From positions 1 to 64,000 of the forward strand of contig JALWYH010000030.1 of the NCBI GenBank assembly GCA_027078475.1: a DNA stretch of 64,000 nt, given 5' to 3'. Both the position numbers and the translations under genes were made by a program. The notes beneath the pieces are model-generated. The model was not told the origin of the DNA and did no database searches. It worked only from the letters and a program-made list of their open reading frames with translations. Each line of letters starts with the position of its first letter. The first letter of the stretch is position 1. Origin of the DNA: Thermoproteota archaeon (lineage in GTDB: Archaea; Korarchaeota; Korarchaeia; Korarchaeales; Korarchaeaceae). Below, one piece after another: positions 1 to 64,000 of the stretch.

Positions 1-295
1 CCCCCCCTCCTAGTCAATCTCTTCATCTTAAACCTGATTAGAAGCGTTCAACTATCAAAAGAGCCGTTTTAATGATCTTCAGACGTTAAGATAGCTATAA
101 GAACCGCTTAAAGCAAGTTTACCGAGGGGAAAACTGGAAATTGAAATTATAACAATATCTTTTTCGATTTTGTCCATCTAGCTAGTTAGAGATCCCTTCT
201 AGACAGTATAAACCATATTGCGGACGCTCGATCTCATTTTTGGAGCCACCAGATCACTTTTCATAATGTTTTTAAAGAGCTAGAGGCGTCTCATC
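1..295. other. AT-rich non-coding start of window
   Basis: No convincing coding frame, RNA gene or repeat is visible. The stretch is clearly richer in A and T than the flanking genes, and its right end carries the promoter of the AdoMetDC gene. The gene that would abut it on the left is outside the window. Confidence 0.6.
269..277 (+). promoter_or_regulatory. TATA box of AdoMetDC gene
   Basis: The run TTTTTAAAG lies about 25 nt upstream of position 298, so transcription should begin just before the ATG at 301. This leaves a short leader that contains GGAGGTG (309-315) ahead of the ATG at 322. Confidence 0.55.
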
Positions 296-321
296 ATGAG
301 ATGGGGGTGGAGGTGCGGAAA

Positions 322-714
322 ATGGTGAGGGCTTTCGAGTTCCACGTGATAGGAGAGCTCCTCGATGTGGAACCCGGGATGCTCGATGATATGGCATTTG
401 TTCAGGGGGCTCTGGTCGAGGCGGTCCTGAGGTCGGGGCTCACCCTGTTCGATGTCCTCAGCCAGAGGAGACCGGAGGGAGGCGTCCTCAGCATAGCCAT
501 AATCGGGGAGTCCCATGCAGCTATTCACACTTGGCCAGAGCGCGGCCTTGCAACCGTCGCTATATCATCCTGCAAGGATGCCGAGAGCACTTGGCAGGTT
601 TTCCTCGAGCTCAAGAGGATATTCAGGGCCAGGAGGCACAAGGCCATCGAAATGAGGAGCGGCATTCCGCTCATGGAGAGGATAGAGGGCCTCCAGATCG
701 AGGCCCTCGCGTAG
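322..714 (+). CDS. speH: S-adenosylmethionine decarboxylase proenzyme
   Basis: Pyruvoyl-dependent enzyme that makes decarboxylated AdoMet, the aminopropyl donor for spermidine and longer polyamines. The self-cleavage tripeptide Glu-Ser-His is present (ESHAAIHTWPE), and the serine would become the pyruvoyl group. The histidine of IHTWPE and the downstream cysteine (ISSC) that complete the active site are also there. At about 130 residues it has the size of the short bacterial/archaeal class. I chose ATG 322 because GGAGGTG sits 6 nt upstream; ATG 301 in the same frame would be nearly leaderless and adds seven residues. A second family member at 26142 lacks the serine and the cysteine, so this copy is the likely catalytic subunit. 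Family assignment is firm; polyamine specificity (versus arginine decarboxylase activity, known for crenarchaeal paralogues) is inferred. Confidence 0.9.
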   Translation: MVRAFEFHVIGELLDVEPGMLDDMAFVQGALVEAVLRSGLTLFDVLSQRRPEGGVLSIAIIGESHAAIHTWPERGLATVAISSCKDAESTWQVFLELKRIFRARRHKAIEMRSGIPLMERIEGLQIEALA

Positions 715-722
715 CTCTCCTC

Positions 723-1538
723 CTACCTTCTCTTGACTTCGAACCTTATCTTACCGAATCCAGCGTTTCTCATGAATCCCACACCGACCAGTTCCGCGAA
801 TCTGAGGTAGGTATTGAGCCATGTCGCCATCTCCTCATGGGATCCGGAGTGCCACTCTGGATGATCCACCACCTTGTAGTTAACCCATCCCATGAAGCCA
901 ACCAAGGTTCTTCCTTCACTTATCTCTACTGGTTTGGTAGTGCAAAGCTCGTATCCGGTCTCAACAACGCTTAGATCAGCCCACATGGACATTATCCTGG
1001 TTTCCGGCCCCTTCTTCGGAGACAGAGCATTCCAAATGGAGGAAGCAGATGAGACCACCAGTTTGGAGTTCGGGTAAAGATAGCAGTAGGGGGTCGAGGT
1101 CCTCCTGAAGCATGTCGGGGTCAGGAACCTTATCCTGAAGTTCTTGCAGGGCTGATCTTGGATGAAATCCTCTATGTCTATCTCCTGATAGGAATGGCCC
1201 ACCACCTTGAATGGAACGTCCCTTATTGTGATGGTGGGTTTCTTGTAGAGCCATCCCTTGACCGCGTCGGCTAGGGTCCTGTTGTCGAACACGATCACGG
1301 ATCCCCAGTACTCCGATCCTGCGTACACCAGGTCATCCTGGAACCCGCAGGGCAGCTGTCGCCTGTCCCTCAGCAGGGCCTCCACGAATATCTTGTTGGA
1401 CGACATCTCCAAGGCCTTGGCCAGCAGCGGATTCTGGGAGGAAAGGGCCTTGAAGAGCGCGCGCCTCAGGGGAGGTCCCGTGAAGGGGATTATGCCCTCT
1501 CCCTGGCTTATGACCTCGATTTCTATCACTGAGATCAT
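723..1538 (-). CDS. cas6: Cas6-family CRISPR RNA endoribonuclease (solitary)
   Basis: Cas6 proteins cut CRISPR precursor RNA within the repeat. The 271-residue protein has the family layout: an N-terminal ferredoxin-like half opening with a strand and FTGPPLRRALFKAL, and a C-terminal half with the segment FMGWVNYK, then LRFAELVGVGFMRNAGFGK, which is the glycine-rich loop typical of the Cas6 C-terminus. A TATA element (1572-1580) and GGGGAT six nt before the ATG support this start. No other cas gene and no repeat array exists in the window; the neighbours are the AdoMetDC gene (convergent) and a nucleotide kinase. It may serve arrays elsewhere in the genome or have an unrelated RNA-processing role. 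Family call is confident, function in this cell is not. Confidence 0.8.
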   Translation of the reverse strand: MISVIEIEVISQGEGIIPFTGPPLRRALFKALSSQNPLLAKALEMSSNKIFVEALLRDRRQLPCGFQDDLVYAGSEYWGSVIVFDNRTLADAVKGWLYKKPTITIRDVPFKVVGHSYQEIDIEDFIQDQPCKNFRIRFLTPTCFRRTSTPYCYLYPNSKLVVSSASSIWNALSPKKGPETRIMSMWADLSVVETGYELCTTKPVEISEGRTLVGFMGWVNYKVVDHPEWHSGSHEEMATWLNTYLRFAELVGVGFMRNAGFGKIRFEVKRR

Positions 1539-1571
1539 TATTTAATCCCCATTTCCCGAAAAAGGCCCCCC

Positions 1572-1580
1572 TTTAAAATT
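1572..1580 (-). promoter_or_regulatory. TATA box of cas6
   Basis: Minus-strand AATTTTAAA lies about 38 nt upstream of the Cas6 ATG, predicting a leader of about 13 nt that contains GGGGAT as ribosome binding site. Confidence 0.5.
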
Positions 1581-1618
1581 TCTCTCCCTGGATGGAGCTG
1601 AATCCTTCCCTGCTGATC

Positions 1619-1625
1619 TTTATAT
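1619..1625 (+). promoter_or_regulatory. TATA box of UPF0200 kinase (leaderless)
   Basis: TTTATAT is centred 26-27 nt before ATG 1649, the spacing expected for a leaderless archaeal message. It therefore argues for that ATG rather than the upstream in-frame GTG at 1628. Confidence 0.55.
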
Positions 1626-1648
1626 GAGTGCCCGGATCACGCCCCAAG

Positions 1649-2218
1649 ATGAGGGGGCTGGGAAGGAGGATAATTCTCATAGTCGGATTGCCCGGGAGCG
1701 GGAAAGATGCCGCGGCGAGGGCCATTGAGGAGGAGCTGGGTTACAAGATGCTGAGGATGAGCGACGAGCTTTTGGAGGAGCTGAGGAAGAGGGGTATGCC
1801 CGTTACCAGAGAGAACATGAGGAGAGTTGGGATCGAGCTGAGGAGGGAAATGGGACCATCTGCCGTGGCCAAGCTGGTGATAAGGAGGATCGAGTCCATG
1901 GGAGGGAGGAGGGGATTCGTGGTAAACGGCATCAGGAACTTGGAGGAGATAGAGGAGTTCGAAAGGAGGTTCGGGGCCGAGGTGATTACGATAGCCATCC
2001 TCGCGTCCAAGGGACTCAGATTCCTCAGGCAGCTCAAGAGGGGAAGGGAGGGCTTCGACAGGCAGAGCTACGCCGACTTCCTGCGGGAGGACAGGGAGGA
2101 GATAAGGACCTTCCACCTAGGGGACGCGATAGCGGCAGCCGATTACTTCATCCTGAACGAGGGTGGGCTGGAGGAGCTCAAGTGGAGGGTGGTCGGCCTC
2201 CTCCTCAAGGCAGGCTGA
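1649..2218 (+). CDS. UPF0200-type nucleoside/dephospho-CoA kinase-like P-loop protein
   Basis: Small P-loop kinase of about 189 residues. The Walker A motif GLPGSGKD comes directly after the first strand. The layout (P-loop, a mixed helical lid region with many Arg residues, RRGFVVNGIRN, then a DRQ/DR motif near the C-terminus) matches the archaeal UPF0200 family, which is related to dephospho-CoA kinase and adenylate kinase. The exact substrate is not established from sequence. Start set at ATG 1649 because the TATA box at 1619 places the transcript start there; GTG 1628 would add seven residues inside the promoter. The gene converges on the PflX-like radical SAM gene and the two stops overlap by 14 bp. 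Confidence 0.75.
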   Translation: MRGLGRRIILIVGLPGSGKDAAARAIEEELGYKMLRMSDELLEELRKRGMPVTRENMRRVGIELRREMGPSAVAKLVIRRIESMGGRRGFVVNGIRNLEEIEEFERRFGAEVITIAILASKGLRFLRQLKRGREGFDRQSYADFLREDREEIRTFHLGDAIAAADYFILNEGGLEELKWRVVGLLLKAG

Positions 2219-3281
2219 CCGATCTCCACCTCAATCCCAGCTCGTCGGCCATGCGGTAGGCCTCGCGCATCTCCTCCCTGCTGATCCTCCTGTTGATCTC
2301 CTCGAACTCTCCGGCCCTGTACTCGGGCCTGTACTGATCCATCACATTAACGAGGACGTTCGGTATGTTGCCCGCAATCCAACCGAGGATGGGCTTGGTG
2401 CAGCACTCCAAGTGACCAGGCAGGACCAGGTGCCTCACCACCATCTCCCCCGGGGGAAAGTTATGGGCCATCCTCAGGTTCCTAGTGACCGTCTCCCTGT
2501 ACCGGAGGACGCCGCTGTACCTCCTAGCGCACTCATCCCTCCAGTACTTGAAGTCAGGCAGCCACAGGTCGACGACTCCCAGTAGGAGTCTCATCGCTTC
2601 CTCGCTCATGTACATGTTGGAGTTCCAAATCACCGGGAAATCCTCGGACGCCAGGTTCAAGGCCTCCAAGATCACGTGCAGGTTGGGGGTGGGCTCTCCC
2701 CCTACCAGGTTCACGTTCCTGGCCCCCCTTCCCCGCAGCTCGTCCATCGCGGATGCCAGCCTTCCCGCATCCACGGGACTTCCGGATTCCGGGAACTGGG
2801 AGATATCCCAGTTCTGGCAGAAGGCGCACCTGAAATTGCAGCCTGAGAAGAAGACTGTACCCGATGGTGTTATGGGCGCCTCCTCCCCCATGTGGATGAA
2901 CGCGCTTGCTACCCTAGGAGCGCCTACCCTGCAGACCCCGACCTGCCCTTCGAGCCTGTTCACCCCGCATTTCCACTCGCAGAGCCTGCACTCGCTGACC
3001 AGGGACCTAGCGAGGGAGATCTTCACCTCCAAGAGGGACCGCTGTCCCCTTTCCCTCGTCCCCTCGGGGCATTCGCCCTCGGTCAGACACTCGGACATGA
3101 TCCTGAGTCCCTCCTCGTGCGACCTCCAGGGATCGTCATCACCATTCAGGAATATCCGCTGGTCAATCCTGAAGAGGGGACGCCTCCCGCCCCTAGCCAC
3201 ATCTACATAGCGGGGTATGGTTTCCCTGATCTCCTCGTTATCGAAGGCGGACAGGGCGTCAGGCCTCAGGAGCCAGGCCAT
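2205..3281 (-). CDS. PflX-type radical SAM protein (COG1313)
   Basis: Radical SAM enzyme of the pyruvate-formate-lyase-activase-related PflX family. The cluster motif CNFRCAFC (Cys148, 152, 155) binds the 4Fe-4S cluster that cleaves AdoMet. The N-terminal cysteine set CRLCEWKC plus GVC (Cys98, 101, 105, 117) is typical of PflX and suggests a second metal site. GGEPTP, the AdoMet-binding segment, follows. The 358-residue length is normal for the family. No formate-lyase-like partner lies nearby, so the target is unknown. It is preceded by a strongly structured RNA with its own TATA box (3308-3446), which may be the gene's leader or a separate RNA. GGTGAT lies a few bases before the ATG. Confidence 0.8.
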   Translation of the reverse strand: MAWLLRPDALSAFDNEEIRETIPRYVDVARGGRRPLFRIDQRIFLNGDDDPWRSHEEGLRIMSECLTEGECPEGTRERGQRSLLEVKISLARSLVSECRLCEWKCGVNRLEGQVGVCRVGAPRVASAFIHMGEEAPITPSGTVFFSGCNFRCAFCQNWDISQFPESGSPVDAGRLASAMDELRGRGARNVNLVGGEPTPNLHVILEALNLASEDFPVIWNSNMYMSEEAMRLLLGVVDLWLPDFKYWRDECARRYSGVLRYRETVTRNLRMAHNFPPGEMVVRHLVLPGHLECCTKPILGWIAGNIPNVLVNVMDQYRPEYRAGEFEEINRRISREEMREAYRMADELGLRWRSVSLP

Positions 3282-3307
3282 CCTATCACCGAAGGAGGTG
3301 GAGGTGC

Positions 3308-3446
3308 GGGGAGCCGCCCGGCACGAAGTACGGAGGGAGGCGTCCCAAAGACGCCCGGGATCGGGGCCAATTCAGGGCCCCTTCCACCTCGGTGGTAGGC
3401 CATAGCCCGCTAGAGGGGCTAAGCCCGCCAAGGGCCGGGCGACCCC
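3308..3446 (-). ncRNA. Structured GC-rich RNA of unknown class, or long structured leader
   Basis: On the minus strand a TATA element (3467-3474) lies about 25 nt before a G-run at 3446. The segment starting there (GGGGUCGCCCGG) pairs with its own end (CCGGGCGGCUCCCC, down to 3308), closing a domain of about 139 nt. Inside are local hairpins: UAGCCC/GGGCUA, CCAC/GUGG with loop CGAG, GGGGCC/GGCCCC with a seven-nt loop, and GGCGUC/GACGCC with a five-nt loop. GC content is far above the flanking genes, a hallmark of structured RNA in thermophiles. It ends 26 nt before the PflX-like ATG, so it is either a free RNA or a riboswitch-like leader. I could not match it to 5S, SRP, RNase P, tRNA or H/ACA signatures. 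Confidence 0.6.
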
Positions 3447-3466
3447 AGAATATATCCCGGTAGGGG

Positions 3467-3474
3467 TATATAAT
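3467..3474 (-). promoter_or_regulatory. TATA box of the structured RNA
   Basis: Minus-strand ATTATATA centred 24-25 nt before G3446, exactly where the closing helix of the RNA begins. Confidence 0.55.
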
Positions 3475-3543
3475 CCCTTCCACTCTGTGTAAAATCTTTT
3501 AACGATCGTCTGGGTTCCCAGCGGGCTATCGAGAGGGATTCGG

Positions 3544-4386
3544 ATGGACCTCGATAGGACTAGGTTCGGACCGGCTGGCTATCCGTCGGGCGCTCCGAGG
3601 AAGGAAGCCTTCGGGTATCTTAGGAAGCTCGGGCTGGACGGCATGGAGTACCAAGCCGTCAGATCCGTCCCCAAGAATGAGGAGCTCATTAGGTGGATAG
3701 GGGACGAGGCACGTGAGAACGATGTAGCTCTCTCCCTCCATGCCCCGTATGCCGTAAATCTGGCCTCAGAGGATGTGAGGAAGAGAGAGGCCAGCTTGGG
3801 AAGGATACTGGCGGCAGCCAGCGCGGCCCAACTGATGGGTGCGGGGCACGTGACCTTCCATCCCGGGTACTACGGTCAGTTCAGTGAGAATGAGGCCCTC
3901 AGGATGGCCATCGACTCTCTGAAGAGATTGAGGGCTCTCATGGATGCCAGGGGGCTGAATATCGAGCTCGGTCCGGAGACAATGGGGAAGCCATCCCAGA
4001 TAGGCTCTCTTAACGATGTTCTCACCATGGCCGAGGAGATCGAGGGCATCGTTCCCACTTTGGACTTCGCTCACATACACGTGAGGGGAAGGAGACGCCT
4101 GAGGTCTGAGGAGGATTATGCGAGGATCCTCGATCGGATTGAGGACAGGCTAGGCACCCTGAACGGCCTAGTGATCCACTTCACGGAGGTGGAGCCCACA
4201 AAGTCCGGTTACGGGGAGAGGAGACATCACGAGCTGGGCTCGGGTTACGGTCCGGAGTTCGAGCCTCTGGCCCGTCTGATGATTGAGAGAGACGTCAAGT
4301 GGCTGGTGATATCCGAGTCACCCCTACTGGAGGTGGATGCAGTTAGGATGAAGGGGGTGTACGAGGACGCGAGGCGGGAACGGTGA
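3544..4386 (+). CDS. Endonuclease IV-like TIM-barrel protein
   Basis: Member of the AP endonuclease family 2 / xylose-isomerase-like TIM barrels, closest in look to archaeal endonuclease IV (Nfo). Metal-ligand segments appear in order: LSLHAPYAVNLAS, VTFHPG, LGPETMGK, LDFAHIHVRG, IHFTEVE, and the late histidine/glutamate elements HHELGSGYG and ISESPL. These would bind the trinuclear zinc centre that cleaves the phosphodiester 5' to abasic sites. Length (280 residues) is standard. Upstream, CTTTTAAC near 3496-3503 is a plausible TATA box, and GAGAGGGA precedes the ATG. Base-excision repair is the likely role; a sugar-phosphate isomerase function is less likely given the full ligand set. Confidence 0.8.
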   Translation: MDLDRTRFGPAGYPSGAPRKEAFGYLRKLGLDGMEYQAVRSVPKNEELIRWIGDEARENDVALSLHAPYAVNLASEDVRKREASLGRILAAASAAQLMGAGHVTFHPGYYGQFSENEALRMAIDSLKRLRALMDARGLNIELGPETMGKPSQIGSLNDVLTMAEEIEGIVPTLDFAHIHVRGRRRLRSEEDYARILDRIEDRLGTLNGLVIHFTEVEPTKSGYGERRHHELGSGYGPEFEPLARLMIERDVKWLVISESPLLEVDAVRMKGVYEDARRER

Positions 4387-4388
4387 AA

Positions 4389-4396
4389 TATTTATA
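4389..4396 (+). promoter_or_regulatory. TATA box of tRNA-Asp
   Basis: TATTTATA lies about 30 nt before the first tRNA base, overlapping the end region of the endonuclease gene. Confidence 0.55.
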
Positions 4397-4422
4397 ATGG
4401 TGGCCGCTTCCTCTAGTCCGGT

Positions 4423-4499
4423 GCCCGGGTGGTGTAGCCCGGTTAGCATAGGGGCCTGTCGAGCCCCAGACCCGGGTTCAAATCCCGGCCCGGGCGCCA
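4423..4499 (+). tRNA. tRNA-Asp (GTC)
   Basis: A complete cloverleaf with no intron. The acceptor stem GCCCGGG/CCCGGGC is followed by discriminator G and an encoded CCA. The anticodon arm is GGGGC-CTGTCGA-GCCCC, giving anticodon GTC, and the T arm carries GGTTCAAATCC. G73 and the GUC anticodon agree with aspartate identity. The next gene starts only 10-19 nt after the CCA, so the two are probably co-transcribed and separated by tRNA 3' processing. Confidence 0.95.
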
Positions 4500-4509
4500 T
4501 TCCATCATA

Positions 4510-5043
4510 TTGGCGAAGGTGAGGTCTATCCCCGGTGGGAAGTATGCTATCACTGTAAAGCAGAGCAGGGCCATAATTGACAGGGCGATCAGTGAGATAA
4601 AGGGCATGGAGAGGGTCTTCAGGAGGAGGAAGGTCTCTCTTCAAGTGCTCGAGGTCCCCTGGAAGGGCAAGGTGGCGAAGGTCTACTATTATGAGGGCGA
4701 GCCTGTGCTTGTTGAGCTGCCGACCGACGAATCTGACCTCATTCCATTTCTGACTGCAGTGGAGAAATTCGGGCTGGAGCTTCCCAAGGTGGTGGTGGAC
4801 CTGGGGGCTGTCAGGCCCATAGCCAACGGTGCGCACGTCATGGGCCCTGGCATAAGGGAGGTCAGGGGGGAGTTAAAGGAAGGTGATCTCGTCGTGGTGG
4901 TCGATGAGAGGCTCGGGGCGGTCATAGCGATAGGGAGGGCCCTGAGACCCCCCGACAGCATCAGGGAGAGGGGACGATCTGTTAAAAATCTGCACCATGC
5001 CGGTGATCCTATCTGGAAGGCCGTGGCGGCCGAGTCGAGGTGA
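4510..5043 (+). CDS. PUA-domain RNA-binding protein (MCT-1/Tma20-like, COG2016)
   Basis: A 177-residue protein with an N-terminal alpha/beta domain and a C-terminal PUA domain (VDLGAVRPIANGAHVMGPGI, then VVVVDERLGAVIAIGRAL), as in the archaeal COG2016 family related to eukaryotic MCT-1/Tma20, which act at the ribosome in re-initiation and tRNA release. The start is TTG 4510 or GTG 4519. Neither has a Shine-Dalgarno element, because the preceding 10 nt abut the tRNA-Asp CCA, so after tRNA maturation the message would be essentially leaderless. The link between a tRNA and a protein of this translation-associated family is notable. A direct interaction is not implied by sequence. Confidence 0.8.
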   Translation: MAKVRSIPGGKYAITVKQSRAIIDRAISEIKGMERVFRRRKVSLQVLEVPWKGKVAKVYYYEGEPVLVELPTDESDLIPFLTAVEKFGLELPKVVVDLGAVRPIANGAHVMGPGIREVRGELKEGDLVVVVDERLGAVIAIGRALRPPDSIRERGRSVKNLHHAGDPIWKAVAAESR

Positions 5044-5064
5044 GGTGAGCGGGAGGCGGCCCGT

Positions 5065-6360
5065 TTGAATTACGACATCAGGACGCTCTTCGAGCCCAGA
5101 TCCGTGGCGGTCATAGGGGTTTCAAAGACACCGGGCAAGATGGGCTACGAGGTGCTGACCAACCTAGTCAGGTACGGATTTCCCGGGCCAATCTTCCCGG
5201 TGAATCCGAAGTACTCTGAGATACACGGCATAAGGTGCTACAAGACAGTCCTAGACATCACGGAGGATATAGACCTTGCAATACTGGTCTCACCAGTCGA
5301 GAGGATCCCCAAGGTGATGGGCGAGCTTGAGGCAAAGGGAGTAAGGGTGGCCGTGGTGATATCCGGGAAGAGAGGTGATCCCTCCTCCCTTAGGATATAC
5401 GAGTCAGCCAGAAAGCACGGCATAAGGATTCTAGGCCCGTCGTCCATGGGAATATTCCATGTGAAGAGTCGCCTCAACGCTACACTAGGTCCTATGGACG
5501 TCATAGAAGGAAGTGTGGGCTTGATCACCGAGTCGAGGACCCTAGGGATGGCCCTGATGGGATTGGCTGCCGTCCAAGGTGTCGGCCTGTCCGCTGTGGT
5601 CGGACTAGGGGATAAGCTGGACATAGGGGAGGAGGAGGTGTTGGAATACCTGGTCGAGGACATGAGCACGAGATCCTTGGTCCTGCACGTGGAGAGCATG
5701 AAGGAGGGCGGCTCCCTTAGAGAGACTTTGGGGGAGGTCATCCGCCGAAAGCCGGTGGTGGTGCTCACCGCATCGGAAGGGGTGAAGGATGAACTGGAGG
5801 ACTTGATGGATCACCTGCCCGTGACTGACGATGTGACCACGGCCCTAGACATGGCTCTGGCTCTCTCCAGCAAGAGGACCGCTGGCAAGTCCTTCGTCGC
5901 CGTCACGAACAGTGGAGGGGCCGGAAAGCTGCTCCGGGGGATGGTCTCCGATTCTGTAGTGGAACTGCCAAGGCCAAGCGAGGAGCTGGTGGAGGATATG
6001 AGGCAGTTCGTGCCAGAGGGTGGTAAGTTCTCAGATAACCCCGTGGACATAACTGGCAGGGCGGGAACGGATGTCTACAAGGGCGTGCTGGATGTTCTGC
6101 TTTCGAGCAGGGAGGTCGAGGGAGTTATAGCCCTGCACTGCGAGACAGCCCTGTCCGATCCTTCCAGATTCGCCGACATGATCTCCGACCTATGGGACCT
6201 CTATGACAAGCCCCTGATACCTGTGATCATGGGAGGGAGGAGGGCCACGGAGGCGGTCCTCTCGCTGAGGAGGAGGGGCATACCCGCCTATCCCACCCCA
6301 TGCCGCGCCCTGAGGTCGGCTGACTCGCTGGTGAGGTGGTCCTTATTTTCAACATCGTAA
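5065..6360 (+). CDS. Acyl-CoA synthetase (ADP-forming) alpha-like protein, active-site His missing
   Basis: The fold is that of the ADP-forming acetyl-CoA synthetase alpha subunit: CoA-binding Rossmann domain (FEPRSVAVIGVSKTPGKMGY), then two ligase-CoA-like domains. A canonical relative in this window (46553-47932) has GGFSE, GPNCLGVF and SHTGSLAG; the last contains the phosphorylated histidine. Here the matching places read GKRGDP, GPSSMGIF, and around residues 230-255 LTASEGVKDELEDLM with no SHTG motif. The phosphohistidine relay is therefore probably absent. The TTG start has GGGAGG upstream. It lies in front of the indolepyruvate oxidoreductase genes (separate promoter), whose aryl-acetyl-CoA products are normal substrates of active family members, so a regulatory or CoA-ester-binding role is possible. 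Function unknown. Confidence 0.75.
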   Translation: MNYDIRTLFEPRSVAVIGVSKTPGKMGYEVLTNLVRYGFPGPIFPVNPKYSEIHGIRCYKTVLDITEDIDLAILVSPVERIPKVMGELEAKGVRVAVVISGKRGDPSSLRIYESARKHGIRILGPSSMGIFHVKSRLNATLGPMDVIEGSVGLITESRTLGMALMGLAAVQGVGLSAVVGLGDKLDIGEEEVLEYLVEDMSTRSLVLHVESMKEGGSLRETLGEVIRRKPVVVLTASEGVKDELEDLMDHLPVTDDVTTALDMALALSSKRTAGKSFVAVTNSGGAGKLLRGMVSDSVVELPRPSEELVEDMRQFVPEGGKFSDNPVDITGRAGTDVYKGVLDVLLSSREVEGVIALHCETALSDPSRFADMISDLWDLYDKPLIPVIMGGRRATEAVLSLRRRGIPAYPTPCRALRSADSLVRWSLFSTS

Positions 6361-6516
6361 TCGGTCAGATAATCAATTTTTACTCGCTTTAATGGGATTT
6401 TATCTCCATAATCCGGCCATTATCATTATACTGCCCTTATCGCCAAATGAATTCACTCATGTGCAGATTCCTACGATTATAAGTTACCTCAGTACCTGTT
6501 GCATGGGGTTGCTTTT

Positions 6517-8412
6517 ATGGGAGATCTGCTGGCCCCAGCCAACACCCTAGAGGTGTTACTAGGAAACGAGGCCGTCGCCAGGGGGGCCCTTGAGGCTGGT
6601 CTGAACGTAGCAGCGGCCTATCCTGGGACTCCAAGCACGGAGATAGGAGAATCTCTGGCCAGAGTGGCGAGGAAGGTTGGTATCTACTTCGAGTGGTCCG
6701 CCAATGAGAAGGTGGCGACCGAGCTGGCGATGGGTGCCGCTTGGTCCGGCCTCAGGTCCCTGACCATGATGAAGCACGTGGGCTTCAATGTCGCCTCGGA
6801 TGCAATATTCACCCTAGCCTACGCCGGTGTCACCGGGGCCATGGTCATAGTATCCGCGGATGATCCCCACGCCCACAGCAGTCAGAATGAGCAGGATAAC
6901 AGGCACTACGGTGAATCCGTAGGCCTGCCAATGCTTGAACCGTCCATCCCCCAGGAGGCCAAGGACTTCACCAAGGAGGCCTTCGAGCTGTCGAGCAAGT
7001 ACAAGATACCCTTCCTCGTCAGGACCACGACCAGGATAAGCCACCAGAGAGGGCCCGTTAGGCTGGGTGAGATAACCGCAGGTCCGGCCAAGGGCAGGTT
7101 CGTACCTCCGGAGCCGGACAGGTACCTGCAGGTCGGCTCGATAGCCAGGAAGCACCACGCCGAGCTGCTGGGCAAGCTCAGGGAAATAGCACTAGACGTG
7201 TCTCCATCCTTTGCCAAGGTCGAGGGACCCTCGGACGCTGAGTTCGGCGTGATAACCTCAGGAGTCTCCTATGCCCACGCCAAGGAGGCCCTCAAGCTAG
7301 TCAACGTGGACGCCAAGATATTGAAGCTGGGAATGACCTTCCCCCTCCCGGAGGACGTGATGGGAGACTTCCTCTCCTCGGTGAACACGGTCTTGGTGGT
7401 GGAGGAGCTGGATCCCTACCTGGAGCTTAGGGCCAAGGCCGTGGCCAAGGATAGGGCTCCCGAGGTGGAGATTCTCGGGAAGATGACTGGTCACATGCCG
7501 AGGGTGGGAGAGTACACCATGAGAACTGTGCTGGAGGGACTCTCCAAGGCTCTCGGGGTTGCTCCTCCGGTGAACTTTGCCGAGATAGACAGGAGGAGCT
7601 CGGAGGTTCTCAAGAAGGTTCCACCGAGACCCCCTGTCCTGTGTCCCGCCTGCCCCCACAGGTCCACGGGCTACGCCCTCAGGAGGGCGGCTGGGAGGGC
7701 TGCCTTCATGGGGGATATAGGGTGCTACGCGCTCCTCTTCCAGAAGCCATTCAGGGTTGAGCACGTGACCCACGCCATGGGATCCTCGATAGGCCTGGCG
7801 AACGGAATAGATGTTGCAACGGACCAAGACGTGGTGGCCCTGATAGGGGACTCGACCTTCTTCCACGCTGGCATACCCGCCCTGATAAACGCGGTTCACA
7901 ACAAGAGGAAGATGACCGTCGTGATCATGGACAACAGGATAACTGCCATGACGGGACATCAGCCACATCCCGGCACCGAGGTGAACGCGGTTGGGGAGGA
8001 GGCCCCGGCCGTTGACATAGAGAGGGTCGTGAGGGCCATAGGGGTGGATTACGTCAGGGTGGTCGATCCATACGATCATGCCGAGACCGAGAGGGCCATC
8101 AGGGATGCCCTGAAGCACGACGGAGTCTCGGTGGTGATAACCAAGAGGGAGTGCGCGCTGCTGACGGTCGCGAGGCTGAGGAAGGAGGGGAGGAGGATAG
8201 TTCCCTACAGGGTCAACCCGGACAAGTGCACCTACTGCAGGGTCTGCATAAACACATTCGCCTGCCCCGCCTTCGTCGACACCGGCTCCATGGTGGAGAT
8301 AGATCCTACGGTCTGCTTCGGCTGCGGCGCGTGCGTGCCCGTCTGCCCCTACGGTGCCTTTGAGCCGCAAGAGGGGTCTCTCAACTGGAGGGAGCAGAAG
8401 ATAGGGGTGTGA
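6517..8412 (+). CDS. iorA: Indolepyruvate:ferredoxin oxidoreductase, alpha subunit
   Basis: Large subunit of the enzyme that converts aryl pyruvates, formed by transamination of aromatic amino acids, to aryl-acetyl-CoA and reduced ferredoxin. Visible in order: the pyrimidine-binding domain (AAYPGTPSTEIGE), the thiamine-diphosphate domain (CPACPHRSTGY, then GDSTFFHAGIPAL and the downstream MDN), and a C-terminal two-cluster ferredoxin segment (CTYCRVCINTFACP and CFGCGACVPVCPYG). I set the start at ATG 6517 with GGGG about 8 nt upstream; TTG 6499 in frame would add six residues. A TATA-like ATTATAAG is near 6475. It overlaps the iorB reading frame at a GTGA junction, so the two subunits are made together. 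Confidence 0.93.
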   Translation: MGDLLAPANTLEVLLGNEAVARGALEAGLNVAAAYPGTPSTEIGESLARVARKVGIYFEWSANEKVATELAMGAAWSGLRSLTMMKHVGFNVASDAIFTLAYAGVTGAMVIVSADDPHAHSSQNEQDNRHYGESVGLPMLEPSIPQEAKDFTKEAFELSSKYKIPFLVRTTTRISHQRGPVRLGEITAGPAKGRFVPPEPDRYLQVGSIARKHHAELLGKLREIALDVSPSFAKVEGPSDAEFGVITSGVSYAHAKEALKLVNVDAKILKLGMTFPLPEDVMGDFLSSVNTVLVVEELDPYLELRAKAVAKDRAPEVEILGKMTGHMPRVGEYTMRTVLEGLSKALGVAPPVNFAEIDRRSSEVLKKVPPRPPVLCPACPHRSTGYALRRAAGRAAFMGDIGCYALLFQKPFRVEHVTHAMGSSIGLANGIDVATDQDVVALIGDSTFFHAGIPALINAVHNKRKMTVVIMDNRITAMTGHQPHPGTEVNAVGEEAPAVDIERVVRAIGVDYVRVVDPYDHAETERAIRDALKHDGVSVVITKRECALLTVARLRKEGRRIVPYRVNPDKCTYCRVCINTFACPAFVDTGSMVEIDPTVCFGCGACVPVCPYGAFEPQEGSLNWREQKIGV

Positions 8413-9026
8413 GGAGTATGGATGTCAGGGAGTTCAACGTGATAGTAGCTGGGGTTGGGGGCCAAGGTATACTTTTCACCACTAATGTGATAGCGAGGGC
8501 CGCCCTCAAGCTAGGCCTCAACTTCGCTCAGAGCGAGGTTCACGGGCTTTCCCAGAGGTATGGATCTATCAGGACGGAGCTCAGGATAGGGAGCGGCGTG
8601 TCGAGTCCCCTCATATTGGAGGGTACCCTAGACCTGCTGTTAGCCCTGGAGCCACTGGAGGGGCTCAGGCAGGCCCCCTATATATCTGAGAGGACCACGG
8701 TAGTCATGAACGACCATGTGATTCCTCCGGTGGGCGCCTATCTTGAGAGGTTCCCCATACCCAGCTTTGAGGAGGTGTTGGAGCTGATGAAGGGCCTGGG
8801 CCCCAAGAAGGTGATCGTATTGAGCGCCTACGATCTCGCCAAGAAAGCGGGGGATTACATAGTGGCCAACACGGTGATGCTGGGAGCGGCCCAGGCCACG
8901 GGGGTGTTGCCGTTCCCTGAGGGGGCCCTCAGGGAGGCCCTTGAGGAGGTCTCCCCCTCCAGGTATAGGGATTTAAATTTGAGGGCCTTCGACCTCGGGA
9001 GGGAAGCTGCATCCCTCCCGGGGTGA
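8409..9026 (+). CDS. iorB: Indolepyruvate:ferredoxin oxidoreductase, beta subunit
   Basis: Small subunit carrying the gamma-type domain of 2-oxoacid:ferredoxin oxidoreductases. The N-terminal glycine-rich strand-turn VIVAGVGGQGILF and the following SEVHGLSQRYGSI are family signatures. At 205 residues it is normal for IorB. The GTG start overlaps the iorA stop (GTGA); an in-frame ATG at 8418 would remove three residues. The next gene (ABCE1) begins 4 nt after the stop, so iorA-iorB-ABCE1 may be one transcript, linking aromatic amino acid fermentation with a translation factor by position only. Confidence 0.9.
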   Translation: MRSMDVREFNVIVAGVGGQGILFTTNVIARAALKLGLNFAQSEVHGLSQRYGSIRTELRIGSGVSSPLILEGTLDLLLALEPLEGLRQAPYISERTTVVMNDHVIPPVGAYLERFPIPSFEEVLELMKGLGPKKVIVLSAYDLAKKAGDYIVANTVMLGAAQATGVLPFPEGALREALEEVSPSRYRDLNLRAFDLGREAASLPG

Positions 9027-9030
9027 TTTT

Positions 9031-10809
9031 TTGCCAGCCAAGAGGATAGCCGTAGTGGATAGGGACAGGTGCAACCCGAGGAAGTGCGGACTGGAGTGCA
9101 TAAAGTACTGCCCTGAGGTCAGGATGGGAGTGGAGGAGACCATCAGGCTGGAGGACGGGCTGCTGATCATAGATGAGGAGCTCTGCACCGGCTGCGGTAT
9201 ATGCGTCAAGAAGTGCCCCTTCTCGGCCATCTCCGTGGTGAACCTCCCGGCTCCCATAGAGGGAGAGGAGGTCCACAGGTACGGGATAAACGGATTCACC
9301 CTGTTCAGGCTCCCGATCGTCAGGCCGGGGAAGGTAGTGGGCCTCGTCGGTCCCAATGGGGTCGGTAAGACCACCTCGATATCGATCCTCTCCGGGAGGA
9401 TAAAGCCCAACCTTGGGAGGGTGGATGAGGAGCCTGGCTGGGATGAGATAATCAGGCACTTCAGGGGATCCGAGCTCCAAGACTACCTGAGGAGGCTGGC
9501 CAATGGAGAGGTGAAGGTGGTCAGCAAACCCGAGAGGATAGATAGGATCCCACAGGTAGTCAGGGGCCGGGTCAAGGATGTGCTGGAGAGAGTCGATGAG
9601 AGGGGGGTCCTGGAGGAAGCCATCCAGCTTCTCGGCTTGGGAAAGCTCTTGGACAGGAGGGTAGAGGAACTCAGTGGAGGGGAGCTTCAGAGGCTGGCCC
9701 TGGCTGCTACCTACGCCAGGGATGCTGACGTTTACATTTTGGACGAGCCCACTAATTACCTGGATGTCTACCAGAGGATGAGGGCTGCGAAGCTAATAAG
9801 GAGGCTGCAGGATAAAGGTAAGTCCGTCATGCTGGTCGAGCACGACCTGGCTGTCTTGGACTATCTCAGCGACTACGTCCACATACTGTACGGCGAACCA
9901 GGGGTCTACGGGGTGGTGAGCCACCCCCATTCCACTAGGGAAGGCATAAATATTTTCCTAGATGGCTACCTGCCCGATGATAACGTCAGGTTCAGGGATG
10001 AACCCATCTCCTTCCTGCCCAGGATTGGCGGTCAGGAGGTGTCCGACAATCCCGTAGTGGTTTACACAGAGATGAGGAAGAGGCTGAATGGCTTCACCCT
10101 GGCTGTTGAGGAGGGCGAGATTTACTCGGGAGAAGTAGTCGTCGCGGTTGGACCCAACGGCATAGGGAAGACGACCTTCGTGAGGATACTAGCCGGGGAG
10201 CTAAAGCCCGACGAGGGGATGGTGATGACCGAGGGGGTAAAGGTCTCGTACAAGCCCCAGCACGTCAGGCCCACCTACGAGGGGACCGTCGAGTCCCTCC
10301 TGCGCAGGGTAGCCGGTTCCAACTACTCCAGCTCCTACTTCAGGGCCGAGGTGATAAAAAGGCTCGGAATAGAGAGGATCCTCGACCGCTATTTGGACGA
10401 GCTGAGTGGAGGGGAACTGCAGAAGGTCGCCATAGCCGCATGTCTTGGGAGGGATGCTGACGTCTACCTGATAGATGAGCCGAGCGCCTTCCTAGACGTT
10501 GAGGCCAGGTTTGCCGCGGCGAAGGCGATAAGGAGGAGGATCCAAGGAGAGGACAGGGCGGTCATAGTTGTGGAGCACGATTTGCTGACGATAGAGGCAG
10601 TTGCTGACAGGATAATGGTCTTCTCAGGTCAGCCTGGGGTGGAGGGCCACGCAAGCAGGCCCATGGATCCCAGAAGGGGGCTGAACGAGTTTTTGAAGGA
10701 TGTGGATGTCACATTCAGGCGCGATCCGGACACAGGCAGGCCCAGAGTCAACAAGCCCGGATCCAAGATGGATCAGATGGCTAGGGCGAGGGGGAGGTAC
10801 TACCCTTGA
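9031..10809 (+). CDS. ABCE1/Rli1 ribosome-recycling ATPase
   Basis: Twin-ATPase that splits archaeal ribosomes after termination. The N-terminal domain holds two 4Fe-4S sites (CNPRKCGLECIKYCPEV and CTGCGICVKKCPF). The first nucleotide-binding domain has GPNGVGKTT, LSGGELQRL and DVYILDEPTNYLD. The second has GPNGIGKTT, LSGGELQKV and DVYLIDEPSAFLD. The hinge regions between them are present. The 592-residue length is standard. The TTG start has GGGGTGA about 6 nt upstream. An essential informational gene in all archaea, so the call is secure. Confidence 0.97.
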   Translation: MPAKRIAVVDRDRCNPRKCGLECIKYCPEVRMGVEETIRLEDGLLIIDEELCTGCGICVKKCPFSAISVVNLPAPIEGEEVHRYGINGFTLFRLPIVRPGKVVGLVGPNGVGKTTSISILSGRIKPNLGRVDEEPGWDEIIRHFRGSELQDYLRRLANGEVKVVSKPERIDRIPQVVRGRVKDVLERVDERGVLEEAIQLLGLGKLLDRRVEELSGGELQRLALAATYARDADVYILDEPTNYLDVYQRMRAAKLIRRLQDKGKSVMLVEHDLAVLDYLSDYVHILYGEPGVYGVVSHPHSTREGINIFLDGYLPDDNVRFRDEPISFLPRIGGQEVSDNPVVVYTEMRKRLNGFTLAVEEGEIYSGEVVVAVGPNGIGKTTFVRILAGELKPDEGMVMTEGVKVSYKPQHVRPTYEGTVESLLRRVAGSNYSSSYFRAEVIKRLGIERILDRYLDELSGGELQKVAIAACLGRDADVYLIDEPSAFLDVEARFAAAKAIRRRIQGEDRAVIVVEHDLLTIEAVADRIMVFSGQPGVEGHASRPMDPRRGLNEFLKDVDVTFRRDPDTGRPRVNKPGSKMDQMARARGRYYP

Positions 10810-10811
10810 AC

Positions 10812-11483
10812 ATGTTCGGCTTCTTGCTGGGAAGGAGGGAGGCTCTGAGGGATCTCGGACTCAATGCCAGCTTCCTACCAGCTGCTCTGTCGCTCCTCCT
10901 ATTCTTGTCCACCGATGCCACGGCCCTGTCGGTGCTGGGGATGAAAATAGCCTGCTCCTCCAACGCCATGACCGAGAGGGTGGCCATGTTCATACACGTG
11001 AAGCAGATGCTCCTGCTCTACATGTGGGCAATAACAGCCATCAGCTGGGGCATCTCCTCCGGTATTTCCGGGATATCAGTGGCCAGGAGAGTGCGCATGA
11101 GGCTGAGAAAGTATCACTACCTGATGTCCCTCTGCTCCCTTCCCATGGCCATCGCCGGAGCCCTGAACACCGTGGTGCTCCTGGCCTCTCCGGGCCGGGT
11201 GATCTCGTGTGAAGGTGCTACTTGGAGAGTCCTACTCCTGACAGCCCTCTCCGAGATATTCTCTTACCTGTTATCCTTCCCGCCGGTGATGGCCCTGATC
11301 TTGGCTATTCTCTCCCTAGGATGGTTCACTTACCTGTCCTACAGGGTCCACGCGATAACCATGGGGCTGAGCAGGGAGGAGGCGGTGAAGTACTCCCTCA
11401 AGTTTACCGCGGTGTTCGTGGGCTCGATAGTGCTTATAATCATCGTAGTATCCCTGATCATCGTATTACTCCAGTTGCCCTAG
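10812..11483 (+). CDS. Multi-pass membrane protein, unknown
   Basis: About 223 residues with five or so hydrophobic segments: near residues 20-38, 70-90, 105-125, 145-170 and a strongly hydrophobic C-terminal helix (FVGSIVLIIIVVSLIIVLL). A basic loop (ARRVRMRLRK) lies in the middle, and two cysteines are in putative loops. The overall look recalls Yip1/DUF1282-type integral membrane proteins but I cannot place it in a family. It starts at ATG 10812, just behind the ABCE1 stop, and GGGAGG lies within the ABCE1 end. The 3' end overlaps the convergent egsA gene by 26 bp. Confidence 0.6.
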   Translation: MFGFLLGRREALRDLGLNASFLPAALSLLLFLSTDATALSVLGMKIACSSNAMTERVAMFIHVKQMLLLYMWAITAISWGISSGISGISVARRVRMRLRKYHYLMSLCSLPMAIAGALNTVVLLASPGRVISCEGATWRVLLLTALSEIFSYLLSFPPVMALILAILSLGWFTYLSYRVHAITMGLSREEAVKYSLKFTAVFVGSIVLIIIVVSLIIVLLQLP

Positions 11484-12555
11484 CCAACTTCTCGGCAGCG
11501 GTCGGGGTCAGGCCGGTAACCCCCAGTATCGTGTACCTGTTCCTGATCCTGTGGGCCAAAGTTAGGGCCTTGACCACCAGATCGGGCCTCAGACCGGCCT
11601 CCTCAGCAGTGGTGGGAACACCTGCCTCCCTGAGCTTGTCCCTTATCCACTTCCAGTCTTGGCCTTGGAGATAAGCCATCATTATGGTCCCTAGTGCGAC
11701 TTGGACGCCGTGAGGAGCTGGTTTCCCCCCTTCTTCGGCAGCTATAGCATCCAGAGCGTGGCTGAACATGTGTTCACTGCCGCTAGCCGGTCTGGAGCTG
11801 CCCGCTATGCTTATGGCCACCCCGCTGCCTATCAGCGCTTTGACCAGTATCCTAGTGGATTCCTCCAAGCCTGACTTTATCTCCGACGCGTGATCCGTTG
11901 CTATCTTCGCGCTCAGGAGGGACATGGAGGCTGCATACTCGCTGTAGGGCTCGTCCTTGAGCTTATGGGCCAGTTCCCAGTCCCTGACAGCGGTAAACTT
12001 TGCGACGAGATCGCCGAATCCCGACTTGAAGGTCTCGGGCGGAGCCCTGTTTATGATCCTAGTGTCGGCCACAACTGCCGTGGGCGCCTCCATCCCCCCC
12101 ACACTTCCCAGCCTCTCCTGTGCCTGCTTAGAGAGGGAGAAGTTGATCGCGGGGGAGGCTATGCCGTCGTGGCTGGCGGATGTAGGAACCACCGCGTACC
12201 TCACGCCTAGGTTGGCCGCCGCGAGTTTCGTTATATCCAGTGGCTTACCTCCGCCGACACCAATGAGGAAATCCGCCTCAACATTCTTCGCTTCTCTAAT
12301 TACCCTGAGAGCGTCGTCTATACCGCCCCCATCGGCCACTACGTGGCGAACCACCATGTCACCCTCCAGCATTCCAATGAGGTCGCCAGCCACCTCCGCG
12401 GTGACGCTGGCTCCACTAACGATCACGGCCCTTCCGGTCAGGCCGAGGCTGTGCAGTATCTCAGCTGTCTTGGTCAGAGCATTGGGCCCGAATATTATGT
12501 AGCGGGGGCTCTCTATCTTCTCAAGCCCCTTCCCCGAGATCAGTCCGTCACGCAC
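11458..12555 (-). CDS. egsA: sn-Glycerol-1-phosphate dehydrogenase
   Basis: NAD(P)-linked enzyme that reduces dihydroxyacetone phosphate to sn-glycerol-1-phosphate, the backbone of archaeal ether lipids. Signature segments: GVGGGKPLDITKLAA for nucleotide binding, PTSASHDGIASP, the zinc ligands around SGFGDLVAKFTAVRDWELA, and the later histidines in SGSEHMFSHALD and PHGVQVALG. The 365-residue length is normal. The GTG start is 24 nt from the centre of a minus-strand TATA run, so the message is probably leaderless. This is the first committed step of the lipid pathway whose later genes (GGR, Tes) are encoded about 10 kb away. Confidence 0.95.
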   Translation of the reverse strand: MRDGLISGKGLEKIESPRYIIFGPNALTKTAEILHSLGLTGRAVIVSGASVTAEVAGDLIGMLEGDMVVRHVVADGGGIDDALRVIREAKNVEADFLIGVGGGKPLDITKLAAANLGVRYAVVPTSASHDGIASPAINFSLSKQAQERLGSVGGMEAPTAVVADTRIINRAPPETFKSGFGDLVAKFTAVRDWELAHKLKDEPYSEYAASMSLLSAKIATDHASEIKSGLEESTRILVKALIGSGVAISIAGSSRPASGSEHMFSHALDAIAAEEGGKPAPHGVQVALGTIMMAYLQGQDWKWIRDKLREAGVPTTAEEAGLRPDLVVKALTLAHRIRNRYTILGVTGLTPTAAEKLARATGVIR

Positions 12556-12574
12556 CAGAGTAATCCGCCGTGGG

Positions 12575-12584
12575 AAAATAAAAG
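12575..12584 (-). promoter_or_regulatory. TATA box of egsA (leaderless)
   Basis: Minus-strand CTTTTATTTT centred 24 nt before the GTG start codon of egsA. Confidence 0.55.
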
Positions 12585-12600
12585 TTCGCGGGAACGATAA

Positions 12601-12614
12601 CCCTTAATTAAGGG
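12601..12614. promoter_or_regulatory. 14-bp perfect palindrome CCCTTAATTAAGGG in promoter of exported protein
   Basis: The dyad CCCTTAATTAAGGG includes the only TATA-like core upstream of the gene at 12641 and is centred 33 nt before its ATG. It could act as a TATA box, a repressor operator over it, or both. Confidence 0.4.
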
Positions 12615-12640
12615 AGGTTTCCTTACCATGGGACCGAAGA

Positions 12641-13348
12641 ATGGAGACCAAGACCAAGATCGTGCTTCTGCTTAACCTCATCTTCGTCGCCCTGCTCCTG
12701 TCTTGGCCTGTGATGACGGCTCCGAGGTTCAAGATAACGCTGGACGGGGAGACAGTTCCCCTAGGTGGGGAGCTCCGCTTTGAAGTCTCCTTCCCCAGCC
12801 CTCCCTCCTCGGTGCGCGTCGATGTTATCGATCTGGAGAGGAACATCACGATCGAGTCGAGGAACCTTCGGCCTTCCAAGATGATCAGCGCGGTCATTCC
12901 GATAGAGGAGGGGAGGTACAGGATCGGCCACTACTCCCTCAGAGTCGCGGCCAATATGGGGGGTCCCGTCCAGGAGGAGGCCTACTTCAACGTGTTCGGA
13001 GGAGCTCCTCTCAATGTGACACTCAAAGCTGAGCGGGAGAACTTGTCTGCCTTCATAAACGTGACTGGGGAGAAGCAGTATGTTAGGGTCTCCGACAGGA
13101 TATTCGCCAACGTCACCATTGGGGGCAGACCCTTGGAGAGGGCGAAGCTGATAGCCTTGAGCATCGGTCCCAATTCAACCATCACATCGGTGACCTACAC
13201 GAATGCCAGTGGAGAGGCGGTACTGGACTGGAGCGCCAACGTGACCGGCAACACCACCTACGTGGTGATCGTCCAAGCTGTAAAGCCCGGCCACTCCATT
13301 GCCTCGGGAGAGGTGAGGATAAGGGTCAAGGTGGAGAAGGGGGGTTGA
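12641..13348 (+). CDS. Exported beta-rich protein with many N-glycosylation sequons
   Basis: The N-terminus has Lys residues followed by a hydrophobic stretch (IVLLLNLIFVALLLSW), a signal peptide or membrane anchor. The rest is beta-strand-rich, with Ig-like spacing (FKITLDGETVPLGGELRFEV, HYSLRVAA, RIRVKVE). At least eight Asn-X-Ser/Thr sequons (for example NITI, NVTL, NLSA, NVTG, NSTI, NTTY) suggest an S-layer-facing glycoprotein. No enzyme motif is visible and I do not recognise a family beyond a possible bacterial-Ig or macroglobulin MG2-like fold. It is monocistronic, with a palindromic TATA region upstream. Confidence 0.65.
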   Translation: METKTKIVLLLNLIFVALLLSWPVMTAPRFKITLDGETVPLGGELRFEVSFPSPPSSVRVDVIDLERNITIESRNLRPSKMISAVIPIEEGRYRIGHYSLRVAANMGGPVQEEAYFNVFGGAPLNVTLKAERENLSAFINVTGEKQYVRVSDRIFANVTIGGRPLERAKLIALSIGPNSTITSVTYTNASGEAVLDWSANVTGNTTYVVIVQAVKPGHSIASGEVRIRVKVEKGG

Positions 13349-13401
13349 GACGAGCGAGTCGATGAGGGGTGAGAGAAGGAAGAAAATTGAAGCCGGGGGC
13401 A

Positions 13402-15081
13402 TCACTCCCTCGCTGAGAGGACCTCTCCTCTCTCCCTGATCTCCCTCAGCCTCTTCTTGAGTTCCTCCTTGTCCACCTTGTGGAAGAGCGGTTCCACGTC
13501 ACCCAGCTCGGTTCCGGTGATCAGGTCGAATGCCTCCGGGAGAGGCGACGGTTCGCCTGGAAGCCCCATCATTCTCCACAGCTTCTCGGCTGAGAAGGGC
13601 ATGAATATGTGCATATAGCATGCCATCGCTCTCAGCAGGTTGTAAGACGCCAAGACCGTCGAGTTGGCCCTCGCCCTGTTCTCCTTAATGTCTCTCCATG
13701 GCTCTCTCGAGTTGAAAAACCTGTTTCCTAGCCTGGCCATCTCCAGCAGTCCCTTGAGGGCATCCTTGAGCCTCACCCTTTCTAGGTCCTCCTCTATGCC
13801 GGATGCTATTTTCCTGGCTTCCTCGAGCATCTGACGGGACTCCTCATCCAGCTTGCCGCTCGGTACTCTTCCCCCATACCTAGATTTTATGAAGGAGAGC
13901 ACCCTGTGCACAAGGTTGCCCAAGGTGTCGTTGAGCTCGTCGTTCACCTTGGCCGCCATGTCGTCCCATGAGAAGTTGGCGTCCTTGGTCTCGGGCCTTA
14001 TGTACACCATATAGAAACGCCAGTAATCAGCAGGAAGCAGTGCCAAGGCCTCATCGAGCCATATACCTCTCCTCTCCCTCTTGGAGAATTTCTCACCCTC
14101 ATAGAGCAGGAATTCCGTGGATGCCACGTTGTATGGAAGCACGTAACCCTCCTCGCTGGACATGAGGAGGGCAGGGAATATCAGGGTGTGGAACGGGATG
14201 TTGTCCTTCCCTATGAAGTATATCGACTTAGTTTCGGGGTCCCTCCAGAACCTCTCGAACTCCTCGGGTCTGCCCATCCTCTCGAAGTACTCCTTGACGG
14301 CGGACACATAGCCCAAGACGGCCTCCATCCAGACGTAGATAGTCTTACCCTCGGCCCCGGGGAAGGGAGCCGGGATCCCCCACCTGTTATCTCTAGTGAT
14401 CGATCTGGGTTTGAGTCCATCCTCTATCATGGAAAGGGACATGGATCTAGCGTTATCCGGGAGCTGCTCGTTCTCCTCTATGTACCTCCTGAGGTCCTCG
14501 GAGAACTTGGGAAGGTCGAAGAACCAGTGTTTGGTCCTCTTGAGTACTGGTTCCGCTCCGCATATTGCGCATCTGGGATTTATCAAATCCGTCGGGTTGA
14601 GCAATCTCCCGCATCTGTCGCACTGATCCCCGTGTGCCCTCTCATATCCGCAGTAGGGGCAGGTCCCAACCACGAATCTATCGGGCAGGAACATCTTGTC
14701 GTTGGGGCAGTATAGCTGCTCGGTCTCCTTCTCGAATATGTGACCGTTCTCGTATACTTTCAGGTAGAAGTCCTGAACGAACCTGATGTGAGTCTGGCTC
14801 TCGGTCCTCGTGTAATTATCGTAGCTTATCCCGAATCTCCTGAAGAGATCGGAGACGTAGGAGTGCATCCTGTCGGTCAGCTCCCTGGGGCTTACCCCTC
14901 TCTTGATGGCCTCTATCTCTATCGGAGTTCCGTGCTCGTCCGAACCGGACACGAAGATGACTGAATCTCCCTTCTTTCTCCTGTACCTGGCATAAACGTC
15001 GGAGGACAGTACCTGAATCAGGGTCCCGAGATGGGGTACGGCGTTTATGTAAGGCCAGGCAGAGGCCACTATCCACCTCAT
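13402..15081 (-). CDS. metG: Methionyl-tRNA synthetase
   Basis: Class I synthetase. The HIGH motif appears as HLGT near the N-terminus, and the KMSKS loop as KFSKR (GEKFSKRERRGIW). A zinc-knuckle insertion with CPYC, CDRC and CAICG is present. The alpha-helical anticodon-binding domain follows (FSWDDMAAKVNDELND). The chain stops after the anticodon domain, so the C-terminal OB-fold tRNA-binding domain is missing here and is encoded separately at 45069. I set the start at ATG 15081 (MRWIVASAWPYIN), because the shared TATA core at 15109-15118 predicts a start of transcription near 15090. Upstream in-frame codons would lie in or before the promoter. Confidence 0.95.
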   Translation of the reverse strand: MRWIVASAWPYINAVPHLGTLIQVLSSDVYARYRRKKGDSVIFVSGSDEHGTPIEIEAIKRGVSPRELTDRMHSYVSDLFRRFGISYDNYTRTESQTHIRFVQDFYLKVYENGHIFEKETEQLYCPNDKMFLPDRFVVGTCPYCGYERAHGDQCDRCGRLLNPTDLINPRCAICGAEPVLKRTKHWFFDLPKFSEDLRRYIEENEQLPDNARSMSLSMIEDGLKPRSITRDNRWGIPAPFPGAEGKTIYVWMEAVLGYVSAVKEYFERMGRPEEFERFWRDPETKSIYFIGKDNIPFHTLIFPALLMSSEEGYVLPYNVASTEFLLYEGEKFSKRERRGIWLDEALALLPADYWRFYMVYIRPETKDANFSWDDMAAKVNDELNDTLGNLVHRVLSFIKSRYGGRVPSGKLDEESRQMLEEARKIASGIEEDLERVRLKDALKGLLEMARLGNRFFNSREPWRDIKENRARANSTVLASYNLLRAMACYMHIFMPFSAEKLWRMMGLPGEPSPLPEAFDLITGTELGDVEPLFHKVDKEELKKRLREIRERGEVLSARE

Positions 15082-15108
15082 CTTGGCTCCCGCAATTGGC
15101 GCTATCAA

Positions 15109-15118
15109 GAATTTTAAG
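15109..15118. promoter_or_regulatory. Shared bidirectional TATA core (metG / unknown helical gene)
   Basis: GAATTTTAAG is nearly self-complementary and is centred about 33 nt from both divergent start codons (15081 minus, 15146 plus). Confidence 0.5.
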
Positions 15119-15145
15119 CCTGTGCCCGGATCAGCATGGATCGTC

Positions 15146-15610
15146 ATGCCGGACCAAGCGAACCCCTGCCTATACGAGGTGAATGAGGAATTCCTCTCCT
15201 ACGTCGAGGACTTTCTAAAGGAGAGTGATCTGGGGGAAAGGGTCAGGAAGCTGAGCAGGGCGGAGGGATATCTGAGGTACCTGTTCTTCGAGCTGGTGGG
15301 GAACCTGAAGGACTGGAAGGGAGGGGACTTAAGGACCTTGGTCTGCGGCCTCTCATACCTGATACCTGAGGCCCTGAGACTCTGCTACCAAGCCGAGGAT
15401 GGAGTGCAGGAGACGGCTTGCAGCATAGTCAGAGACCTGATAGATCTCACCTTCTCGCTTATGAGGAGATGGAAGGAGAGTGAGGAGGTCAAGGTCGTTG
15501 GATCGGAGCTGTGGACCATGTTGGACCCGGAGAAAGGACTTGCGGACGAAGAAGAGGCAGAATCACTCGCTCTCCGGCTTTCCACCGCCATCTCCAGCCT
15601 CCTTTCCTGA
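15146..15610 (+). CDS. Small helical protein, unknown
   Basis: About 154 residues, predicted mostly helical, acidic, with cysteines in CLYEVNEE, LVCGLSYL, LCYQAEDG and ACSIVRDL. The central segment LVCGLSYLIPEALRLCYQAEDGVQETACSIV looks like a packed helical bundle. I do not recognise a family. ATG 15146 is preferred over the upstream in-frame ATG, since the shared TATA core at 15109-15118 sets transcription near 15140. It is divergent from metG and its 3' end overlaps ribL by 48 bp, tail to tail. Confidence 0.55.
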   Translation: MPDQANPCLYEVNEEFLSYVEDFLKESDLGERVRKLSRAEGYLRYLFFELVGNLKDWKGGDLRTLVCGLSYLIPEALRLCYQAEDGVQETACSIVRDLIDLTFSLMRRWKESEEVKVVGSELWTMLDPEKGLADEEEAESLALRLSTAISSLLS

Positions 15611-16033
15611 GCAGAAGAGCTTAACTATTCTGGCTATTATGGAGGAGCTGGAGCTGTCACCGAACCGGGGGAGCCTGACTACCTTGACCTCCATTTCCCT
15701 CTTCCTTAGCTCCTCGGTGAGCCACCTCTCGTCCGCCCATTGATCATAACCCAAGGCTATAACGTCAGGTTTTATCTTGACTATGGATTCCAGCGGTTCC
15801 CTTTCCCCCAAGACGACCCTATCCACAGGCTTCAGGTTCTTCACTATGTAGGCCCTAGATGACTCCCTTATCACCGGAAACCTGCCCTTGAACCTCTTGA
15901 CGTTCCTATCCCTTGCTATGACCACGATGAGCTCTCCATCGTCGCCAGCCAATTTCTTGGCTTCCCAGAGCATCTTGATGTGACCCTCATGTATCAGGTC
16001 GAACGTACCTGCCACTAGGACCCTGAGCCCCAT
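15563..16033 (-). CDS. ribL: Archaeal FAD synthetase (RibL-type cytidylyltransferase)
   Basis: Nucleotidyltransferase that adenylates FMN to FAD in archaea. The nucleotidyltransferase signature GTFDLIHEGHIKML, the substrate segment ARDRNVKRFKGR, and the late motif ALGYDQWADE with a serine-rich SSSSSIIARI (in place of ISTTxII) match the RibL/TagD-like group. About 156 residues, typical. ATG 16033 is chosen because the minus-strand TATA core at 16061-16070 puts the transcript start near 16040; the upstream ATG 16048 adds five residues. The other possibility, a glycerol-3-phosphate cytidylyltransferase, is less likely in an archaeon. Confidence 0.85.
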   Translation of the reverse strand: MGLRVLVAGTFDLIHEGHIKMLWEAKKLAGDDGELIVVIARDRNVKRFKGRFPVIRESSRAYIVKNLKPVDRVVLGEREPLESIVKIKPDVIALGYDQWADERWLTEELRKREMEVKVVRLPRFGDSSSSSIIARIVKLFCSGKEAGDGGGKPESE

Positions 16034-16060
16034 TCCGTCCCACACCATCCACCTGTCAAT

Positions 16061-16070
16061 GTTTTAAAGT
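16061..16070. promoter_or_regulatory. Shared bidirectional TATA core (ribL / DHH gene)
   Basis: GTTTTAAAGT lies between the divergent starts of ribL (16033) and the DHH phosphoesterase (16114). It reads as a TATA box on both strands. Confidence 0.5.
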
Positions 16071-16113
16071 CAATACCCGACAAAGGGACACGGTAAAGGG
16101 GAGAGCTGGCGGG

Positions 16114-17001
16114 ATGTTCGAGCTCGTGTCTAAGGGCGGCAGGATCAAGGTGGCCAGTCACGGAGAGGACTTGGATGGGTTGTTCTCGGCCTCGCTGATA
16201 ATGTTCGTACATCCGGAGAACCTTAGCGTCCATTTCACGGCCCCCTACGAGATAAAGGGGTCCGGTGAGACCTTTGACCTCGTGCTCGACCTGCCTCCCC
16301 CCAGCGGAGGAGCCATAATGCTTGTGGACCATCACGAGTCCAACCTCTCACTGCTGGATAGGGTGAGATATCCCATCCTGAAACCGAACTATCCTTCAAC
16401 CGCGAGGCTCCTCCACGACCTACTGGTCAGGTGGGAGCCCTCGGTCGAGGAGTTCTCCAGCACTTTGGACCTAGTCGACAAAACTGATACCGGGGATCTG
16501 GACCTGCCCTCAGCCCTGTTCACCGCTGCCGTGAGGAGGATCTTCAAGAGGAGGAGGAGTTATCTCTCCAAGGTCGCGAGGGATCTGTTGGCCCGTACCC
16601 CGACGAGCGGCGAGGATCTAGTCAAGTTGCCTTCCCTGAGGGGGGAGATAGAACTCATAGAGAGAGAGTATGGTGACAGGATAGAGGACCTGCTCTCCTT
16701 GAGAGGGGGAGATGCCCTCTTGGTCCAGATGAAGGTCCTTCCATCCTATCTGGTCCCCGTGGTCCAGCTGGCGGCAAGGAAATACCGGTTCTTCGGAACT
16801 ATAACCACGGGTTCCGACGGCGCCCTCAGGCTATCGCTGAGGAGCCGGGATGACTCGCCCATAACGGCACTGGAGGTCGCCGAGAGGCTGGGAGGAGGGG
16901 GGCACAGGAACGCGGCGGGTGCCCTGATAATGCCATCCAAGATGGAGGACCTGATCTCCATGATCGGATCCTTTATGGAGCTCGAGTTAATAACGCTCTG
17001 A
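16114..17001 (+). CDS. DHH-family phosphoesterase
   Basis: 295-residue member of the DHH/DHHA1 superfamily (RecJ, NrnA, archaeal GAN). The first metal motif reads SHGEDLDGLFSA, the DHH motif is VDHHESN, and the C-terminal DHHA1 substrate-binding loop is GGGGHRNAAGA. Such proteins degrade single-stranded nucleic acid or short oligonucleotides. The chain is shorter than RecJ and lacks an S1 or OB domain, so a nanoRNase or oligonucleotide phosphatase role is the better guess. An AGGGGAG-like site precedes the ATG. A C/D guide RNA begins only 12 nt after the stop and may be processed from this gene's transcript. Confidence 0.8.
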   Translation: MFELVSKGGRIKVASHGEDLDGLFSASLIMFVHPENLSVHFTAPYEIKGSGETFDLVLDLPPPSGGAIMLVDHHESNLSLLDRVRYPILKPNYPSTARLLHDLLVRWEPSVEEFSSTLDLVDKTDTGDLDLPSALFTAAVRRIFKRRRSYLSKVARDLLARTPTSGEDLVKLPSLRGEIELIEREYGDRIEDLLSLRGGDALLVQMKVLPSYLVPVVQLAARKYRFFGTITTGSDGALRLSLRSRDDSPITALEVAERLGGGGHRNAAGALIMPSKMEDLISMIGSFMELELITL

Positions 17002-17013
17002 TGACACTGGTGC

Positions 17014-17075
17014 GGGGGCTGTGATGTAGGAGGTGATCCATGAGGGGTGATTAGACGCTTTAGGACTGAGCCCCC
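17014..17075 (+). ncRNA. Box C/D sRNA with two 16S rRNA guides
   Basis: The architecture is exact. Stem GGGGGC (17014-17019) pairs with GCCCCC (17070-17075). Box C is GUGAUGU (17021-17027), then a 12-nt guide (17028-17039), box D' AUGA (17040-17043), 3 nt, box C' GUGAUUA (17047-17053), a 12-nt guide (17054-17065), and box D CUGA (17066-17069). The D' guide AGGAGGUGAUCC is the complement of the universal 16S 3' end GGAUCACCUCCU. The D guide GACGCUUUAGGA complements the conserved archaeal 16S stretch CCUAAAGCGUC around E. coli position 572. By the fifth-nucleotide rule the methylated sites would be C1533 and A572. Boxes C and C' each depart from consensus at one base. Confidence 0.82.
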
Positions 17076-17078
17076 ACC

Positions 17079-17084
17079 TTTATA
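17079..17084 (+). promoter_or_regulatory. TATA box of cupin gene (leaderless)
   Basis: TTTATA is centred 26 nt before the cupin ATG at 17108, immediately downstream of the C/D sRNA. Confidence 0.55.
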
Positions 17085-17107
17085 CGCTTCACCGATCCGG
17101 GAGCCAT

Positions 17108-17464
17108 ATGGCCCGCCCCTTAATCAAGGACATTGAATCTATCCCCTTTGAAGAGGTCCCCCAAGCTAAGGGAACTTACATAAAGTGGGTGTTCTCACCC
17201 AAGGACGGTGTCCCCAATTTCTCCATGAGGATATTCAGGGTGGAGGCAGGAGGTCACATCCCAGAGCACAGCCATCCCTGGGAGCACGAGATACTCGTGC
17301 TTAAGGGAAGGGGGGTCATCAGGATTGGGAATGAGGAGTTCGAGGTCAGGGAGGGAAATGCCATCTTCGTCCCGCCCGATGTTCCCCATGAGTACTTTGC
17401 CCACGAGGAGATGATGTTCCTCTGCATGATACCCAATGAAGGAGTCCCGCCAGAACTGAGGTGA
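17108..17464 (+). CDS. Cupin-fold metal-binding protein
   Basis: A 118-residue single-domain cupin. Motif 1 is GGHIPEHSHPWEHEILVLKG, with histidine and glutamate ligands; motif 2 is REGNAIFVPPDVPHEYF. Proteins of this sort bind one metal and serve as small isomerases, dioxygenases or sensors; the substrate cannot be told from sequence. It is leaderless (TATA at 17079). The stop overlaps the region of the thpR ribosome binding site, so the two genes are likely co-transcribed. Confidence 0.8.
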   Translation: MARPLIKDIESIPFEEVPQAKGTYIKWVFSPKDGVPNFSMRIFRVEAGGHIPEHSHPWEHEILVLKGRGVIRIGNEEFEVREGNAIFVPPDVPHEYFAHEEMMFLCMIPNEGVPPELR

Positions 17465-17475
17465 GGGGGGATGGA

Positions 17476-18063
17476 ATGGTGGGGATCAGGAGCTTCATAG
17501 CCATAGACCTCGAGGACCCCGATGTGTTGTCCAGAGTGATCAGGATACAGGAGGAGATACTCTCCTCCAGCGCCAGGCTGAAGCCCGTGGAGAGGGAGAA
17601 CCTCCACTTCACCCTTAAGTTCCTAGGCAACGTGGAGGAGTCAAGAATAGAGCTCATCGTTTCAACCATGAGAGAGGTCCTCGGCTCCTTCGAGCCGTTT
17701 CAGATGCATCTGAGGGGTGTTGGGGCATTCCCCAGGGTGAGCAGGCCCAATGTAGTGTGGATAGGAGTGGATGAGGGGAGGGATGTCTTCATAGAGATGG
17801 CCAAGGAGCTTGACAGGGCTCTCTCTAAGCTCGGGTTCAGGAAGGAGAAGAAGGGTTTCGAACCCCATCTGACCGTCGCTAGGGTCAAGGGATATCCGGG
17901 CGATCTTCCGGGGGTGATCAGGGGTATCTCGGACGCGGATGTTGGGTTCATCGATGTGAGGGAGGTGAGGCTGAAGAAGAGCACCCTCACGCCTCAAGGG
18001 CCCATATACGAGACGCTCCACTCGGTGACCCTCAGGCGGCGGGAGGAGGGGGGGAGAGAGTGA
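17476..18063 (+). CDS. thpR: RNA 2',3'-cyclic phosphodiesterase (ThpR/LigT)
   Basis: 2H phosphoesterase with the two catalytic HxT motifs: HFTL (within ENLHFTLKFLG) and HLTV (within FEPHLTVARVKG). The N-terminal segment RSFIAIDLED is typical of the ThpR family, which opens 2',3'-cyclic phosphates and was first seen as a 2'-5' RNA ligase. Start at ATG 17476 after GAGGGGGG; the in-frame GTG 17461 overlaps the cupin stop. The last 32 bp overlap the small membrane gene on the other strand. Confidence 0.9.
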   Translation: MVGIRSFIAIDLEDPDVLSRVIRIQEEILSSSARLKPVERENLHFTLKFLGNVEESRIELIVSTMREVLGSFEPFQMHLRGVGAFPRVSRPNVVWIGVDEGRDVFIEMAKELDRALSKLGFRKEKKGFEPHLTVARVKGYPGDLPGVIRGISDADVGFIDVREVRLKKSTLTPQGPIYETLHSVTLRRREEGGRE

Positions 18064-18232
18064 TTAGCTTCCTTCCTATTATAAGCAGGATTATTCCAAG
18101 GCTCAGGAGAAAGAGGAAGGTGAGTAACCTGAGCACCAGCAGCAGGGTTCCCTCATCGGCCACCAGAGTGAAGAGGGAGAGGGCAAGTGCTACTAGGCCA
18201 GCTAGCCCGAATGCGAGGCCTTTCAAGCTCAT
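18032..18232 (-). CDS. Small two-helix membrane protein
   Basis: A 66-residue protein with two hydrophobic helices (LAFGLAGLVALALSLFTLVA and LLRLLTFLFLLSLGIILLII), a short acidic turn and a proline-rich tail. Its promoter core (18255-18266) is shared with the divergent DUF62 gene and would give a leader of about 4 nt. The opposite strand also has an open frame here, but that product is a basic, low-complexity chain without recognisable folds, so I favour the minus strand. No function is suggested. Confidence 0.5.
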   Translation of the reverse strand: MSLKGLAFGLAGLVALALSLFTLVADEGTLLLVLRLLTFLFLLSLGIILLIIGRKLITLSPPPPAA

Positions 18233-18254
18233 AGCAACGCGCTCATCTCATATC

Positions 18255-18266
18255 ATAATTAAAAAG
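18255..18266. promoter_or_regulatory. Shared bidirectional TATA core (small membrane gene / DUF62)
   Basis: ATAATTAAAAAG is centred about 25 nt from ATG 18284 (plus) and about 28 nt from the minus start at 18232, so both messages would be leaderless or nearly so. Confidence 0.5.
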
Positions 18267-18283
18267 GATATCATCCCCTCTGG

Positions 18284-19057
18284 ATGATGACCTCGATATA
18301 CCTCATCACCGATTTCGGGACGCGGGATTACTACGTGGGGGCCATGAAGGGGGTCATCGGTACCCTCTGTCCCAAGGCTAGGACCGTTGACATATCCCAC
18401 GGTGTAAGGAAGTTCAACGTGAGGCACGGGGCCTTCATCCTGTGGCAGGCCCACAGGTGGATTGAGAGGGGAGCTGTTGTCCTCGGTGTCGTGGATCCGG
18501 GTGTGGGGACGGCTAGGGATCCCCTGATAGTGAGGACCAGGTCTCTGACGCTCGTGGGGCCGGACAACGGTCTCTTCTGGCCCGTGGTTCAGGAGATAGG
18601 GGAGTTCGAAGCATACAAGATAGATGTTAGGGGAACCGGACTGGCCAGAGGGCGAACCGGGACCTTCGATGGGAGGGACGTCTTCGCCCCCATCGCAGCG
18701 ATGCTGGCCTGCGGAAAATCACCGGATGATCTAGGTTTCAGAAAGAGGTCCATGGAGGTCCTAGATCTCTGGAGGGTGGAGAAGGGGGATTATTATGTGA
18801 GAGGGGAGGTCCTTAATGTGGATGGCTTCGGGAACGTCGTCACCAATGTGGCGTGGAGTGAGGTCAGGTCCGACGAGGCGGAAGTATTCACCTCCTCGAC
18901 CCGGGCCAGGGCCCGTAGAGCGTCCCACTATGGTGGAAGAGGGCTGCTCATGATCAGGGGAAGCACGGATCTCCTCGAGCTCTCCCTCTCGAGGAGGAAC
19001 GCCGCCGAGGTCCTAGAGGTGGATATAGGGGATCGTATCGAGCTGAGATGGAGGTGA
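18284..19057 (+). CDS. SAM hydroxide adenosyltransferase (DUF62)
   Basis: Member of the DUF62 family, related to fluorinase and chlorinase, whose common archaeal and bacterial form hydrolyses AdoMet to adenosine and methionine. Visible signatures are LITDFGTRDYYVGAMKGV at the N-terminus, VVDPGVGT, VGPDNGLFWP and TFDGRDVFAPIAA, and the C-terminal domain opens with NVDGFGNVVTN. The 257-residue length is standard. It starts at ATG 18284 (leaderless), with a second ATG one codon later. Co-directional with, and overlapping by 10 bp, the PEP-synthase-like gene. Fits the AdoMet-centred content of the window. Confidence 0.88.
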   Translation: MMTSIYLITDFGTRDYYVGAMKGVIGTLCPKARTVDISHGVRKFNVRHGAFILWQAHRWIERGAVVLGVVDPGVGTARDPLIVRTRSLTLVGPDNGLFWPVVQEIGEFEAYKIDVRGTGLARGRTGTFDGRDVFAPIAAMLACGKSPDDLGFRKRSMEVLDLWRVEKGDYYVRGEVLNVDGFGNVVTNVAWSEVRSDEAEVFTSSTRARARRASHYGGRGLLMIRGSTDLLELSLSRRNAAEVLEVDIGDRIELRWR

Positions 19058-20745
19058 ACGTGTTGCTCGTGAATCTCGACGATGTACCCAAGCACAGCGA
19101 GATGGAGGTCGGCTTGAAGGCCTGGAACCTGTCCAAAGCGAGGGCAGCTGGTGTCTCAGTGCCCTTCACGGTGATCGTGCCCAGCGATGTCATATCAGGC
19201 ATCCTCTCCGAGTCCGGCATCAGGCACCAAGTCTTCAAGCTGTCGAGGACGGTCTTGGAATCGGAAGATCCAGCTAAGGCGTTCCAGATGGAGAAGGAGC
19301 TAAGGGCTAGGATAAATTCCCTCTCCTTCCCGGATGAGCTCTTGGATGAGGTAATGGATTCCATCGCGGGCAACGTGGGGAAGATGATGGTGGCCAGACC
19401 CTCCCCATACGCCACGGAGATGGCGGACGGGGATCTCAAGGGGAGGATGAGTGTGTGGTACGATGAGCCCACCAAGAGGGGTGTCGTCAGGGCCCTCCAG
19501 AGGGTGCTCGGCGGAGCCTTCTCCCTCAGATCTGTGGCCAGGATGATGGACCTAGGGATATACCCGGAGGACTTGGATCTGGCAATCATGATCCAGAGCG
19601 TCGTGTTCCCGAGATCAAGCGGCATCTCGGTGTGTTGTCCCGCCCGGAGGAGGAATGAACTTCTGATAGAATCCACCTGGGGTTTAATGGACGGCACCCC
19701 CAAAGACAGGTTCAAGATTAGCATGGATCTCATGGAGGTCGTTGAGAACGAGCTTAGCGAGAAGAAGGAGAAGCTCGTTCCCAGTCCGCAAGGGGTGAGG
19801 GAGGTGGATGTCCCTCACCACCTCTGGATGGAACCGTCCATCAGAGGACGGGAGATAGAAGACATAGCCAGAATATCATCGGATCTGTCCCTGATCCTGG
19901 GCACCCCAACACTGGTGGAGTGGATCATACAGGAGGGAACCGATTCGCTCTTCGTGATACAGGCGCACAAGGAACCGGAGAGGCCCCCAGTCAAGGCCTT
20001 GGAAAGAAAAGTGCTGGGCTGGCTCGAGGAGAGGAAGGGGTTCAGGGAGATCAGGGAGGCCGCGGACGAGGGTGAGAGTGTGGGTGAGGCGAAGGCAGAG
20101 GAGAGTAGGGCCGGGAGGGAGGAGTTCGCCGGGCGAGAGGGAGTACCCCGAACGGTGGTGGGGGAGGCTCAGCTTCCCCTGGTCGCCTCGAAGGTTTACG
20201 TCCAGTCCGGGGTTGAGCTGCCCCCGGGAATTGTGGATGGACGGGTCCTGGAATCGGGACATGAGGGTGCCGGCCCAAGTGACCTGATACTCCTGAGAGA
20301 TCCAGCTGATCTAGGCAGCATCGAGGGAGTCAGGATTGTTATGGAGGCCGAGAGCTTGGAGGAGGCTAGGGAGAAGCTCCTCTCGGCGGCTACCACCTCC
20401 CCTAGATCGGAGTTCCTCATCTACCTTGGGAACGCGAGGCTGTTGCTGGCGTCCCGTTACCTGTCGGACATCTACGACGGCGCTGTGATACCTATCAACT
20501 TGGAGAGCTTCTCTGAGGCCCTCCTCCTGGCGTCAAGCTTCGATATCCTATTGGTGGATCTAGGCGAGGAGGTGCCAGACGTGGACAGGATCCTAGAGGC
20601 CCTGTCAGCCGGAGTAGAGGGTTTCATAGTGGGTGGATCGGTCATTGAGCAGATGAGAGCCATGCTCAGGGCTGAGAGGAGATACCTCATGAGGAAGATA
20701 GGAGATCTTGAGCAGCTGCTCTCGACCCGAGGAGAGTTGGAGTGA
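19048..20745 (+). CDS. Degenerate PEP synthase/PPDK-like protein without phosphohistidine domain
   Basis: 565 residues. The N-terminal half resembles the ATP-grasp domain of PEP synthase and pyruvate phosphate dikinase: KAWNLSKARAAGVSVPFTVI, then VARPSPYATEMADGDLKGRM (where active enzymes have an RSS..AED motif), VVFPRSSGISVCC, and IIQEGTDSLFVIQAHKEP at the domain end. A charged, low-complexity linker spans roughly residues 330-385. The C-terminal part has strands and GVEGFIVGGSVIEQMRAMLRAERRYLM, reminiscent of the last barrel elements of PEP synthase. The swivelling domain with its GGxTSHAA histidine is missing. Catalysis of the full reaction is therefore unlikely; a nucleotide-binding or regulatory role is inferred. 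Translationally coupled to both neighbours. Confidence 0.6.
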   Translation: MEVNVLLVNLDDVPKHSEMEVGLKAWNLSKARAAGVSVPFTVIVPSDVISGILSESGIRHQVFKLSRTVLESEDPAKAFQMEKELRARINSLSFPDELLDEVMDSIAGNVGKMMVARPSPYATEMADGDLKGRMSVWYDEPTKRGVVRALQRVLGGAFSLRSVARMMDLGIYPEDLDLAIMIQSVVFPRSSGISVCCPARRRNELLIESTWGLMDGTPKDRFKISMDLMEVVENELSEKKEKLVPSPQGVREVDVPHHLWMEPSIRGREIEDIARISSDLSLILGTPTLVEWIIQEGTDSLFVIQAHKEPERPPVKALERKVLGWLEERKGFREIREAADEGESVGEAKAEESRAGREEFAGREGVPRTVVGEAQLPLVASKVYVQSGVELPPGIVDGRVLESGHEGAGPSDLILLRDPADLGSIEGVRIVMEAESLEEAREKLLSAATTSPRSEFLIYLGNARLLLASRYLSDIYDGAVIPINLESFSEALLLASSFDILLVDLGEEVPDVDRILEALSAGVEGFIVGGSVIEQMRAMLRAERRYLMRKIGDLEQLLSTRGELE

Positions 20746-21842
20746 TATCTCCACTCTCTCTCCTCAAGAGGATTATCCGGAGCCCCAGGGATGTTCTTTC
20801 CCTGACGCTGATGGCAGCGGGGCTGCTCTTCCTTGCGGTGGAAGTGATCAGGATATGGCCCATCCTCATTCCCCAGAGGCCAGTCAACATCCTCCTCTCC
20901 TCATCCCTCATGTATTCGAGCCTGAGGATCCGAGGGAGGGAGGTGAATTACAGACACCTTCTGCTGGTGATTCTCACTTCCCTGCTAGTACCCCCCATCC
21001 TGCTGATGCTCCCTTTCCTCCCCGAGAGAGCAGGAGAGGTTGAGAGGATGGCGGGGGCCGAGGAATCAGAGGAAGATCTGCTGGCCGCATCCTTCCGATC
21101 GATCTTGGTTGTGTGCGACTCCATGGCCCTTGCCACCTCCCTTGCCACCTCCCTTGCCTCGCACCTAGCAAATTGGAGGAGGATCGTCCTCGTCGACTGG
21201 AGCGGGGACGCACCCGAGAGGCTGAAAGGCCTAGAGGTGAGGGTGGCCAAGCCAGAGGATCTATGGCTCGGCCACCCGGGTAACTTAGGACCCTCCTACT
21301 ACATGACCGCCTCTCTCCTCCTCTCCTACCTGAGCGACATCAACCCCTCGGTGATAGGTGAGGCCCTCAAGACCGGCGATCCATCCTTCCTTCAGGACGT
21401 GAGGATATCCGAGCCAGGGAGATCTCTCCTCATCTCCCTGCTGGGTGAAGGGGGCTCCCTCCTGCATGAGGCCCTGCCCGAAGTGGCCGGGATCTTGGTG
21501 ATCGATGCCTCGGAACTGCCGGTGGCGGGGAAGGATGCCTTATCCCTACTGACCCTGCTACAGGCAGTCACCTACGAGAAGAGGGACTTCGCGGTGATAA
21601 CTCCCCTCCTCAGTCCTCTCACGGATGAAAGGGCTCCCTCACGGATAAGGGATGAGATGAGGTGGCTGATCTCATCGCTGAGAAGGGGAGGGGGCATCGT
21701 GACGTCCATTCCGCATGCGGCCCCGTTCATCGGCGAGTTCGACCTCGGCCTGGAGTGCGATGGATGCGACGCTCCGATCTACAGGCTGGATAGTTACCGA
21801 CTCTGCCCCTTACAATCCCGTAGAGGAGGGAGAGCACCCTGA
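20742..21842 (+). CDS. Membrane-anchored protein with degenerate ATPase-like domain
   Basis: 366 residues. Two transmembrane helices near the N-terminus (LTLMAAGLLFLAVEVIRIW and LLVILTSLLVPPILLMLPFL) are followed by a soluble domain. That domain has the strand order of a P-loop NTPase (SILVVCDS..., RRIVLVDW, AGILVIDASEL), but there is no GxxGxGK: the loop is replaced by a short tandem repeat (ALATSLATSLAS). This is an inference from pattern, not a confirmed relationship. The final region has a small cysteine cluster (LECDGCDAP). It starts at a GTGA overlap with the previous gene, and its end overlaps the geranylgeranyl reductase gene by 116 bp. Confidence 0.5.
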   Translation: MISPLSLLKRIIRSPRDVLSLTLMAAGLLFLAVEVIRIWPILIPQRPVNILLSSSLMYSSLRIRGREVNYRHLLLVILTSLLVPPILLMLPFLPERAGEVERMAGAEESEEDLLAASFRSILVVCDSMALATSLATSLASHLANWRRIVLVDWSGDAPERLKGLEVRVAKPEDLWLGHPGNLGPSYYMTASLLLSYLSDINPSVIGEALKTGDPSFLQDVRISEPGRSLLISLLGEGGSLLHEALPEVAGILVIDASELPVAGKDALSLLTLLQAVTYEKRDFAVITPLLSPLTDERAPSRIRDEMRWLISSLRRGGGIVTSIPHAAPFIGEFDLGLECDGCDAPIYRLDSYRLCPLQSRRGGRAP

Positions 21843-22941
21843 GGACCGGGTAGTTGGGTCCCCTCTCCACCTTGATCACCTCCTCCACCAAGGAATCTGG
21901 AAGGAATCTTAGGGTCCTCCAGAGTAGTCCAGTCCTCATGAGAAAGTCTGCCGCCCGCCTGTGAACCAGGCCCGTCTCCACCATGGGCCTGATCAAGGCG
22001 TTGACCTCCCTTTCATATTCATCTGGCCTGTCCCTCGATAAGGAGGTGGCCAGCAAGTACGCCGCCATTATCCCGGTGTGCATGCCGCCGCCGTTGGAGG
22101 GAACGGTCATGCCAGCGGCGTCGCCGGCCAGAAATATCCCCTCCTGGCTCACTCTGTCGGTCATCCCTCCCACGGGGACGTATCTTCCCCTGAGCCTGAT
22201 AACGCCTGTTCGGGCGTTCAACCCGCTCAGGAACTCTGAGAGTGATTTCATTGGATCGAAGCCGTCCACCCTGCTTAACCTGACCCCCACTCCCACGTTG
22301 GCCGAGTTCTCCGATCTGGGGATGATCCAAGCGTAGGTTCCGGGGGCGAGTGAGTCGCTTATCACCAGCCTCATGGTCCTCGGATTGTTCAGTTCCAGAG
22401 AGATCTCCAGCGAGAAGGCCAGTGCCAAGTCATCACACGCGATCCTTGTCTCTCCGTTGATCAGCCTGGCCACCCTGCTGCCGAACCCATCGGCTCCGAT
22501 CAGGTACCTAGTCAAGTATCTCCCCTTGGAGGTGATCACCTCGCGGACCTCACCTGAGCCACGGGTGTGAGCCGTCAGGAACGCCTCTCCCGTCCTCAGG
22601 ATGGCTCCCTGGCTCAGCGAATCCTCCAGCCTCCTCCTGATCATCTCACCCCTGTCTATTGAGTAGCCTCTGTAGTAGGTGCCGAACATTCTCTCCCCTA
22701 TTTCCATGATTACCCGATCCATCTTGTGGAGAATGAAGGGCCTGAAAAAGTCTAAGTAATGGGAGGAAATCCCATCCTCGAGTCCCAGAGAGCTTGGATC
22801 CGGTAGGTACTCGCCGCAGATGGTTCTGAGTCCGGGTCTAGGATCCTTCTCTATAATGAGTGCCTTGAAGCCCATTGAGGACAAGAAATAGGACAGAGCG
22901 GCCCCGGTGGGGCCGGCTCCCACGATAATCACATCGTACAA
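21727..22941 (-). CDS. Geranylgeranyl reductase family FAD enzyme
   Basis: Flavoprotein that saturates the isoprenoid chains of archaeal lipids. The FAD-binding dinucleotide motif VIIVGAGPTGAALSY is at the N-terminus; FAD-contact segments LIIEKDPRPG, LIGADGFGSRVARL and GIFLAGDAAGMTVPSNGGGM follow. 404 residues, normal for the family. The ATG lies one base beyond the stop of the upstream Tes gene, so the two form an operon for tetraether lipid maturation. The C-terminal tail of about 20 residues after RGRVGN is basic and overlaps the convergent gene. Confidence 0.88.
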   Translation of the reverse strand: MYDVIIVGAGPTGAALSYFLSSMGFKALIIEKDPRPGLRTICGEYLPDPSSLGLEDGISSHYLDFFRPFILHKMDRVIMEIGERMFGTYYRGYSIDRGEMIRRRLEDSLSQGAILRTGEAFLTAHTRGSGEVREVITSKGRYLTRYLIGADGFGSRVARLINGETRIACDDLALAFSLEISLELNNPRTMRLVISDSLAPGTYAWIIPRSENSANVGVGVRLSRVDGFDPMKSLSEFLSGLNARTGVIRLRGRYVPVGGMTDRVSQEGIFLAGDAAGMTVPSNGGGMHTGIMAAYLLATSLSRDRPDEYEREVNALIRPMVETGLVHRRAADFLMRTGLLWRTLRFLPDSLVEEVIKVERGPNYPVLRVLSLLYGIVRGRVGNYPACRSERRIHRTPGRGRTRR

Positions 22942-22942
22942 T

Positions 22943-24700
22943 TTAGCTCACTGGGATTTGGTGTGAACCCTTGATCGAGGCGGGGAGCCTCCTGAACTTG
23001 TGGAAGAATGGCTCGTAGGTCTTTATGTAGAGCTCGGAGTTCTCCAGCCTCGGGATATCCCTCTTGTACTTGCTCTCCGATCCGATCAACCCCTTCCCGT
23101 ATCTCCTCTCGTACTCCTCGAAGCTCATGGCGTGTTCCTTGATTATCTTGTCCCTGTAGAGGTCGGACAGGACGTTGTAAGTGCAGAAGGGGATCACCCT
23201 GCCATCGGGCGAGAGGTAGTGGATGTCGCACCTCATCACCCTCTGGACATCGTAATTGTACAGGTCCATGAAGTGCATCATCCCCAAGAAGAGGGACCTG
23301 TAGTGGAACTCTCCCAGCGCCTTGTAGCTCCTCTGGAGGATTATCTTCCTGAGTATCCCTATGAGGTTTATCCCGGGCGGCTGCTTGTCCTTCTCTATGA
23401 AGCTGGGGAGCTTGGCTATTACCTTGAGTAGGGTGAGCCATCTGTTCTTGTGCTTCTCCTTTATCTCCCTGGCCTTCTCACTGAGGAACCTGTGGAATCC
23501 CTCAACATCCACGAAATCCGTTATGGGAATGAACCTCGTTACCCTTCTCTTTCCATCAACGTTTTCGAACACCGGGAAGACGTAGGTTGCCATGCCGCAG
23601 GCTGGGTGGTTGGTCATCATCAGCTTGGGCTCCCCTGTGACCGCCTCTATGAACTCACTGATGGCCACGGTGAAGGGAACCGGGTACCAGGCCTCCCTGT
23701 ATATCTGCCCATCGGTCTGCTCCTCTATCCTTTTTATCACGTCAGGGATGGTTATCCTGTACTTCTCCCTCTCGGCCCTAGGCATCTGACCCGTGAGGGA
23801 GACGGGCTGGAAGTTGACGCCCCTCACCACATCTATGTTGTAAGCGGCGAACCTGACGATGTCCCCTACCTCGTGGTCGTTCACCCCCTTTATCACGGTG
23901 GGAACGAGAACCAAGCTGGTCATTCTCGCCTTCCTGGCGGCATCCAGGATGTAGGGGATCTCCCAGTGATTCTTGGGGTTGGCCTCCGGGGTCACACCAT
24001 CGAAGCTCATGTATATGGTATTTACGCCGGCCTCCCTGAGCTCCCTCATGAGATCGGGCTTGTCCACGAATATTATCCCCTGAGTGTTGAGCTGGATGTG
24101 GGTTATCCCCTTTCTCCTCAGCAATCTGACTATCTCAACGAGATCGTCCCTGAGCGTGGGCTCACCGCCGGTGATCTGAATGGCGTTGCCATGAGCCGGC
24201 TTTTCCCTTATCAGGAGGTCGACCATCCTATCTATCTCCTCCAGAGATGGCTCGTAAACGTAACCAGCCTTCTCGGCGTAGAAGAAGCAATACCAGCAGT
24301 CAAGGTTGCACCTGTTGGTCACCACCAAGTTGGCCAGGGCCGTCGTGTTCTGATGGGCCGGGCAGACCCCGCAGGAGAAGGGACAGGGGGCCATCAGATC
24401 GGTGTGGGGCGGGTATATGCCCCTGCCCGGTACCTCGAACTCCATGGCCTTCTTGAACATCTCGGCATCTCCCCAGTAGAGGTCCTCGAACTCGCCATGC
24501 TCAGGACACTCCTTCCTTATGTAAACGGCCCCATCTCTCTCGAATATCACCGCTGGAAGCAGCCTGTAGCACACCGGACAGACGGATGATGTGTGCCTGA
24601 GGAGTTTCTCTCCCTCCCTGAGTTTCGGCCGCGGACCGCCAATTGCGATCTTTCTTCCCTCCACCTCGATGAACCGCGGCGCCGGTATTTCCACGACCAC
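22943..24700 (-). CDS. tes: Tetraether lipid synthase-type radical SAM enzyme
   Basis: Radical SAM enzyme of the group that joins phytanyl chain ends to form tetraether and macrocyclic lipids (Tes / GDGT-MAS, MJ0619 type). Three cysteine sets precede or form the cluster sites: CPVC with CPEHG (Cys41, 44, 65), CPFSCGVC (Cys106, 110, 113) and the radical SAM motif CNLDCWYC (Cys131, 135, 138). GGEPTLRDDL follows. A late CDIHYLSPDGRVIPFC adds more ligands. The multi-cluster arrangement is what distinguishes Tes from ordinary radical SAM proteins. The 585-residue length fits. The GTG start is preceded by GGTGAT. The operon with geranylgeranyl reductase supports the role in membrane-spanning lipid synthesis. 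Confidence 0.85.
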   Translation of the reverse strand: MVVEIPAPRFIEVEGRKIAIGGPRPKLREGEKLLRHTSSVCPVCYRLLPAVIFERDGAVYIRKECPEHGEFEDLYWGDAEMFKKAMEFEVPGRGIYPPHTDLMAPCPFSCGVCPAHQNTTALANLVVTNRCNLDCWYCFFYAEKAGYVYEPSLEEIDRMVDLLIREKPAHGNAIQITGGEPTLRDDLVEIVRLLRRKGITHIQLNTQGIIFVDKPDLMRELREAGVNTIYMSFDGVTPEANPKNHWEIPYILDAARKARMTSLVLVPTVIKGVNDHEVGDIVRFAAYNIDVVRGVNFQPVSLTGQMPRAEREKYRITIPDVIKRIEEQTDGQIYREAWYPVPFTVAISEFIEAVTGEPKLMMTNHPACGMATYVFPVFENVDGKRRVTRFIPITDFVDVEGFHRFLSEKAREIKEKHKNRWLTLLKVIAKLPSFIEKDKQPPGINLIGILRKIILQRSYKALGEFHYRSLFLGMMHFMDLYNYDVQRVMRCDIHYLSPDGRVIPFCTYNVLSDLYRDKIIKEHAMSFEEYERRYGKGLIGSESKYKRDIPRLENSELYIKTYEPFFHKFRRLPASIKGSHQIPVS

Positions 24701-24729
24701 CTTTTATCACCGCAGAATAGGGGAGTCAA

Positions 24730-24740
24730 CTTATAATAAA
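24730..24740. promoter_or_regulatory. Shared bidirectional TATA core (tes operon / HEAT-like gene)
   Basis: CTTATAATAAA is centred about 27 nt before ATG 24762 on the plus strand, giving a leaderless message, and about 35 nt before the tes GTG on the minus strand. Confidence 0.5.
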
Positions 24741-24761
24741 CGCTTGCGCCCGTTGGGACAG

Positions 24762-25436
24762 ATGACTTCAGAAAGGTTTGAGCAGTACATTCAACTGTTG
24801 TATAATTCAATTTCACAATTGTTATCTGGAGATTTGAATAATGAGAGAGAGCCTATCCTGAAGATTATAAGAGAGTGCAGGGAGGAGGGGATCTGCGATG
24901 ACCAAACAGTCTCCCATCTCATGGGGCTGGTCGAGGCGGTCGAGGGGTACTCATCCGGCACTGTATCGCTGGAGTCTCTGCTTCGATCATTGAAGGAGGA
25001 GATATCTGGCGGCCCGGCTGGAGGGCTCGCCCTGTTGGTCCTCAGGGAGATATGCAGTCCCGAGGTGATGGATCTCATGGAGGGATGGTCCAAGGACCCC
25101 GAACCTGAGGTGAGGATCGCTTACCTGAAGTGCGCCGCCAAGCTCTTCGATGAGGGGAAGCTCGGACTCGACGATCTGGCCGCCTTCAGCGATGATCCCT
25201 CCCCCAAGGTGAGGGAGACCCTAGTTTCCACGCTGTCGAAGAGCGCCTCCGAGGATGAGGTTTTCTCCCTCCTGAGGAGAATGCTCTCAACCGAAAGAAG
25301 GAGTTCCGTGAGGTCAGAGATCCTTATCGCCCTTTCCGGAGCCCTTGATCGGGAAGAGGAGGCTGAAGAGGGGAGCACTTGGAGGAGGCTCAGACGCCTT
25401 CTGAGGAGACACCGGTCCGGCGTCGACGGGAGGTAA
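24762..25436 (+). CDS. HEAT-repeat-like helical protein
   Basis: About 224 residues of repeating helix pairs: GLALLVLREICSPEVMDLMEG, then DPEPEVRIAYLKCAAKLFDE, then DPSPKVRETLVSTLSKSASE, then SSVRSEILIALSGAL. The repeated D-P-x-P-x-V-R pattern at helix starts is typical of HEAT/armadillo repeats that hold protein partners together. The C-terminus is strongly basic. ATG 24762 is chosen as the leaderless start. The downstream hydrolase begins 44 nt later, so the two may be co-transcribed. Partner unknown. Confidence 0.65.
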   Translation: MTSERFEQYIQLLYNSISQLLSGDLNNEREPILKIIRECREEGICDDQTVSHLMGLVEAVEGYSSGTVSLESLLRSLKEEISGGPAGGLALLVLREICSPEVMDLMEGWSKDPEPEVRIAYLKCAAKLFDEGKLGLDDLAAFSDDPSPKVRETLVSTLSKSASEDEVFSLLRRMLSTERRSSVRSEILIALSGALDREEEAEEGSTWRRLRRLLRRHRSGVDGR

Positions 25437-25480
25437 CTATTATCTCTTTCAGCGGGGACATCTGGACTCGGGGTGAGGCC

Positions 25481-26152
25481 ATGGTCAAGATCACATTCTT
25501 GGGTCATTCCGCCTTCCTGCTGGAGGGGAGCAAGAGGGTTCTAGTGGACCCCTGGATAGAGGGAAATCCCCAGTCCCCAATATCCATCGACCAGTGCAAG
25601 GGGGCTGACATTTACGTGATCACCCACGCCCACGGCGATCACGGCCTTGACGATGCCGTGAAGCTTGCTAAGTCCCACGGAGGGACCATAGTCAGCATAT
25701 ACGAGATAGCCCTAGAGGCCAGCAACAGGGGCGTTGAGAAGACCGTGGGGGCGAACATAGGTGGATTCTTCGAGGTGGACGGGATCAAGCTGGCCCTTAC
25801 CACCGCGGTCCACAGTAGCCCGCTGGGGGCCCCAACGGGTGTGGTGATCGAGATAGATGGCAAGAGGATATACCACGCCGGAGATACTGGCGTCTTCTAT
25901 GACATGAAGCTCATAGGAGAGCTGTACAGACCTGATCTAGCGCTCCTCCCCATCGGAGGTCACTTCGTGATGGGTCCCCTCGAGGCAGCGAAGGCCATAG
26001 AGCTGCTGGGGGTTAAGAGGGTCATACCCATGCACTACGAGACCTTCCCGGTCCTGAAGGGAAGGCCGGAGGAGCTGAAGGACCTGATAAGGAGTAAGGG
26101 ATTGGATTGCCAGGTCATAACGCTGAAGCCGGGAGAGAGCTATGAGCTCTGA
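25481..26152 (+). CDS. UPF0173-type metallo-beta-lactamase-fold hydrolase
   Basis: About 223 residues. The zinc-binding motif THAHGDHGLDD is present, with later ligands in HAGDTGVF and PMHYETFP. The opening MVKITFLGHSAFLLEG and VDPWIEGNP is diagnostic of the UPF0173 group. Substrate unknown. Start at ATG 25481 after GGGGTGAGG. Its end overlaps the start of the AdoMetDC-like gene by 11 bp, implying translational coupling. Confidence 0.85.
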   Translation: MVKITFLGHSAFLLEGSKRVLVDPWIEGNPQSPISIDQCKGADIYVITHAHGDHGLDDAVKLAKSHGGTIVSIYEIALEASNRGVEKTVGANIGGFFEVDGIKLALTTAVHSSPLGAPTGVVIEIDGKRIYHAGDTGVFYDMKLIGELYRPDLALLPIGGHFVMGPLEAAKAIELLGVKRVIPMHYETFPVLKGRPEELKDLIRSKGLDCQVITLKPGESYEL

Positions 26153-26510
26153 AGTGAGACCCAAGGAGACTCAGGTCATAGCGGAGCTGTACGACGTGGA
26201 GGACGCCGAGGTGCTGGATTCGCCCTCAAGGATGGAGGCTATGCTCAGGAAGCTGGCGATGGAGGTCGGGGAGGAGAGCGTTCACGTCCACGTGCATGAG
26301 TTCGAGCCGTACGGGGTCAGCGGCTTTCTGATGATGGAGAAGGGTTACGTGGCGATACACACGTGGCCGGAGCACTCTTACGCCACCGTGAACGTGGTGG
26401 GCTTCTCGGACGAGACGTGGGCCTGGAACGTTTACAAGACGCTGGTCAGGCTATTCAGGCCCAAACAGCAGAACGCTGTCGAGGTGAAGAGCGGACTGGA
26501 CAGACCCTAG
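26142..26510 (+). CDS. AdoMetDC-like protein lacking the pyruvoyl serine
   Basis: 122 residues with the clear fold signature of S-adenosylmethionine decarboxylase (GVSGFLMMEKGYVAIHTWPE). At the self-processing site the Glu-Ser-His of active enzymes reads Lys67-Gly68-Tyr69, so no pyruvoyl group can form. The active-site cysteine region reads VVGF instead of SSC. The histidine of IHTWPE is kept. The genome has an intact copy at 322-714. By analogy with trypanosomatid prozyme, a catalytically dead paralogue that activates its partner, this may be a regulatory subunit; that is inference. The other option is a metabolite-binding protein of unrelated role. Coupled to the UPF0173 hydrolase gene. Confidence 0.8.
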   Translation: MSSEVRPKETQVIAELYDVEDAEVLDSPSRMEAMLRKLAMEVGEESVHVHVHEFEPYGVSGFLMMEKGYVAIHTWPEHSYATVNVVGFSDETWAWNVYKTLVRLFRPKQQNAVEVKSGLDRP

Positions 26511-26549
26511 GCCGATACAACTTGACAAATCCCCCTTTCTCCTGAAAAA

Positions 26550-27896
26550 TCAATCGCGAGACTCCATCTCGGGCCTCAAGGTGAGGCCTGCCCTTCCCAG
26601 CCTTCTGATCACCCTTCCAACCAGGTAGTTAGCTCTGAAGTCCTCTATCACGACCTCGTACAGATACCCGGGATCCGCATCCCCCAGGGCCACCGGTCTG
26701 TAGGATTGGGTCCTGCCCTGGGTTCCCTTGGGTGTCACCTCCGATGCCAGGACGACCAGTTCCCTTCCCAGGAACCTCTCGTTCCTCCTCTCCTTTATTC
26801 TCTCGATCACCTCCATCGCCTCCTTGCTCCTCCTCTTGATGGTCGTCGCGGGCAGCTGGGGCATGGAGGCCGCGGGCGTGCCCGGTCTCGGGCCGAAGCG
26901 GCTCAAGTTGACCACATCCGGCTGCACCTCCTCAAGCAGCTTCAGGGTGAGCTGGAAATCCTCCTCGGTCTCTCCGGGAAAACCGACTATCACGTCCGTG
27001 CTCAGGGTCGAATCCCCGTGCTCCTCTCGGAGTCGCCTCACCAAGTGAGTGAAGTCCTCGACGGTGTAGTCCCTTCCCATGAGCCTCAGGATCCTGTTGG
27101 AACCACTCTGAACCGGAAGGTGGAAGAATCTGTATATTCTGGGATCTCTAAGGGATTCTAGAAGATCATCCAGGATTCTGAGTGCGGAGTTGGGGGTCAT
27201 CATGCCTATCCTCACGCGGAATTCCCCGTCCATCTCCGAGATCGCTTTAAGGAGGGCTGGAAGACTCGATCCTATGTCCCAACCGTAGATCCCCGTGTCC
27301 TCGGCGGTCAGCCATATCTCGACGGCTCCCCTCATGAGGAAGTCCCTGACTCTCGAGACCACGCTCTCCACGGGGAAGCTGGTGAGGCCCCCCCTAGCGA
27401 GCTTCGTTATGCAGTAGGTGCACGATCCTAGGCAGCCCTCGGCTATGGGGACTATCCCCACTAGATCGATGGGATCCCTCTCGTAGGATGCCTTATCTAT
27501 CCTCCTCCATCCCAGGAATTCAGCTCTCTCGCCCCTCAGGGCCAGGGAGGCTCCTTCGACTATGGAGTCCAGTGATCTAGGCGCGACTAGTACCCTGGCA
27601 TGAGGCCTCAACAATTCGGGTTGGGATTTGGCCATGCAGCCCGTGGCAACCAAGGGACCGTGTCTCGACAGAACCCTCGCCCTGTGGATCATCCTCTGCT
27701 CTGTGGGCGTCTTCACGTTGCAGGTGTTCAGTATGAGGACATCGGCCTCCTCCGGCCTCCAGACCCTCCTCCATCCCGACCTACGGAGGAGGGTCTCCAT
27801 TATCTGGGAGTCGGATCTGTTCATGGAGCAGCCGTGCGTCTCCAGGTAAAATGTTGGCTCAACCCGACTCGGATTCCGACTCGACGGTGACCCCAT
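26550..27896 (-). CDS. tRNA methylthiotransferase, e-MtaB/CDKAL1 type
   Basis: Radical SAM methylthiotransferase expected to convert t6A37 of tRNA to ms2t6A. The N-terminal UPF0004 domain has ETHGCSMN, NTCNVKTPTE and TGCMAKSQPEL (three cysteines for the auxiliary cluster). The radical SAM motif is CLGSCTYC, with VDVIVGFPGET-like STDVIVGFPGETEEDF later. The C-terminal TRAM domain is present (FLGRELVVLASE to RANYLVG). About 448 residues from ATG 27896; the upstream ATG 27911 adds five. The gene overlaps the end of the DUF211 gene by about 38 bp, so the pair is coupled. Archaeal and eukaryotic members of this group act on ANN-decoding tRNAs. Confidence 0.9.
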   Translation of the reverse strand: MGSPSSRNPSRVEPTFYLETHGCSMNRSDSQIMETLLRRSGWRRVWRPEEADVLILNTCNVKTPTEQRMIHRARVLSRHGPLVATGCMAKSQPELLRPHARVLVAPRSLDSIVEGASLALRGERAEFLGWRRIDKASYERDPIDLVGIVPIAEGCLGSCTYCITKLARGGLTSFPVESVVSRVRDFLMRGAVEIWLTAEDTGIYGWDIGSSLPALLKAISEMDGEFRVRIGMMTPNSALRILDDLLESLRDPRIYRFFHLPVQSGSNRILRLMGRDYTVEDFTHLVRRLREEHGDSTLSTDVIVGFPGETEEDFQLTLKLLEEVQPDVVNLSRFGPRPGTPAASMPQLPATTIKRRSKEAMEVIERIKERRNERFLGRELVVLASEVTPKGTQGRTQSYRPVALGDADPGYLYEVVIEDFRANYLVGRVIRRLGRAGLTLRPEMESRD

Positions 27897-28173
27897 CCAG
27901 ACTCGCCACATTCCCCCCGTAGTACCTGATCACTTTGACTATCTCGTCGTAGTCCAAGTCGTCCCCTTCCAGGATTATCTTGAGCCGTTCGATGGTGGAG
28001 TCGTAGTCCTTCACCTCGATATCAACCTTCCTGACTCCCTTGAGCTCGGAGAGTCCCTCGGCCATGTCGACTATGTTGGGGTTATGCGGCTTGACCACAT
28101 CCAACACGAGTCTCCTGACGACGATACGTCTGTCTTCGCCTTCCTCATCCTCGGAAGGTCGGAAACTCAGCAA
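27859..28173 (-). CDS. DUF211 family protein
   Basis: 104 residues with the ferredoxin-like fold of archaeal DUF211 proteins: RRLVLDVVKPHNPNIVDMAE, LKGVRKVDIEVKDYDSTIE, LKIILEGDDLDYDEIVKVIR and GGNVASLDGV. Family members form oligomeric rings and have no assigned activity. The TTG start follows GGGAGG. The TATA-like GAATTAAAAAA lies about 40-50 nt upstream. Coupled to the methylthiotransferase downstream, although no functional link is known. Confidence 0.85.
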   Translation of the reverse strand: MLSFRPSEDEEGEDRRIVVRRLVLDVVKPHNPNIVDMAEGLSELKGVRKVDIEVKDYDSTIERLKIILEGDDLDYDEIVKVIRYYGGNVASLDGVTVESESESG

Positions 28174-28213
28174 TTCCCTGTATCCTCCCTTACCCTACAG
28201 TGGGGGATGTTTT

Positions 28214-28529
28214 TTAATTCTTTTCCTCGGATCCGAGGTTCATAAATAGAGTGGCTATTATCTTGTTTATATTCCTCTTTCTTCCGCTTTTTAGCCTGAT
28301 TATCTTTATTTTATTTGTGTAATCCGGTGGAATTGTAAGCTTCCTTGAGAACGTCACAAGAATCCTTATGCCCCTAGCGGCGCAGTACTCAAGTATCTCC
28401 CTGATGTCCCTGTTCCTCCCTCTCACAGCACTCCTAGGCTGCCAGACGGCCCCATATCCAAGGTAGTTGAGCCTCCTCTGTACCGAGAAGTAAAGATCCC
28501 GTGGGACCGTCCTGTCGAAGAAGAAGGGT
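28214..28529 (-). pseudogene. Start-less PIN-like (DUF5615-type) remnant
   Basis: The reading frame encodes, from about 28523, FFFDRTVPRDLYFSVQ, then LGYGAVWQPRSAVRGRNRD, then IREILEYCAARGIRILVTFS, IKIIRLKSG and a final helix. This is the layout of DUF5615/Mut7-C PIN-like nucleases (strand with Asp, VPR, a D-EIL helix, then a strand ending I-x-V-T). However, no ATG, GTG or TTG precedes the FFFD strand before the frame closes with TGA. The first usable start is GTG 28426, preceded by AGGAG, which would give a 70-residue fragment lacking the catalytic N-terminal aspartate. A TATA-like element (28531-28538) lies inside the expected start region. Either a decayed gene, a truncated protein, or one with an unusual start codon. 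Confidence 0.5.
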
Positions 28530-28532
28530 GTT

Positions 28533-29393
28533 TTATACCTTTTCCTCCTCTTGCTGACCGATCTGCGCCCTCCCGACTTCAGCCCCCTCCCTGAGAAGTC
28601 TCTTCACCCGGACGGTTTTTAGTCCTGCCTCCTTCAGGGCCGATTCTATCCTGGCCCTGTCCTCGCCCTTGAGTCCCTTGTTATCCACTATCGCTATCTC
28701 GGGTCTCTCGCCGTTCCTCTCAATGGCCTGTCTCACCATGGTTGAGTCGACCCACCCGGCGTCCAGCTTCCTCGCCGCGTGTCCTATGGCGAAATCCGTG
28801 TAGAGCTCAACTTTGGTGAAGTGATCGTTCACATGAGGCCCGCCGAAGGCGATGGCAGCCGGATACTGCTCCGGCCTCCACCTCTCTATCGCCTCCAAGA
28901 CCGATTTAGCCGCTAGTTCTATTCCAATTGGATCGTTCCAGGCTCTCTCGTCAGATCCGATCTCCAGAAAGGCCACCGGCTTGTCCAGCGTGGGTCCGTG
29001 ATGTGTGGGCTCGAACCCCACCGAGTAGCCAGTCTCCTTGACCATCCCTGAGGCCACTAGGAGGTACTCCTTCATTAGGGACGGCACTGCTATGCCCAGC
29101 TTAAAGGATTCTCCACCATACCTAGCCCGACCGAAGTTCCCGGGGACGTGCGCAGTAAGTATGGGGGCATGAGGAGTGCCGCTATGCCTGGATAGAACGA
29201 CCACGTAGTCGAAGTCTCCCACCCCAAGCTCATCGCAGTCCCTGACGTAGAGGACCTCCCTGTCGAAGCTCACCAGCTCTACCTCCTTATCATCCAGGTC
29301 GAATTGCTCCCCCACCTCGCTCATCATTCTGGATGCCATGTTCTTGCCTGCAGGATCCCTGATTGAGTAGAGCAACGAGATCTTCGTTTTCAT
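28533..29393 (-). CDS. dtdA: D-aminoacyl-tRNA deacylase (DtdA)
   Basis: Archaeal DTD2-type enzyme that removes D-amino acids from mischarged tRNA. Signature segments VLSRHSGTPHAPILTAHVPGN, GFEPTHHGPTLDKP and AIAFGGPHVNDHFTKVE carry the metal-binding histidines. 286 residues, normal length. The start at 29393 is about 25 nt from the shared promoter core at 29414-29424, hence leaderless. The end of the gene runs into the PIN-like remnant. Confidence 0.93.
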   Translation of the reverse strand: MKTKISLLYSIRDPAGKNMASRMMSEVGEQFDLDDKEVELVSFDREVLYVRDCDELGVGDFDYVVVLSRHSGTPHAPILTAHVPGNFGRARYGGESFKLGIAVPSLMKEYLLVASGMVKETGYSVGFEPTHHGPTLDKPVAFLEIGSDERAWNDPIGIELAAKSVLEAIERWRPEQYPAAIAFGGPHVNDHFTKVELYTDFAIGHAARKLDAGWVDSTMVRQAIERNGERPEIAIVDNKGLKGEDRARIESALKEAGLKTVRVKRLLREGAEVGRAQIGQQEEEKV

Positions 29394-29413
29394 AGGTCTA
29401 CACGGGGAAACTC

Positions 29414-29424
29414 TTTTTTAAATC
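29414..29424. promoter_or_regulatory. Shared bidirectional TATA core (dtdA / PAP2-like gene)
   Basis: TTTTTTAAATC is centred about 25 nt from both dtdA (29393) and ATG 29443 of the divergent membrane gene; both messages would be leaderless. Confidence 0.55.
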
Positions 29425-29442
29425 AACTCCAGGATGGGTCCG

Positions 29443-30009
29443 ATGGACACCCACAGGACCATAGCGCTCCTACTCTCGCCCGTGACGATAGCTGTCCTGT
29501 CCACCTTGGGAGTTTACGCTTTATACCCGGATCCCATTGGCTTGATCGTGGCCATAGCGCTGATAGTGGTATGCCCCGTGTTCAACGTGGTGAGGAAGTC
29601 CGTGTCCGGCGAGGTGGACATCCTGGTACCCGATAGGTTCTCCAGGGGACCCTTCTTCGCTCAGGCGATGGGGTGCTATTCTGCGGCCACGATACTCCTC
29701 CTAGTCCTCGGGTCCCTCCCCATGGCGGTCCTCTCCCTATCTTACCTGACCGTGACACTGGCCGTGGCCATCGTGAATCACTACTTCACTAAGGTGAGTG
29801 TGCACATGGCCGGGCTCGCGGGACCGACCGTGTTTCTGCTCCTGATCGGGAACTACTCTGTGGGGATCTTTCTGATGGCCTTGATCCCCCTGCTGGCATG
29901 GTCCAGATGGAGGTCCGGGTCTCACACCCCGACTCAGATAGCACTGGGTCTGGTGATCTCCGTCATGATCACCTTTTTGACCTGTTTAGTCGCTTGGAGA
30001 TTTGAGTAG
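29443..30009 (+). CDS. PAP2-like membrane phosphatase
   Basis: About 188 residues with five or six transmembrane helices. The segment TKVSVHMAGLAGP, then LLAWSRWRSGSHTPTQIALG, matches the PAP2 superfamily pattern (first histidine motif, then R...G.HT..Q...G). PAP2 proteins dephosphorylate lipid phosphates such as polyprenyl or phosphatidate-type substrates on the outer face. The amino-terminal K-x6-RP motif is not clear, so activity is uncertain. Start at ATG 29443 from promoter spacing; ATG 29434 adds three residues. The neighbouring UppP/DedA fusion (30834) suggests a shared role in polyprenyl-phosphate recycling. The 3' end overlaps the TIM-barrel gene by 24 bp. Confidence 0.65.
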   Translation: MDTHRTIALLLSPVTIAVLSTLGVYALYPDPIGLIVAIALIVVCPVFNVVRKSVSGEVDILVPDRFSRGPFFAQAMGCYSAATILLLVLGSLPMAVLSLSYLTVTLAVAIVNHYFTKVSVHMAGLAGPTVFLLLIGNYSVGIFLMALIPLLAWSRWRSGSHTPTQIALGLVISVMITFLTCLVAWRFE

Positions 30010-30786
30010 AGTCACGAGCTTGTCCTTAGATATTCTGAGATAGTCTAGGTCGGAGACATGAGGCTCCAGCGTCACGGTTCCCCTATAGCCCCAGCCCTTA
30101 ACCTCCTCGATCACCTCCTTCCAAGGTATCCTCCCGGCGCCCACCGGCAGGTGGAGATCCCTGCCTAGATCGTTGTCGTGCACGTGCAGGTGCATCACCT
30201 CCCGTCCGAGCTTGCCTATATATGATCTCAGCTTGTCTATACCCCCGTTGAGGAATGCGTGTCCTATGTCAAGGGTCACCAGAAGGCCCGGCACTCTGTC
30301 AATCAGATACCTGATGTCAGATGGTGACCTGAACGCCCCGTGATCCACGTTCTCCACCAGCACCTGGACCGCCATCTCACTCGACAGGGAGACCAGCTCA
30401 GTGAATCCCCTCACGTTGAACTCCCTAGCTTTTTCCTTGAGGGCAGCCAGCCAGCCCGGAGTGAAGGGGTGAAACGTGGCGTACGGAGATTCCAGCAAGG
30501 AGGCGACCTCAAGTACCCTCCTAGCAACCTTAAGCGCCCCCTTCCTGACCTCCTCATAGGGGTGACCGACCTCCAAGTACCAAGGGGAATGAACGAGATA
30601 GAAGGCGTCGTAGGAGCTGGCTAGGTCTATCAGTTCCCTCACTCGGGGAAGGATTGAGTCGACCCAGGAGAAGGGCCATTCCACAGTGATCTCCACGTAG
30701 TCCATGCCGAGCCCCAAGATGGATCTGACATCCTCCATGAGATCATGGTGAGGGTTGTTCATCCCTCCGTAGGTGAAGTCGACCAT
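29986..30786 (-). CDS. Sugar phosphate isomerase/epimerase-type TIM-barrel protein
   Basis: AP endonuclease 2/xylose-isomerase-like barrel, about 266 residues. Strand-end metal ligands include VEITVEWPFSW (Glu), LVHSPWYLE, ATFHPFTPG, LVENVDHG, VTLDIGHAFLNG, HLHVHDNDLGRDLHLPVGAG and VTLEPHV. This His/Asp/Glu set fits a divalent-metal isomerase or an endonuclease IV relative. Substrate unknown. ATG 30786 is favoured over ATG 30804 by promoter spacing. It sits between two divergent membrane-lipid-phosphate genes. Confidence 0.8.
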   Translation of the reverse strand: MVDFTYGGMNNPHHDLMEDVRSILGLGMDYVEITVEWPFSWVDSILPRVRELIDLASSYDAFYLVHSPWYLEVGHPYEEVRKGALKVARRVLEVASLLESPYATFHPFTPGWLAALKEKAREFNVRGFTELVSLSSEMAVQVLVENVDHGAFRSPSDIRYLIDRVPGLLVTLDIGHAFLNGGIDKLRSYIGKLGREVMHLHVHDNDLGRDLHLPVGAGRIPWKEVIEEVKGWGYRGTVTLEPHVSDLDYLRISKDKLVTLLKSPSD

Positions 30787-30833
30787 CAACAAACCGACCA
30801 GCATTTAATATTTGAAACTTAATCACCTACCAT

Positions 30834-32057
30834 ATGCTGGAGTACGCCGCCGGGCTCCTAGAGTGGATACCGATTTGGCCCCTTTCCTCGGGCCATCTGG
30901 CGGGCCTTCCAGGAATCTATCTTGTTAGGGAGGGGCTGGAGCCCAAGGCGGCCATCTCGGCCCTTGTCACCTCATCTCTACTGACCTTCCTCCTGAGGGG
31001 ATGGCTGAGGTACGTTGATCCACCGGTAGGGGGTCTCATTGTTGCCGGTCTGTCCTTCATAGGACTACTGGCTGTTATCTTTCTGAAATGGGGACTTCTG
31101 GCAGTTGACGAGGGGAGGCAACCTGACTCCATGGACGGTTTTGTATCCGGGTTTGCTCAGGGGATGAGCTCTCTGGGATTCGGAGGCAGCGGTCTATCGA
31201 TGGCCCTCCTCACTTCATCAGGTGTTTCGGTCAAAGGGGCCGTGTCCATCTCCTCCATAGCCTCTATTCCGCCTGTCGTGGCCCAACTGGCATTGGATCC
31301 TCCTTCTCCGGTCTGGATAATCGTCCTGCTGGAGGGCGCCGTCGCTGTGTTCTTCCTGACGAGGGTCAGGATGAGGCCCAGCAACTTCGGCTTCACCCTA
31401 TCCCTCGCACTTATGGCGAACCTGTACCAGATCAGGTCCATCGGGGAGCATCTCAAGCACTACCAGTCCCTAGGCGAGGAGATATCATCCTTCGTCAGGA
31501 AGTATGGGGCTCCGGGTCTCTTCGCGGCCATGGTACTCCAAGCGGTCATATCCCCCATACCAGCCGACGCGATACTGGTGGCCGCCGGGGCCCTCGGCAT
31601 GGACCCGATAGAGGTCGGTATATACGGGGGGATGGGCATAGCCGTAGGATCGGTGATCAATTACTTCATCGCTAGGGCAGTGGGCAAGAGAATACTGGAG
31701 TACTACATAAGGGAGGACCTGCTCAGGAGGGTCTATTTCTGGTTCGATAGGTGGGGAGGATGGCTCGTTTTCATAACTAGGCTGATCCCCTTCCTTCCCT
31801 TGGACATCACCTCTTATGTGGCAGGGGCAGTCGGCATGAACTTCATAGTGTTCTTCCTGGCCAATGTGCTCGCCATAGTTCCGAGAGCCACGTTCTTCGG
31901 GTTGGTGGGTGCCAGATTGGCCCAAGGAGATTGGACCCTCTTGGCTGCATCCCTAATCATGCTGCTCGTAGGCGCCTACATATTCAGCAGGCAGGTGATA
32001 AGGGGAGGGAGGTCAAGTGACGGCGATGGGGGGAGTACGGAGGGCTCACACTATTAA
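30834..32057 (+). CDS. UppP-like / DedA fusion membrane protein
   Basis: 407 residues, about ten transmembrane segments, in two recognisable halves. Residues 1-205 resemble undecaprenyl-diphosphatase (BacA/UppP): motif 1 appears as LLEWIPIWPLSSGHL, with the second glutamate, serines, glycine and histidine kept. Motif 2 (normally PGxSRSG) reads LGFGGSGLSM, so the catalytic arginine and the first glutamate are lost. Residues from about 213 form a DedA/VTT domain: KYGAPGLFAAMVLQAVISPI, PADAILVAAGALG and FITRLIPFLPLDITSYVAGA. DedA proteins are now known as polyprenyl-phosphate and phospholipid transporters. The fusion suggests lipid-carrier recycling, but the phosphatase half may be inactive. ATG 30834 is leaderless from TTTAATATTT at 30804. 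Confidence 0.72.
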   Translation: MLEYAAGLLEWIPIWPLSSGHLAGLPGIYLVREGLEPKAAISALVTSSLLTFLLRGWLRYVDPPVGGLIVAGLSFIGLLAVIFLKWGLLAVDEGRQPDSMDGFVSGFAQGMSSLGFGGSGLSMALLTSSGVSVKGAVSISSIASIPPVVAQLALDPPSPVWIIVLLEGAVAVFFLTRVRMRPSNFGFTLSLALMANLYQIRSIGEHLKHYQSLGEEISSFVRKYGAPGLFAAMVLQAVISPIPADAILVAAGALGMDPIEVGIYGGMGIAVGSVINYFIARAVGKRILEYYIREDLLRRVYFWFDRWGGWLVFITRLIPFLPLDITSYVAGAVGMNFIVFFLANVLAIVPRATFFGLVGARLAQGDWTLLAASLIMLLVGAYIFSRQVIRGGRSSDGDGGSTEGSHY

Positions 32058-32084
32058 GCTGGTTGAGGGACCTATACCTGCGGC

Positions 32085-32159
32085 GGGCCCGTAGCTCAGC
32101 AAGGATAGAGCGGCGGCCTTCGGAGCCGCAGGTCGGGGGTTCGAGTCCCCCCGGGCCCG
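32085..32159 (+). tRNA. tRNA-Arg (TCG)
   Basis: Full cloverleaf: acceptor GGGCCCG/CGGGCCC, D arm GCTC...GAGC, anticodon arm GCGGC-CTTCGGA-GCCGC (anticodon TCG), five-base variable loop AGGTC, T arm GGGGG-TTCGAGT-CCCCC, and discriminator G. CCA is not encoded and no intron is present. The promoter overlaps the stop of the UppP/DedA gene (ACTATTAAGC). Confidence 0.95.
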
Positions 32160-32248
32160 TCTCCCCGAGTTTCCGTGACTGTGGAATGGTAAGTTATGAA
32201 CTCAAATCAGTTTCTCCGTAAAATAAAAGATGAAGAAAGGAGGCCGGC

Positions 32249-32479
32249 TTACTTCTTCCAGATGGCCTCGACAGCCAGCTCGATGTCCCTGTCGGTGACG
32301 GTCTTCCTCTTGGCGTGCCTGGCTAGGTCAACAGCGTACTTGCCAACCTCGTAGGCGAACTTCTCCAAGTAGTAGGCCAGTCTGGCCTTGGCGTCGTCGC
32401 TGACCCTCTCGGCACCGGCCTCCTTTATTATCCGGTACACGGGAGCAAGGGGTAGATGCTTGGCAGGCTTCTGAGGCAT
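32249..32479 (-). CDS. Archaeal histone (HMf type)
   Basis: 76-residue single histone fold: LAPVYRIIKEAGAERVSDDA, KARLAYYLEKFAYEVGKYAV and DLARHAKRKTVTDRDIELAV. The L1 and L2 loop residues that contact DNA are present (AGAERVS and KRKTVTDRD). A short N-terminal tail MPQKPAKH precedes the fold. It would wrap DNA as homodimers and longer polymers. AGGTGA lies a few bases before the ATG. CCTATAAGG at about 32503-32512 is a good TATA candidate. A histone argues against Sulfolobales-like crenarchaea as source. Confidence 0.95.
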   Translation of the reverse strand: MPQKPAKHLPLAPVYRIIKEAGAERVSDDAKARLAYYLEKFAYEVGKYAVDLARHAKRKTVTDRDIELAVEAIWKK

Positions 32480-33082
32480 AAAGTCTCACCTCTTGACAAA
32501 CCCTTATAGGGCCGTATTCATTCAACGGAAGATTAAATATAAGCTTTTCTATTTTCCCAGCGAAGAACCAAAGGATCAGAGTGATTGCCTATACCTCGCC
32601 AGCGTTATCTCAAGTACGGTATCACTCGACGATCCAATAAGTAATAGGACCTGTCCCGTGGCTCTTGAATGTATTTTATTGTAGTAGCTTTAATTAATTG
32701 TATTCTCAACATAACCAAGTAAAAATAATAATTAGATGTTTAACATCGGGTCTAGTAACAATAATGTTAACTCTGCGATTGTCGATTCCGATTATGGCAA
32801 CAGGGTTGCTATACCCGGGAGATCATGAAGAGGGTCGGCATGGTAACCCATCATCTTCTATATTCGTACAACAATCTTCTCCTCAACCTGATGGTCACTA
32901 TAGCATGACAGATCGGTTATAAGATCGATGGCCAACTGTCTCAGAATAATTTTCAATAGTTCCGGGTATTGAAAAAGATATCTCGAACGATAGGGAGCCT
33001 TAGGGGGGAATTCTTGCATTATATCTATCAAAATTATATACCGAAGGAGGGGACTCATTAACCTCGGGACAAGGGGGTAATA
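32480..33082. other. 600-bp AT-rich gene-free region
   Basis: Apart from the histone promoter at the left end I see no credible gene, tRNA or guide RNA. Composition is well below the GC content of the coding flanks. An 8-bp inverted pair, ATACCCGG near 32811 and CCGGGTAT near 32963, stands about 150 bp apart, and there are several A/T runs. This is the only sizeable gene-free AT-rich gap in the interior besides 59382-59773. An origin or long regulatory region is possible but unproven. Confidence 0.4.
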
Positions 33083-33796
33083 TTGACGGACGGCCTCAGG
33101 CTTCTGTGTTCAACCGACTTCATGTGGGGGGCAGAGATACCAGAGGTGATCAGGCTCCTTATTAGGGCAGGTTGCGAGGGAGTCATGATCTCAACGGAGC
33201 CGCCTCATTACCTGCCCTCCCTCGTACACAGATCGTCAGTCTCAGCGTTAAGATCAGTGGTCAGGGATCTGGATGTCGTTGTGGCAGTCAGGGCCCCCAT
33301 TGAGGACATCAACGTCTACAGTCCGAATCCCCACATAGCCAATGCATCGGTAAGGAGCGTGGGGGAGGCTGTGAGGCTGGGCTACTCCATAGGAGCGGAC
33401 TTCATCATTATAAGGCCATCCTACAGGCCATACGATGGGAATCCTGTTGTCGCGGCGAGGAAGTTGCAGGCACTTATGTCCAAGATGGGCAGGGATCAGT
33501 ACGCCGCGTTCGAGCTTATCGGAGGTAGATCTAGGGAGATAGCTGATAGACTCTCCGATCCCAGGCTAGGCATTGTCTACTTTCACCGTGAATCCCCGCC
33601 TGATCTCCTGTCCCATAGAAAGCTTGTGGGAGTATCTCTCCGTCTTTCGGAAGCTACCCCCCTAAGGATCATCCCTGGATTGAAGGGAGATACACCTTAT
33701 CTGATGATACACCCGGAAAGGAAGAGAATGCACGACACCTCCGCAATCAGGAGGATGATAGTAAGGACAAAGAGTTGGAGGGATGGTTTGATCTGA
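33083..33796 (+). CDS. Short AP-endonuclease-2-like TIM-barrel protein, ligands reduced
   Basis: 237 residues with the strand pattern of sugar-phosphate isomerase-like barrels (LLCSTDFMWGAEIPEVIRLL, VMISTEPPHYLP, SIGADFIIIRPSY, YAAFELIGG). It is shorter than the two other family members here and most of the usual metal-binding histidines and glutamates are absent: the third strand ends in RPSY rather than FHPG. Probably a divergent, perhaps non-catalytic member. TTG start after AAGGGGGT. The stop is 3 bp from the end of the convergent creatininase gene. Confidence 0.55.
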   Translation: MTDGLRLLCSTDFMWGAEIPEVIRLLIRAGCEGVMISTEPPHYLPSLVHRSSVSALRSVVRDLDVVVAVRAPIEDINVYSPNPHIANASVRSVGEAVRLGYSIGADFIIIRPSYRPYDGNPVVAARKLQALMSKMGRDQYAAFELIGGRSREIADRLSDPRLGIVYFHRESPPDLLSHRKLVGVSLRLSEATPLRIIPGLKGDTPYLMIHPERKRMHDTSAIRRMIVRTKSWRDGLI

Positions 33797-33799
33797 TCC

Positions 33800-34579
33800 C
33801 TACCTCAGTAGAGAATCTTGTCTGTCCCAACCCTCTAGGATCCTCTCTATCTCCCTCCTCACCCTCTCCAAAATCCTCCTAGCGAACTCCTTGGCCTTCT
33901 CCGGATCGGGTATCTCGGCGATGAACTCGTCGTTGTATGAGAGGATGGAACCTGGCATGGGAGTGGGCCTTATTCCCTCCATCAACCTGTACACCTCGTC
34001 CTCGTCCATTTCTCCCTTAACAAGACCCTCGTCCACCGCCATGATCATTGCCGTCTCATCCACGCCGGCGTGGCCTCCCGCGCCTCCAAAAATCTCGGAT
34101 GACAGCTCGGGCCAGACCTCCCACCACATTACCATGACGCTCCTCAGTCCGAGTTCCCTCCAAGCCCTCCCCATGGCATTGCTCACCGCCCTCACCTGAC
34201 CGGAGCCGCCGTGCCCGTTCAGGATGATCACTCTCTCAAAGCCATTCTCAGCCAGCTCGGACAGGACGTCGTAGGTGAGAGCCTCCAAGGTGCTCTCACT
34301 TATGCTGAGAGAACCCCAGTAGCCGGAGAGACCGGTGACCACCCCATATCTTATGGGGGGCGCGATCAGAGCGTTGAGATCGTCGGCCAGCTGCTCCGCC
34401 ATCCACTCCGGTATGAGGAAGTCCGTTCCGAGGGGAAGGTGATTGCCATGGGCCTCGTTCACTCCCATGGGAAGGATGACCAAGTCAGTGTCCTCCAGAG
34501 CCTCCTTGAACTCCCTCCAGCTCAACAGCCAGATCCTCCTCTCTTTCCCCTTCCTTTCCCCTCTATCGCTTCCGCTCAA
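33800..34579 (-). CDS. Creatininase-family amidohydrolase (ArfB/MftE-like)
   Basis: 259 residues. The metal site MGVNEAHGNHLPLGTD, the catalytic region NGHGGSGQVRA, and GHAGVDETAMIM are hallmarks of the creatininase family. Archaeal members include ArfB, which deformylates FAPy nucleotides in riboflavin and F420 synthesis; creatinine itself is unlikely to be the substrate. The start overlaps the stop of the cyclic-2,3-diphosphoglycerate synthetase gene by 4 bp, so the two are coupled. Confidence 0.85.
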   Translation of the reverse strand: MSGSDRGERKGKERRIWLLSWREFKEALEDTDLVILPMGVNEAHGNHLPLGTDFLIPEWMAEQLADDLNALIAPPIRYGVVTGLSGYWGSLSISESTLEALTYDVLSELAENGFERVIILNGHGGSGQVRAVSNAMGRAWRELGLRSVMVMWWEVWPELSSEIFGGAGGHAGVDETAMIMAVDEGLVKGEMDEDEVYRLMEGIRPTPMPGSILSYNDEFIAEIPDPEKAKEFARRILERVRREIERILEGWDRQDSLLR

Positions 34580-35898
34580 AATCCCACCCTCCTGAGGAAA
34601 TCGTCTATAACCTTCTCCAGTGTGAGGGGTCCTATCTCCTGGAGCTCATATTTCACATGGGCCGTTGGTTTGTTGATCCTCAGGTACCTGCCAAGATCAG
34701 TGGGAGTGCCTAGCACGACGGCGTCGGCCGGTATGGAGTTTATGGTCTCCTCCAGCTCCCTCATCTGCCTCTCGCTGTAGCCCATAGCTGGGAGCACCGG
34801 TCCCAAGTGGGGGTACTTCTCGTATGCCTCCCTGATGGATCCCACAGCGTAGGGCCTAGGATCCACCACCTCGGCCCTGAGCCTCTTGGCCAGCAGATAG
34901 CCGGCCCCGTATCCCATCTCGCCGTGGGTGACCGTGGGACCGTCCTCGACCACCACGACGCGCCTCCCCTCCACCAGCTCGGGCTCCTCCACCGTGTACG
35001 GCATGGCGGCAGTTATGATCTTAGCCCGGGGGTTGACCCTCTCCACGTTCTCCAGCACCTCATTCACCTCCGAGTAGCTGGCAGTGTCGACCTTGCTCAC
35101 GATCACCACGTCTGCCATCCTGATGTTCACGCTCCCGGGCCAGTAGGTCAGCTCGTGGCCGGCCCTCAGTGGATCCGCAACCGTTATCATAAGATCTGGC
35201 CTGAAGAAGGGGAAGTCGTTATTGCCTCCGTCCCACAGGATCACATCACCCTCGCGCTCCGCCTCCCTCAGGACCTTCTCGTAGTCCACTCCGGCCAGGA
35301 CGACGTTCCCTAGCCTGAGGTGCGGCTCGTAATCCTCCCTCTCCTCTATGGTGGCGTTGTACCTGTCGAGATCCTCTAGGGTCCTGAACTTCTGGACGAC
35401 CTGCTTCCTTAAGTCTCCGTAGGGCATGGGATGCCTGACCACGGCAACCCGGAGACCCCTCTCCTTCAGGATCTTGGAAATCCTCCTGCTGGTTGGGCTC
35501 TTGCCGGCGCCTGTCCTGACGGCGGTGACTGCTATCACAGGCTTCTCCGAATCCAGCATAGTGCTCTTGGGTCCCAGGAGCATGAAGTCCGCCCCGTTCG
35601 CTTGGGCTATGGCGGCCCTCTCCATCAGGTACTGATGGGAGACGTCGCTGTACGAGAAGACGACAAGATCGACATCGTTCTCCTTTATGAGACTAGGGAG
35701 CTCCTCCTCAGGGACTATGGGTATCCCCTCGGGATAGAGGCTGCCAGCCAGCTCTGGAGGGTAGATCCTCCCTGCTATATCCGGTAACTGGGCCGCCGTG
35801 AAGGCGACCACCCGGTAGGCGTCGTTGTCCCTGAAGAACACGTTGAAGTTGTGGAAATCACGGCCAGCGGCCCCCATTATGATGACCTTCCTCACCAT
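34576..35898 (-). CDS. cpgs: Cyclic 2,3-diphosphoglycerate synthetase-like ATP/GTPase (COG2403)
   Basis: About 440 residues. The N-terminal Rossmann domain has VIIMGAAGRDFHNFN; the central P-loop is TAVRTGAGKSPTSRRI; VILWDGGNNDFPFF and DVVIVSKVDTA form the rest of the nucleotide-binding core. This is the COG2403 family, whose characterised member makes the thermoprotectant cyclic 2,3-diphosphoglycerate; bacterial and other archaeal homologues may differ. The start is either ATG 35898 or GTG 35907, both just downstream of the TATA core shared with thiL. Confidence 0.85.
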   Translation of the reverse strand: MVRKVIIMGAAGRDFHNFNVFFRDNDAYRVVAFTAAQLPDIAGRIYPPELAGSLYPEGIPIVPEEELPSLIKENDVDLVVFSYSDVSHQYLMERAAIAQANGADFMLLGPKSTMLDSEKPVIAVTAVRTGAGKSPTSRRISKILKERGLRVAVVRHPMPYGDLRKQVVQKFRTLEDLDRYNATIEEREDYEPHLRLGNVVLAGVDYEKVLREAEREGDVILWDGGNNDFPFFRPDLMITVADPLRAGHELTYWPGSVNIRMADVVIVSKVDTASYSEVNEVLENVERVNPRAKIITAAMPYTVEEPELVEGRRVVVVEDGPTVTHGEMGYGAGYLLAKRLRAEVVDPRPYAVGSIREAYEKYPHLGPVLPAMGYSERQMRELEETINSIPADAVVLGTPTDLGRYLRINKPTAHVKYELQEIGPLTLEKVIDDFLRRVGF

Positions 35899-35930
35899 GG
35901 TGCCCACCGGTACCCCTCAGTTAGGAAAGA

Positions 35931-35942
35931 GATTTAACATTT
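35931..35942. promoter_or_regulatory. Shared bidirectional TATA core (cpgs / thiL)
   Basis: GATTTAACATTT is centred about 25 nt before the thiL GTG at 35961, giving a leaderless start, and 29-38 nt from the divergent cpgs start. Confidence 0.5.
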
Positions 35943-35960
35943 AGGTGGGCTCCTCGCACC

Positions 35961-36932
35961 GTGAGGCGTGAGAGGGAGCTCGTGGACATGATCAGGGATC
36001 TCGTCAGCAGAGATCCCGACGAGCTTTTGGAGCCAGGGAGGGACGATGCTTCCGCCAGGAGATTGGCTGAAGGGATCTACGTGTTCAACACCGACATGGT
36101 GGCCGAGTCCACCGATCTGCTCCCGGGCATGAGCTTGCGTCAGCTGGCCAGGAAGTGCGTCATCTCCAACTTCTCTGATCTGGCCGCCAAGGGTGGCAGG
36201 CCGCTCTTCCTCATGGCCTCGGCCGGTTTCCCCAAGGAGATGGGAGATGAGGAGTTCATATCGGTGATCGGAGGGTTGGAGGCCGGATCAGCCGAGTACG
36301 GGGCTCATCTCGTCGGAGGGGATCTGGGAGAGACCCGTGAGCTCATCATAGCCGGTTTTGCAGTGGGAAGGATTGAGAGAAGGCTCGTGAGTAGATCGGG
36401 GGCACGTCCGGGAGATCTGCTGTTCACCACCGGGTGGTTCGGACTGACCTGGCTGGCCTTCCAGCACCTGATGGGCGGCAGGGAGCTTCCTCAAGAGCTG
36501 AGATCTGAGGCTCTGAGGGCGGCCTACGAACCCAAGGCCAAGGTTGAGGAGGGTGTAACTGCCTCGGCATACGCCTCCTCCTCCATCGACAGCAGTGATG
36601 GCCTGTACTGGTCGCTCAGGGAGCTGACCAGGGCCAGCGGTCTCGGATTCCTGGTAGAGAGACTGCCCCTCCATCCAGCAATGAGGTCCCTAGCTTCCTC
36701 CGGGAAGATCGATCCCGTCGAGGCGGTTTTCCACGGAGGGGAGGAGTACGAGCTGATCCTCTCGGTGCCACCCGGTAAGGCTGGTAATCTGCGCAGGGAG
36801 TTCGCGGAGAGGGGATTGATCCTAATCGAGATGGGAAGAGTGGTTGAGGAGAAGGGGGTCTTCGTGAAGCTCGGGGATCGGATCGAGGAGGTGGGAGAAG
36901 GCGGATGGGAGCACTTCACAGCTCGAGGCTGA
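35961..36932 (+). CDS. thiL: Thiamine-monophosphate kinase
   Basis: Makes thiamine diphosphate, the cofactor used by IorA. ThiL signatures: GRDDASARRL, VFNTDMVAESTDLLPG, RKCVISNFSDLAAKGGRP, LVGGDLGE, SSSIDSSDGL and HGGEEYELILSV. 323 residues, normal for the family. The GTG start is leaderless. The end overlaps the convergent MBL gene by 17 bp. Confidence 0.93.
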   Translation: MRRERELVDMIRDLVSRDPDELLEPGRDDASARRLAEGIYVFNTDMVAESTDLLPGMSLRQLARKCVISNFSDLAAKGGRPLFLMASAGFPKEMGDEEFISVIGGLEAGSAEYGAHLVGGDLGETRELIIAGFAVGRIERRLVSRSGARPGDLLFTTGWFGLTWLAFQHLMGGRELPQELRSEALRAAYEPKAKVEEGVTASAYASSSIDSSDGLYWSLRELTRASGLGFLVERLPLHPAMRSLASSGKIDPVEAVFHGGEEYELILSVPPGKAGNLRREFAERGLILIEMGRVVEEKGVFVKLGDRIEEVGEGGWEHFTARG

Positions 36933-37587
36933 TCTTCCTGCCTGCATCAGGCAAGATCACCCTGATGTCCAGATTGGCCAGCTCTATCCTCCTCTCGACC
37001 TCCCTCAGCTCTCCCTCATCCCCGTGAAACGGCACTGTAACGCGGGGAACCAGAGCCCTCACAATCCTCACCGCCTCCTTGGGGCTGGCATTCGGGGAGG
37101 GACTGCCCGAGGGAACGAACGCAAGATCTACCGGTGAGAAGGCCTCCAGCATGCGGGAGAAACCCGTGCTGTCCCCGTGAAAGATGGCCTTCCCGCCGAT
37201 CTCCAGGAGAAAGACCACTGGGTGGATGCCGGGATGGACCGCCCTGAGGGTGTGGACCCTCATGCCGGAGATCTGAATGCTCTCTCCCTCCTTGACCTTG
37301 ATAAGGCGGTCCCAGTCCACCCACCTCCTCACAGCTCTGAACACTCCCTTGTTCACGACGAGGACGGGGGGAGCTGAGAATTCCCTTAATATTGATGAGA
37401 GGAAATCGGGATCGAAGTGACCAGAGTGCTCGTGGGTGTAGAGGATGGCGTCGGGTCCCCCACCACGGGTGAGTTCAGCCACTTCATCCATGGAGAAGTG
37501 ATTCCCTGGATCCACCAGTACAGTCAAGCCGTTCACTTCCAAGAGAACAGCTGAGCACCCCTTCCAGATGAAGGATAGTGAGGTCAT
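36916..37587 (-). CDS. Metallo-beta-lactamase-fold protein
   Basis: 223 residues. Zinc motif THEHSGHFDPD, with further ligands in AVHPGIH, FHGDSTGF and VPFHGDEG. It resembles the UPF0173/UlaG-like group, but the motif is T-H-E-H-S-G-H. Substrate unknown. Its start overlaps the stop of the cyclophilin-like gene by 4 bp, so it belongs to the eS25-led gene string. Confidence 0.75.
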   Translation of the reverse strand: MTSLSFIWKGCSAVLLEVNGLTVLVDPGNHFSMDEVAELTRGGGPDAILYTHEHSGHFDPDFLSSILREFSAPPVLVVNKGVFRAVRRWVDWDRLIKVKEGESIQISGMRVHTLRAVHPGIHPVVFLLEIGGKAIFHGDSTGFSRMLEAFSPVDLAFVPSGSPSPNASPKEAVRIVRALVPRVTVPFHGDEGELREVERRIELANLDIRVILPDAGRKISLEL

Positions 37588-37982
37588 TCCCTCTCCAGCC
37601 TCACCATGTGGCCCGTCCTCAGCCTCTCCAGCTCCTCGAGTCCATCAAGCACTCTGCCGAGGGAGTTAACGCTTTCGTTAAGCTTCGTGTCCTCCAGAGC
37701 TATTAGGATCATCCTCTTTGATGGGGAATAAGCCACGTTCCCCCTCCTCATCCTGTTCCTGGGCTTCTCAAGCCTAGTCTCTACCGGAGCTGATATGTAT
37801 ATCAGGCCATCATCCCTCACCACCATGCCCCGGATCGGCAGGCCCCGGTATATCCTTTCTATGGTTATCGGAGAGAGATGCCTCAGGAATTCTATGGAAA
37901 TTTCTTTTACTAAATTATCTGATTTGAGATATATGAGATACTTCTCTACTCCCTCTGACCTATTCCTCAAATATGATTTCAC
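37584..37982 (-). CDS. Cyclophilin-like-fold protein (TM1367/DUF369 type)
   Basis: 132 residues with the small cyclophilin-like barrel pattern: SPITIERIYRGLPIRG, IYISAPVETRLE, GNVAYSPSKRMILIALEDT and LGRVLDGLEELERLRTGHMV. The family has no known peptidyl-prolyl isomerase activity. GTG start at 37982. It lies 37 bp downstream of eS25 and overlaps the MBL gene. Confidence 0.7.
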   Translation of the reverse strand: MKSYLRNRSEGVEKYLIYLKSDNLVKEISIEFLRHLSPITIERIYRGLPIRGMVVRDDGLIYISAPVETRLEKPRNRMRRGNVAYSPSKRMILIALEDTKLNESVNSLGRVLDGLEELERLRTGHMVRLERE

Positions 37983-38019
37983 CCCCTAGGAGGGATAGTT
38001 CACAAAGAAGGGCTAGAGC

Positions 38020-38277
38020 TCACCCCTCCTTCGGGGGCTTAGCCTTGGTTCCCCTATAAATCCTTATCTTCGAGTTGCCGTCCACGTACATCACGAGCCC
38101 CTCATTGGCGAATTCCCTCAGCAGCCTCCTGGCAACGCTCACCCTTATGTTGTACTTGAGGGCCAGCGACTGGGGAGTGACCACTTTGGATCTCTGTACG
38201 TCCTTCCTTATTTGATCAAGGACGGAGGGCTTTACCTCTATTTCCCTCACTATCTTCTCTGACTTCTCGGCACTCAT
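38020..38277 (-). CDS. rps25e: Ribosomal protein eS25
   Basis: 85-residue small-subunit protein with winged-helix fold: KPSVLDQIRKDVQRSKVVTP, QSLALKYNIRVSVARRLLRE and GNSKIRIYRG. Lysine-rich ends are typical. eS25 occurs in TACK archaea and eukaryotes but not in most Euryarchaeota, which helps place the organism. TATA-like AAATTAAAAA lies upstream. Confidence 0.9.
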   Translation of the reverse strand: MSAEKSEKIVREIEVKPSVLDQIRKDVQRSKVVTPQSLALKYNIRVSVARRLLREFANEGLVMYVDGNSKIRIYRGTKAKPPKEG

Positions 38278-38316
38278 GGTTCAGACCCCTTGTTAATCGG
38301 ATGTCCCATTTTTAAT

Positions 38317-39126
38317 TTATCCCTCGGGAGTGCCTTCCCCGCCGAGCTGGGATATCACCCTCCTCAATCTCTCCTCCTCCGCCCTCAGAAGATCAATCCT
38401 GGCCTTCCTAGCCTCGATCTCTCTGTCCAAGCTTTCCAGTAGCTTCTGCCTGGATTGAAGATCTGACAAGAACGACGACAGGTCTTCTAGATCGCTCGAC
38501 AAGTCCTCGATCCTCGCTCCGAATCCCTCCAGCTGGCTCGACACCCTAGAGAGCTCCCTCAGAAGGGAGGTGTTGCTCGACGCGATGCTTTGAGCAGTCT
38601 CCTTGACCTGCTCTGCCATTCTCTTTATGTCCTCAGAGAGGTCCGACCTTATCTTCCTGAGCTCCTCGATCTCGCCCAGCAGGGATGATTTCTGACTCTC
38701 CAGCTTCCTTATCCTATTCTCCAGCTCCTCTATTCGCTTTCCAATGACGGATTCCTCTCTTCTCATACCCTCCAGTCTGGTCTCCAAGGAGGAGACCTGG
38801 GATTCCAGTAACGATTTCTTGGATTCAAGCGAGTTGTACTCGGCCCTGAGCCTCTCCCTACCTTCCTTGAGTACATCTAGGTCCTTCTCCAGCTCCTCTA
38901 TCTGGGCCTCCAGATGCTGTAGCTCTACCCTCCTCCTGGCTAGCTCATCCTCCAGTGTCAGTTTCCTTCTTTGCAGTTCTTCTATTCCCTTCAGAAGGGT
39001 CTCATGCCTCTCGTTAAGTCTCTCAGTTTCCGCACTAAGCTTGGCAACTAGATCCCTGAGCTCGGTTATCCTATCCTTCAGCTCCTCCTCCTCAGCGATC
39101 CTATCCTCGTAATCTTCGTGGTTCAT
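38317..39126 (-). CDS. Long coiled-coil protein
   Basis: About 269 residues, almost entirely heptad coiled coil rich in Glu, Arg, Leu and Ser (for example LEELQ-type repeats: LEAQIEELEKDLDVLKEGRE, IEELENRIRKLESQKSSLLG). A break near residue 190 (ETAQSIASSNTS) may be a hinge. No membrane segment and no globular domain. It could be a structural or SMC-like tether; function unknown. Start taken at ATG 39126, with ATG 39135 possible. Confidence 0.65.
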   Translation of the reverse strand: MNHEDYEDRIAEEEELKDRITELRDLVAKLSAETERLNERHETLLKGIEELQRRKLTLEDELARRRVELQHLEAQIEELEKDLDVLKEGRERLRAEYNSLESKKSLLESQVSSLETRLEGMRREESVIGKRIEELENRIRKLESQKSSLLGEIEELRKIRSDLSEDIKRMAEQVKETAQSIASSNTSLLRELSRVSSQLEGFGARIEDLSSDLEDLSSFLSDLQSRQKLLESLDREIEARKARIDLLRAEEERLRRVISQLGGEGTPEG

Positions 39127-39158
39127 CCAGGTCACTCCGTGAAATTTTAGTTTTTAAA

Positions 39159-40226
39159 TTATTGGAGGATGGGCATGGAGATCATTATTATAGCGACGTA
39201 AAGGAGCAATCCTCTCCTCCTCTTGGGTACGGGGATCTCGCTGTACTCGTCCAGGGGTGGTGGGTAGCTAGGTAAGAGCTTTGCCACCAGCATCATTGCC
39301 CCCATCAGCGGGTTCACTAAGATCATCCCTATCACCACCATCCATTCCAGCCACGCTTTCCTTCCGCCAGATAGCGAGCTGGCAAGGTGACCTCCGTCCC
39401 ATGGCAGAACAGGCATCGCGATGTAGAAGGTTATCAGTAAGGCTCCGAGGCCGGAGAGTGCAAGAGGAGAGAGCAGAAGCATCCTTCCCCCTCCGGGGGA
39501 TAGTAGAATCTCCAATAGCATGAAGGCGAGTGGTGTTGGTAGCATTCCGGCCTTCCCTTCCCTGATCCACGCGTTAACGACATCTGAGGAGACTGGAATC
39601 GACTGTAGCAGGCCCACGAATGAGATGACGAGACCGGCCAAGAGTCCGAGCAGCAGGCCGTTAAGGGAGACCTCGACTGCCTCTTCCCTGTTTATGAATG
39701 GTCTCTCTCTTATGAGCAGATCCCCCAAGGTCCCAAAACCTAATGGAGGTGGGGGGGCTGGTATCAGCAGATCCACTGAATACTTGCCCCTCCATCTAAG
39801 TGAGTGGCCGAGCTCATGCAAGAGCAGGAAAACTACTATCCCCAGTAAGTGGAGCAATATGGAGGTTGCAACGTCGAGTTTAATCCCTAGATCACTCATG
39901 AGGGAGGCCGTTCCGTCCGAGACGATCCAGGCAGAAACGGCTATTGTGCCCAGGGTCACGGCCAGTAGAGAGTACCTCAGCCTGATGTTGATTGGCCTCC
40001 AAGTGGCCTGGAAGACCAGCAGCTTCAGTTCATTATCATCCCGGAAGAGTTTGGGAACAAGACCCAAGCCCGATAGTCTCTCATACAGCCTCCTGAATGG
40101 AGAGCCTGTCTCAGTAGGGCTTAGATCCTTTAGCAGGAACTCGACCCGGTCCTCGTAGTAGACCACGTCCCTCACGTCGAAGTGACGCGCCACCTCATCC
40201 TCCACGGAGGCCGGTATTTTCGACAT
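39159..40226 (-). CDS. Site-2 protease-type membrane metalloprotease (M50)
   Basis: 355 residues, six or more membrane helices. Zinc motif HELGH inside a helix (FLLLHELGHSLRW) and the third ligand in PVLPWDGGHLASSL, as in intramembrane-cleaving S2P/M50 proteases. An N-terminal soluble domain of about 100 residues precedes the membrane core. Such enzymes release membrane-bound regulators. The ATG at 40226 is leaderless from the shared promoter core. Confidence 0.88.
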   Translation of the reverse strand: MSKIPASVEDEVARHFDVRDVVYYEDRVEFLLKDLSPTETGSPFRRLYERLSGLGLVPKLFRDDNELKLLVFQATWRPINIRLRYSLLAVTLGTIAVSAWIVSDGTASLMSDLGIKLDVATSILLHLLGIVVFLLLHELGHSLRWRGKYSVDLLIPAPPPPLGFGTLGDLLIRERPFINREEAVEVSLNGLLLGLLAGLVISFVGLLQSIPVSSDVVNAWIREGKAGMLPTPLAFMLLEILLSPGGGRMLLLSPLALSGLGALLITFYIAMPVLPWDGGHLASSLSGGRKAWLEWMVVIGMILVNPLMGAMMLVAKLLPSYPPPLDEYSEIPVPKRRRGLLLYVAIIMISMPILQ

Positions 40227-40245
40227 AGGAGATCTTGCACCACTT

Positions 40246-40258
40246 GTTTAAAATATAT
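40246..40258. promoter_or_regulatory. Shared bidirectional TATA core (S2P / acetyltransferase)
   Basis: GTTTAAAATATAT is centred about 25 nt from ATG 40226 (minus) and about 29 nt from ATG 40281 (plus). Confidence 0.55.
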
Positions 40259-40280
40259 GATCCATCGGGAATTCCACGTG

Positions 40281-40817
40281 ATGCTCCAAGGCTACAGGAT
40301 AAGACCCTTTAGGCCTGAGGATCTGGAGGAGGTCGAGCGGATAAACAGGGTCTTTCTGCCGGAGAATTACCCCAGTTACTTCTTCATAGAGAACTACAGG
40401 AGGTTCCCAAACAGCTTCCTCGTGGCGGAGAGTGGTGACGGTAAGGTCGTAGGCTACGTGATGTGCAGGGTGGAGAGCTATTACGTCCGGGAGCACACAA
40501 TCCTGCTGGGTCATGTCCTCTCGATAGCTGTGAGCAGGAAGCATAGAAGGAGGGGCATCGGGAAGGCTCTGATGGCTGAGGCAGAGAAGGGTCTCAGGGG
40601 ATATGGGGCTGATGCGGTCTACTTGGAGGTGAGAGTGTCGAACGATCCGGCCATAAAGCTATACATCGACCTAGGGTACAGGAAACTCGGCGTTATCCCA
40701 GCGTATTACGCGGATGGAGAGGACGCCTATCTCATGTACAAGATGTTGGATAACGAGGTAAAGGAGGAACTAGTAGAGGAGGCCTTGGGGAAGAGGGTGA
40801 TCGGACCAAGCGAGTGA
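40281..40817 (+). CDS. GNAT N-acetyltransferase (RimI/Ard1-like)
   Basis: About 178 residues. Acetyl-CoA loop RRRGIGKALMAEAE, preceded by GHVLSIAVSRKH, and the RimI/Ard1-like YLEVRVSNDPAIKLYIDLGY. The opening YRIRPFRPEDLEEVERINRVFLPENYP is that of archaeal Ard1, which acetylates protein N-termini. A C-terminal extension of about 25 residues follows the core. Start at ATG 40281 from promoter spacing; upstream in-frame starts would lie within the TATA region. Confidence 0.88.
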   Translation: MLQGYRIRPFRPEDLEEVERINRVFLPENYPSYFFIENYRRFPNSFLVAESGDGKVVGYVMCRVESYYVREHTILLGHVLSIAVSRKHRRRGIGKALMAEAEKGLRGYGADAVYLEVRVSNDPAIKLYIDLGYRKLGVIPAYYADGEDAYLMYKMLDNEVKEELVEEALGKRVIGPSE

Positions 40818-40830
40818 TGGAGGGGATGAT

Positions 40831-41052
40831 ATGAGGACTGTGGATCTGAGGGGGAAGAGGAGCCCCTATCCTATCATTCAGATAGCAAAAACCGTGAAGA
40901 AAGCCCCAGCCGGCGAGACAATAAACTTCCTAGTCAACGACAAGGACTCGATAGACGAGATCTACGAATGGATAAAGAGGACCGGTCATGTGCTGAAGGC
41001 CGTGGTGAAGAGAGGGGATCACTGGGTTGTTCAGATAGCCAAGAGAGAGTGA
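40831..41052 (+). CDS. TusA-like protein lacking the catalytic cysteine
   Basis: 73 residues with the SirA/TusA fold: VDLRGKRSPYPIIQIAKTVK, then INFLVNDKDSIDEIYEW, then GHVLKAV and VVQIAKRE. Sulfur-carrier members have CPxP at the start of helix 1; here it reads SPYP, with Ser11 in place of the cysteine. It therefore cannot carry a persulfide in the usual way. It lies in a tight string of genes ending in ahcY and a radical SAM gene. Possible roles are regulatory or RNA/protein binding; unknown. Confidence 0.75.
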   Translation: MRTVDLRGKRSPYPIIQIAKTVKKAPAGETINFLVNDKDSIDEIYEWIKRTGHVLKAVVKRGDHWVVQIAKRE

Positions 41053-41088
41053 TTTTTATTTCCCACTCTCCGGATTGGACGATGTCAC

Positions 41089-42327
41089 ATGCCCAAGGTC
41101 AAGGATCCTGAGCTGGCGGATAAGGGGATGTTGAAGATAGAGTGGGCCAAGACCCACATGCCCGTTCTAGGCAGGATATCCGAGAAGTTCTCTAGGGAGA
41201 GGCCCCTCGAGGGGGTCAGGATATCCGCCTGCCTTCACGTGACCAAGGAGACCGCTGTCCTCGCTTTGACCCTGAAGGAGGGAGGGGCTGAGGTTTGCCT
41301 GTCGGCCTCCAATCCCCTATCGACGCAAGACGACGTGGCGGCAGCCCTAGCCCGGGAGGGAATAGACGTCTATGCTTGGAGGGGAATGAGTGAGGAGGAA
41401 TACTTCTGGGCAATAGAGAGGGCTCTGAGCTGTGGGCCCACCATAACCATGGACGATGGGGGTGATATAACTGTGATATCCCACGAGAAGGGATACGCCG
41501 ATGGCGTGATCGGAGGGACGGAGGAGACCACGACCGGCGTCCTCAGGATTGAATCTCTCGCTAGGGACGGGATACTGAAGTATCCCGTCATAGCGGTCAA
41601 CAACGCCGAGACCAAGTGGAACTTCGATAACGTCTACGGCACGGGGCAGAGTACGATAGATGGGATTCTAAGGGCCACCAACATAATGATAGCTGGCAAG
41701 TACTTCGTGGTGGCGGGCTACGGCCATGTGGGCAGGGGGATAGCCATGAGGGCCCGCGGCATGGGCGCCAAGGTGATAGTCACGGAGGTCGATCCCATAA
41801 GGGCCCTGATGGCCGCCATGGACGGTTACCTAGTCATGCCCATGAGGGAGGCCGCGAGGATCGGAGACATATTTGTGACGGCTACCGGGAACAAGGATGT
41901 GATAAAGGCTGAGCACATGAGCCTGATGAAGGACGGGGCCATCCTGGCCAATGCTGGTCACTTCGACGTGGAGGTATCGGTGAAAGATCTGGAGCTGATG
42001 GCCCTCTCTAGCAGGGAGATAAGGGAGAACGTCAGGGAGTACTTGCTGCCCAACGGGAGGAAGATCTACCTTCTGGCTGAGGGTAGGCTCGTCAACCTAG
42101 TGGCGGCCGAGGGACACCCGAGCGAGGTGATGGACATGAGCTTCTCCAACCAGGCGCTGGCCGTGGAGTACCTAGTGAAGGAGGGCAGGTCCCTGCCACC
42201 CAAGGTCCATCCCGTTCCTAGGAGCATAGATGAGGAGGTCGCCAGGCTGAAGCTGGCCTCCATGGACATAAAGATAGACTCCCTCACCGAGGAGCAGGAG
42301 AGGTACCTCAGGAGCTGGCGTGGGTGA
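41089..42327 (+). CDS. ahcY: S-adenosylhomocysteine hydrolase
   Basis: Removes the methyltransferase by-product S-adenosylhomocysteine. Signature segments [50 protein letters not shown] and the NAD-binding [18 protein letters not shown]. 412 residues, typical of the thermophilic archaeal enzyme, which lacks the C-terminal K-Y tail of eukaryotic forms. The following radical SAM gene overlaps its stop by 4 bp. Confidence 0.96.
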
Positions 42328-43445
42328 TCATGGAGGAGCTACCGCTGGGAGCCCTCAGGGTCAGGGGCTGGAGCCGCGGATGCGAACTGTGCTGGGAAGG
42401 GGCAAAGGCGGTGCTCTTCGTCACGGGGAGGTGCCCTCTCTACGAGACGTGTCCCTACTGTACCATATCCGGGTGGAGGCGAAACAGGGACCTAGTGATG
42501 GTCGATGAGAATCCCGTCTCCGACGATGAGGATCTGTTGAGGGAGATTCAGCTGATCTCCGCCCTAGGTGTGGGCATAACTGGAGGGGAGCCCTCCCTCG
42601 TGGTGGAGAGGGTCGCCCGCTACGTGAGGCTCCTGAAGGAACGTTTCGGCCGGAAGTTCCACACCCACATGTACACGAACGGCTGGGGTATAGATGAGAG
42701 GAGCCTCTCCCTGCTCAGGGAAGCCGGGCTGGATGAGATAAGGTTCCATAGCTGGGACAGGAGGATCTGGAACAAGATGAAGCCGGCGCTGGATGAAGGA
42801 TTCGCGGTCGGGGCGGAGATGCCGTCCATACCCGGAGAGCCTTGGGAATCCAAGCTCAGGGAACTGGCCATCCACCTGGACAGGATAGGCGCGGGATTTC
42901 TCAACCTGAACGAATTGGAGTTCACCCCCTCGAACAGGGACAGGCTTCTCTCCATGGGATTCAGACCGAGGGTGGACAGCGAGGTGGCGGTCATGGGGAG
43001 CGCGGAGGCCGCTCGCAGGGTGCTAGAGTACATCGAGAGGGAGACGGGCATCATGGGGTACTACTGCCCGGCCATGCAGAAAGAGTACCAAGTCAGGATG
43101 AGATGGTACAGGAGGGCTCAGAACGTGGCCAGAGAGTATGAGGAGCCAACCGATGAGGGCACCCTCGTTTACGGCGAGGTCGAGGGGCCCAAGGAGGCCC
43201 TCCTATACCTGTCCACCAAGCACGGGGGCGAGATCTCCGGTGGCAAGTTGCTGATGAATCCCCACACCTTCCAAGAGATAGCAGATGAGATAGTGAGGAT
43301 GGGGCTGACCGGAAGGCTCGTGGAGGTCATGCCTACGGATGAGAGGAAGGTTCTCCAGATTTTCCCGATAGACTTCCTGCTGAGGGAGATGAGGAGGAAT
43401 GAACGAGATCGAGAGGAAGGTGTGGGAAGCTCTGAAGAAAGTTAA
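42324..43445 (+). CDS. Radical SAM protein with CX5CX2C motif (COG2108-like)
   Basis: 373 residues. The cluster motif is [12 protein letters not shown] (Cys37, 43, 46), a CX5CX2C spacing rather than CX3CX2C; an extra pair, CELC (Cys20, 23), precedes it. GITGGEPSL follows as the AdoMet-binding element, then THMYTNGWG. This fits the archaeal COG2108 group of unknown substrate. It overlaps ahcY by 4 bp and the DUF59 gene by 47 bp, so it is translated with an enzyme that clears an AdoMet by-product and a likely iron-sulfur assembly factor. Confidence 0.78.
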
Positions 43446-43653
43446 GGATCCGGAGCTCAAGGTCAGCATGGTGGATGCTGGCCTGATAAAGAAGGTTGAG
43501 GAGAAGGACGGAGTTGTGACTGTAGAGTTCACCCTTACCACGCCTTTCTGCCCCTACACCGATTTGCTGGCCCTGGCCATCAAGAAGGCCGCCGAGAGCG
43601 TTGAGGGGGTCAGGGAAGCCAGAGTGAAGGTGGTGGGATTTGGGCTGGGATGA
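43399..43653 (+). CDS. MIP18/DUF59 iron-sulfur assembly-type protein
   Basis: 84 residues. [20 protein letters not shown] and TTPFCPYTDLLALAIKKA match the DUF59/SufT-MIP18 fold, including the conserved cysteine in TTPFCP. Members assist in loading iron-sulfur clusters. It starts inside the end of the radical SAM gene in another frame (47-bp overlap), suggesting that it serves that enzyme. Confidence 0.85.
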   Translation: MNEIERKVWEALKKVKDPELKVSMVDAGLIKKVEEKDGVVTVEFTLTTPFCPYTDLLALAIKKAAESVEGVREARVKVVGFGLG

Positions 43654-43688
43654 GGATCTTGGCCTTGGACCCTCAGCGAGCTACTGAT

Positions 43689-44960
43689 TCAGAGGATCAC
43701 CTCCTCTCCCAGCTCGGGAGAAAAGGCGGAGATTCCCATCTTGTCCTCTAGCTCGTTTGCGAATTCATCGGATTCCTCGCCGTGAACCACCAGGACGCTC
43801 TCCGGCTTTATCTCCCTTATCAGCTTCAGGATGCCCGACCTGCTGGCGTGAGCTGAGAAGTTGAGCTGGTTAACTTTCATCATTATCCAAGTCTCCTCCC
43901 CCTCGATCTCCATCTTGCCCTCCTCGATCAACCTCCTCCCCTCGGTCCCCTCCACTTGGTATCCAGTGAGCGTCACGGTGCTGTTCTCATCCTCCTTCTT
44001 CTCCTTCATGTAGTAGTGTACGGGACCTCCCTCCAACATGCCGGAGGTGGTGAGGATCACGTTCGGCCTCTCCATCACCTTCTTTCTCATATGCCAGTTC
44101 CTGACGGAGGTTATCGTCCTCACCGCCAGCTTGAGATCATCTGAGTCCCTGACCCTATTGGAGAAGTACTCCGTGATCTCTGTGCTCTTCCTTGCCATTC
44201 CGTCCAAGAAGATCCTGCCCTTGAATCCTCTAGCCCTGAGGGCCATGGCCACCTCAAGGAGCCTCCCTATGGCGAATCCGGCCACTATAGCGGTGCCCCC
44301 GGACTTCAGGGTTTCAACTACTATCTCCTTCAGCAGGAGCTCCTGCTTGTCCCTGGGAGGATGCTCCTTCCTCGCATAGGTTGATTCAGTTATCAGTATG
44401 TCTACAGGCGGTATGTCGTCTATGCTGGCTGGAGGCATCAATCTAGAGGGAACGGTGTTGAAGTCTCCGGTGTAGAGTACGCTGGTTCCGTCGTACTTTA
44501 TGTGGAACATGGCGCTGCCTGGAATGTGACCCGCATTTATGGCGGTGACCTCCAAGTCTCCCACCCTGAAGGGCACGTTGAATTCCACCGGTCTGAAGTT
44601 GTTCAGCGTTCTCCTCACATCCCTAGGGCCGTAGCCAATGCTGTGTCCCTTGAGCTTGGCCACCTTTATGGCGTCATAGAGAAGGAGCTCGGAGTACTCC
44701 CTAGTTATGTCCACACCGTAGACAGGCACGTCATGCCCGTGACTCACCAGCCTAGGCAGGGATCCGGAATGGTCCAAGTGCGCGTGAGTGAGCAGAACTG
44801 CATCCACTCTATCTGGAATGGGGGGGAACTCAGGGTGCTCCTTAGGTATTAGCTTCATGCCGTAATCCAGCAGCACCCTAGTCCCTCCAGCTTCGAGCAG
44901 GAGGGCGCTCTTTCCCACTTCGCGGGTTCCGCCCAGTGCGGTTACTGATATCCTTCCCAT
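43689..44960 (-). CDS. Beta-CASP ribonuclease, aCPSF2-like
   Basis: About 423 residues. Metallo-beta-lactamase motif LLTHAHLDHSG, later ligands in INAGHIPGSAMF and YTGDFNT, the beta-CASP insertion (AIVAGFAIGRLLEVAMALR, ILTTSGMLEGGPV), and the terminal FSAHASRSG and VLVVHGEE. There is no N-terminal KH domain, so this is aCPSF2-like rather than aCPSF1. It is expected to cut or trim RNA. Start at ATG 44960 (MGRISVTALGGTREVG), with an in-frame ATG four codons earlier. Confidence 0.88.
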   Translation of the reverse strand: MGRISVTALGGTREVGKSALLLEAGGTRVLLDYGMKLIPKEHPEFPPIPDRVDAVLLTHAHLDHSGSLPRLVSHGHDVPVYGVDITREYSELLLYDAIKVAKLKGHSIGYGPRDVRRTLNNFRPVEFNVPFRVGDLEVTAINAGHIPGSAMFHIKYDGTSVLYTGDFNTVPSRLMPPASIDDIPPVDILITESTYARKEHPPRDKQELLLKEIVVETLKSGGTAIVAGFAIGRLLEVAMALRARGFKGRIFLDGMARKSTEITEYFSNRVRDSDDLKLAVRTITSVRNWHMRKKVMERPNVILTTSGMLEGGPVHYYMKEKKEDENSTVTLTGYQVEGTEGRRLIEEGKMEIEGEETWIMMKVNQLNFSAHASRSGILKLIREIKPESVLVVHGEESDEFANELEDKMGISAFSPELGEEVIL

Positions 44961-45068
44961 TTCTTCTCTCACCTCTTATCTCGGACCGTCTCTCGCGGTC
45001 CTTTACAGGAGTAACGTTCAGCTTACTGATTTAAAAATAGTGCCTCTCGGATACCTTGGGTGAGTTCC

Positions 45069-45398
45069 ATGGGCCATGTCTCGTTTTCGGACTTTAAAAA
45101 GCTGGATCTGAGGGTGGGGGAGATTGTGGAGGCGGAGAGAATAGAGGGAAGCAGGAAACTGGTCAAGCTCCAAGTTGATTTAGGCAATGAACGAAGACAG
45201 CTCGTGGCGGGGATAGCGGAGCACTACGATCCTGAGAGCCTGGTGGGCAAGCAGATAGTGGTCGTAGCAAACCTCCAGCCGAGGAAGTTCATGGGAGTGG
45301 AGTCCCAAGGAATGCTACTGGCGGCCGTCGTTGGTGATGGGAGGCCGGTCCTGCTGACCCCGGAGGAGAGGGTCCCGCCGGGAACTCCCGTGTCATGA
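45069..45398 (+). CDS. Detached MetRS C-terminal tRNA-binding subunit
   Basis: About 109 residues forming an OB fold of the Trbp111/EMAP-II type: FSDFKKLDLRVGEIVEAERI, KLVKLQVDLGNERRQLVAGI and ANLQPRKFMGVESQGMLLAA. In many organisms this is the C-terminal domain of methionyl-tRNA synthetase; the metG gene at 13402 ends before it. It should dimerise and hold tRNA for that enzyme. ATG 45069 is preferred to GTG 45060. The 3' end overlaps the wHTH membrane gene by 6 bp. Confidence 0.9.
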   Translation: MGHVSFSDFKKLDLRVGEIVEAERIEGSRKLVKLQVDLGNERRQLVAGIAEHYDPESLVGKQIVVVANLQPRKFMGVESQGMLLAAVVGDGRPVLLTPEERVPPGTPVS

Positions 45399-45794
45399 GT
45401 CCTCGTCGGTCGCCCCCAGAATCCGGTAAACCTCTACTCCCTCGTCTCCTATCCTTTTGAAGTCCAGGAAGGCTAGGCCCTTCCTCTCTAGCTTTTCGAG
45501 CACCTGCCTCGCTGTATCCACCGGGATGTTTAGATCGGCCGCCACATCCGCCACCGTTACGAAGCCACCCTTCCTCCTAGCCAGCCGTATCACCCTAGCC
45601 TCGAGGAGCTGTTCGGAGACGCTCGCCCTCTTAGCCATCATGTTGGCGTAAATGGCGGCCCCGCCAAGGAGGAGCATCGCGAACCCAGGGATCACCCTAG
45701 AGGGGTTGTAGGCGCTGGCTATCAGGAACACGAGGCCGAAGAAAATCAGGACGGCACCTGCTCCGTAGGCTAAAAAATCCCTCAGGGAGGACAA
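45393..45794 (-). CDS. Membrane-anchored winged-helix protein
   Basis: 133 residues. Two transmembrane helices (YGAGAVLIFFGLVFLIASAY and VIPGFAMLLLGGAAIYANMM) are followed by a cytoplasmic winged helix (LLEARVIRLARRKGGFVTVA, DVAADLNIPVDTARQVLEKL, ERKGLAFLD). TTG start 6 nt after the pspA stop. The arrangement looks like a PspA partner that senses the membrane and controls transcription or PspA itself; this is inference from gene order. Confidence 0.72.
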   Translation of the reverse strand: MSSLRDFLAYGAGAVLIFFGLVFLIASAYNPSRVIPGFAMLLLGGAAIYANMMAKRASVSEQLLEARVIRLARRKGGFVTVADVAADLNIPVDTARQVLEKLERKGLAFLDFKRIGDEGVEVYRILGATDEDS

Positions 45795-45800
45795 TTGGGA

Positions 45801-46511
45801 TCAGCTCCCAACTTCCTCCTTCAGCTTCTTGAGCTCATCCTCTAGCTCGCTCTGGAGCTCGATCTTGCCGAGTTCCCTCTCTATCTCGTCTTTCTCCTCC
45901 GGCTCGAGAACGTCCAGGGCTCCACCGGTGGCCACCAGCTCATCGAGGGCGGCGGCCCTAGCCTTCATGTCGTTCACCTTGTCCTCTGCCCTCTCGATTA
46001 TCTCGGCCGCCGAGGTGAAATCTTCCGATAGACCGGTCACCATCTCTTGAACCTCCACCTGGGCTTTGGATGCCTCGTACTCCGCCTTCAGCTGCTCCTT
46101 CTTCGCCTTGAAGAGGTCTATCTTCGTCTTGAGCTTGTCCCTGATCTCCATCAGCTTCTCCTCGTCCTCCTTCATGTCGGCTATCCTCTGCTCCAGGACC
46201 TTCTTCTGTCTCGCAAGGACGAGTTTCCTTTCCAAGGCCTTCCTGGCCAGATCCTCCCTTCCAGCCTTTAGCGCCCTCTTGGCCTTATCGTCCAGATCCT
46301 CTATCTTCTCGTCTATCCTCTCCAGCTCGAATTCCAGCTTCTTCCTAGCCGTTATGGCCCTCGAGAGGGCCATCTCTACATCATGCAGCTGCTGGACCAG
46401 CTTGTCGTAGGCGTAGTCCAGCTGCTCTCTGGGGTCCTCGAAGTTGTCCAGAAGCTTATTCAGCTTGGCCTCGATGTTGGTCTTGAGTCTCTCCCAAAAA
46501 CCGGGCAACAT
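45801..46511 (-). CDS. pspA: PspA/IM30-family membrane-remodelling protein
   Basis: 236 residues. The opening FWERLKTNIEAKLNKLLDNF, EDPREQLDYAYDKLVQQLHD and the long helical hairpin (KLVLARQKKVLEQRIADMKE) are those of PspA/Vipp1, an ESCRT-III relative that coats and repairs membranes. An acidic C-terminal section (LEPEEKDEIERELGKIELQS) forms the last helices. It heads a two-gene unit with the wHTH membrane protein. Confidence 0.88.
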   Translation of the reverse strand: MLPGFWERLKTNIEAKLNKLLDNFEDPREQLDYAYDKLVQQLHDVEMALSRAITARKKLEFELERIDEKIEDLDDKAKRALKAGREDLARKALERKLVLARQKKVLEQRIADMKEDEEKLMEIRDKLKTKIDLFKAKKEQLKAEYEASKAQVEVQEMVTGLSEDFTSAAEIIERAEDKVNDMKARAAALDELVATGGALDVLEPEEKDEIERELGKIELQSELEDELKKLKEEVGS

Positions 46512-46552
46512 GCATCACCGTGAACTCTTGAACGGTGAGATAAAAAGCTTGA

Positions 46553-47932
46553 TCATGGGGCAGCTAAGGAGCTTCCATACTGCCTGAGTCCTAGCAGAGC
46601 GGCCGCGGCTCTCTCCGGGGTGGGATACACGGGCAGTCCCCTCCTCTCCATCCTGTGGAGCACCCCCTCCACCTCGGGAGTGGTGGGCACCGCCGTCGCG
46701 ACTACAGGTATGTCCGACCTCTCGACCAGCTTCAGGAGAAGTCTCTCCGTCCTGTCGGGAACCATCCCCGGAACTCCGAACAGGGGAATGAGAAACAGGG
46801 CATCGTACTCACCGCTCTCAATGAAGGCCGTTCCCGCCTCCAAGAACTGCTCTGGGGTTGAGTCTCCGGTCAGATCCGTGGGATTCCCGACTGGATAGTA
46901 TGGAGGGAGCATCTCCTTCAGCCTCCTCAGGAGTTCCCTCGAGGGGGGAGTCACCCTGAATCCCCTGCTCTCTAGAGCATCGACGGCCAGTATGCCGAAT
47001 CCCCCACCGTTGGTGAGGACCGCTACCCTGTCCCCGCGCATGGGAGGCTGGGTGGCTAGGGCGGCGGGCACATCCACGAACTCGTTGAGTGTGCTGACCA
47101 AGATACCTCCGCTCTGAATCACCGCAGCCTGGAATATGTCGCTTCTCCCTGCTAGGGATCCCGTGTGGCTCCTCACCGCCCTATCCCCCGACTGGGTCCT
47201 GCCTCCCTTGAGCACCACCACCGGCTTCCTCCTGCTGGCCTCCCTTACCGCGGCCATGAACTTCCTCCCGTCCGCCACTCCCTCTATGTAGGCCGCTATG
47301 ACCCTCGTCTCGTCATCCTCGGCCAGGTAGAGTATCAGGTCCCCTTCATCGACATCGAGCCTGTTGCCGTAGCTGACGAACTTGCTTATCCCCCTCCCTT
47401 CCTTCCTTATCATGGTCAGGAGGGTGCTCCCCAGGCTGCCGCTCTGGGTTATGATCGAGACCTCACCTGGTCGGGGCCTAGGTATGACCTCCTCGGGCAG
47501 GAAGAGGGTGTCTATCCTGTCCTTGGGATCGAAGACCCCCAGGCAGTTGGGCCCTATGACCCTCACCCCTCTCTTCCGGGCCACCTCCAGCAGCATCCTC
47601 TCCAAGTCCTCGTTCCCTATCTCGGAGAAGCCACCCGACACCACTATGGCCCCCTTGGCTCCCTTGTCGGCAGCCTCCTCCAGGGCCGAGGGGGTTAGAT
47701 CGGCCCTGAGGGCTATGACCGCGAGATCTATCTCATCCGGTATGTCCGAGACGCTGGGATAACATTTTAGTCCCAGTATCTCATCCGCCTTCGGATTGAC
47801 GGGGTATATCCTCCCCGGATATCCTATCTCCACCAGCCTTCTCAGGATTACATGTCCCACCCTCTCGGTGTTTCGAGAGGCGCCTATGACTGCCACGGAC
47901 CTCGGCTTGAAGAAGACGTCCAGCTCACTCAA
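46553..47932 (-). CDS. ADP-forming acyl-CoA synthetase, alpha subunit
   Basis: Canonical family member. CoA-binding domain (FKPRSVAVIGASRNTERVGH), VVSGGFSEIG, GPNCLGVF, ITQSGSLGSTLL, and RSHTGSLAG with the phosphorylated histidine. Ends after the alpha part, so the ATP-grasp beta subunit must be encoded elsewhere. With the beta subunit it would recover ATP from acyl-CoA made by 2-oxoacid oxidoreductases such as IorAB. TTG 47932 is chosen: GGGGAT lies 6 nt upstream and the shared TATA core predicts transcription from about 47945. Useful internal reference for the degenerate copy at 5065. Confidence 0.88.
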   Translation of the reverse strand: MSELDVFFKPRSVAVIGASRNTERVGHVILRRLVEIGYPGRIYPVNPKADEILGLKCYPSVSDIPDEIDLAVIALRADLTPSALEEAADKGAKGAIVVSGGFSEIGNEDLERMLLEVARKRGVRVIGPNCLGVFDPKDRIDTLFLPEEVIPRPRPGEVSIITQSGSLGSTLLTMIRKEGRGISKFVSYGNRLDVDEGDLILYLAEDDETRVIAAYIEGVADGRKFMAAVREASRRKPVVVLKGGRTQSGDRAVRSHTGSLAGRSDIFQAAVIQSGGILVSTLNEFVDVPAALATQPPMRGDRVAVLTNGGGFGILAVDALESRGFRVTPPSRELLRRLKEMLPPYYPVGNPTDLTGDSTPEQFLEAGTAFIESGEYDALFLIPLFGVPGMVPDRTERLLLKLVERSDIPVVATAVPTTPEVEGVLHRMERRGLPVYPTPERAAAALLGLRQYGSSLAAP

Positions 47933-47961
47933 AATTATCCCCGCAGTAATGGCGGGCACAC

Positions 47962-47972
47962 GTTAAAATTTA
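47962..47972. promoter_or_regulatory. Shared bidirectional TATA core (acyl-CoA synthetase / nurA operon)
   Basis: GTTAAAATTTA lies between TTG 47932 (minus) and ATG 47993 (plus), centred about 26 nt from the nurA start, so the repair operon would begin leaderless. Confidence 0.5.
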
Positions 47973-47992
47973 GCAGCCACCGGATAGCGGGA

Positions 47993-49120
47993 ATGAAGGT
48001 TGAGTCGGGACTGCCCTTCGAGACCATTGAGGAGGCATTAGTGGGGGCCAGGGAACGAATCACCTCCCTTATCTTCCCTAGGGGCGGCATGGAGGGAGAA
48101 GCCCTGCTTTCAGTCATAAGGAGGGAATGGAGGAGTGGCATAGAGGATGGAGGGCTGGAGAGAATAGGGGCCATTGATGGCAGCAGCAACTCAGATTACC
48201 TCACCCTCGGGCAGGTGATCTTCGTCACCTCCGCATCTCTCTTCATGAGGGACAGCGAGCCGGTGGTCGCCAGGAAGTATCAGATAGGAGTCATGGACGA
48301 TTTTCACTACAGGGATAGGGTGGCGTCGTGCAGGGAGACCATGGAGGTGAAGATGGCCCTCAGATCACTGGATCTGAGGCCGGAGATCGTGCTCATGGAT
48401 GGGTCCTTCCTCGCCATGGCGAGCAGGGGGCTCTGGGCCACACCCTACGGTTGGAAGGTTCCCCATCACATGAGGAGGATCCTCATGGCTGTGGAGTCCT
48501 CCCTAGGGGTTGGCCTCACGGGTGGGCTGATCTCCATAACCCACCAGATTGACACGGCCAGGAGATTGGAGGAACTGGTGAGATCTCTGCTGGAGGAAGA
48601 GAAAGGCACTCCACCAGATAAGGATGAGATCAGGAGGGCCGTTGCCTTCGTGGAGAGATACGAGTCCCTCCTCAGCCTGAACAGGTTGCTGAGCCAGGGG
48701 GAGAGAGTCCTGATAGCCATCGCCAAGAGATCGGGGAGCAGATCTTACTTCAACCACAGGCTGCCCGATATGGAGCTCGTCAGGAGGTACACCGGCCAGG
48801 AACCGGGCTACCTGGCCCCAAAGGTCTTGGAGCTCCGATTCCCCGACTACTCTGGAATAGGGAGAGGATACAGGATCACCCTAACCTATGCTAGGCTGGA
48901 GAGAGGGACCAACCCGCTCAGGATAGAGATCGTTGGCGAGGTCTCGGATCAGAGATTGGAGGAGATACTGGGATCGCTCGCCGGGTTCTCCGTCAAGGGC
49001 TACCCCTATCATCTCAGGAGGGTTCACGAACTCACGAAGGTGGGCAGGGACCTGATGATGCACCTGGCCAAGAACCTGATGATGCCCGAGATAAGCGGGA
49101 GGGAGAGGCTCGGTGAGTGA
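47993..49120 (+). CDS. nurA: NurA 5'-3' nuclease
   Basis: Nuclease that works with HerA to resect DNA ends. The RNase H-like core starts with the motif GAIDGSSNSDYL; further conserved parts are IVLMDGSFLAMA and the C-terminal GYPYHLRRVHELTKVGRD. About 375 residues. ATG 47993 is supported by promoter spacing. It is the first gene of an operon with herA, mre11 and rad50, the standard archaeal end-resection set. Confidence 0.9.
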   Translation: MKVESGLPFETIEEALVGARERITSLIFPRGGMEGEALLSVIRREWRSGIEDGGLERIGAIDGSSNSDYLTLGQVIFVTSASLFMRDSEPVVARKYQIGVMDDFHYRDRVASCRETMEVKMALRSLDLRPEIVLMDGSFLAMASRGLWATPYGWKVPHHMRRILMAVESSLGVGLTGGLISITHQIDTARRLEELVRSLLEEEKGTPPDKDEIRRAVAFVERYESLLSLNRLLSQGERVLIAIAKRSGSRSYFNHRLPDMELVRRYTGQEPGYLAPKVLELRFPDYSGIGRGYRITLTYARLERGTNPLRIEIVGEVSDQRLEEILGSLAGFSVKGYPYHLRRVHELTKVGRDLMMHLAKNLMMPEISGRERLGE

Positions 49121-50711
49121 CGTGCTAGGAAGGATTGCTCCGAACTCCACACCCATCCAAGCTGAGATGATCGCCTACTCGGGAATGGTTCCCAAGGTCG
49201 GGGATTACGTGGTGATAGATAGCGACGAGTCCCAGCTGCTCGGAATGATCAGCGGAGTGGTCAGGGGAGCGCTCGAGCTGGAGAGGGGAGATCTCCTTCA
49301 GGCCAATTACTATGACACGATTCTGAAGGTGGTAGGTTCGCCGTCCGACTGGCTGAAGGCCACCATAAGGATGGTGGGCGTGCTCTCGAACGGGGAGCTG
49401 GTTGGCCTGCCCAGGGCTCCCCCACCGACCGGCGCCCTGGTCAGAAGGGCCCCCGCCGACCTCCTTAGGGGAATATTCGCCCCTCCCCATGGGAGGGAGG
49501 GAATAAGGCTGGGCCGCCTCCTGACCAGGGATGACGTGGTGGTCCATCTGGATCCCGATGAGCTCATATCCAGGCACCTGGCGGTGCTGGCCGTGACCGG
49601 CGGGGGGAAGTCCAATTCCGTGGCGGTCATACTCGAGGAGATTGCGAGGATGGGGGGCGTTGCCATTCTCTTCGACGTTCACTCGGAGTACACTGGCATG
49701 TCCCTCGACTGCCCGCACTGCCAAGTCGAGACCGTGGATCCGGTACTAGACCCCAACACCCTGACCCTAGAGGAGTTGGGGAACCTGCTGAGGGTCAGCT
49801 ACGACAATGCACCCAAGCAGTTCATATACCTGAAGGCGGCCTACAGGAGTGCCAGGGAGCTGTTGATAAGGGAGAGACTGAGTGAGTATCTCGATAGGGC
49901 GGACATAGATGCGGAGAGGGACGACATGCTCGCTGGCATGCAGGCGGTGATCCAGCTGTCCCTCTCCAGGGACAGAGAGGAGGACAGGTATCTGCTCAAC
50001 TTTCCCAGTAACGATAGGGGAAGCATCGAGAGCCTCCTAGCCAAGATAGACTTCGTCAGATCCAAGTACGGGAGGGTCCTGAAACCAGCGGCGGGGGAGC
50101 TGGTGGATCATCTGAACTATGGTAAGCTGGTGATAGTGGATCTGGGTCAACTGGATTCCGATCTGACTGATGTGGTCGTGGGGAAGACCCTGTACACGAT
50201 CCTAATGAGGGCGAAGTTGAGGAGAATAGGCAGGGGATACGACGACTTCCCCGTTCCGGTTCTGGCCGTGCTGGAGGAGGCGCACGCCCTGATCCCCTCC
50301 ACAGAAAGGACATACACTTCTTCTGCCGCGGCATCCATAGCAAAGGAGGGCAGGAAGTTCGGGGTCGGTCTCTGCCTGGTGAGCCAGAGGCCCAAGAGAC
50401 TGAACTCCGATGTCCTCTCCCAGATGGTGAACAAGATCATACTAAGGGTGGTGGAACCCGATGACCAAGCTTACGTGAGGAGGGCCACCGAGTTCCTCAG
50501 TGAGGAGATGACCTCTTACCTGCCATCCCTCAACGTGGGCGAGGCAGTCGTGGTGGGGCCCATGGTGAGGATCCCGGCCTTGGTGAAGGTCAGACTGTTC
50601 GCCGGCAAGAGGGGTGGTGAGAGCCTGCGCGCGTACGACATGTGGAGGGAAGGGTTGAGGAGGAGGCTAAGCGCCTCACCGGACGAGTATTACGACTCCA
50701 TAGGGGGATAA
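49113..50711 (+). CDS. herA: HerA hexameric DNA translocase
   Basis: 532 residues. N-terminal HAS-barrel (DYVVIDSDESQLLGMISGVV), Walker A VTGGGKSNSVAVI (written TGGGKS), Walker B VPVLAVLEEAHALIP, and the arginine-finger region SQRPKRLNSDVLSQ. Drives strand translocation for NurA. The GTG start overlaps nurA by 8 bp, and mre11 follows after 2 nt. Confidence 0.95.
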   Translation: MSDVLGRIAPNSTPIQAEMIAYSGMVPKVGDYVVIDSDESQLLGMISGVVRGALELERGDLLQANYYDTILKVVGSPSDWLKATIRMVGVLSNGELVGLPRAPPPTGALVRRAPADLLRGIFAPPHGREGIRLGRLLTRDDVVVHLDPDELISRHLAVLAVTGGGKSNSVAVILEEIARMGGVAILFDVHSEYTGMSLDCPHCQVETVDPVLDPNTLTLEELGNLLRVSYDNAPKQFIYLKAAYRSARELLIRERLSEYLDRADIDAERDDMLAGMQAVIQLSLSRDREEDRYLLNFPSNDRGSIESLLAKIDFVRSKYGRVLKPAAGELVDHLNYGKLVIVDLGQLDSDLTDVVVGKTLYTILMRAKLRRIGRGYDDFPVPVLAVLEEAHALIPSTERTYTSSAAASIAKEGRKFGVGLCLVSQRPKRLNSDVLSQMVNKIILRVVEPDDQAYVRRATEFLSEEMTSYLPSLNVGEAVVVGPMVRIPALVKVRLFAGKRGGESLRAYDMWREGLRRRLSASPDEYYDSIGG

Positions 50712-50713
50712 GT

Positions 50714-51901
50714 TTGAGGGTAGTTCATATGTCGGATAATCATCTCGGGAAGGCCCAGTTCCACTTGGCAGAGAGAGAAGAGGATCTCTACAGGGCTTTC
50801 GACGAGGCAATCGAGCTCGCCCTGGAGCAGAAGCCAGATCTCGTGCTCCACACAGGCGACCTGTTCGACAGCTACAGGCCCCATCCTAGGGCCTTCGTCA
50901 GGGGCTTCGAGGGGCTGCTGAGGATCGTTGAGGCGGGAGTGCCGGTGGTGATTATAGAGGGGAATCACGAGCTCGGCCCGGATACCGTGAGGAGGAGGAT
51001 GGCCTCCCCCCTCATAAATCTCAGGAAGCTGTTCGAGAGGCTGGGGTATGGGAAGCTCCTCATCAGGCTGGGTCCCGGGGCTGTGAGGATAGGGGACTTG
51101 GTGGTGGCGGGGGCTCCATACGCCAGCAGGGGGGTCAGGATAGCCGATACTGTCGAGAGCCTTCAGAGGAGATCAGATGAGCTGTGCGGAGAATGCCCCA
51201 AGGTCCTGATGCTGCATCAGGGTGTGAGGGGGATGATAAAGGCGGTGTACCCGGAGGTGGACTTCTCCGAGGTGGCCAGGAGCTCGTTCGACTACGTCGC
51301 CATGGGCCACTATCACAACAGGGTCGTCAGGAGGAGCGGGGGTAGGGTTTTCGCGTACTCTGGTTCCACTGAGATCATAGAGACGAGGGAGATACCTCTG
51401 TCGGGCGAAGGAAAGTACATTCTGGTCGTGGATCTTCAAGGGGATGGCATGGAGGTTCGGAGTCTCAGGCTGAGGACCAGGCCCTTCATCTACTTCTCCG
51501 AGGTGGTGAAGAACACCAGGGATCTTTTCTCGCTGATAGAGAGGATCAGGGAACAGGCTCGCTCCCTAGGATCGGAACGGAGGCCGGTCATCTACGGCAA
51601 GGTGGAGCTGGGTGATGAGGTGAGGGCCGGCCTGCCGACCCTCGAGATGAGGAGGTCCCTCTCAGACGTGGCCCTTCACGTGATAGTTAGGGAGATCAGA
51701 ACTCCTAGGGAGGAGGAAGGCGCCCCCACCGTCAGCGGGGTAGGCCTCGAGGAGCTCGTCCAGAGCGCGATATCCTCCATGAAGCTGGACGAGGGGGTCA
51801 GGTCGCTGGCCCTCAGGGTGTTCGACCTCTGGTACAGGGAGGGCAAGAGAGGAGAAGACTTCGTCAGGGGAGTGCTGGGGCTCATGGAGGAGGGCCTATG
51901 A
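50714..51901 (+). CDS. mre11: Mre11 nuclease
   Basis: About 395 residues. Calcineurin-like phosphoesterase motifs in order: MSDNHLG, HTGDLFDSYRPH, IEGNHELG, LHQGVRG and MGHYHNRV. The C-terminal part includes the Rad50-binding region. TTG 50714 is chosen because AGGGGGA lies 5-6 nt upstream and it falls directly behind the herA stop; the frame remains open further up into herA. It overlaps rad50 by 4 bp (ATGA). Confidence 0.93.
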   Translation: MRVVHMSDNHLGKAQFHLAEREEDLYRAFDEAIELALEQKPDLVLHTGDLFDSYRPHPRAFVRGFEGLLRIVEAGVPVVIIEGNHELGPDTVRRRMASPLINLRKLFERLGYGKLLIRLGPGAVRIGDLVVAGAPYASRGVRIADTVESLQRRSDELCGECPKVLMLHQGVRGMIKAVYPEVDFSEVARSSFDYVAMGHYHNRVVRRSGGRVFAYSGSTEIIETREIPLSGEGKYILVVDLQGDGMEVRSLRLRTRPFIYFSEVVKNTRDLFSLIERIREQARSLGSERRPVIYGKVELGDEVRAGLPTLEMRRSLSDVALHVIVREIRTPREEEGAPTVSGVGLEELVQSAISSMKLDEGVRSLALRVFDLWYREGKRGEDFVRGVLGLMEEGL

Positions 51902-54615
51902 GAATTAGGAAACTGGTTCTGGAGAACTTCGGCCCTTACGCCAAGGCGGAGATCTCCTTCTCCGACGGCATAAATGCCATCATAGGGGAGAACGGAGCGG
52001 GAAAGACCACCCTGCTTGAAGCCATTGCCTACTCTCTCTACCCCAGAAGCGTGAGCAGGCAAGATGATCTCATAAGGTCCGGAGCCAGCAGGATGAGGGT
52101 TCAGCTCGAATTCGAGATGGATGGGCAGAGGTACCTGCTGATCCGTGAGAGGGAGAGAGGTGGCAGCTCCTCGGCATCCCTGTACGATGTCACTGAGGGG
52201 AGGAAGCTCCTGCAGAGGGATCAGAGCAAGGTCAACAGGCAGGTGGAATCCCTCCTGGGAATGAGCAGGGAGACCTTCCTGCAGGCGATATACGTGAGAC
52301 AGGGTGAGATCGCGAGGCTGCTTGAGCAGGCTCCCTCAAAGAGGAGGGAGCTTGTTGGCAGGTTGCTCGGAATAGAGGTACTCGAGAGGATATGGAGCGA
52401 GTTGAGAGAGGCCATAGGGCGCTTGGAAAAGGAATTGCAGTCAGTGGAGGGGGAGCTCAGGGGGATGGGCGACCTATTGAGTGAGATGTCCTCCTTGAGG
52501 ATGGAGAAATCGGAGCTGGAGGAGAAGCTCCGTAGGACAGTTGAGAGGGAGGGTGAGGTCGAGAGGGAGCTGGAGGATCTTGAGGGTCGAATAGAGACCA
52601 TGGAGGTCAGAAGACTCAAGTACATGGAGCTGAAGGCGAGGGAGGGGTCCCTGAAAGGCTCCTTGGATGACGTAAAGAGGAGGATCGGAGCCAAAAGGAA
52701 TAGATTGGAGGAAATAGAATCGCAGCTAGCCAGAATCGAGGAACTCGAGAAGCTTGCCTCGGAACATGAAGAGCTGGAGCAAGTGAGGAACCTCATGGCT
52801 GAGATCATTCCTCTAGAGGAGAGGATCAGGCACCTGAGGGATCTGTCCAAGGAGCTCTCTGAGCACGAGAGAAAGCTGTCATCCCTCGACGAGCTGAGGA
52901 TCCGGTACTCTGACTTGGCCAAGAGAGTGAACGAGCTCCATGAAAAAGAGATCTCCCTGGCGGGCATGGAGGAGAGGAGGAGGCAACTTCGGAGCAGGAT
53001 ATCCCAGCTGGAGAGGAGGATCGATGAGCTCAGGGATAGGGTCAGATCCACGGTCTCACGCATCTCCGGCCTGCTGGGGGAGCAAATTGAGGATCCGTCC
53101 GAGGTCGAGGCCCTCGTGAGGAGAGAGGTTAGTAGACTGAAGGAGGACATGGACCGTCTCGATGAGGAGATCGGGAGGGCGCTGGAGGACAGATCAAGGC
53201 TGATCCAGAGGAGGGATCAGGCCCTCAGGTACCTGAGGGACCTGGAGGGTGGCGTTGACAAGTGTCCCCTTTGCGGATCTAGGCTCGATCCCGAGACCGT
53301 CAGCGAGCTGAAGAGGGGTCTGGAGAGGGAGATTGAGGAGATAACCTCTCTGCTGCGAGAGAGGGAGAAGGAGCTCGGGATCCTCAATGAGATGAGGAGG
53401 AGCTTAGAGGCCAGATACAGGAAACTCAGTTCGTTAGAACTGGAACAACTGACAGGGTGGGTGGAGGAGATCAGCTCCCAGGAGGCAGAGCTTTCCCGCT
53501 TGCGGGAGGAAGTGGCTCAGTTGGAGGAGAAGCTCAACTCCCTCGGACAGGAGATCGACCATCTGGGAGAGTTGAGGAGGGAGCTGGAAACTGTGGGAAG
53601 GGATCTGGCCGAGAGGGAGAGCCTGAGGGAGAGAGTGGAAAAGATTAGGGAGGAGTTGAGAGGAGAGAATTTGAGTCAGCTGGAGGAAAGGATGGAGACG
53701 CTCAGAAGGACCTTGAAGGAGAAGCTCGCTTCCCTAGGCCTGGATGCGGGCTCGATCGATGACAGGTATAGGGCATCCCTGTCGGCGATCAAGGAGCTGC
53801 AGAGGCTAAGGGGGCTGATGGCCAGTAGGGAAGATCTACTATTGGAAATTCAAGAGCTGGAGGAGAGGAGAGCAAAGGTCGAGGAAGAGCTGTCCTCCGT
53901 CAGGAGGGAGTTGGGGCTCCTATCCTTCAACCCCTCGGAGCTTGAGTCACTCAGGAGAAGGAGGAGGAAGTTAGAGGAACTCCTAAAATCCCTAGCTAGG
54001 GAGAGAAATAGGGTCCAGGGGAGGATCGAGGAAATAGAAAAGAGATTGAGCTCCTTAAGGGAGAAGGAGGTCAGATTGAGGGAGCTGAGGAAGAGGAAGG
54101 ATATTCTGAGCTCCTTCAGATCCAGGCTGATCAAGGTGAGGGAGATCTTCAGCAAGGACAGGGGAATCCAGCCCCTGATAAGGGAGAGGGCCAGACCGAC
54201 CATTGAGGAGGAGTTGAACCTGCTCTTCAGCTCGTTCAACTTCGACTACGATTCGGTCACCCTAGATGATGATTTCACCCCGATCCTGAGGAGGGGCAAG
54301 GCCAATTACCCCTTCAGCAGGCTGAGCGGAGGGGAGAGGATATCTCTCGCGCTTGCGCTCAGGCTCGCGATAGCTCGGTTTCTGATGGTGTCCAAGGTCG
54401 AGACGTTCCTGCTGGATGAGCCGACGGTGCACCTAGATGAGGAGAGGATAAACGCCCTCATCGAGACCATATCGTCCCTCAATGTGCCCCAGATGATAGT
54501 GGTCACGCATTCCCCCAGGTTCAGAGACGTTGCCTCCCACTCGATACTCGTCAGCAGGGCCGGAGAGTCATCCTCGGTCCAGGTGGTGGATGAGGGCGAT
54601 CACGTAAGTGATTAA
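51898..54615 (+). CDS. rad50: Rad50 ATPase
   Basis: 905 residues. Walker A GENGAGKTTLLEAI, Q-loop region, two long coiled-coil arms, zinc hook CPLC at about residue 457, signature LSGGERISLALALRLA, and Walker B TFLLDEPTVHLDEE. Partner of Mre11 in double-strand-break processing. Overlaps mre11 by 4 bp. The length is typical for archaeal Rad50. Confidence 0.97.
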   Translation: MRIRKLVLENFGPYAKAEISFSDGINAIIGENGAGKTTLLEAIAYSLYPRSVSRQDDLIRSGASRMRVQLEFEMDGQRYLLIRERERGGSSSASLYDVTEGRKLLQRDQSKVNRQVESLLGMSRETFLQAIYVRQGEIARLLEQAPSKRRELVGRLLGIEVLERIWSELREAIGRLEKELQSVEGELRGMGDLLSEMSSLRMEKSELEEKLRRTVEREGEVERELEDLEGRIETMEVRRLKYMELKAREGSLKGSLDDVKRRIGAKRNRLEEIESQLARIEELEKLASEHEELEQVRNLMAEIIPLEERIRHLRDLSKELSEHERKLSSLDELRIRYSDLAKRVNELHEKEISLAGMEERRRQLRSRISQLERRIDELRDRVRSTVSRISGLLGEQIEDPSEVEALVRREVSRLKEDMDRLDEEIGRALEDRSRLIQRRDQALRYLRDLEGGVDKCPLCGSRLDPETVSELKRGLEREIEEITSLLREREKELGILNEMRRSLEARYRKLSSLELEQLTGWVEEISSQEAELSRLREEVAQLEEKLNSLGQEIDHLGELRRELETVGRDLAERESLRERVEKIREELRGENLSQLEERMETLRRTLKEKLASLGLDAGSIDDRYRASLSAIKELQRLRGLMASREDLLLEIQELEERRAKVEEELSSVRRELGLLSFNPSELESLRRRRRKLEELLKSLARERNRVQGRIEEIEKRLSSLREKEVRLRELRKRKDILSSFRSRLIKVREIFSKDRGIQPLIRERARPTIEEELNLLFSSFNFDYDSVTLDDDFTPILRRGKANYPFSRLSGGERISLALALRLAIARFLMVSKVETFLLDEPTVHLDEERINALIETISSLNVPQMIVVTHSPRFRDVASHSILVSRAGESSSVQVVDEGDHVSD

Positions 54616-54649
54616 ATAGGTCCTCCGGTCTGGTGTAGGCGGGGAATCC

Positions 54650-55108
54650 TTGGGCGACGAAAAAAAGAGGGAGCCTTACGACGATCCCTTCGATCACTTC
54701 ATAAAGGACATGATAGATCTACTCAAGAGGATGGATGAGGATCTCTCGAAGTTCGTTAATGGCGATGTATCTGGCTGGAATGATGAGGCCCCGCTTGGAG
54801 GATTTGATGCGGGTTACCTCCCGGATGATGTTGATCTCGGAGGTGAGGGTCCCAAGGGGGGAGGTGCTCCTTTGGAGCTGGAGGAGCAGAGGGTGGATGT
54901 TATCGAGCTGGATGAGGAGATCATTATAGTTGCGGATGTCCCCGGAATCAGGAGGGAGGACATCTCGGTCAGGGTGAAGGGTAGGGAGATCACGATAAGG
55001 GCGGGAGATCTTCACAGGAAGCTCCAGCTCCCGGTGGAGATAGACCCCAAGAGGACCAAGGCCACCTACAGGAATGGCATACTAGAGGTGAGGGTTCCCA
55101 AAAGGTAG
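54650..55108 (+). CDS. Hsp20/alpha-crystallin small heat-shock protein
   Basis: 152 residues. The C-terminal 80 or so form the alpha-crystallin domain (RVDVIELDEEIIIVADVPGI, RREDISVRVKGREITIRAG, KATYRNGILEVRVPKR). The N-terminal half is acidic, glycine-rich and irregular. The terminal IxI/V anchor is short (VRVPKR). TTG start. It lies between rad50 and the helicase in the same direction with small gaps, so it is probably part of the repair transcript. Confidence 0.8.
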   Translation: MGDEKKREPYDDPFDHFIKDMIDLLKRMDEDLSKFVNGDVSGWNDEAPLGGFDAGYLPDDVDLGGEGPKGGGAPLELEEQRVDVIELDEEIIIVADVPGIRREDISVRVKGREITIRAGDLHRKLQLPVEIDPKRTKATYRNGILEVRVPKR

Positions 55109-55113
55109 ATCCC

Positions 55114-58100
55114 TTGGCCCGAGTGTCTTCCTCCACTCTGTTAGAGCTTCTAGGCTATAACTACAGGTCCTACTCTGAGGGAGAGATCAAACCCGAGAGA
55201 GTGAATGTTACCTTCGGTGATCTGGCTCCCTCGCTCAGATCCTATCCTGGAAGGCCATCTGAGATAGCTGGAATGAGGCTGTATTTCCATCAGGCGAAGG
55301 CTCTGAGGGCCTTGGATGAGGGCAAGAACGTTATCCTGATATCAGGGACGGGGAGCGGGAAGACCGAGGCTTGGTTCTTCCACGCCGCCAAAGAGAAGAG
55401 GGCCTTGGCGATTTACCCGACGCTCGCCCTAGCCAACGATCAGATCAGGAGGCTGGAGGAGTACTCCAAGGCCCTAGACCTCAAGTCTAGGGTAATAGAC
55501 GCCAGAAGGAGAACCGCCCTGATAAAGGAGCTGGGTAGGAGGGGGTTACGGGAGAGCCTGTCCAAGCTGGACCTGCTCATAACCAATCCGGCCTTCCTCA
55601 TGACTGATCTGAAAAGGATGGCCACCAAGGGCTCCTACCTGTCGGATTTCATGAGAGGGCTTGATCTAGTTGTCGTGGACGAGCTGGACTTCTACGGGCC
55701 CAGGGAGCTGGCCCTGATCATCTCCATGATGAGGATCATCTCACTCTTGGTGGAGGAATCGCCCCAGTTCGCTATTCTTACAGCTACCCTCGGCAATCCC
55801 AATGAAATGGCCGATAATTTAACCTCGATAAACGGAAGAGAAACGGAGATAATCAAGGGAGAGCCCTTCAGGGTGAAGAACGATGTTTACTTAGTGCTGG
55901 GAAAGAACATGAGGAAGATATGGGCTGTAGTGCAGAGACACAGGGATGAACTCCTCAGCCTGCCCATAGGAGATGATCTGAGGAGGGCCGTTCAGGATTA
56001 CGACGAGTTCGAGGCCAACGTCTACAGGGTTGTCGAACTCCTGAGATCCGTGGGGGTCGAGGTGCCCCAGCCGGAACTGGATCCGGCGGAGGTCATATTC
56101 CACTACGCCGAGGATGATGGGGTCACCCTAGTCTTCACCCGGGGGATAAGATCTGCCGAGAGTCTCAGGAGGAGGCTCAAGACGGAGTTCGGCCTGGAGA
56201 ACGTGGCATCTCATCATCACCTAGTCTCCAAGGAGGAGAGAGAGGAGATAGAGGAGGCAGCTAGGAGGGGCGGGATCAAGGTCCTGATAAGCCCGCGAAC
56301 CCTGTCTCAGGGCTTGGATATAGGAACGGTGGTGAGGGTCGTCCATCTAGGAATGCCGGAAAGCGTCAGGGAGTTCAAGCAGAGGGAGGGCAGGAAGGGA
56401 AGGAGAGAGGAGTTAGGATGGACCGAGACCATCATATTTCCCATGTACAGGTGGGATAAGGAACTCCTGCTCAGGGGAGTTGAGGCCTTAGAGCAGTGGC
56501 TCCGGCTGCCCCTGGAGGTTGCCCTTGTGAACCCAAAGAACAAGTACTCCCTCCTCTTCGAGGGGCTTTACAAGTTCGTTCATCCCAGGCTGAGGGATCT
56601 GATCAGCCAAGAAGAGGTGGATTTGCTCAGGGACCTAGGTCTCATCAATCCCTCGGGGCTCACCCAGAGGGGAAAGAGGGTCTGGGACAATCTGAACTTC
56701 TACGAGTTCGGCCCTCCCTACGGGTTCAAGAGGGCGCTGAGGGAAAACGGGAACGTCCGCTACCTGGAGGACATAGGGCATTGTGATCTGGTGGAGAGAT
56801 TCCAGCCCGGATCGATAGACTACAGCAACGACTCCATCGTCGTTGACTTCCTCAGGAGGGGGAGGGTTATAACTGGCGTGGTCGAGGAGCCGCTGAGCTA
56901 TTCTACCCTCTACTCATTCGACCCATTGGCCTTCGTCATAGAGGAGTACGAGAGGACAAAGATGGATTGGGGTGAGAGAGCCGATCTCATAGATGACTAT
57001 TACAGGGGTAGGGTGGGGAGCGAGGTGGTCTGCGTGGTGGATCCCCCCACCGACGGCTTTGGCCTCAGGACCAAGATACCCAACAGGGTGTACTGGAGGA
57101 TCACCTCCTCCAAGGTCAAACCTGTCCCCTTGGATGGGAGAACCCTCTTCGTGAGGGAGAGCAAGTCCCTACCCGTGGTTGGACCCACCGGGGGGATCTA
57201 CAGGGATTACACCTACGGGCTATCCGTGGAGCTTGATCCTCGGGAAGATCTAGCCTGGCTGAGGATAGGACTGGCCACCCTCATGCTGGTCCTCAGGGTG
57301 AGGAGGGGCATCCCGGTGGATGCCATAACCTACGAGGTGGCTAACATAGGGGACAAGAAGATCATGCTGCTCCATGAACCGGAATCCGCCGGGCTGCTTG
57401 AGACGCTGGACTGGTCCTCCGTTCTCGACGATATAAGAGACTTCCAGCCAGACGAGCTGTCTGAGATCCTGCTCATGCTTGTGGACGATCAGGCACATTA
57501 CGAGCTGGTGGTCTCGGGCCTGAGGTGGGATCTCGCCAAGAGATTCGCTAGCAGGGCCGTCAGCTACCTCCTCCTGAAGCACAGGATACCGGTAGTGCTG
57601 GAAGGCAAGGAGTTCCTAGTTCCCAAGCCTTCTAGGGCCCATAGGATCCTCTCACTGGATGTCATGGTCATGCCCATATCGGACGCCGTTGTCATAGGGT
57701 TGGTGGCATCCTTCGATGGTGAGGAGGTAGAGTTGCAGACCATAGTTAGGGAGTTCTTCGAGGGACAGGGTTTCAACCTCTCCCTTCTCGAGAGGTCCGT
57801 CAATGAGGGTTTCACCCTAGTGTGCTGGGATTTCGATTCTATGCTCCGTGATCTCACCCTCCTAGGGCAAAAGACCCTCATCTACGTCCTGCAAGGACTC
57901 AGGACCGAGGGGAAGGTCGTAGAACTCAGGCCCCTGGTGGAGGAGTTCCTCGGCGTCTCTCCAACGTCCTTGGAGGAGGTAGCCAGGAATATGTGGGGGA
58001 TAAGGAGGCCCCTGAAGGATGCCTTGGTGGAACTGAGGAGATCTGTTGGCAAGATCGAGGAGGGAAGCGGTGTGGACTGGCGCAGGTACACCAAGTATCT

Positions 58101-58179
58101 GAGGGAGAAGGCTGGAGAAATAATGGGAGATAGGGTCAGATCTATCTATCTTACCTACCTCGCTCTCAGTAGTCAATAG
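55114..58179 (+). CDS. Large SF2 helicase with extended C-terminus
   Basis: 1021 residues. Motor motifs: Walker A SGTGSGKTEAW (Lys83), Ia-like YPTLALANDQ, motif II VDELDF in place of DEAH, motif III TATLGN, motif IV region VFTRGIRSAE, and motif VI QREGRKGRR. A wide spacer and a domain with hydrophobic strands follow. From about residue 845, LSLDVMVMP...VVIGLVASF, CWDFDSML (about 905-911) and SLEEVARNMWGIRRP resemble the order of motifs in DEDD 3'-5' exonucleases, although the second acidic residue of motif I and a clear motif III Asp are missing. Adjacent to nurA-herA-mre11-rad50, so a repair role is plausible. The TTG start is 5 nt after hsp20. Confidence 0.7.
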   Translation: MARVSSSTLLELLGYNYRSYSEGEIKPERVNVTFGDLAPSLRSYPGRPSEIAGMRLYFHQAKALRALDEGKNVILISGTGSGKTEAWFFHAAKEKRALAIYPTLALANDQIRRLEEYSKALDLKSRVIDARRRTALIKELGRRGLRESLSKLDLLITNPAFLMTDLKRMATKGSYLSDFMRGLDLVVVDELDFYGPRELALIISMMRIISLLVEESPQFAILTATLGNPNEMADNLTSINGRETEIIKGEPFRVKNDVYLVLGKNMRKIWAVVQRHRDELLSLPIGDDLRRAVQDYDEFEANVYRVVELLRSVGVEVPQPELDPAEVIFHYAEDDGVTLVFTRGIRSAESLRRRLKTEFGLENVASHHHLVSKEEREEIEEAARRGGIKVLISPRTLSQGLDIGTVVRVVHLGMPESVREFKQREGRKGRREELGWTETIIFPMYRWDKELLLRGVEALEQWLRLPLEVALVNPKNKYSLLFEGLYKFVHPRLRDLISQEEVDLLRDLGLINPSGLTQRGKRVWDNLNFYEFGPPYGFKRALRENGNVRYLEDIGHCDLVERFQPGSIDYSNDSIVVDFLRRGRVITGVVEEPLSYSTLYSFDPLAFVIEEYERTKMDWGERADLIDDYYRGRVGSEVVCVVDPPTDGFGLRTKIPNRVYWRITSSKVKPVPLDGRTLFVRESKSLPVVGPTGGIYRDYTYGLSVELDPREDLAWLRIGLATLMLVLRVRRGIPVDAITYEVANIGDKKIMLLHEPESAGLLETLDWSSVLDDIRDFQPDELSEILLMLVDDQAHYELVVSGLRWDLAKRFASRAVSYLLLKHRIPVVLEGKEFLVPKPSRAHRILSLDVMVMPISDAVVIGLVASFDGEEVELQTIVREFFEGQGFNLSLLERSVNEGFTLVCWDFDSMLRDLTLLGQKTLIYVLQGLRTEGKVVELRPLVEEFLGVSPTSLEEVARNMWGIRRPLKDALVELRRSVGKIEEGSGVDWRRYTKYLREKAGEIMGDRVRSIYLTYLALSSQ

Positions 58180-59381
58180 ACCGGTACCATGCCCTCTATC
58201 AGCCTGTTGACGAAGTCACCTATGTTCTCCAGCTCCGAGGCTATGATCTCCTCAACCTGGCCTTTCACGTCCTCGAAGTTGGCCTCCGTGTACACCTCGG
58301 CCGCCGCCAAGGCCGGCTCATTTATGGGCCTCCCGATTCTGCTGAGGAGCCAGACGTAGACCTCCTGAACCTCCTCCACATCCTCCACTATCTTCCTAGC
58401 GATCTCATGGGTGTATGCGTTGTATATCTTTCCCACGTGACTCACGGGGTTCTTCCCGGCCGCGGCTTCAGAGCTGCGGGGTCTCATGAGGGGGATCACT
58501 CCGTTGACCCCGTTCCCCCTTCCCACCTGGCCCGAATCCCCGCCTTCCGCTGAGGTGCCGAGAACAGTCAGGTAAACTCCGTGAACGCCCCTGCCCTTTA
58601 CATCCAAGGTGTTGATGTGGATGTTTATCTCGTTGAAGTCGTTGGAGAACCTGTCCTTGAGGAAGGAATTCACCCTGTCGAGAACCTCGCTCTTGCTCCT
58701 GAAATACTCCGATTCGTTCGATATGAACCTGTCCACGAAGGCCAGGGCTATGGTAAGATCGAGGTGATTGTTGTGTCTGCTTCCCATGACCTTTATATCC
58801 TCACCGGTCTCCTTGAAGTCCCTCTTGAACTCCGGGGAGTTCAGATACTTCTCCAGCTCGAGAACCACCCGCTCCGTCCTCGATAGGGGGGCATAGCCCA
58901 CCGCGGCGGATGTATCATTTGCCCCCATTATCTGGGATCCCCTCCGAAAGATGTCGGTCAGCTCGGCACTTCCCTGCTTGAGCTCAATCTGATAGCGTAC
59001 GTGCTCATCGGGATTGACGAACCTCAGATTCTCCCTTATCCAACTCTTCGCCGCGCCTATTACCACCTTATCTAGGTCAATAGAGTCCCCCCCATAGGAG
59101 ACCGTGGCCCTGTCGCCGAAGACTATGAGCATTGGCTCGATCACTTCGCCCCCTCCGAACCGGGGCTCGGTGACACCCGCCGCTAGGAGCGACTTGTCCG
59201 CGTTGTAGTGGAGTATCCCCCCGAACCTCCTCAGGTACTCCCTGTTTAGCTCTAGGGCGACTCGCTCCATTATGCCATCTGTAATAGTGTCCGGATGACC
59301 CTTGCCCTTCCTCTCAACGATCTCGATGGGCTGCTTATCCATGGGGAGCTTGTTGCATTTGGAAACCTTCAGGTAGCTCAT
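58173..59381 (-). CDS. metK: Archaeal-type methionine adenosyltransferase
   Basis: Makes S-adenosylmethionine from methionine and ATP. The archaeal form is set apart from bacterial MetK; its signatures here are VERKGKGHPDTITDGIMERV, HYNADKSLLAAGVTEPRFGG, MGANDTSAAVGYAP and GRGNGVNGVIPLMRPRS. 402 residues, normal. It supplies the AdoMet used by the many radical SAM, methyl- and aminopropyl-transfer enzymes in this window. The stop overlaps the helicase end by 7 bp. Confidence 0.96.
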   Translation of the reverse strand: MSYLKVSKCNKLPMDKQPIEIVERKGKGHPDTITDGIMERVALELNREYLRRFGGILHYNADKSLLAAGVTEPRFGGGEVIEPMLIVFGDRATVSYGGDSIDLDKVVIGAAKSWIRENLRFVNPDEHVRYQIELKQGSAELTDIFRRGSQIMGANDTSAAVGYAPLSRTERVVLELEKYLNSPEFKRDFKETGEDIKVMGSRHNNHLDLTIALAFVDRFISNESEYFRSKSEVLDRVNSFLKDRFSNDFNEINIHINTLDVKGRGVHGVYLTVLGTSAEGGDSGQVGRGNGVNGVIPLMRPRSSEAAAGKNPVSHVGKIYNAYTHEIARKIVEDVEEVQEVYVWLLSRIGRPINEPALAAAEVYTEANFEDVKGQVEEIIASELENIGDFVNRLIEGMVPVY

Positions 59382-59773
59382 GAAATCACCTACAAAGGGC
59401 CGGCCAAGAAATTGATAAATCTTCCACCGCTGCCCTGCAGAAAAACAGGACTCTCATAGAGGAGGAGTAGAAGGGCGAGATTACCCGAGAGGGGATCTAA
59501 GGCCCGATCCTCCTCCCGAGCATCCTCTCACCCCCCTGACTCCTCCATGAAATTTAACCCAGAAGTTGTATTTAAAAATTTCGTCAAGCAGGGTAAAATC
59601 ATTGGATTGAGCGACCGAATCTATAGTTAAAGCATATCTGTTGAGTCTATTCGATTGATAAAATAAATTATTTTGAAATCAATAATGGGAAGTTATTTCA
59701 CCTCAGAGGGCAGTTTTTAGGGCTGATTGAGAATTCTCAAGGGTTATATGGAGGACCTGAAAGTGCCAGGGAG
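59382..59773. other. Intergenic region with a foldable GC-rich segment
   Basis: No coding frame is credible. The left part (59461-59546) is GC-richer and can fold: GGAGGAGT pairs with ACTCCTCC, and inside GAGAGG/CCTCTC encloses GGATC/GATCC with an eight-nt loop. The right part is AT-rich and holds the promoter of the radical SAM gene, with TTATAT near 59740. I found no C/D or ACA boxes, so an RNA gene is possible but not supported beyond the fold. Confidence 0.35.
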
Positions 59774-60832
59774 ATGCTGCTGATAGTGACCACTACGGGC
59801 CTCTGCAACCTCAAGTGCTCCTACTGCGGAGGAAGCTTTCCCCCTCACTTGGTCCCACCAAGGCAGACATATCGGGTAGAGGACCTCCTCTCCCTAGCCA
59901 CCAAAATGGGGGCTGATATAGCGTTCTACGGAGGGGAGCCTCTCCTCAATCCGGATTTGATCATGAGGGTCATGGATGAACTGGGTCATGGGAGGAGATA
60001 CATAATCCAGACCAACGGCACCCTGTTCGATAACCTACCGGAGGAGTACTGGCTCAGGTTCGATGCCATACTCCTGTCGATAGACGGCAGGAGGGAGGTG
60101 AACGATCACTATAGGGGGCAGGGAAACTACGACAGAGTCGTAGACACCGCCAGGAGATTGAGGGATGTCGGGTACCGGGGCGATCTGATAGCTAGGATGG
60201 CCGTGTGGTACCGGAGCGATATATTCGAAGAGGTTACGCACCTCTTGAACCTCGGACTATTTAATCACGTGCACTGGCAGTTGAACGTCGTTTGGACCGA
60301 GCGTTGGGATTTCGGTGAATGGGCCCGGAAATCCTACCTACCGGGCATAAGGAGGCTGGCATCTCTCTGGATGGAGAGAATGAGAGAGGGGGAGGTCCTA
60401 GGTATAGTTCCCTTCCTGGGGATAGCCAAGGTTGCACTTTTCGATGAGTGGAGGAGCCCTCCTTGCGGCGCCGGGTCCGAGACCTTCACGGTCCTCCCTG
60501 ACGGCAGGATACTTGCCTGTCCCATAGCCGTGGATGCGGGATGGGCCGAGGTGGGCGACTTGGGGACAGGCATAAGAAAGAAGGTCCTGATAGGGGAGCC
60601 ATGCACTAGCTGCGAATACTTCAGGTACTGCGGGGGGAGATGCCTCTACGCCTACAAGGAGAGATATTGGGGGAACGAGGGTTTTGAGGAGATCTGCTCT
60701 GTAACAAAAGCCACTATAGATGAGGTACTCTCCAAAGTGGAGGAGATAAGGTCTCTCATGGAGAGGGGAATCGTCAGCCAGGAGGAACTATATTATCCAC
60801 CCTACGATAACACGACCGAGATAATCCCCTAA
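59774..60832 (+). CDS. Peptide-modifying-type radical SAM protein with SPASM-like tail (AF1577-like)
   Basis: 352 residues. The radical SAM motif CNLKCSYC is close to the N-terminus (TTTGLCNLKCSYCGGSF), and FYGGEPLLNP follows. The C-terminal SPASM-like cysteine set is full: PPCGAG, ILACPIAV, CTSCEYFRYCGGRCLYAYKE and EICSVTK. This is the layout of enzymes that modify ribosomally made peptides or proteins (AF1577-type group). I looked for a small precursor peptide nearby and saw none convincing. It leads a four-gene run with an ArsR-like regulator, a methyltransferase and an isochorismatase. Confidence 0.8.
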   Translation: MLLIVTTTGLCNLKCSYCGGSFPPHLVPPRQTYRVEDLLSLATKMGADIAFYGGEPLLNPDLIMRVMDELGHGRRYIIQTNGTLFDNLPEEYWLRFDAILLSIDGRREVNDHYRGQGNYDRVVDTARRLRDVGYRGDLIARMAVWYRSDIFEEVTHLLNLGLFNHVHWQLNVVWTERWDFGEWARKSYLPGIRRLASLWMERMREGEVLGIVPFLGIAKVALFDEWRSPPCGAGSETFTVLPDGRILACPIAVDAGWAEVGDLGTGIRKKVLIGEPCTSCEYFRYCGGRCLYAYKERYWGNEGFEEICSVTKATIDEVLSKVEEIRSLMERGIVSQEELYYPPYDNTTEIIP

Positions 60833-60842
60833 AGGTGATCTC

Positions 60843-61136
60843 TTGGACTGGGACGACCTGCTGGTGGAGGCCTTCTCTAACAGGATCAGGATAGCCATCT
60901 TGAGGCTTCTGGCCTCATCAGAAGGGGGGATGAACATAAGCAGGATAGCTAGATCTCTGGATGTCTCATATAGCACAGCGGAGAGAAATTTGGAGGCGCT
61001 AAGGCTCGCGGGCATGCTAAAGGAGATCAGGCTCGGCAGGGTCAGGATATATAGATTGTCAGGAGATAACCGGGTTAGAGCGGTGCTGAGGTGCTTGATG
61101 CCACATGAGCTGGAGGGCCTTCGAGAGGATAGCTGA
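60843..61136 (+). CDS. ArsR-like winged-helix regulator
   Basis: 97 residues. FSNRIRIAILRLLASSEGGM, NISRIARSLDVSYSTAERNL, EALRLAGMLKEIRLGRVRIY: a clear winged helix with recognition helix SYSTAERNLEALRLAG. No metal-binding cysteine pair of the classical ArsR sensors, apart from a single Cys near the end. TTG start with GGTGAT upstream, 10 nt after the radical SAM gene. It overlaps the methyltransferase by 32 bp and probably regulates the same unit. Confidence 0.82.
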   Translation: MDWDDLLVEAFSNRIRIAILRLLASSEGGMNISRIARSLDVSYSTAERNLEALRLAGMLKEIRLGRVRIYRLSGDNRVRAVLRCLMPHELEGLREDS

Positions 61137-61710
61137 GAAGTACGATGAGTGGTATGATGAGAACCGGGATATCTATGAAGCCGAACTGTCCTGCCTAAGG
61201 AGCCTGATGAGTATGAGGGAGAGGGGTCCCTGCTTGGAGGTGGGCGTGGGGACGGGGAGGTTCGCTGCCCCCTTGAGGGTAGAGTTCGGGCTTGATGCGG
61301 CATTCTCCCCCTTGCTAATAGCCAAGAAGAGAGGGGTGCAGGTGGTTCAAGGGAGGGCTGAATCGCTTCCATTCAGGGATTCTTCATTCCGCTGCGTCAC
61401 CATGGTGGTCACGCTCTGCTTTCTCGAGGACAAATCAGCCGCCCTGAGGGAGGCGGCTAGGGTACTCAGGAGGAGAGGGCGATTGTACATTTGTGTGATT
61501 CCGTCGGATTCACCATTGGGGAAGAGGTACACCAAAAGGGGCGAGTACGAATCCGGTTCCATATATTCCCTAGCTCGTTTCGTGAGCAGGGGAGAGTTGC
61601 TGGCCCTTATAGGAGAAAGCGGTTTCCTTCCAATGGGGGAATGCCATACATTAATAGAGGAAGGAGTACCGAACTTCCTATGCATGGAGGCGGTGTACCC
61701 GGGAGGTTGA
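61105..61710 (+). CDS. Class I SAM-dependent methyltransferase
   Basis: 201 residues with the class I methyltransferase order: AEKYDEWYDENRDIYEAELS, motif I LEVGVGTGRFAAPL, then VVQGRAESLPFRDSSFRCVT, then EAARVLRRRGRLYICV. UbiE/Methyltransf_11 type, used on small molecules, lipids or proteins. Substrate unknown. Coupled by overlap to the regulator before it and the hydrolase after it. Confidence 0.85.
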   Translation: MSWRAFERIAEKYDEWYDENRDIYEAELSCLRSLMSMRERGPCLEVGVGTGRFAAPLRVEFGLDAAFSPLLIAKKRGVQVVQGRAESLPFRDSSFRCVTMVVTLCFLEDKSAALREAARVLRRRGRLYICVIPSDSPLGKRYTKRGEYESGSIYSLARFVSRGELLALIGESGFLPMGECHTLIEEGVPNFLCMEAVYPGG

Positions 61711-62273
61711 GGCCAGAGGACTCTCTACTCCTGATAATAGACATGCAGGAAGCTTTCTCCGGAGTTGTGGGTGGATTTGACTCGATAGTCGGCTCCATAA
61801 CCTTACTGGCCAAGGTATCAAAGCTGCTCGGTGTGCCCGTTCTGGGAACGGAGCAGGTTCCCGAGAAGCTTGGAGGTACCGTCCGGGAGATAGATGCTCT
61901 CCTGGACGAGAAGCTCGCTAAGACCACGTTTGATGCATTGAAGGAGGAGAGAATAAAGGAGAGAATCCTCTCCTCCGGGAGAAGGAAGTTACTGCTGACG
62001 GGAATAGAGACCCATATATGCGTGCTCCAGACGACCTTGAGCGCTCTGTCAAGTGGGATGGAAGTTCACCTAGTGAGCGATGCCACTGGGTCAACGTTCC
62101 AAGAGGACAAGCAGGTGACCCTGATGAGGCTCTCGCGAGATGGAGCCCACGTGACCACATCGGAATCCGTCGTCTACGAGCTACTGGGGAGCTCGAAGCA
62201 TCCTAAGTTCAGAGAGGTCGTGTCCCTAGTCAAGGAGTATAGGGACAGGAGAAGGAGGGAAAAGGAGGAATGA
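61707..62273 (+). CDS. Isochorismatase-family hydrolase
   Basis: About 188 residues. The catalytic triad is visible: Asp in LLIIDMQEAF, Lys in KLAKTTFDAL and Cys in GIETHICVLQT. Members hydrolyse nicotinamide, ureidoacrylate, isochorismate and similar compounds; the short chain and EQVPEKLGGTV segment resemble YcaC/nicotinamidase-like members without clear specificity. TTG 61707 overlaps the methyltransferase stop (TTGA); ATG 61680 is an alternative. Confidence 0.82.
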   Translation: MRPEDSLLLIIDMQEAFSGVVGGFDSIVGSITLLAKVSKLLGVPVLGTEQVPEKLGGTVREIDALLDEKLAKTTFDALKEERIKERILSSGRRKLLLTGIETHICVLQTTLSALSSGMEVHLVSDATGSTFQEDKQVTLMRLSRDGAHVTTSESVVYELLGSSKHPKFREVVSLVKEYRDRRRREKEE

Positions 62274-62318
62274 AGTGAGAGAAAAGAGAATAGAAGCCGA
62301 TTAGATGGGAGGGGAGTA

Positions 62319-63830
62319 TCACGAGGCCGGCCAGGGCCTGTTCCTCCTCCTGACGTTAGTGGAACCAGCCTTAGACCCCCTTCTCTTGGACTTTGGCGGC
62401 CTCTTCACCGTCACCTTCCTCGATCTTCTCGTCCTCTCTCTAGACCTCTCGAGGAAGGTATTGCTCCTTGACTCCCTGTAGGCCAAGTAACCTGCCCCCA
62501 ATACTATCAGGGCTCCTATTCCCGCCGCTACCTCCAAGTTGCTGAAGTCGGAGCCAGCCCAAGCGGCAGAGCTCATCCTCTTGGGGATGATGACCTCCAC
62601 CCTCTTGGAGACCCAAGGGGACCAAGCTCCCTTATCATCCTTGACCCTGAACTTGACTGTGTACCTACCACTGGACTTGTACGTGTGATTCACCGAATCG
62701 TGGGGAATGGAATTTCCCCTCAGTCTACCCGAGGAAGTCGTTCCATCGCCGAAGTCCCAAACGAAAGCCACGACCTGACCATCCGGATCAAACCCCATGC
62801 CTTGGAAGATAAAAGTCACGTTATCATCGCTCCTTATCTCAACTATGGATGCCTGGGGTGGCTTGTTCCCCTTCACGGATATGCTCACCGTGTAAGCTGA
62901 CGAGAACGCACCCTTGGAGTCCTTCGCCCTGACCTTTACAGTGTAGGCTCCCTCCTTCCTGTAAATATGAGATATCTGAGGACCGGCCGTCTTCACGGTA
63001 CCATCACCGAAGTCCCACTGGAAGGACAACTTGTCACCATCCGGATCGGAGGCCGTCGCCCTGAATGAGACCGATTTCCCCACTGAGGGTTCCAAGGGAG
63101 TGAACCTGACGCTTATCACTACGGGAGGTCTGTTCTTGGGTTTTGGCTTGGTCTGAGAGCGAACGTAGACCTCTTGGGTTGCGACGTCAGAATAGGCTCC
63201 CTTGTCGTCCTTCACTTTTATCTTGACCACATAGGTGCCTGATTTTGAGTAAGCGTGTGTGACTCTAGTCAGATTAGCTCCTCTGAGCTTCTTTCCATCG
63301 CCGAAGTCCCAGTAGTACTCCACTACACGGCCATCTGGGTCGATCCCCTTGACCTTAAAGACGATCCTCTCTCCTGGCTCGGCCGGATTTGGAGAGATCT
63401 CTTCAAGCTTAACCAAGGGTTTGTAATTCGATTTTTTGATGGTCACGAGCTTCGTCTTCAGATTTGATTCCTTGAGCCAGACGTCCTTTACCTTCAGCTT
63501 CACGGTGTATGTCCTGTAATCCCCGTAGGTGTGGCTCACTACCATCTTATATGTGGCATCGCCCACCTTGGACCATCCACCTGTTTTCCTGACCACGGTG
63601 CCGTCGCCGAAGTCCCAGATCCACTCTCTGAGGCCGCTGTCAGGATCCTCGACAACCCCTATTAGTTCAACTGTCTTGCCAGTGACCCTGTATACCGTGA
63701 TCTCTACAACCCTAGGTGCAACGTCGGTGGAGGAGTCAACGGCGGGGCATCCCGTGTCAGCAGAAACAGCCACGGTCGTCAGTGTGAGAACCAGTAGAGC
63801 TGTGATTAGTGTTATTTTCGTTGCTCTCAT
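62319..63830 (-). CDS. Cell-surface PKD-repeat protein with C-terminal anchor
   Basis: 503 residues. Signal peptide (ITLITALLVLTLTTVAVSA), then four PKD domains, each with the strand motif WDFGDG (near residues 88, 174, 269 and 358) and a following HTY/HAY/HIY strand. A C-terminal transmembrane helix (GIGALIVLGAGYLAYRE) and a very basic cytoplasmic tail (RRSRKVTVKRPPKSKRRG) complete it. PKD domains are rigid beta-sandwich spacers in archaeal surface layers, used in adhesion or to hold enzymes off the membrane. No enzyme domain is present. Confidence 0.85.
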   Translation of the reverse strand: MRATKITLITALLVLTLTTVAVSADTGCPAVDSSTDVAPRVVEITVYRVTGKTVELIGVVEDPDSGLREWIWDFGDGTVVRKTGGWSKVGDATYKMVVSHTYGDYRTYTVKLKVKDVWLKESNLKTKLVTIKKSNYKPLVKLEEISPNPAEPGERIVFKVKGIDPDGRVVEYYWDFGDGKKLRGANLTRVTHAYSKSGTYVVKIKVKDDKGAYSDVATQEVYVRSQTKPKPKNRPPVVISVRFTPLEPSVGKSVSFRATASDPDGDKLSFQWDFGDGTVKTAGPQISHIYRKEGAYTVKVRAKDSKGAFSSAYTVSISVKGNKPPQASIVEIRSDDNVTFIFQGMGFDPDGQVVAFVWDFGDGTTSSGRLRGNSIPHDSVNHTYKSSGRYTVKFRVKDDKGAWSPWVSKRVEVIIPKRMSSAAWAGSDFSNLEVAAGIGALIVLGAGYLAYRESRSNTFLERSRERTRRSRKVTVKRPPKSKRRGSKAGSTNVRRRNRPWPAS

Positions 63831-64000
63831 CAGGTGATCCCTCTGGTAGCCCTAAATAAAGGTTGATGTGGCTCGAGTCCCCATTTACCGCTGCAACCGT
63901 TTCACCTGTAATATTATCGTATTATCAGCTCAATACTCATGATTCTGAAAGAAAATCGGAAATAAGCTGAGGAAATTTGAGTAAAAAATGCGAGGGGATC

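Follow-up and report, generated by a model that had tools for sequence, protein, structure and literature searches.

A korarchaeal box C/D sRNA gene with a guide complementary to the anti-Shine–Dalgarno tail of 16S rRNA

The prevailing view of box C/D guides is that they turn over quickly and cluster on the core of the ribosome, and the D′ sites of C/D sRNAs can be poorly active. In eukaryotes, snR45 and SNORD13 are C/D RNAs that act near the 3′ end of small-subunit rRNA and guide cytidine acetylation in helix 45. Archaeal box C/D sRNAs are 50–70 nt long, carry guides of 10–12 nt and choose their target by the fifth-nucleotide rule (PMC7994747), and methylation by an archaeal C/D RNP is highest with a duplex of 8–10 bp (PMC7089733). 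For seven archaea, conserved 16S guide sites are reported in helices 3, 18 and 27 (PMC4644070). Proteins are known at the 3′ tail of 16S rRNA: during ribosome assembly in bacteria, Era, a factor that archaea never had, binds precisely GAUCACCUCC at the end of 16S (PMC10582724), and eS26 of Saccharolobus wraps the tail and excludes Shine–Dalgarno (SD) pairing (PMC11698992).

Here, we describe a 62-nt intergenic box C/D sRNA gene at 17014–17075 (+) of the window, by which we mean the whole 64,000-nt stretch of DNA that was analysed (Table 1). Read 5′ to 3′, it is GGGGGC-U-GUGAUGU-AGGAGGUGAUCC-AUGA-GGG-GUGAUUA-GACGCUUUAGGA-CUGA-GCCCCC, exactly the architecture described in the initial annotation: a 6-bp stem, boxes C, D′, C′ and D, two 12-nt spacers and a 3-nt D′–C′ gap. 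The locus is like the archaeal box C/D sRNAs of the L7Ae–Nop5–fibrillarin type in length, boxes, 12-nt guides and D′–C′ spacing of 3 nt, and also in its k-turn with a 3-nt bulge and closing stem. Boxes C, D′, C′ and D stand in the archaeal order, with guide and RNA lengths inside the archaeal ranges; the sheared G·A pairs of C/D (GA/GA) are kept together with a 6-bp closing stem, G003 being the exception; D′ and C′ are able to pair, through A1–U6 in this genus (g1) and C1–G6 in other lineages; both guides match the own-genome 16S at 11 of 12 positions; and the genes for Nop5 and fibrillarin are adjacent in the same genome (G000:C19:17834-19209). The locus scored 69–79 bits with a covariance model. 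At the Rfam gathering score it had no match, and the window gave two tRNAs only. Membership of the archaeal C/D sRNA class was confirmed by every sequence feature tested.

Table 1. Coordinates of the sRNA gene, its elements and its surroundings in the window
Feature	Coordinates	Strand	Remarks
Upstream DHH-type gene	16114..17001	+	Adjoins the sRNA in genera g1, g3 and g5
TATA-like element GTTAATAA	16986..16993	+	About 29 nt upstream of the stem, inside the DHH gene at its 3′ end
Complete box C/D sRNA gene	17014..17075	+	Between the DHH-type phosphoesterase gene and the cupin gene
Closing stem, 5′ strand GGGGGC	17014..17019	+	Pairs with 17070–17075
K-turn bulge base U and box C GUGAUGU	17020..17027	+	RUGANGN in 22/23 homologues
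D′ guide AGGAGGUGAUCC	17028..17039	+	Complement of the 16S 3′ tail (anti-SD), 11/12; predicted target C1533
Box D′ AUGA	17040..17043	+	A1 pairs with U6 of C′
Box C′ GUGAUUA	17047..17053	+	From comparison of homologues
D guide GACGCUUUAGGA	17054..17065	+	11/12 to 16S at about E. coli 569–579; predicted target A572
Box D CUGA	17066..17069	+	Covaries with box C
Closing stem, 3′ strand GCCCCC	17070..17075	+	From comparison of homologues
Downstream cupin-type gene	17108..17464	+	Own TATA-like box at about 17079–17084, after the sRNA

The locus also differs from each described system. Its D′ guide fits the single-stranded anti-SD tail, whereas the reported archaeal hotspots are the core helices, and its D′/C′ pair is A–U in this genus where the usual archaeal C/D sRNA has C–G. 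Like snR45 and SNORD13 it is a C/D RNA aimed near the small-subunit 3′ end, but their site is helix 45 and not the 3′ tail. The GTPase Era of bacteria and organelles shares the site GAUCACCUCC but is a protein, not an RNA, and acts without methylation. The eS26 of TACK and Asgard archaea also covers the 16S tail and competes with SD pairing (PMC11698992), as does the bS21 pocket of Bacteroidia (PMC9976891), but both are ribosomal proteins on the mature 30S. Era and eS26 are analogies of site and not evidence of function here. The k-turn in the 5′-UTR of archaeal l7ae likewise lies beside an SD-like sequence, but it is a cis regulator in an mRNA, with a single k-turn and without guide–target complementarity (PMC5539422).

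Upstream of the stem, the element GTTAATAA is likely the sRNA promoter; TATA-like octamers were found at −24 to −29 from the stem in most korarchaeal homologues, which is consistent with an independent transcript. In G016 and G020, neither the DHH nor the cupin gene lay within 1.5 kb of the homologue.

The own 16S gene (G000:C39, L001) ends in ..GGCUGGAUCACCUCCCAUUAU, read as GGCUGGAUCACCUCCC|AUUAU. The D′ guide paired with this end at 11 of 12 positions, with an A opposite a C at guide nucleotide 1 (the outer end), and the core of this guide, GGAGGUGAUC, is the 10-nt complement of GAUCACCUCC (E. coli 1530–1539), a length within the 8–10 bp duplex optimum of PMC7089733. The complementarity to the 16S 3′ end was as initially annotated, but the perfect 12-nt match claimed for it, a figure that goes back to the E. 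coli-type end CCUCCU, was not found in the own genome. Two close relatives, G009 and G011, do have a full match: their D′ guide GGGAGGUGAUCC paired 12/12 with their own 16S (..CCUCCC). The D guide paired at 11 of 12 positions with GCCUAAAGCGUC (positions 527–538 of the own 16S, the E. coli A572 region), the same count as had been given for E. coli ~569–579. The fifth nucleotide from D′ faces C1533, and the fifth-nucleotide rule, applied to the own 16S, reproduced both proposed targets, C1533 for D′ and A572 for D (E. coli numbering). When the guides were shuffled, 11/12 was reached anywhere in the own 16S by 11 of 3000 D′ guides and 4 of 3000 D guides. The sequence GATCACCTCC/GGAGGTGATC occurred 52 times over the two strands of the own genome together, sRNA and 16S loci included, and by start-codon count the GGAGGTGATC copies within the window were mostly coding DNA (GAG-GTG-ATC codons) and not SDs. 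With GGAGGTGATC this common, a short match is weak by itself; given how frequent the 10-mer is in this genome, the case was made to rest on architecture and covariation instead of the match alone. The decisive evidence for the sRNA is comparative.

The genus of the window comprises 16 genomes and its family 24. DNA similarity and pattern matching gave twelve homologues in the genus on a first pass. The covariance-model scan of relatives that had been proposed as a check raised this to 15 of 16 genomes, all but the 70%-complete G013, and added G016, G017, G019, G020 and G021 from three other genera of the family, so that 20 of the 24 family genomes carry a homologue. The five genomes from other families of the phylum gave no homologue. 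We also scanned 84,980 species genomes (257 Gb) with the pattern ATGANGNNGGAGGTGATCNNYGAN{2,6}RTGA and obtained 30 hits, 21 of them archaeal: korarchaea, Njordarchaeota, another Asgard bin, a Thermofilaceae bin, three Desulfurococcales bins and one unclassified archaeon. The nine bacterial hits resemble coding DNA, and three of them are one actinobacterial gene. For the archaeal hits outside the family, much of the motif is fixed by the search pattern itself, several have a weak closing stem or none (L110, L129), and 16S is absent from most Asgard bins, where the guide target is not directly readable. In a 394-genome sample of relatives, the model hits outside the family with a tail-directed guide were, among the matches listed, G149 (the same unclassified archaeon as in the pattern scan), G096 and, more weakly, G116; with so few members there, the tail site is not universally needed. 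The named relatives are metagenome bins, several apparently from hydrothermal settings. Loose-pattern matches in other registers (G069, G019:C19, G014:C87) were rejected for want of a convincing C/D layout. As a separate observation, the C/D sRNAs of the small-genome archaea G096 (L147 1501-1568) and G116 (L151 1501-1575) have a D′ guide that pairs with the 16S tail over 8–9 nt, and a D guide similar, with a mismatch, to the complement of the decoding region at 16S ~1400.

Comparison of the homologues showed covariation at several pairs. In the C/D k-turn, the fifth position of box C and the second of box D were matched in 23 of 23 sequences through three pair types, U·U (UGAUG/CUGA), G–C (UGAGG/CCGA) and A·G (UGAAG/CGGA); none of 200,000 permutations equalled this matching, a figure that is too strong because the permutations ignore relatedness. 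The changes arose several times (in the G005–G009–G012 group, in G016/G020 and in L102; also in G021/G017 and L117), perhaps in four or five independent events. The 6–1 pair of the box C/D K-turn covaries too. Box D′ in genus g1 is AUGA, a departure from the consensus CUGA, and is accompanied there by a C′ of the form RUGANUW; elsewhere CUGA or CCGA goes with RUGANGN. The D′1–C′6 pair is canonical C–G in other lineages and A–U throughout g1 except in G002, and this A1–U6 pair accounts for the odd AUGA box. The closing stem, GGGGC/GCCCC at this locus, is GGCC/GGCC in genera g2, g3 and g5.

The two guides have had different histories. The core GGAGGUGAUC was invariant in the 23 homologues compared, partly by construction of the pattern for the non-korarchaeal ones; within the korarchaeal family, both this core and its distance from D′ are unchanging and the two flanking guide nucleotides vary. 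The D guide was replaced many times while the D′ guide stayed, and the guide directed at A572 occurs solely in a six-genome clade, so that the anti-SD guide is the conserved element. No convincing rRNA match was found for the D guides of G002, G006, G010, G014, G016, G017, G019 and G021, some of whose own rRNAs are unassembled. The Njordarchaeota/Asgard homologues (L127, L129, L110, L117) have a common D guide, UCCUUUAAGU, the complement of the universal 16S ACUUAAAGGA region, which suggests a two-site guide in that lineage. Two korarchaeal members are irregular: in G003 (L040 597-776) box C is degenerate (GCGAUAU) with the anti-SD guide intact, and this copy is possibly decaying; in G010 (L082) the D′–C′ spacing is 17 nt instead of 3–5, owing to extra sequence inserted between the half-guides. 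Genus g1 has another conserved C/D sRNA as well (L098, L099, L100, L101, L097 and L089, in G015, G008, G007, G001, G006 and G002, respectively); its D′ guide UGGAGGGGACAU/C matches 23S near 2129 over 10 nt, and its D guide ACACCCCUCAGG matches 16S near 1000 over the same length.

We consider it probable that the locus is an independent C/D sRNA gene whose sRNP would methylate C1533 and may also cover the anti-SD until late 30S maturation. The sRNA, transcribed from its own gene, would join L7Ae, Nop5 and fibrillarin in a C/D sRNP of the usual archaeal form; this particle would 2′-O-methylate C1533 and, while bound, would cover the anti-SD and block premature mRNA binding until late in 30S maturation. 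As far as sequence can tell, methylation of C1533 together with transient masking of the anti-SD is the most likely function, and the 16S tail probably receives a chemical mark, or is held in place, while the ribosome is assembled.

An unlikely alternative is a true C/D sRNP on the 16S tail that acts mainly as a chaperone or timer, masking the anti-SD and/or positioning the 3′ end for processing, with weak or absent D′ methylation. The target is the same ten nucleotides GAUCACCUCC that are bound by bacterial Era, which archaea lack (PMC10582724), Nob1 carries out 16S 3′-end maturation in vitro (PMC8339473), and a chaperone role has been proposed for archaeal C/D sRNAs (PMC7994747); the AUGA of box D′ in this genus points the same way. 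However, CUGA boxes return outside the genus, and the register of guide to D′ is identical in every homologue, as is needed for a methylation site and not for a simple mask. It is considerably less probable that a C/D sRNA with another RNA as its real D′ target has merely inherited the match to the 16S tail and leaves it unused. Orphan guides do exist among C/D sRNAs (PMC7994747), and the 52 genomic occurrences of the motif would leave room for other targets, but the guide core stayed fixed while the other guide changed completely, over several genera and unrelated lineages, and among the sites named 16S alone would be conserved across all of them.

The least credible reading is a leader peptide whose SD and start codon lie here, perhaps together with an L7Ae-bound k-turn as in the l7ae leader. 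GGAGGTGATCC-ATG does resemble an SD with its start codon, and L7Ae-bound k-turns beside SD sequences are known (PMC5539422), but the ATG is CUG, CCG or CGA in genera g2, g3 and g5, in other archaea and in G002, the frame after it runs from 4 to about 18 codons within the genus without shared sequence, a separate TATA-like box serving the cupin gene lies downstream, and the second box pair, D′/C′, covaries. The test on relatives suggested at the outset, which set this reading against the C/D one, went in favour of the latter: outside g1 the ATG after GGAGGTGATC gives way to CUGA, CCGA or CGAA, while boxes C, C′ and D, the 12-nt spacing and the stem persist and covary. A leader peptide predicts a conserved ATG and frame; the frame is not conserved, and the loss of the ATG outside the genus refutes this reading; an L7Ae-controlled leader was rejected on the same grounds, its ORF being unconserved.

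The sRNA class is known, and for its anti-SD target we found no described precedent in the literature searched, in agreement with the initial annotation; the Pyrobaculum family catalogue and supplementary target lists lay outside that search, so an earlier listing is possible and priority is not claimed. Set against the view that C/D guides turn over quickly and keep to the ribosome core, one guide at a fixed register has in several genera stayed on the mRNA-selecting tail even as its partner was replaced, and the same anti-SD guide recurs in Asgard archaea and further TACK lineages. We raise only tentatively, as a rather doubtful extension, the idea that korarchaea and some Asgard archaea, Thermofilaceae and Desulfurococcales have an RNA-guided counterpart of Era, in which a dedicated C/D sRNP would mark and hold the anti-SD tail and C1533 methylation would time the exposure of the mRNA-selecting site, perhaps bearing, with eS26, on the choice between SD-led and leaderless mRNAs. 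The finding raises the question of how archaea, which lack Era, make the anti-SD inaccessible while the 30S subunit is being assembled, and it predicts for the anti-SD region one specific modification, Cm1533, that is easy to test.
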